A DNA stretch of 14,445 nt from Pseudomonadota bacterium. GTDB taxonomy: Bacteria; Pseudomonadota; Gammaproteobacteria; Burkholderiales; Burkholderiaceae_C. Position numbers and translations under genes: made by a program. Where the stretch lies: contig JAUPTP010000013.1 in assembly GCA_030918015.1 (NCBI GenBank), forward strand, positions 1 through 14,445. Reading direction: 5' to 3'. The notes below the pieces were generated by a model. It saw only the letters and a program-made list of their open reading frames with translations. It was not told the origin of the DNA and did not search any database. Below, in pieces: positions 1 to 14,445 of the stretch; position 1 is the first letter of the stretch; each line of letters starts with the position of its first letter.

Positions 1-1512
1 CCGGCGCGGCGGGCGGCGCGTCAGCCACACCATCGGCACCAGCAGCAGGAAGATGGCGGCCGACATCAGGAAGATGTCGTCCACCGCCAGCGTGTAGGCC
101 TGCTGGCTCACCAGCCGGTCGAGCTGCGCCAGCGCCTGGCCCGGCTCCAGGCCGCCGGCCTGCATCTGGCGCAGCGCCTCGTCGGCGGCCGGCACGCCGG
201 GCTGCAGGTGCTCGACCAGCTCGGCGTGATGGGTGATCGCGCGGTCCTGCCACAGCGTCGTGGCCACCGAGGTGCCCATCGCGCCGGCGGTGATGCGCAC
301 GAAGTTCGACAGGCCCGCGGCCGAGGGCACCTTGGACGGCGGCTGCCCGGCCAGCGTCAGCGTCGTGAGCGGAATGAAGAAGAACGACAGCGCCGCGCCC
401 TGGATCAGCGTCGGGATCAGGATCGAGGTGAAGTCGTTGCCGGTGGTGAAGCGGCTGCGCATCCACAGCACCAGCGCGAACAGCAGAAAGGCGCCGGTGG
501 CCATGCGCCGCGGATCCCACTCGGCCACCTTCTTGCCCACCAGGGGCGTGAGCAGGATGGCCAGCAGACCCACCGGCGCCATCGCCATGCCGGCCCAGGT
601 CGCGGTGTAGCCCAGCCACTGCTGCAGCCACATCGGCAGCAGCACGACATTGCCGAAGAACAGGCCGTAGGCCACCGACAGCGTCAGCGATCCCCACAGG
701 AAATTGCGCCCTGCGAACAGCCGCAGGTCGACGATCGGATGCGCCTCGGTCAGCTCCCAGGCCAGGAAGAAGGCGAAGCCCAGCACCGCCACCACCGCCA
801 GCGCGACCACCTCGCCCGAGTGGAACCAGTCGAGCTCATGGCCCTTGTCGAGCATCAGCTGCAGCGCGCCGACCCAGATCACCAGCAGCGCCAGCCCGAC
901 GCTGTCGATCGGCAGCCGGCGCGTGGGCGTCTCGCGGCGGCGGTAGATGCGCCAGGTGATGCCCACTGCCAGCAGACCGAAAGGCACGTTGATGTAGAAG
1001 ATCCACGCCCAGTGGATGTGGTCGGTGATCCAGCCGCCCAGCAGCGGTCCGACCACCGGCGCCACCAGCGTCGTCATGCCCCACAGCGCCAGCGCGGTGC
1101 CGGCCTTGGCGGCCGGATAGCTCGACAGCAGCAGCGTCTGCGACAGCGGAATCATCGGCCCGGCCACCAGGCCCTGCAGCACGCGGAAGGCGATCAGCAG
1201 CTCCAGCGTCGGCGCGAAGCCGCACAGCCACGAGGCCAGCACGAACAGCAGCACGCTCCAGGTGAAGAGCTTCACCGCGCCGAAGCGCTGCGTCAGCCAG
1301 CCGGTCAGCGGCACCGAGATCGCGTTGGCCACGCCGAAGCTGGTGATGACCCAGGTTCCCTGCGACGGGCTCACGCCCAGGTCGCCGGCGATCGCCGGCA
1401 GCGACACGTTGGCGATCGAGGAGTCGAGCACGTTCATGAAGGTCGCCAGCGACAGCGCCAGCGTGCCCATCGCCAGCGCGCCGCCCGACAGCGGTGCCGG
1501 AGCGGCGCTCAT
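1..1512 (-). CDS. emrB: EmrB/QacA-type MFS drug efflux permease (3' end cut by window)
   Basis: This is a proton-driven inner-membrane pump of the DHA2 (14-TM) major facilitator family, the export component of an EmrAB-OM tripartite system. The frame is open for 504 codons from the ATG at 1512 to the window edge. E. coli EmrB has about 512 residues, so only the last few codons are missing. Family hallmarks are visible: the N-terminal helix with NVLDSSIANVSLPAIAGDLG, the following TWVITSFGVANAIS, and the motif-C-like GPLLGGWITDH near residue 150. The start codon overlaps the emrA stop as ATGA, and a GGAG lies about 11 bases upstream of the ATG. I checked the frame for minus-strand stops and found none. 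The pump assignment is secure; the substrate (drugs, fatty acids or uncouplers) cannot be told from sequence. Confidence 0.93.
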   Translation of the reverse strand, partial: MSAAPAPLSGGALAMGTLALSLATFMNVLDSSIANVSLPAIAGDLGVSPSQGTWVITSFGVANAISVPLTGWLTQRFGAVKLFTWSVLLFVLASWLCGFAPTLELLIAFRVLQGLVAGPMIPLSQTLLLSSYPAAKAGTALALWGMTTLVAPVVGPLLGGWITDHIHWAWIFYINVPFGLLAVGITWRIYRRRETPTRRLPIDSVGLALLVIWVGALQLMLDKGHELDWFHSGEVVALAVVAVLGFAFFLAWELTEAHPIVDLRLFAGRNFLWGSLTLSVAYGLFFGNVVLLPMWLQQWLGYTATWAGMAMAPVGLLAILLTPLVGKKVAEWDPRRMATGAFLLFALVLWMRSRFTTGNDFTSILIPTLIQGAALSFFFIPLTTLTLAGQPPSKVPSAAGLSNFVRITAGAMGTSVATTLWQDRAITHHAELVEHLQPGVPAADEALRQMQAGGLEPGQALAQLDRLVSQQAYTLAVDDIFLMSAAIFLLLVPMVWLTRRPPRR

Positions 1513-2804
1513 GCGCTCGGGCTCCGCAGCGGCGCCAGCGTCAGCGGCCGCGCCGCCGGGCGCGAGGCGGCCACGCCGGGCAGCGCGGCGCCGCGGTTGG
1601 CGGCGATGATGCGCTGCACGTCGGCCTCGGCCTCGCGGTCCAGTCCGTCGTAGACGCTGGTGCGGTCCTGCGGCCGGGTGGACGCGCTGGCCGGTGCCAG
1701 CACCGCGCCGTCCTGCTTCTCGACATCGACCGTCACGTTCATCGACAGGCCGACCCGCAGCGGGTGCGCGGCGACTTCCTTCGGGTCGAGCTCGATGCGC
1801 ACCGGCACGCGCTGCACCACCTTGATCCAGTTGCCGGTGGCGTTCTGCGCCGGCAGCAGCGAGAAGGCCGCGCCGGTGCCCGCGCCCAGACCGGCGACCC
1901 GGCCGTGGTAGACCACCTTGTCGCCATAGACATCGGCGACCAGCTCGGCCGGCTGGCCGATGCGCAGGTTGCGCAGCTGGCCTTCCTTGAAGTTGGCGTC
2001 GACCCAGACGCCGGCCAGATCGACCACCGACATCACCGGCGTGCCGGCCTGCAGGCGCTGGCCGAGCTGCACGCTGCGGCGCGCGACATGGCCTTCCAGC
2101 GGCGCGGGCAGCTCGGTGCGGCGCAGCGCGACCCAGGACTCGCGCACCTTGGCGGCGGCGCGCTGCACCTGCGGCAGCGACTCGATCGGGCCGCCCTCGA
2201 CCAGCATGCCGCTGCCGCGCTGCTGCTCGCGCGCCGTGTCCAGCGCGGCGCGGGCCGACTCGACCGCGCTGCGCGCGGCCGCCAGCTGCGCGGTGGCGTG
2301 CTGGAACTCCTCGCGGCCGACCGCGCCGCTGTCGACCAGGCCGGCGCGACGGTCGACATCGGCCTGGGCCCGCGCCATGTCGGCCTGCAGGCGCTTGAGC
2401 TCGGCCTCGCGCAGCGTGATCTGCGCCGCGAGCGCGTCGCTGCCGCTGTGGATCTGGCGCACCTCGCGCACCGTCTGCGCGAGCTGGGCCTGCGCCTGCT
2501 CGAGCGCGAGCTGGGCATCGGTCGGGTCGAGCTTGAGCAGCCTCTGGCCGGCGCGCACATGGTCGGTGTCGTCGGCCTCGATCGCGACGACGGTGCCGCC
2601 GGTCTGGGCGGTGACCTGGACCACGCGGGCCTGGACATAGGCGTTGTCGGTGTGCTCGCTGTGGCGGGCGTACAGGGCCCACCAGCCGGCCCAGGCGCCA
2701 CCGCCCAGCAAGGCGGCCGCGGTGATGCCGATCAGGGCGCGACGACGGGCGGCGGGCGCAGCCGCCGGGGCGGCCGCGGGAGAGACGGGAGGTTGGTTGC
2801 TCAT
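1509..2804 (-). CDS. emrA: EmrA-type periplasmic adaptor (membrane fusion protein)
   Basis: This protein bridges the EmrB pump to the outer-membrane channel. It has 431 residues; E. coli EmrA has 390. The N-terminus is an Ala/Pro-rich cytoplasmic tail, then one membrane anchor at about residues 23-46. The family signature TDNAYV follows at residues 52-57, opening the barrel/lipoyl half. A long Gln/Ala/Arg-rich coiled-coil hairpin at about 95-215 precedes the second lipoyl/barrel half, with DANFKEGQL near 280. The start lies in an ATGA overlap with the stop of the outer-membrane lipoprotein gene, with GGAG about 10 bases upstream. It is the third gene of a four-gene coupled operon. The Ala/Pro-rich tail and the C-terminal extension are longer than in E. 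coli and have no evident function. Confidence 0.93.
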   Translation of the reverse strand: MSNQPPVSPAAAPAAAPAARRRALIGITAAALLGGGAWAGWWALYARHSEHTDNAYVQARVVQVTAQTGGTVVAIEADDTDHVRAGQRLLKLDPTDAQLALEQAQAQLAQTVREVRQIHSGSDALAAQITLREAELKRLQADMARAQADVDRRAGLVDSGAVGREEFQHATAQLAAARSAVESARAALDTAREQQRGSGMLVEGGPIESLPQVQRAAAKVRESWVALRRTELPAPLEGHVARRSVQLGQRLQAGTPVMSVVDLAGVWVDANFKEGQLRNLRIGQPAELVADVYGDKVVYHGRVAGLGAGTGAAFSLLPAQNATGNWIKVVQRVPVRIELDPKEVAAHPLRVGLSMNVTVDVEKQDGAVLAPASASTRPQDRTSVYDGLDREAEADVQRIIAANRGAALPGVAASRPAARPLTLAPLRSPSA

Positions 2805-4276
2805 CGGGTCGAGCTCCGGAAGGAATCAAGTTCGGCGGTCGTGCGCGGCACGTCCGGCGCAAGCACGGGCGCGGCATGGCCGCCGCCCAGGGACTGCATC
2901 AGCTGCGCCTGCGTGTCGAGCACGCGGGCCTGCAGGTCGACGGCGGCGCGGCGCTGGGCCAGCAGCTGCTGCTCGGAGGCCAGCACCGTCAGGTAGCCGG
3001 CCAGGCCGGCGTCGTAGCGGCGCTGCGCCGCGTCGAACGCCTGCTCGATGCCAGCCAGCGCGCGGGCCTGCTCGTCGCGCTGCGCCTGCACCGCGCGGCC
3101 CGAGGCCAGCGCATCGGCCGACTCGCGCACCGCGTCCAGCACCGCGCCGTTGTAGGCGGCCACCGCCGCGTCGATCTCGGCGGCGCGCACCTGCAGCTGC
3201 GCGCGCAGCCGCCCGGCGTCGAACAGCGGCAGCCGCAGCGCCGGCGCGATGCCCGCCTGGCGGCTGTCGAGCTGCAGCACGCGGTCCAGCCCGAGCGCGC
3301 TCAGGCCGACGAAGGCGCTGATCTGCAGGTCCGGATAGAACTGCGCGCGCGCCTCGCGGGCGTTCTGCGCCGCGGCCTCGACACGCCAGCGCGCCGCGAC
3401 GATGTCGGCGCGGCGGCCGAGCAGGTCGGTGCTGACCCGCCCGTCCGCCAGCGGCGCCGGCTGCAGCGCCGCCAGGCGCGGCGACAGCGTGTCCAGCGCC
3501 GCGGGGGGCTGCTGCGTCAGCGCGGCCAGCGCGTGGCGCGCCAGCGTGATCTGCTCGTCGAGCATCAGGCGCTGCGTGCGCGCATCGGGCACCGCCGCCT
3601 CGGCCTGGCGCAGCTCGACCTGGGTGTCCAGGCCGCTGCGCACCCGCGAGCGCACCAGCCCCAGCGTGCGCTCGCGCAGCTGCACCGCCCGCTCGGCCAC
3701 CTCGCGCTGCGCCAGCAGCCGCGCCAGAGCGATGTACTGGCGCACCACCGCGGTGGCCAGCCCCTGGCGCGCATGGGCCAGCTCGGCCTCGGCCGCCAGC
3801 TCCTGGCCCACGGCGGCGGCCAGGGCGGCGTGGTGTCGCCCGAAGAAGTCCGGCGACCAGCTGCCGCCGATCTGGATCGTGCCGGTGTCGCGCACCGTGC
3901 CGGCCACCGGGGCGGGGATCAGGCCGTTGGCGGTGTAGCGCTGGCGGGCGACATCCACCGACAGACCGGCCTGGGCCTGACCGGCAGCGTCGACGCCCCG
4001 GCCGGCGGCCTGGGCGCGCAGCAGCCGCGCCGAGGCGGCCTGCACGCCGGGATGATCGGCCACCGCGCGCTCGACCAGCGCATCCAGATTCGCATCGCCG
4101 AAGGCCTTCCACCAGCCCTCGGCCGCGGTCAGCTCGGCGCCGCCCTCGGTCGGCGCCGTCAGCCCCACCTTCGCCGGATCGACCGCCGGCAGCAGCGTGC
4201 GCGACGGCCCCGGGCTGGCACAGCCGGCCAGCGCCAGCGCGCCGGCCAGCAGCGTCAGGCAGAAAACGCGCTTCAT
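2801..4276 (-). CDS. NodT/OprM-type outer-membrane efflux lipoprotein
   Basis: This is a TolC-like trimeric outer-membrane channel of the RND/EmrAB type (NodT family), here with 491 residues, a typical length. It begins with a lipoprotein signal peptide, MKRVFCLTLL followed by a lipobox ending in LAGC, so Cys19 would be lipidated. Two outer membrane efflux protein repeats follow. In the first, EGWWKAFGDANLDALVERA is typical of the family; the second contains RRADIVAARWRVEAA and YPDLQISAFVGLSALG. I chose the ATG at 4276 over longer open frames because the signal peptide and lipobox start there, GGAG lies just upstream, and the ATG overlaps the marR stop as ATGA. The next gene is the adaptor, so this is the dedicated exit duct of the pump. 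Confidence 0.92.
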   Translation of the reverse strand: MKRVFCLTLLAGALALAGCASPGPSRTLLPAVDPAKVGLTAPTEGGAELTAAEGWWKAFGDANLDALVERAVADHPGVQAASARLLRAQAAGRGVDAAGQAQAGLSVDVARQRYTANGLIPAPVAGTVRDTGTIQIGGSWSPDFFGRHHAALAAAVGQELAAEAELAHARQGLATAVVRQYIALARLLAQREVAERAVQLRERTLGLVRSRVRSGLDTQVELRQAEAAVPDARTQRLMLDEQITLARHALAALTQQPPAALDTLSPRLAALQPAPLADGRVSTDLLGRRADIVAARWRVEAAAQNAREARAQFYPDLQISAFVGLSALGLDRVLQLDSRQAGIAPALRLPLFDAGRLRAQLQVRAAEIDAAVAAYNGAVLDAVRESADALASGRAVQAQRDEQARALAGIEQAFDAAQRRYDAGLAGYLTVLASEQQLLAQRRAAVDLQARVLDTQAQLMQSLGGGHAAPVLAPDVPRTTAELDSFRSSTR

Positions 4277-4782
4277 GAGGACGCTCCGGCCGCGCGGGCG
4301 CGCAGCGCCTCGCCGTTGGCATCCATGCGCCGCAGCAGTGACATCAGCATCTCGAACTCCTCGGGCTGGAAGCCCGCCAGGTGGGCATTGAGCACCTCGA
4401 CCAGCACCGGCGGCACCTTCTCGGCCACCGCGCGCCCCGCCTCGGTCAGCGCGAGCTGCACGACGCGGCGGTCGGTGGTGGAGCGCTCGCGCAGCACCAG
4501 GCCCTTGGCTTCCAGCCGGTCGAACATGCGGGTGACCGCCGCCGGATCGACATCGAGATCGCGCGCCATCGACGCCACGGTCACGCTGTCGCAGCCCTTG
4601 AGCAGCTTGAACAGCGGCAGCCACTGCGCGTGCGTCAGGTCGTGCTCGACCAGACGGCGATCGATCTCCTGCAGCACCGAGCTCAGCACGCGGCGCATCA
4701 CCAGCCCCAGGCTGCGTTCGGGGCGGTAGGACAGGGCGTCGTAGATCGGTGGCGGCGCGGCCGCTTCGGGGTGCTCGTTCAT
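4273..4782 (-). CDS. MarR-family transcriptional regulator of the efflux operon
   Basis: This is a winged-helix MarR/EmrR-type repressor of 169 residues. The helix-turn-helix covers about residues 67-95 (VTVASMARDLDVDPAAVTRM). The wing follows with the characteristic DRRVVQLALTEAG at 104-116, and helices at both ends form the dimer interface. The ATG at 4782 is the first that gives a normal MarR N-terminus; upstream in-frame ATGs would translate the operator region. No Shine-Dalgarno sequence is seen before it, and a candidate -10 box sits so close that the message may be leaderless. It is the first gene of the operon, and its stop overlaps the next start as ATGA. It probably represses its own promoter and is released by pump substrates, as known for EmrR and MarR. 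The inducer is unknown. Confidence 0.9.
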   Translation of the reverse strand: MNEHPEAAAPPPIYDALSYRPERSLGLVMRRVLSSVLQEIDRRLVEHDLTHAQWLPLFKLLKGCDSVTVASMARDLDVDPAAVTRMFDRLEAKGLVLRERSTTDRRVVQLALTEAGRAVAEKVPPVLVEVLNAHLAGFQPEEFEMLMSLLRRMDANGEALRARAAGASS

Positions 4783-4790
4783 GGGGCGCC

Positions 4791-4818
4791 ATTTTATTGA
4801 CCAATCAATGATTGACCA
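4791..4818 (-). promoter_or_regulatory. Promoter and MarR-type operator of the efflux operon
   Basis: On the minus strand a -35-like TGGTCA (4813-4818) and a -10-like TAAAAT (4791-4796) are 16 bp apart. The spacer carries the inverted repeat TTGACCAATCAA (4797-4808), with TTGA/TCAA arms and a 4-bp centre. A second partly overlapping symmetry, TCAATGATTGA, covers 4805-4815. ATTGACCA also occurs as a direct repeat at 4796-4803 and 4811-4818. MarR proteins commonly bind such TTG-N6-CAA sites, and occupation here would block RNA polymerase. The predicted transcript would start within a few bases of the ATG. Promoter and operator are pattern-based inferences. Confidence 0.6.
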
Positions 4819-4894
4819 TGCAATCCATAAAGACCCTCCGAATAAAATGGCCTTCTTCATGCGATCGGCGCATGTGGATCCTCGAATCGATTCG

Positions 4895-4923
4895 TTGGCC
4901 GCAGAAGGACAGCTGCCTAGCAT
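4895..4923 (+). promoter_or_regulatory. Predicted sigma-70-type promoter of sbp
   Basis: TTGGCC (4895-4900) and TAGCAT (4918-4923) are separated by exactly 17 bp, which predicts a start near 4930 and a leader of about 32 bases before the sbp ATG. The block CGTTGGCCGCAGAAGGAC (4893-4910) is nearly identical to the one in front of the cysP-like gene. Both boxes are weak matches to consensus, as expected for a promoter that needs an activator. The AT-richer DNA upstream, including the run around 4841-4848, is a plausible activator region. Confidence 0.55.
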
Positions 4924-4961
4924 CGACGCTCATCGCAACCTGCCCCGAAAGAGACGAACCG

Positions 4962-5990
4962 ATGCGCCGCCGCCCCACCCTGCACGCCCTGTCCCTGGCA
5001 CTGACCTTCGCGCTGGGGGCCGGTGCGATGACGCTGGCGCCCAGCGCGCAGGCGCGCGACTTCACGCTGCTCAACGTCTCCTACGACCCGACGCGCGAGC
5101 TCTACCAGGACTTCAACAAGGCCTTCGCCGCGCACTGGAAGGCCAAGACCGGCGACACCGTGACGGTCAAGGCCTCGCACGGCGGCTCGGGCAAGCAGGC
5201 CCGCTCGGTCATCGACGGGCTGGAGGCCGACGTGGTGACGCTGGCGCTGGCCTACGACATCGACGAGATCGCCGACAAGGCAAAGCTGCTGCCCGCCGAC
5301 TGGCAGAAGCGCCTGCCGCACGCCAGCTCGCCCTACACCTCGACCATCGTCTTCCTGGTGCGCAAGGGCAATCCGAAGGGCATCAAGGACTGGGCGGATC
5401 TGGCCCGGCCGGGCGTCTCGGTGATCACGCCCAACCCGAAGACCTCGGGCGGCGCGCGCTGGAACTACCTGGCCGCCTGGGGCTGGGCGAAGAAGGCCTA
5501 CGGCTCCGACGCGAAGGCGCAGGAGTACGTGCAGAAGCTGTTCGCCAATGTGCCGGTGCTCGACACCGGGGCGCGCGCCTCCACCGTGACCTTCGTCGAG
5601 CGCGGCATCGGCGACGTGCTGCTGGCCTGGGAGAACGAGGCGCTGCTGGCGCTGAAGGAGCTGGGCCCGGGCAAGTTCGAGGTGGTGGCGCCGGCGCAGT
5701 CGATCCTGGCCGAGCCGCCGGTGGCGGTGGTCGACAAGGTGGTCGACAGACGGGGCACGCGCGCGGTCGCACAGGGCTATCTGGAGTATCTGTACTCGGC
5801 CGAAGGCCAGGATCTGGCCGGCCAGAACCACTACCGCCCGATCGATCCGAAGGCCGCGGCCAAGTACGCCGCTCAGTTCCCGAAGATCGAGCTGTTCCGC
5901 CTGGGCGACGTGTTCGGCAGCTGGCGCGAGGCCCAGAAGACGCACTTCAGCGACGGCGGCACCTTCGACCGCGTCGTCACCCGGCGATGA
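4962..5990 (+). CDS. sbp: Periplasmic sulfate-binding protein (Sbp type)
   Basis: This is the solute receptor of the CysTWA sulfate ABC importer, with 342 residues, the usual length. The Sec signal peptide is about residues 1-31, with cleavage predicted after SAQA. The mature protein begins [20 protein letters not shown], which matches Sbp. The ligand segments are complete: [20 protein letters not shown], then [17 protein letters not shown] with the SGG and Trp that contact sulfate in known Sbp structures, then [26 protein letters not shown] also marks the Sbp rather than the CysP branch. The ATG at 4962 was preferred to earlier ones because the signal peptide begins there. Only a weak purine stretch (GAAAGAGACG) precedes it. 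The gene stop overlaps the start of the following hydrolase as ATGA. The permease and ATPase are not adjacent; the cysT start lies at the far end of the window. Confidence 0.93.
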
Positions 5991-6595
5991 ACGCGCCCGG
6001 CCACCGAGGATCCGGCGGGGCCCGGCTGCTGATCGTGCCGGGGCTGCACGACAGCGGCCCTGGCCACTGGCAGAGCCGGCTGGAGCTGCTGCACCCCGGC
6101 GCGGTCCGGGTGGTCCAGGAGCACTGGGACCGACCGGACCTCGAGGCCTGGGCCGCACGGCTGGCCGCGACGATCGAGCGCCACGGCGGCGACCGCCAGG
6201 ACTGGATCGTCGCCGCGCACAGCTTCGGCTGCCTGACCACGGTGCGCCACCTGCTCGCCCGCCCGGACCTGCCGCTGGCGGCGGTGCTGCTGGTGGCGCC
6301 GGCCGATCCGCACAAGTTCGGCGTGACCGATCGGCTGCTCGGGCGCCTGCCCCTCAGCCCGGTGCTGATCACCAGCGAGACCGACCCGTGGATGAGCCCG
6401 GTGGCGGTGCGCCGCTGGGCGCATCACTGGGACAGCCGCTTCGTCTCGATCGGCGATGCCGGCCACATCAACATCGACTCCGGCCACGGCCCGCTGCCGC
6501 TGGCCGAGCAGTGGGTGACGCGCCAGCAGCAGCGCCTGGCCCGCCAGGAGCGCGCACGCCGCGCCGGCATCGGCGAATGGGGTTTCGCCATCTGA
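5987..6595 (+). CDS. RBBP9/YdeN-family alpha/beta serine hydrolase
   Basis: This is a small cytoplasmic alpha/beta hydrolase of 202 residues with no signal peptide. The first strand and oxyanion region read [17 protein letters not shown] (14-30), the HWQ-containing signature of this family. The nucleophile elbow is AHSFG with Ser79, the acid is Asp133 in SETDPW, and the base is His160 in [10 protein letters not shown], so a complete catalytic triad is present. The substrate of this family is generally unknown; esterase or peptidase-like activity is typical. The ATG overlaps the sbp stop (ATGA), so it is probably translated together with the sulfate-binding protein, yet it has no known part in sulfate import. 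A strong hairpin follows its stop. Family is confident; function is open. Confidence 0.88.
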
Positions 6596-6624
6596 TTCAT
6601 CTGGTTTCTCGAGATCCACGACCC

Positions 6625-6652
6625 ACGGCCCGGCATCGATCTGCCGGGCCGT
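6625..6652. terminator. Bidirectional terminator-like hairpin between convergent genes
   Basis: ACGGCCCGGCA (6625-6635) pairs perfectly with TGCCGGGCCGT (6642-6652) around a 6-base TCGATC loop, giving an 11-bp GC-rich stem. It lies 29 bases after the hydrolase stop and 41 bases beyond the end of the minus-strand Mop gene, where a shared terminator is expected. Neither side has a real U-tract, so termination strength is uncertain. Confidence 0.65.
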
Positions 6653-6655
6653 CGT

Positions 6656-6678
6656 CATTCACGACGCCATTCACGACG
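6656..6678. repeat. Short tandem repeat CATTCACGACG x2
   Basis: The 11-mer CATTCACGACG occurs at 6656-6666 and again at 6668-6678, a 12-bp period, followed by a partial third CAT. It lies in the gap between the terminator hairpin and the Mop gene stop. It is probably a slippage product with no assigned role. Confidence 0.6.
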
Positions 6679-6692
6679 TCATGGCATGGCGG

Positions 6693-6911
6693 TCACAGCG
6701 CCGCGATCGACACCTCGGTCGACTTGACCAGCGCGATGACCTCGCGCCCGATCTCCAGACCCAGCTCCTGGACCGAGCGAGTGGTGATGACCGAGGTGAC
6801 GATCAGCCCCTGGGGCGTCTCGACGTCGATCTCGGAGACGACCGGGCCCAGGATGATCTCGCGGACGACGCCACGGAACTGGTTGCGGACATTGATGGCG
6901 GTGATGCTCAT
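6693..6911 (-). CDS. ssuF: Mop/TOBE-domain molybdate- or molybdopterin-binding protein (SsuF-like)
   Basis: This 72-residue protein is a single Mop-type TOBE domain, which in known Mop proteins assembles into hexamers that bind molybdate. The pattern is clear: INVRNQFRGVVREIILGPVVSEIDVE, then ITTRSVQELGLEIGREVIALVKSTEVSIA, matching the ITxxSxxxLGLxxGxxVxAxxKxxxV signature. The ATG at 6911 has a good AAGGA about 9 bases upstream. It follows ssuE by 36 bases on the same strand. A gene for such a protein (ssuF) belongs to the ssuEADCBF locus of Pseudomonas putida, which supports the symbol. Here it sits next to ssuE rather than after ssuB. Its role in sulfonate use is not understood; molybdate or another oxyanion may be the ligand. 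Confidence 0.87.
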   Translation of the reverse strand: MSITAINVRNQFRGVVREIILGPVVSEIDVETPQGLIVTSVITTRSVQELGLEIGREVIALVKSTEVSIAAL

Positions 6912-6947
6912 GGCAGGATTCCTTGCGGGACAGGGGGAAAGAAAGAT

Positions 6948-7520
6948 TCAGAGCGCCCAGCGCAGCGCGGCGGGCAGACGGGCGCCGGCGCGCTGCGGCG
7001 CCAGCCGTTCGACCAGTTCGCCGACGACGCGCTCCAGGCGCGCCACGGTCGCCTCGTCGAGCCGGTGGCGGCCGTCAGGCAGGCGCTCGATCTGGCGGTC
7101 GGTGGCGTAGACGCCGTCGGCGATGTCGCGTGCACCCAGTGCGGCCAGCACCGGCTTGAGGGCGTACTCCAGCGCCAGCAGATGCGCCGGGCTGCCACCG
7201 GTGGCCAGCGGCAGCACCGTGCGCCCGGCCAGGCCGTCCTGCGGCAGCAGATCGAGCAGACTCTTGAGCAGGCCGCTGTAGGCGGCCTTGTAGATCGGCG
7301 TGGCGACGAGCACCAGCCGCGCCCGGCCGATGCGCTCGCGCACCTCGGCGATGGCCGGATCGTCGAAGCGTGCCTGCAGCAGCGCCTCGGCGGGCAGGTC
7401 GCGCACCCGGATGGTGTCGATGCGGGTGGCATGGGGCTCGAGCAGCGAGCGGGCGTGGTCCAGCAGTCCGGCCGAGCGCGAGGGCTCGGAGGGGCTGCCC
7501 AGCAGGCAGACGATGTTCAT
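6948..7520 (-). CDS. ssuE: NADPH-dependent FMN reductase SsuE
   Basis: This is the flavodoxin-like reductase that supplies FMNH2 to the SsuD monooxygenase. It has 190 residues; E. coli SsuE has 191. The FMN phosphate loop is GSPSEPSRSAGLL near residue 8. VATPIYKAAYSGLLKSLLDLLPQ (72-94) is the flavin/dimer segment. LATGGSPAHLLALEYALKPVL (105-125) follows and includes Tyr119, the equivalent of the pi-helix Tyr118 of the E. coli enzyme. The ATG at 7520 aligns with the start of E. coli SsuE; longer in-frame starts run into the palindromic control region. Only a weak CAGGG precedes the start. It is divergent from the ssuAADCB operon and is followed by the Mop gene, so reductase and monooxygenase are made from opposite sides of one control region. 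Confidence 0.93.
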   Translation of the reverse strand: MNIVCLLGSPSEPSRSAGLLDHARSLLEPHATRIDTIRVRDLPAEALLQARFDDPAIAEVRERIGRARLVLVATPIYKAAYSGLLKSLLDLLPQDGLAGRTVLPLATGGSPAHLLALEYALKPVLAALGARDIADGVYATDRQIERLPDGRHRLDEATVARLERVVGELVERLAPQRAGARLPAALRWAL

Positions 7521-7527
7521 GCCCTGC

Positions 7528-7556
7528 ACGATAGGCAGCACCGTGCCCCCCGGGAA
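7528..7556 (-). promoter_or_regulatory. Candidate promoter of ssuE-ssuF
   Basis: Read on the minus strand, CGTT runs into the hexamer TTCCCG (7556-7551), and 17 bp later comes TATCGT (7533-7528). This is the mirror image of the ssuA promoter candidate. The predicted start would fall at about 7521, leaving essentially no leader before the ssuE ATG at 7520. Either ssuE has a leaderless message or the arm is an operator and the true promoter lies nearer the centre. Confidence 0.35.
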
Positions 7557-7629
7557 CGAAGCATTCCGAGGATGCTTCGGCGGAAAGCGCCTCAGGCGCG
7601 CAGCGGATAAGCAGCGCCGGAATGCTTCG

Positions 7630-7658
7630 TTCACGCCGGCCACGGCGCTGCCTATCGT
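7630..7658 (+). promoter_or_regulatory. Candidate promoter of ssuAADCB
   Basis: TTCACG (7630-7635) and TATCGT (7653-7658) are 17 bp apart and lie inside the right arm of the palindrome, with CGTT overlapping the upstream hexamer as in the sbp and cysP promoters. The predicted start is near 7665, giving a leader of about 36 bases with a good GGAG before the ssuA1 ATG. Both hexamers are poor consensus matches, so activation is probably needed. Confidence 0.4.
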
Positions 7659-7689
7659 GGCGGACATCGAGCCCGATCACGGGCCGCCA

Positions 7690-7705
7690 CGGAGTCCGCC
7701 ATGTC
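7690..7705 (+). repeat. Translation-start repeat, copy 1 (ssuA1)
   Basis: CGGAGTCCGCCATGTC, which includes the Shine-Dalgarno GGAG and the first codons, is identical to the sequence at 8711-8726 before ssuA2. It is likely a remnant of the tandem duplication that gave the two binding-protein genes, or kept to match their translation rates. Confidence 0.75.
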
Positions 7706-8705
7706 CCGCATCCCTTTGTCTCTCGCCTCCTTCCGGCCCCTGCGCCGACGCCTGGCCGCCGCGCTGGCGCTGATCCCGCTGGCCCTGGCCGCCCCGGCGC
7801 TGCAGGCCCAGGACAGCGCCCGCCCGCTGCTGCGCATCGGCTATCAGAAGTCCGCCAGCCTGCTGGCGCTGCAGAAGGCCCAGGGCTCGCTCGAGCGCCG
7901 GCTCGCGGCGCTGCAGGCCGACGTGAAGTGGGTCGAGTTCCCCGCCGGCCCGCAGCTGCTCGAGGGGCTCAACGTCGGCTCGGTCGACGTGGGCTTCGTC
8001 GGCGAGGCGCCGCCGATCTTCGCGCAGGCCGCCGGCGCGAACTTCATCTACATCGGCAACGACCCGGCCTCGCCTCAGGCCGAGGCCATCGTCGTGCCGA
8101 AGGAGTCCGCGATCCGCACGCTGGCCGACCTGAAGGGCCGCCGCATCGCGCTGAACAAGGGCAGCAACGTGCACTACCTGCTGGTGCGCGCGCTGGAGAA
8201 GGCCGGGCTGAAGTACGGCGACATCCAGCCGGTCTTCCTGCCGCCGGCCGATGCGCGCGCCGCCTTCGAGAAGGGCGCGGTCGACGCCTGGGTGATCTGG
8301 GATCCGTTCCTGGCGGCGGTGGAGAAGCAGACCGGCGCGCGCCTGCTCGCCGACGGACGCGGCCTGGTCAGCAACCACGCCTTCTATCTGGCCGAGCGCC
8401 AGTTCACGCAGAAGCATCCGCAGCTGGTGCGCGCGCTGTTCGAGGACAGCGTCGAGCAGGGCCGCTGGCTCAAGGCCAACCTGAAGGAGGCCGCGCGCCG
8501 CATCGCGCCGGTCCAGGGCCTGGATGTCGATGTGGTCGAGCGCACGCTGCAGCGCGCCGAGTACGGCGTGGCGCCGGTGACGCCCGGCGTCGCCGCCGAG
8601 CAGCAGAAGGTGGCCGATGCCTTCCTGGAGCTGAAGCTGATCCCCAAGCCGGTGCGCATCGCCGACGCGCTGCCGGCCACGCCCGTCACCACCGCCGCCC
8701 GCTGA
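7701..8705 (+). CDS. ssuA: Sulfonate ABC transporter substrate-binding protein 1 (SsuA family)
   Basis: This is a periplasmic receptor delivering aliphatic sulfonates to SsuCB, with 334 residues. The signal peptide covers about residues 1-36, with an Arg-rich n-region and an Ala/Leu core. The mature fold starts LLRIGYQK. Family blocks follow: [48 protein letters not shown] and VDAWVIWDP. The segment after GSVD reads VGFVGEAPP, where E. coli SsuA and the neighbouring ssuA2 have GSTGD; the second ligand loop is NKGSN instead of QKGSS. These changes suggest different ligand preference, which is inference. GGAG sits 7 bases before the ATG. It is the first gene of a five-gene forward operon, 16 bases ahead of its paralogue. 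Confidence 0.9.
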   Translation: MSRIPLSLASFRPLRRRLAAALALIPLALAAPALQAQDSARPLLRIGYQKSASLLALQKAQGSLERRLAALQADVKWVEFPAGPQLLEGLNVGSVDVGFVGEAPPIFAQAAGANFIYIGNDPASPQAEAIVVPKESAIRTLADLKGRRIALNKGSNVHYLLVRALEKAGLKYGDIQPVFLPPADARAAFEKGAVDAWVIWDPFLAAVEKQTGARLLADGRGLVSNHAFYLAERQFTQKHPQLVRALFEDSVEQGRWLKANLKEAARRIAPVQGLDVDVVERTLQRAEYGVAPVTPGVAAEQQKVADAFLELKLIPKPVRIADALPATPVTTAAR

Positions 8706-8710
8706 ACGCC

Positions 8711-8726
8711 CGGAGTCCGCCATGTC
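8711..8726 (+). repeat. Translation-start repeat, copy 2 (ssuA2)
   Basis: This is the second identical copy of CGGAGTCCGCCATGTC and covers the Shine-Dalgarno sequence and start of ssuA2. The coding sequences diverge immediately after it, so the conserved 16-mer stands out. Confidence 0.75.
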
Positions 8727-9726
8727 TCACCGCACCGTCTCGCGGCCTCGCCGCACCGTGCTGGCCTCGGCGCTGGCGCTGGGCCTGCTGCCCGCGCTGT
8801 CGGTCACGCCGGCCTTTGGCCAGGCCAGTCCGGCTGCCGCACCGACCGATCTGCGCATCGGCTTCCAGAAGGGCTCGATCGCGCTGGCGCTGCTGCGCCA
8901 GCAGGGCCTGCTGGAGCGCCGCCTGCCCGGCACCCGGGTGCGCTGGGTCGAGTTTCCGGCCGGCCCGCAGCTGCTGGAGGCGCTGGCCGTCGGCAGCATC
9001 GATGTCGGCTCCACCGGCGACGCGCCGCCGGTCTTCGCCCAGGCCGCCGGCAAGGATCTGGTCTATGTCGGCGCCGAAGCCCCGAAGCCGGAGGCCTCGG
9101 CCATCCTGGTGCGCGCCGACAGCCCGATCCGCCAGGCGCGCGACCTGAAAGGCCGGCGCATCGCGCTGCAGAAGGGCTCGAGCGCGCATTACCTGCTGGT
9201 GCGCGCCGTCGAGCAGGCCGGGCTGGCCTGGGGCGACATCGAGCCGATCTGGCTGACGCCGGCCGAGGCCCGCGCCGCCTTCGAGAAGGGCTCGGTCGAT
9301 GCCTGGGTGATCTGGGATCCGTACTACGCCGCCGCCGAGATCGACGGCCGGGCACGCGTGCTGCTGACCGGCCGTGCCCTGAGCGGCAACAACAGCTTCT
9401 ACCTCACCTCGCCCGGCTTCGCCGCCGATCACGGCGCGACGCTGCAGACGCTGTTCGCCGCGCTGAGCGAGTCCGACCGCCTGCTGCAGCAGGACCGCCC
9501 CGCCGCTGCGGCGCTCTACGCCGACTTCGCCGGCCTCAGCCTGGGCACGGTGCTGCGGGTGCTCTCGCGCCGGCCGCCCTCGCCGGTCGGCCCGGTCACG
9601 CCGGCCCTGGTGGCCGAGCAGCAGCGGGTCGCCGACACCTTCCACCGCCTGGGCCTGATCCCGCGCGCCATCCACGTCGCCGCCATCGTGCGCCAGCCCG
9701 GCCAGCGCCTGGCCTCGGCACGCTGA
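8722..9726 (+). CDS. ssuA: Sulfonate ABC transporter substrate-binding protein 2 (SsuA family)
   Basis: This second receptor has 334 residues, and by eye about half are identical to ssuA1. The signal peptide is about residues 1-35 with a [18 protein letters not shown] stretch that could be read by Sec or, less likely, Tat. Ligand blocks match E. coli SsuA closely: [68 protein letters not shown] and [13 protein letters not shown]. It is therefore the more canonical alkanesulfonate receptor of the pair. It lies 16 bases after ssuA1 and 26 bases before ssuD. Having two receptors and one SsuCB permease suggests both dock on the same transporter with different substrates. Confidence 0.91.
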
Positions 9727-9752
9727 CCCGCCTCAAGACGAACAAGCTCATC

Positions 9753-10922
9753 ATGAAGATCTTCTGGTTCATTCCCACCCACGGCGAAACCCGCTACCTC
9801 GGCACGAACCACGGTGCCCGCCAGGCCGACTTCGCCTATTTCAAGCAGGTCGCGATCGCCGCCGACAGCCTGGGCTACGAAGGCGTGCTGATCCCGACCG
9901 GCCGCTCCTGCGAGGACTCCTGGATCGTCGCGGCCAGCCTGATCGACGCGACCCGGCGGCTGAAATTCCTCGTCGCGCTGCGCCCCGGGCTGGTGGCGCC
10001 GTCGCAGTCGGCGCGCATGGCCGCGACGCTGGACCGCCTCTCGGGCGGGCGGCTGCTGGTCAATCTGGTCACCGGCGGCGATCCGGGCGAGCTCGCCGGC
10101 GACGGCCAGTTCCTGAGCCATGCCGAGCGCTACCAGGAGTCGGGCGAGTTCATCCGCATCTGGAAGGAGATCATCGCCCGCTCCCACGAGGGCGAGGCCG
10201 TCGACTTCGAGGGGCGGCACCTGCGGGTCGAGGGCGCGAAGCTGCTCTACCCGACCTGGTCGCGGCCGCATCCGCCGGTCTTCTTCGGCGGCTCGTCGGA
10301 GGCCGCGCACGAGCTGGCCGCCGCCGAGGTCGAGACCTACCTCACCTGGGGCGAGCCGCCCGAGGCGGTCGCGGCCAAGGTGGCCGACGTGAAGGCGCGC
10401 GCCGCCAAGCTCGGCCGCACGCTCCAGTTCGGCATCCGGCTGCATGTCATCGTGCGCGAGACCGAGGACGAGGCCTGGCGCGCCGCCGCCGAGCTGGTCT
10501 CGCACCTCGACGAGGAGACGGTCGAGACCGCGCAGCGCAAGTTCGCGCAGATGGACTCGGCCGGCCAGCGCCGCATGGCCGAGCTGCACCGCGGCAAGTT
10601 CAACCGCGCCAATGTGCGCGAGGGCCTGGAGATCTCGCCCAACCTGTGGGCGGGCGTCGGCCTGGTGCGTGGCGGCGCCGGCACCGCGCTGGTCGGCAGC
10701 GCGCAGCAGGTGGCCGACCGCATCAAGGAATACGCCGCGCTGGGACTGGATCACTTCGTGCTGTCGGGCTATCCGCACCTGGACGAGGCGCACCGCTTCG
10801 CCGAGCTGGTCTTCCCGCTGCTGCCGCTGGAGCTGCGCGAGCGCCTGCCCGGCCAGGCACTGACCGGCCCCTTCGGCGAGATCGTCGCCAACAGCTTCGT
10901 GCCCAAGGTGGCACAGAGCTGA
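9753..10922 (+). CDS. ssuD: FMNH2-dependent alkanesulfonate monooxygenase SsuD
   Basis: SsuD uses O2 and FMNH2 from SsuE to cleave the C-S bond of alkanesulfonates, giving the aldehyde and sulfite for cysteine synthesis. It has 389 residues (E. coli 381) and a bacterial-luciferase-type TIM barrel. Active-site residues are present: Cys53 in PTGRSCED, Arg229 and His231 in GIRLHVIV, Arg306 in the mobile loop [13 protein letters not shown], and Tyr340 in SGYPHL. These correspond to Cys54, Arg226, His228, Arg297 and Tyr331 of the E. coli enzyme. The extra length lies mainly in a linker around residues 281-290 just before the mobile loop. No clear Shine-Dalgarno precedes the ATG, so it may depend on translation of ssuA2. 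The C-terminus PKVAQS matches E. coli. Confidence 0.96.
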
Positions 10923-10950
10923 CGCACCGCACGACGCAGGAGACCGTCCG

Positions 10951-11751
10951 ATGACGACATCCGAGACCCCACGCACGGGCCACGGGCAGCGGCTCCTGCC
11001 CTGGCTGGTGCCGCTGCTGATCCTGCTGGGCTGGGAGGCCGCCTCGCTCTCGGGCTGGCTGTCCAGCCGGGTGCTGCCGGAGCCGCTGGCGGTGGCGAGT
11101 GCCTTCGTCCGCCTCGCGCTGTCGGGCGAGCTGCTCGAGCATGTGCTGGTGAGCACCCGGCGCGCGCTGCTGGGCTTTGCCATCGGCGGCAGCACCGGGC
11201 TGCTGCTGGGCCTGCTCACCGGCACCTTCCGCCAGGCCGAGACGCTGCTCGACTCGACGCTGCAGATGGTGCGCAACATCCCGCCGCTGGCGCTGATCCC
11301 GCTGGTGATCCTGTGGTTCGGCATCGACGAGACCGCCAAGCTCTTCCTGGTGGCGCTGGGCGTGTTCTTTCCGGTGTATCTCAACACCTTCCACGGCATC
11401 CGCTCGGTGGACAAGGGGCTGATCGAGATGGCGCGCAGCTACGGTCTCTCCGGCCGGGCACTCTACGCGCAGGTCATCCTGCCGGGCGCGCTGCCCTCGA
11501 TCCTGGTGGGCGTGCGCTTCTCGCTCGGGCTGATGTGGGTGCTGCTGATCGTGGCCGAGACCCTCTCCGCCCAGGCCGGCATCGGCTACCTGACGATGAA
11601 CGCCCGCGAGTTCCTGCAGACCGACGTGGTGCTGGTGGGCATCCTGCTCTACGCGCTGCTGGGCAAGCTGGCCGACCTGCTGGCCCGGGCGCTGGAGCGC
11701 CGCTGGCTGCGCTGGCATCCGGGCTATGCCCGCCCGGGCGTGCGCGCCTGA
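10951..11751 (+). CDS. ssuC: Sulfonate ABC transporter permease SsuC
   Basis: This is the inner-membrane permease of the sulfonate importer, with 266 residues (E. coli 263) and about six hydrophobic helices. The first is LLPWLVPLLILLGW (15-28). The cytoplasmic EAA loop that docks on the ATPase is at 159-178, beginning EMARSYGLSGRALYAQ and ending VILP. VRNIPPLALIPLVILWFGI (108-126) is typical of the SsuC/TauC family. A good GGAG precedes the ATG by 9 bases. It is 28 bases downstream of ssuD and 20 bases upstream of ssuB. Confidence 0.95.
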   Translation: MTTSETPRTGHGQRLLPWLVPLLILLGWEAASLSGWLSSRVLPEPLAVASAFVRLALSGELLEHVLVSTRRALLGFAIGGSTGLLLGLLTGTFRQAETLLDSTLQMVRNIPPLALIPLVILWFGIDETAKLFLVALGVFFPVYLNTFHGIRSVDKGLIEMARSYGLSGRALYAQVILPGALPSILVGVRFSLGLMWVLLIVAETLSAQAGIGYLTMNAREFLQTDVVLVGILLYALLGKLADLLARALERRWLRWHPGYARPGVRA

Positions 11752-11771
11752 TTCCCTGCTGATCCGAGATC

Positions 11772-12659
11772 ATGACCCTGACCCTGAAGCTGCCCTCCAC
11801 GTCCGAGGCGCCTTGCGCGCCGCAGTCTGCGCCCCGCACGCTGCAGCGCGGCCGCCCCGTCCCCGAGCACGGCCTGTCGGTCGATCTGGCCGGCCTGGGC
11901 AAGTCCTACGGCGCGCGGCGCATCCTGGGCGAGGCCGAGGCCGGCCTGGACCTGCGCATCGCGCCGGGCGAGTTCGTCGCCATCGTCGGGCGCAGCGGCT
12001 GCGGCAAGAGCACGCTGCTGCGCCTGGTCGCCGGGCTGGAGACGGCCGACACCGGCCGGCTCGCGCTCGGCGGCGACACCGGCGCCGCGGCCCGCGCCGA
12101 CCTGCGCATCATGTTCCAGGACGCGCGGCTGCTGCCCTGGAAGCGCGTGATCGACAACGTGCGCCTCGGGCTGGATGGCGAGGCCGGGCGCGCGCGGGCC
12201 GCCGAGGCCTTGGCACAGGTCGGCCTGGCCGACCGGGGTGGCGACTGGCCGGCGGTGCTCTCGGGCGGCCAGCGCCAGCGCGTCGCGCTGGCCCGCGCGC
12301 TGGTGCACCGCCCGCGACTGCTGCTGCTCGACGAGCCGCTGGGCGCGCTCGACGCGCTGACCCGCATCGAGATGCACCGGCTGATCGAGTCGCTGTGGCT
12401 CGCGCACGGCTTCACCGCGCTGCTGGTCACGCACGATGTGGCCGAGGCGGTGGCGCTGGCCGACCGGGTGCTGCTGGTCGAGGACGGCCGCATCGCTCTG
12501 GACCGCCGCATCGACCTGCCCCGGCCGCGCTCGCATGGCTCGCCCGCCTTCGCCGCACTGGAGGACGAGATCCTCGGCCGCGTGCTGCAGCGCCCGGGCA
12601 GCGAGCCGCCCGCACCCGTGGCACCGCTGGCCCCACAAGCGCTGCGCTGGGCGATCTGA
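11772..12659 (+). CDS. ssuB: Sulfonate ABC transporter ATPase SsuB
   Basis: This is the cytoplasmic ATPase energising SsuC, with 295 residues, longer than E. coli SsuB (255) through an extra 35-residue N-terminus and a Pro-rich C-terminus. All ATPase motifs are intact: Walker [10 protein letters not shown] (73-81), Q-loop Gln116 in [11 protein letters not shown], signature [15 protein letters not shown] (163-177), Walker [13 protein letters not shown] (183-194) and switch His221 in [24 protein letters not shown] is the usual SsuB/TauB wording. The ATG at 11772 has only a weak CCGAGA upstream; a later in-frame start that removes the extra N-terminus is possible. It closes the ssuAADCB operon, with no strong terminator after it. 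Confidence 0.93.
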
Positions 12660-12678
12660 GAGTTTCTGGACGAGCGAT

Positions 12679-12704
12679 CGGCGACAAGCCGCATATTTTA
12701 TTTA
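12679..12704 (+). terminator. Weak terminator-like hairpin after ssuB
   Basis: CGGC-GACAA-GCCG (12679-12691) can form a 4-bp stem and is followed by the T-rich stretch CATATTTTATTTA. The stem is too short for a confident call, so ssuB transcripts may read through into the cysP-like gene. Confidence 0.25.
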
Positions 12705-12728
12705 TGCATAAGTAACCAACAAAAAATG
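12691..12728. promoter_or_regulatory. AT-rich upstream activator region of cysP
   Basis: This is the most AT-rich stretch of the window. It contains the perfect palindrome TTATGCATAA (12702-12711) and a six-A run (12721-12726) directly upstream of the predicted cysP -35. AT-rich sites just upstream of -35 are typical for CysB-type LysR activators of sulfate-uptake genes; binding by CysB is inference. Confidence 0.4.
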
Positions 12729-12730
12729 CG

Positions 12731-12759
12731 TTGTCCGCAGAAAGGACGGATTCTAGGAT
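12731..12759 (+). promoter_or_regulatory. Predicted sigma-70-type promoter of cysP-cysT
   Basis: TTGTCC (12731-12736) and TAGGAT (12754-12759) are 17 bp apart, predicting a start near 12766 and a leader of about 28 bases. The block CGTTGTCCGCAGAAAGGAC (12729-12747) repeats that in front of sbp with one substitution and one inserted base, and both are followed by CTAG-N-ATC at the same distance from the -35. Confidence 0.6.
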
Positions 12760-12793
12760 CCGGGCCACGCTTCAGCTCGCCCATTCGAAGACC

Positions 12794-13810
12794 ATGCCGC
12801 ACCCGACACGCCGTCATCTTCTGCGCACTGCCACCGCCGCCGCCGGCCTGCTGATGCTGGGCGCCGCGCAGGCCGCGGCGCCTGCGCTGCTCAACGTCAG
12901 CTACGACGTCTCGCGCGAGTTCTACAAGGACATCAACAAGGCCTTCGCCGCGCAGTGGAAGAAGACCACCGGCGAGGACATCGTGCTGAACCAGTCGCAC
13001 GGCGGCTCGAGCAAGCAGGCACGCAGCGTGATCGAGGGCCTGGAGGCCGACGTCATCACGATGAATCAGGCGCTCGACATCGAGGTGGTCGCCGACAAGG
13101 GGCTGATCGCCGCCGACTGGGCCCGGCGTCTGCCCAACAACGCCGCACCGACCAGCTCGCTCACCATCTTCCTGGTGCGCAAGGGCAATCCGAAGGGCGT
13201 GAAGGACTGGGCCGATCTGGCCCGCGCAGGCACCTCGGTCGTCATCCCGAACCCGAAGGTGACCGGCAACGGCCGCTACGGCTACCTGGCCGCCTGGGGT
13301 TCGGTGATCCAGGCCGGCGGCACGCCGGCGCAGGCGCGCGAGCTGACCCAGAAGATCTTCGCCAACGTGCCGGTCTTCGACGGCGGCGGCCGCGCCGCCA
13401 CCACGACCTTCGCGCAGCGCGGCATCGGCGACGTGCTGGTGACCTTCGAGAGCGAGGTGCAGTCCATCGTCGAGGAGTTCGGCAAGAACTTCGACATGGT
13501 CTATCCGAAGCGCACCGTGCTGGCCGAGAACCCGGTCGCGGTGGTCGACAAGGTGGTCGACCGCAAGGGCACGCGCAAGGCCGCCGAGGCCTATCTGAAA
13601 TACCTCTGGAGCGAGGAAGCCCAGGAGATCGCCGCCAAGCACAACCTGCGCGTGCGCGATCCGAAGGTGGCGGCGAAGTACGCCAAGGATTTCCCGGCCG
13701 TGCCGACCTTCACCGTCGACGAGGTGTTCGGCGGCTGGAAGAAGGCGCAGGCCGAGCACTTCAACGACGGCGGCATCTACGACCAGATCCTCGGCGCCGC
13801 CCGCAAGTAA
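12794..13810 (+). CDS. cysP: Periplasmic sulfate/thiosulfate-binding protein (CysP-like)
   Basis: This is the receptor for a CysTWA importer, with 338 residues. The signal peptide is about residues 1-27, cleaved after AQA. It contains TRRHLLR, which resembles a twin-arginine motif but also fits Sec. The mature part starts PALLNVSYDVSREFYKDINK. Compared with the Sbp gene at 4962 it follows the CysP branch: QSHGGSSKQARSVIEGLEAD, ITMNQALDIE, RLPNNAAP, FDGGGRAATTTFAQRGIGDV and TFESEV. The ligand segment is NPKVTGNGRYGYLAAWG, where Sbp has SGG and Trp. The ATG at 12794 begins the signal peptide; no strong Shine-Dalgarno is seen. It is 17 bases upstream of cysT, the normal cysP-cysT order. It might accept sulfate as well as thiosulfate. 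Confidence 0.88.
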   Translation: MPHPTRRHLLRTATAAAGLLMLGAAQAAAPALLNVSYDVSREFYKDINKAFAAQWKKTTGEDIVLNQSHGGSSKQARSVIEGLEADVITMNQALDIEVVADKGLIAADWARRLPNNAAPTSSLTIFLVRKGNPKGVKDWADLARAGTSVVIPNPKVTGNGRYGYLAAWGSVIQAGGTPAQARELTQKIFANVPVFDGGGRAATTTFAQRGIGDVLVTFESEVQSIVEEFGKNFDMVYPKRTVLAENPVAVVDKVVDRKGTRKAAEAYLKYLWSEEAQEIAAKHNLRVRDPKVAAKYAKDFPAVPTFTVDEVFGGWKKAQAEHFNDGGIYDQILGAARK

Positions 13811-13827
13811 CCCGAGAGCTCCTCCCC

Positions 13828-14445
13828 ATGCTTTTCTCCCGTGCGCTGCTGCGCCGTCACAGCGTGCTGCCTGGCTTCGACCTCGCGCTGGGCTTCACCC
13901 TGCTCTACCTGAGCCTGATCGTCCTGATCCCGCTGGCGGCCGCCTTCCTGAAGGCCGCATCGATGACCTGGCCGGCCTTCTGGGACGCGATCTCCTCGCC
14001 CCGGGTGGTGGCCTCCTATCGGCTGACCTTCGGCGCCTCGCTGGCGGCGGCCACGGTCAACGCCATCTTCGGCCTGGTCATCACCTGGGTGCTGGTGCGC
14101 TACGACTTTCCGTTCAAGCGCCTGATCGATGCGCTGGTGGACCTGCCCTTCGCGCTGCCGACCGCGGTGGCCGGCATCACGCTGACCGGTCTCTACGCCG
14201 AGAACGGCCTGATCGGCCAGTGGCTGCCGTTCAAGGTCAGCTTCACGCCGTCCGGTGTCTTCGTCGCGCTGCTGTTCATCGGCCTGCCCTTCGTGGTGCG
14301 CACGCTGCAGCCGGTGCTCGAAGACCTCTCGAAGGAATACGAGGAGGCTGCCGCGACGCTGGGCGCCAGCCGCTGGCAGACCTTCCGTCACGTCATCCTG
14401 CCCATCCTGCTGCCCGCGCTGACCACCGGCTTCGCGCTGGCCTTC
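13828..14445 (+). CDS. cysT: Sulfate/thiosulfate ABC transporter permease CysT (3' end cut by window)
   Basis: This is the first of the two permeases of the sulfate importer, also called CysU. It is open for 206 codons to the window edge; the E. coli protein has 277, so about a quarter is missing. The N-terminus is short and basic, followed by a first helix at about residues 18-40. The family wording VLVRYDFPFKRLIDALVDLP and FALPTAVAGITLTGLYAENG is present. The EAA loop starts at residue 172 with EEAAATLGASRWQTF and ends VILP at 192. GAGAG lies about 10 bases upstream of the ATG. cysW and cysA are expected just outside the window. Confidence 0.95.
   Translation, partial: MLFSRALLRRHSVLPGFDLALGFTLLYLSLIVLIPLAAAFLKAASMTWPAFWDAISSPRVVASYRLTFGASLAAATVNAIFGLVITWVLVRYDFPFKRLIDALVDLPFALPTAVAGITLTGLYAENGLIGQWLPFKVSFTPSGVFVALLFIGLPFVVRTLQPVLEDLSKEYEEAAATLGASRWQTFRHVILPILLPALTTGFALAF

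Follow-up and report, generated by a model that had tools for sequence, protein, structure and literature searches.

The ssu locus and its features

The DNA analysed here, called the window, is a stretch of 14,445 nucleotides that makes up an entire contig of a 69% complete genome (G000). Its ssuA1 is 98% identical to that of Leptothrix sp. C29 (G012, hereafter C29), which belongs to the same genus; the records L008 and G012/L089 of C29 are one by their coordinates and were counted once. The ssu genes of the window form two divergent units, ssuE–ssuF to the left and ssuA1-A2-D-C-B to the right. The features discussed below are the following.

4872–4896, plus strand: 25-bp box with 1 mismatch, followed after 20 bp by CTAGCAT and ahead of a sulfate-binding-protein gene (sbp) that starts at about 4962
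6693–6911, minus strand: ssuF-like gene, second of the leftward unit, for a 72-residue molybdopterin-binding (TOBE/Mop) protein (TIGR00638, PF03459)
6948–7520, minus strand: ssuE, NADPH-dependent FMN reductase (above the curated cut-off of TIGR03567, residues 2–171 on profile positions 1–170)
7528–7533, minus strand: putative −10-like element of the ssuE promoter, TATCGT, proposed from CTATCGTG at 20 bp from the box
7551–7556, minus strand: mirror counterpart of the weak −35-like TTCACG, read from the sequence
7555–7579, minus strand: left 25-bp operator-like box on the ssuE side, CGAAGCA-N11-CTTCGTT (2 mismatches to the consensus)
7580–7606, no strand: computed 27-bp gap between the boxes, with the symmetry centre at 7593
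7607–7631, plus strand: right 25-bp operator-like box on the ssuA1 side, ATAAGCA-N11-CTTCGTT (exact match to the consensus)
7630–7635, plus strand: weak −35-like TTCACG, read from the sequence; its first two bases are also the final two of the right box, and 17 bp separate it from the −10
7653–7658, plus strand: putative −10-like element of the ssuA1 promoter, TATCGT, proposed from the sequence and the box spacing (predicted leader about 36 nt)
7701–8705, plus strand: ssuA1, aliphatic sulfonate binding protein, first rightward gene (NF008588 and TIGR01728 above cut-off)
8722–12659, plus strand: ssuA2, ssuD, ssuC and ssuB (NCBIfam NF008588, TIGR03565, NF008470 and NF008420)
12708–12732, plus strand: same box with 2 mismatches, followed after 20 bp by CTAGGAT and ahead of a second sulfate-binding-protein gene (12794–13810)

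The best profile match of ssuB is NF008420, with a score below the cut-off of that profile. The ssu cluster is flanked by the two sulfate-binding-protein genes that carry the box, and from these genes onward the window looks like a single sulfur-starvation island. A gene for an RBBP9-type serine hydrolase (PF06821, 5990–6595) is the next gene after sbp and points towards ssuF; the Azohydromonas locus L013 has a homologue that comes after ssuF.

Symmetry of the intergenic region

A 133-bp palindrome (7527–7659) had been described between ssuE and ssuA1 in the sequence-only reading, and it is real. The outer arms (7527–7545 and 7641–7659) match at 18 of 19 positions. The inner arms, GAACGAAGCATTCCG and its inverted counterpart, correspond without mismatch at 15 of 15, and so does the core GCGCCT-C-AGGCGC; all three elements have their centre at 7593. 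Arms of 66 nt mirrored around this position agree at 51 of 66 bases, whereas the runner-up centre within the 14,445-nt window reaches 39 matches and the best centre in each of 20 first-order Markov sequences as long as the window scores 34–39. An inverted-repeat search returns a single repeat (7519–7592 and 7594–7667, 74 nt, 76% complementary). The extra copy of a short segment that had been seen between the arms is present as well (ATGCTTCG at 7572–7579). The two start codons are indeed unequally placed, the distances being 6 and 41 bases, instead of 7 and 42 as first counted: 6 bases separate the ATG of ssuE (7518–7520) from the left arm, and 41 bases separate the right arm from the ATG of ssuA1 at 7701.

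As single-stranded DNA, the segment 7519–7667 has a predicted folding energy of −54.2 kcal/mol, compared to −33.2 ± 2.9 kcal/mol for 200 shuffled sequences (z −7.3). That the palindrome is a structural or mobile DNA element (a cruciform, a transcription terminator, a REP-like repeat or the end of an insertion element) is nevertheless extremely improbable, despite this strong predicted hairpin: there is no T-run terminator, the palindrome is upstream of both inferred transcription starts and would thus not be transcribed from them, and the further copies that mark a mobile or REP-like repeat were not found in the 69% complete genome, where the matches off the locus span at most 45 bp (best E 0.017, with 40 of 56 candidates scored).

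A box and a putative promoter in each half

The regions upstream of ssuE in relatives share a layout: a 25-bp box, ATAWSSA-N11-MTTCGTT, is followed after 20 bp by CTATCGTG or another TA-containing −10. The two halves of the box are 11 bases apart in 20 of 21 such regions and TA is at the expected position in 19 of 21, counts that illustrate the layout rather than its frequency, since the 21 relatives were chosen by eye and the fit scored these very features. Both arms of the palindrome fit this layout, the right box exactly and the left box with 2 mismatches, and altogether four boxes of the window sit 20 bp ahead of TAnnnT. These four boxes precede sulfur-assimilation genes, namely ssuE, ssuA1 and two sbp genes, and in many Burkholderiales the box likewise lies ahead of ssuE or sbp. 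When up to 3 mismatches are allowed, a fifth match appears inside ssuB (12370); shuffled sequences give 1.04 matches on average, and this one is probably due to chance.

A conserved site at a fixed distance from the −10, overlapping the −35, is expected of a CysB/SsuR-type promoter, and such a site is seen here, although the −35 itself is weak. Each half of the palindrome therefore looks like an activator site with a complete promoter of its own. A scan of 7400–7800 with the sigma-70 consensus finds no promoter, as expected if an activator is required. From the usual distance to the −10, transcription is predicted to start at about 7521 leftward and at about 7665 rightward; the former start would leave the ssuE mRNA with little or no leader. 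The ATG of ssuE is 7 bases from its own −10-like element (7518–7533), and the layout is similar in Azohydromonas (L013).

Distribution of the box and its candidate ligand

We searched for the box in 80 loci of relatives, fetched by their similarity to ssuA1. The exact box has 17 matches in these loci, 16 of which lie in the last 100 bp before ssuE, ssuA1 or sbp. Where ssuE is co-directional with ssuA1, 22 of 64 loci have the box with no more than 1 mismatch in the 200 bp ahead of ssuE; none of 192 coding control segments contains a site with fewer than 3 mismatches. In the remaining 42 loci, the closest match ahead of ssuE has at least 3. In many of these 42 loci sbp lies upstream, and some of them carry the box ahead of sbp. 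In 13 genomes of the same genus there are six exact boxes, and the reversed pattern does not occur. According to gene names that were taken from reading the translations, two of the six are at ssuA1 (in the window and in C29), three are ahead of an sbp-like gene and one is ahead of a gene for an outer-membrane-like protein. The box is specific.

In G005 (L096, 1501–1525), an exact box precedes the gene of an outer-membrane FadL-like protein, also named from its translation. The ssuE promoter of E. coli K-12 was considered as a carrier of the box and rejected: its best site has 3 mismatches and there is no convincing box. No paper on the motif was found in the open-licence literature, which was queried with part of its letters and covers few of the subscription papers; the motif may well be published.

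The likely ligand of the box is an activator of the CysB/SsuR type, since LysR regulators of the CysB family are encoded in these genomes: one in G000 (on contig C160) and two in C29 (on C12 and C6), all above the cut-off of PRK12684. Published footprints of CysB and SsuR adjoin the −35, and their sites lie over it. For SsuR of Burkholderia cenocepacia, about 44 bp adjoining the −35 are reportedly needed. In C29, the copy of the CysB-family gene on C12 is just beyond what we read as sulfate-transport genes, which themselves come after the ssu and sbp genes.

A regulator other than CysB/SsuR could read the box instead, which we regard as distinctly unlikely. Some head-to-head pairs of boxes in other genomes (see below) adjoin genes that have no obvious role in sulfur metabolism (GATase_4/EAL, AMP-binding, TonB receptor), and the exact box of the genus that precedes the FadL-like gene, as read from its translation, points in the same direction. 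On the contrary, the majority of the boxes precede ssu, sbp, tauD-, sfnB- or rhodanese-type genes, the box lies over the −35 as CysB/SsuR sites do, and one of the three exact boxes at sbp-like genes of the genus, that of G004, has a divergent gene of the CysB family on its other side.

The arrangement resembles the ssu and tau promoters of Proteobacteria that are activated by CysB, Cbl or SsuR: the ssu genes, the LysR-type site that abuts or overlaps a weak −35 and the presence of CysB-family genes are common to both. The difference is that ssuE precedes ssuA1 in the same direction in 64 of 80 loci, whereas the window appears to have two copies of the promoter that face apart. Like divergent LysR-regulated promoters, the window has two operons that diverge from a shared regulatory region; however, the partner in such promoters is classically the regulator gene and one site is shared, while here neither partner encodes a regulator and each side seems to have its own site and promoter.

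Head-to-head boxes in other genomes

Pairs of boxes on opposite strands were searched for with a pattern that admits gaps of 12–42 bp only, and which the pair of the window itself escapes, its left box deviating from the consensus; flanking genes were named for selected loci rather than on both sides of every match. In the window's own family, a pair occurs in 4 of 299 genomes (0 for the reversed control), with gaps of 14, 14, 19 and 32 bp. The neighbours include genes for an NMT1-type binding protein and OsmC, TauD- and SfnB-like proteins, a rhodanese and TctC and, in one case, a TonB receptor. G002, of the same genus, has a head-to-head pair with a gap of 25 bp at a different gene pair.

For the family to which Massilia sp. 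CF038 belongs, the same search gives pairs in 25 of 195 genomes (1 of 195 for the reversed control). Their neighbours include ssuE in 14 cases and an ssuA-type gene in 2, while for six of them (L120–L125, gaps of 34 or 36 bp) the neighbours match none of the query genes. The pair of L120 lies between genes for a class-II glutamine amidotransferase (GATase_4) and an EAL-domain protein; L121 and L122 read alike.

The pairs beside ssuE, these 14 and two more, 16 in all (Massilia sp. CF038, two Duganella and 13 other genomes of the CF038 family), resemble that of the window in the box, in its opposite orientations and in the gap, which is 26 bp in eight of them and 27 bp in the other eight. They differ from it in the gene pair, an sfnB-like gene being on the opposite side in 15 of 16, and in the likeness of the two boxes, which are 52–68% identical in 15 of 16. 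The exception is G887 (L119, 1500–1574), where the region from ssuE to an sfnB-like gene contains two boxes identical over 25 bp. Among these 16 loci, gaps of the same length are 71% identical in sequence on average and 44% at the lowest. In 12 other distinct pairs, 25–41 of 61–73 mirrored positions match, compared to 51 of 67 here; the closest in symmetry is again G887 (41/67). The unusual feature of the window's pair is the extent of its symmetry.

Helical phasing of the paired boxes was set aside as a general rule: gaps of 25–28 and 34–38 bp seemed to be one turn apart, but those of 14, 14, 19 and 32 bp did not fit. An order-wide search gave one pair in 399 genomes, which we read as a chance match: it is AT-rich, no query gene is adjacent and the reversed control occurs in one other genome. 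The pairs of G949 (gap 30) and G865 (gap 13), with no query genes adjacent, may be due to chance as well.

It may be that the paired sites form one joint complex, by contact between activator dimers or by a loop, which maintains the symmetry and the 27-bp gap; this idea is compatible with a duplication and is not weighed as exclusive of it, and we find it rather doubtful. It would account for a gap of 26 or 27 bp that recurs in 16 loci beside ssuE despite the divergence of the gap sequences, for the 27 bp of the window and for the 25 bp of G002 at another gene pair. However, the conserved gap comes from orthologous loci, the other pairs are less symmetric than that of the window, and both halves have their own promoter-like −10 at the standard distance. 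Moreover, the gaps of other lineages (14, 14, 19, 28, 32 and 34–38 bp, plus the doubtful 13 and 30) reveal no obligatory spacing, and this variation, from 14 to 38 bp even when the doubtful matches are omitted, argues against a single obligatory joint complex.

Origin of the palindrome

The gene order of the window is unusual. Among the 80 loci, ssuE is directly upstream of ssuA1 and co-directional in 64, divergent in one (C29) and elsewhere in two; 13 have no match to ssuE. A co-directional order with a single promoter is what is expected of relatives if the promoter was duplicated in inverted orientation, and the 64 co-directional loci agree with this. In addition, ssuF is behind ssuE in the window and in C29, while it is 3′ of the ssu operon in most of the other loci that have a match to it. 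This lineage has therefore undergone a rearrangement of the gene order.

Outside the boxes, the two halves of the window have the same base at 31 of 44 positions. None of 171 pairs of other promoters agrees so well: their mean is 16.2 (sd 4.9) and their maximum 29, in a comparison set that is the more demanding for including some related species. Such halves would be explained if the ssu promoter had been duplicated in inverted orientation, and we read the palindrome as an inverted copy of this promoter that arose as ssuE was turned round. No undoubled intermediate was seen, and the palindrome was found in only two independent genomes (G000 and C29); a pattern that combines one −10 with both TTCGTT ends, spaced as in the window, matches G000 alone among 299 genomes of the family, a sample that excludes C29.

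Conservation of the arms in close relatives with the same divergent genes had been suggested as a check, for which C29 is the one usable genome. In C29 the two boxes, their 27-bp gap and the two −10-like elements are all preserved, but the left spacer differs. Within the palindrome the two sequences differ at 8 positions, 7 of which are clustered in 9 bp of this spacer (7540–7548). Because of these seven changes, the halves of C29 share only 26 of the 44 non-box positions, a value within the range of other pairs, so that the likeness beyond the boxes is apparent in the window and would not be from C29 alone.

The value for C29 bears on the possibility that the two promoters are alike through convergent selection for one regulator, without any duplication. 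Two selected copies would indeed share the boxes, the distances and the −10, which are the conserved parts of such promoters, and in C29 they agree no better elsewhere than other pairs do. Against this, the halves of the window also share bases in the spacer, the N11 and the inner flank, parts that vary widely among other promoters, and their agreement tops every pair of the comparison set, made stricter by its related species. We consider convergence rather unlikely.

Quasipalindromes are homogenised by template switching, according to two reports, and the examples described there resemble the window in being imperfect inverted repeats with a clustered multi-base difference between relatives (PMC7202029, PMC8604942). 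Head-to-head promoters of the CysB type might likewise evolve in concert, each half overwriting the other by template switching within the quasipalindrome, a proposal that we think improbable here. At the seven clustered positions, the base of the window equals that of its mirror arm at 6, and the base of C29 at 1; the two boxes of G887, identical over 25 bp, are a further sign. Conversely, a 13-mer of the ssuE coding region (7210–7222) recurs exactly in the left spacer (7534–7546) and fits the window block equally well, which weakens the case for arm-to-arm conversion in the window, and the spacer block of C29 has 10-mer matches within 1 kb. If true, concerted evolution would make the two operons continue to respond to one and the same level of activator.

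A probable shared switch for two operons

Taken together, we consider it very probable that the palindrome consists of two near-identical, complete promoters placed head to head, activated by a regulator of the CysB family, and that it arose by inverted copying when ssuE–ssuF was turned. From the centre outward, each half would comprise a 25-bp activator site that overlaps a weak −35, a 20-bp spacer and the −10 TATCGT. Under a shortage of sulfate or cysteine, a LysR-type activator of the CysB family (CysB or an SsuR-like paralogue) would bind each site and recruit RNA polymerase to its own promoter on each side, so that the leftward ssuE–ssuF and the rightward ssuA1-A2-D-C-B would be switched on together. 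The mirror symmetry would result from the second promoter having been copied in inverted orientation from the first, upon the turning of ssuE–ssuF against the rest of the operon.

The sequence-only reading had proposed a duplicated and inverted control module that ties both units to one regulator complex or allows looping between paired sites. The module itself fits well, each half having the box and promoter of relatives and the halves looking like copies; a single complex or a loop agrees less with halves that look self-sufficient and with gaps that vary. It is an ordinary co-regulation, reached by an unusual duplicated layout.

For the organism, paired like promoters would make two sulfonate-scavenging operons inducible together. 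For the Burkholderiales, the box ATAWSSA-N11-MTTCGTT, 20 bp before TAnnnT, is a testable candidate for the operator of sulfur-starvation genes. Last, the locus may be a natural example of an operon that was split into two divergent units and kept its co-regulation by copying its promoter in inverted orientation.
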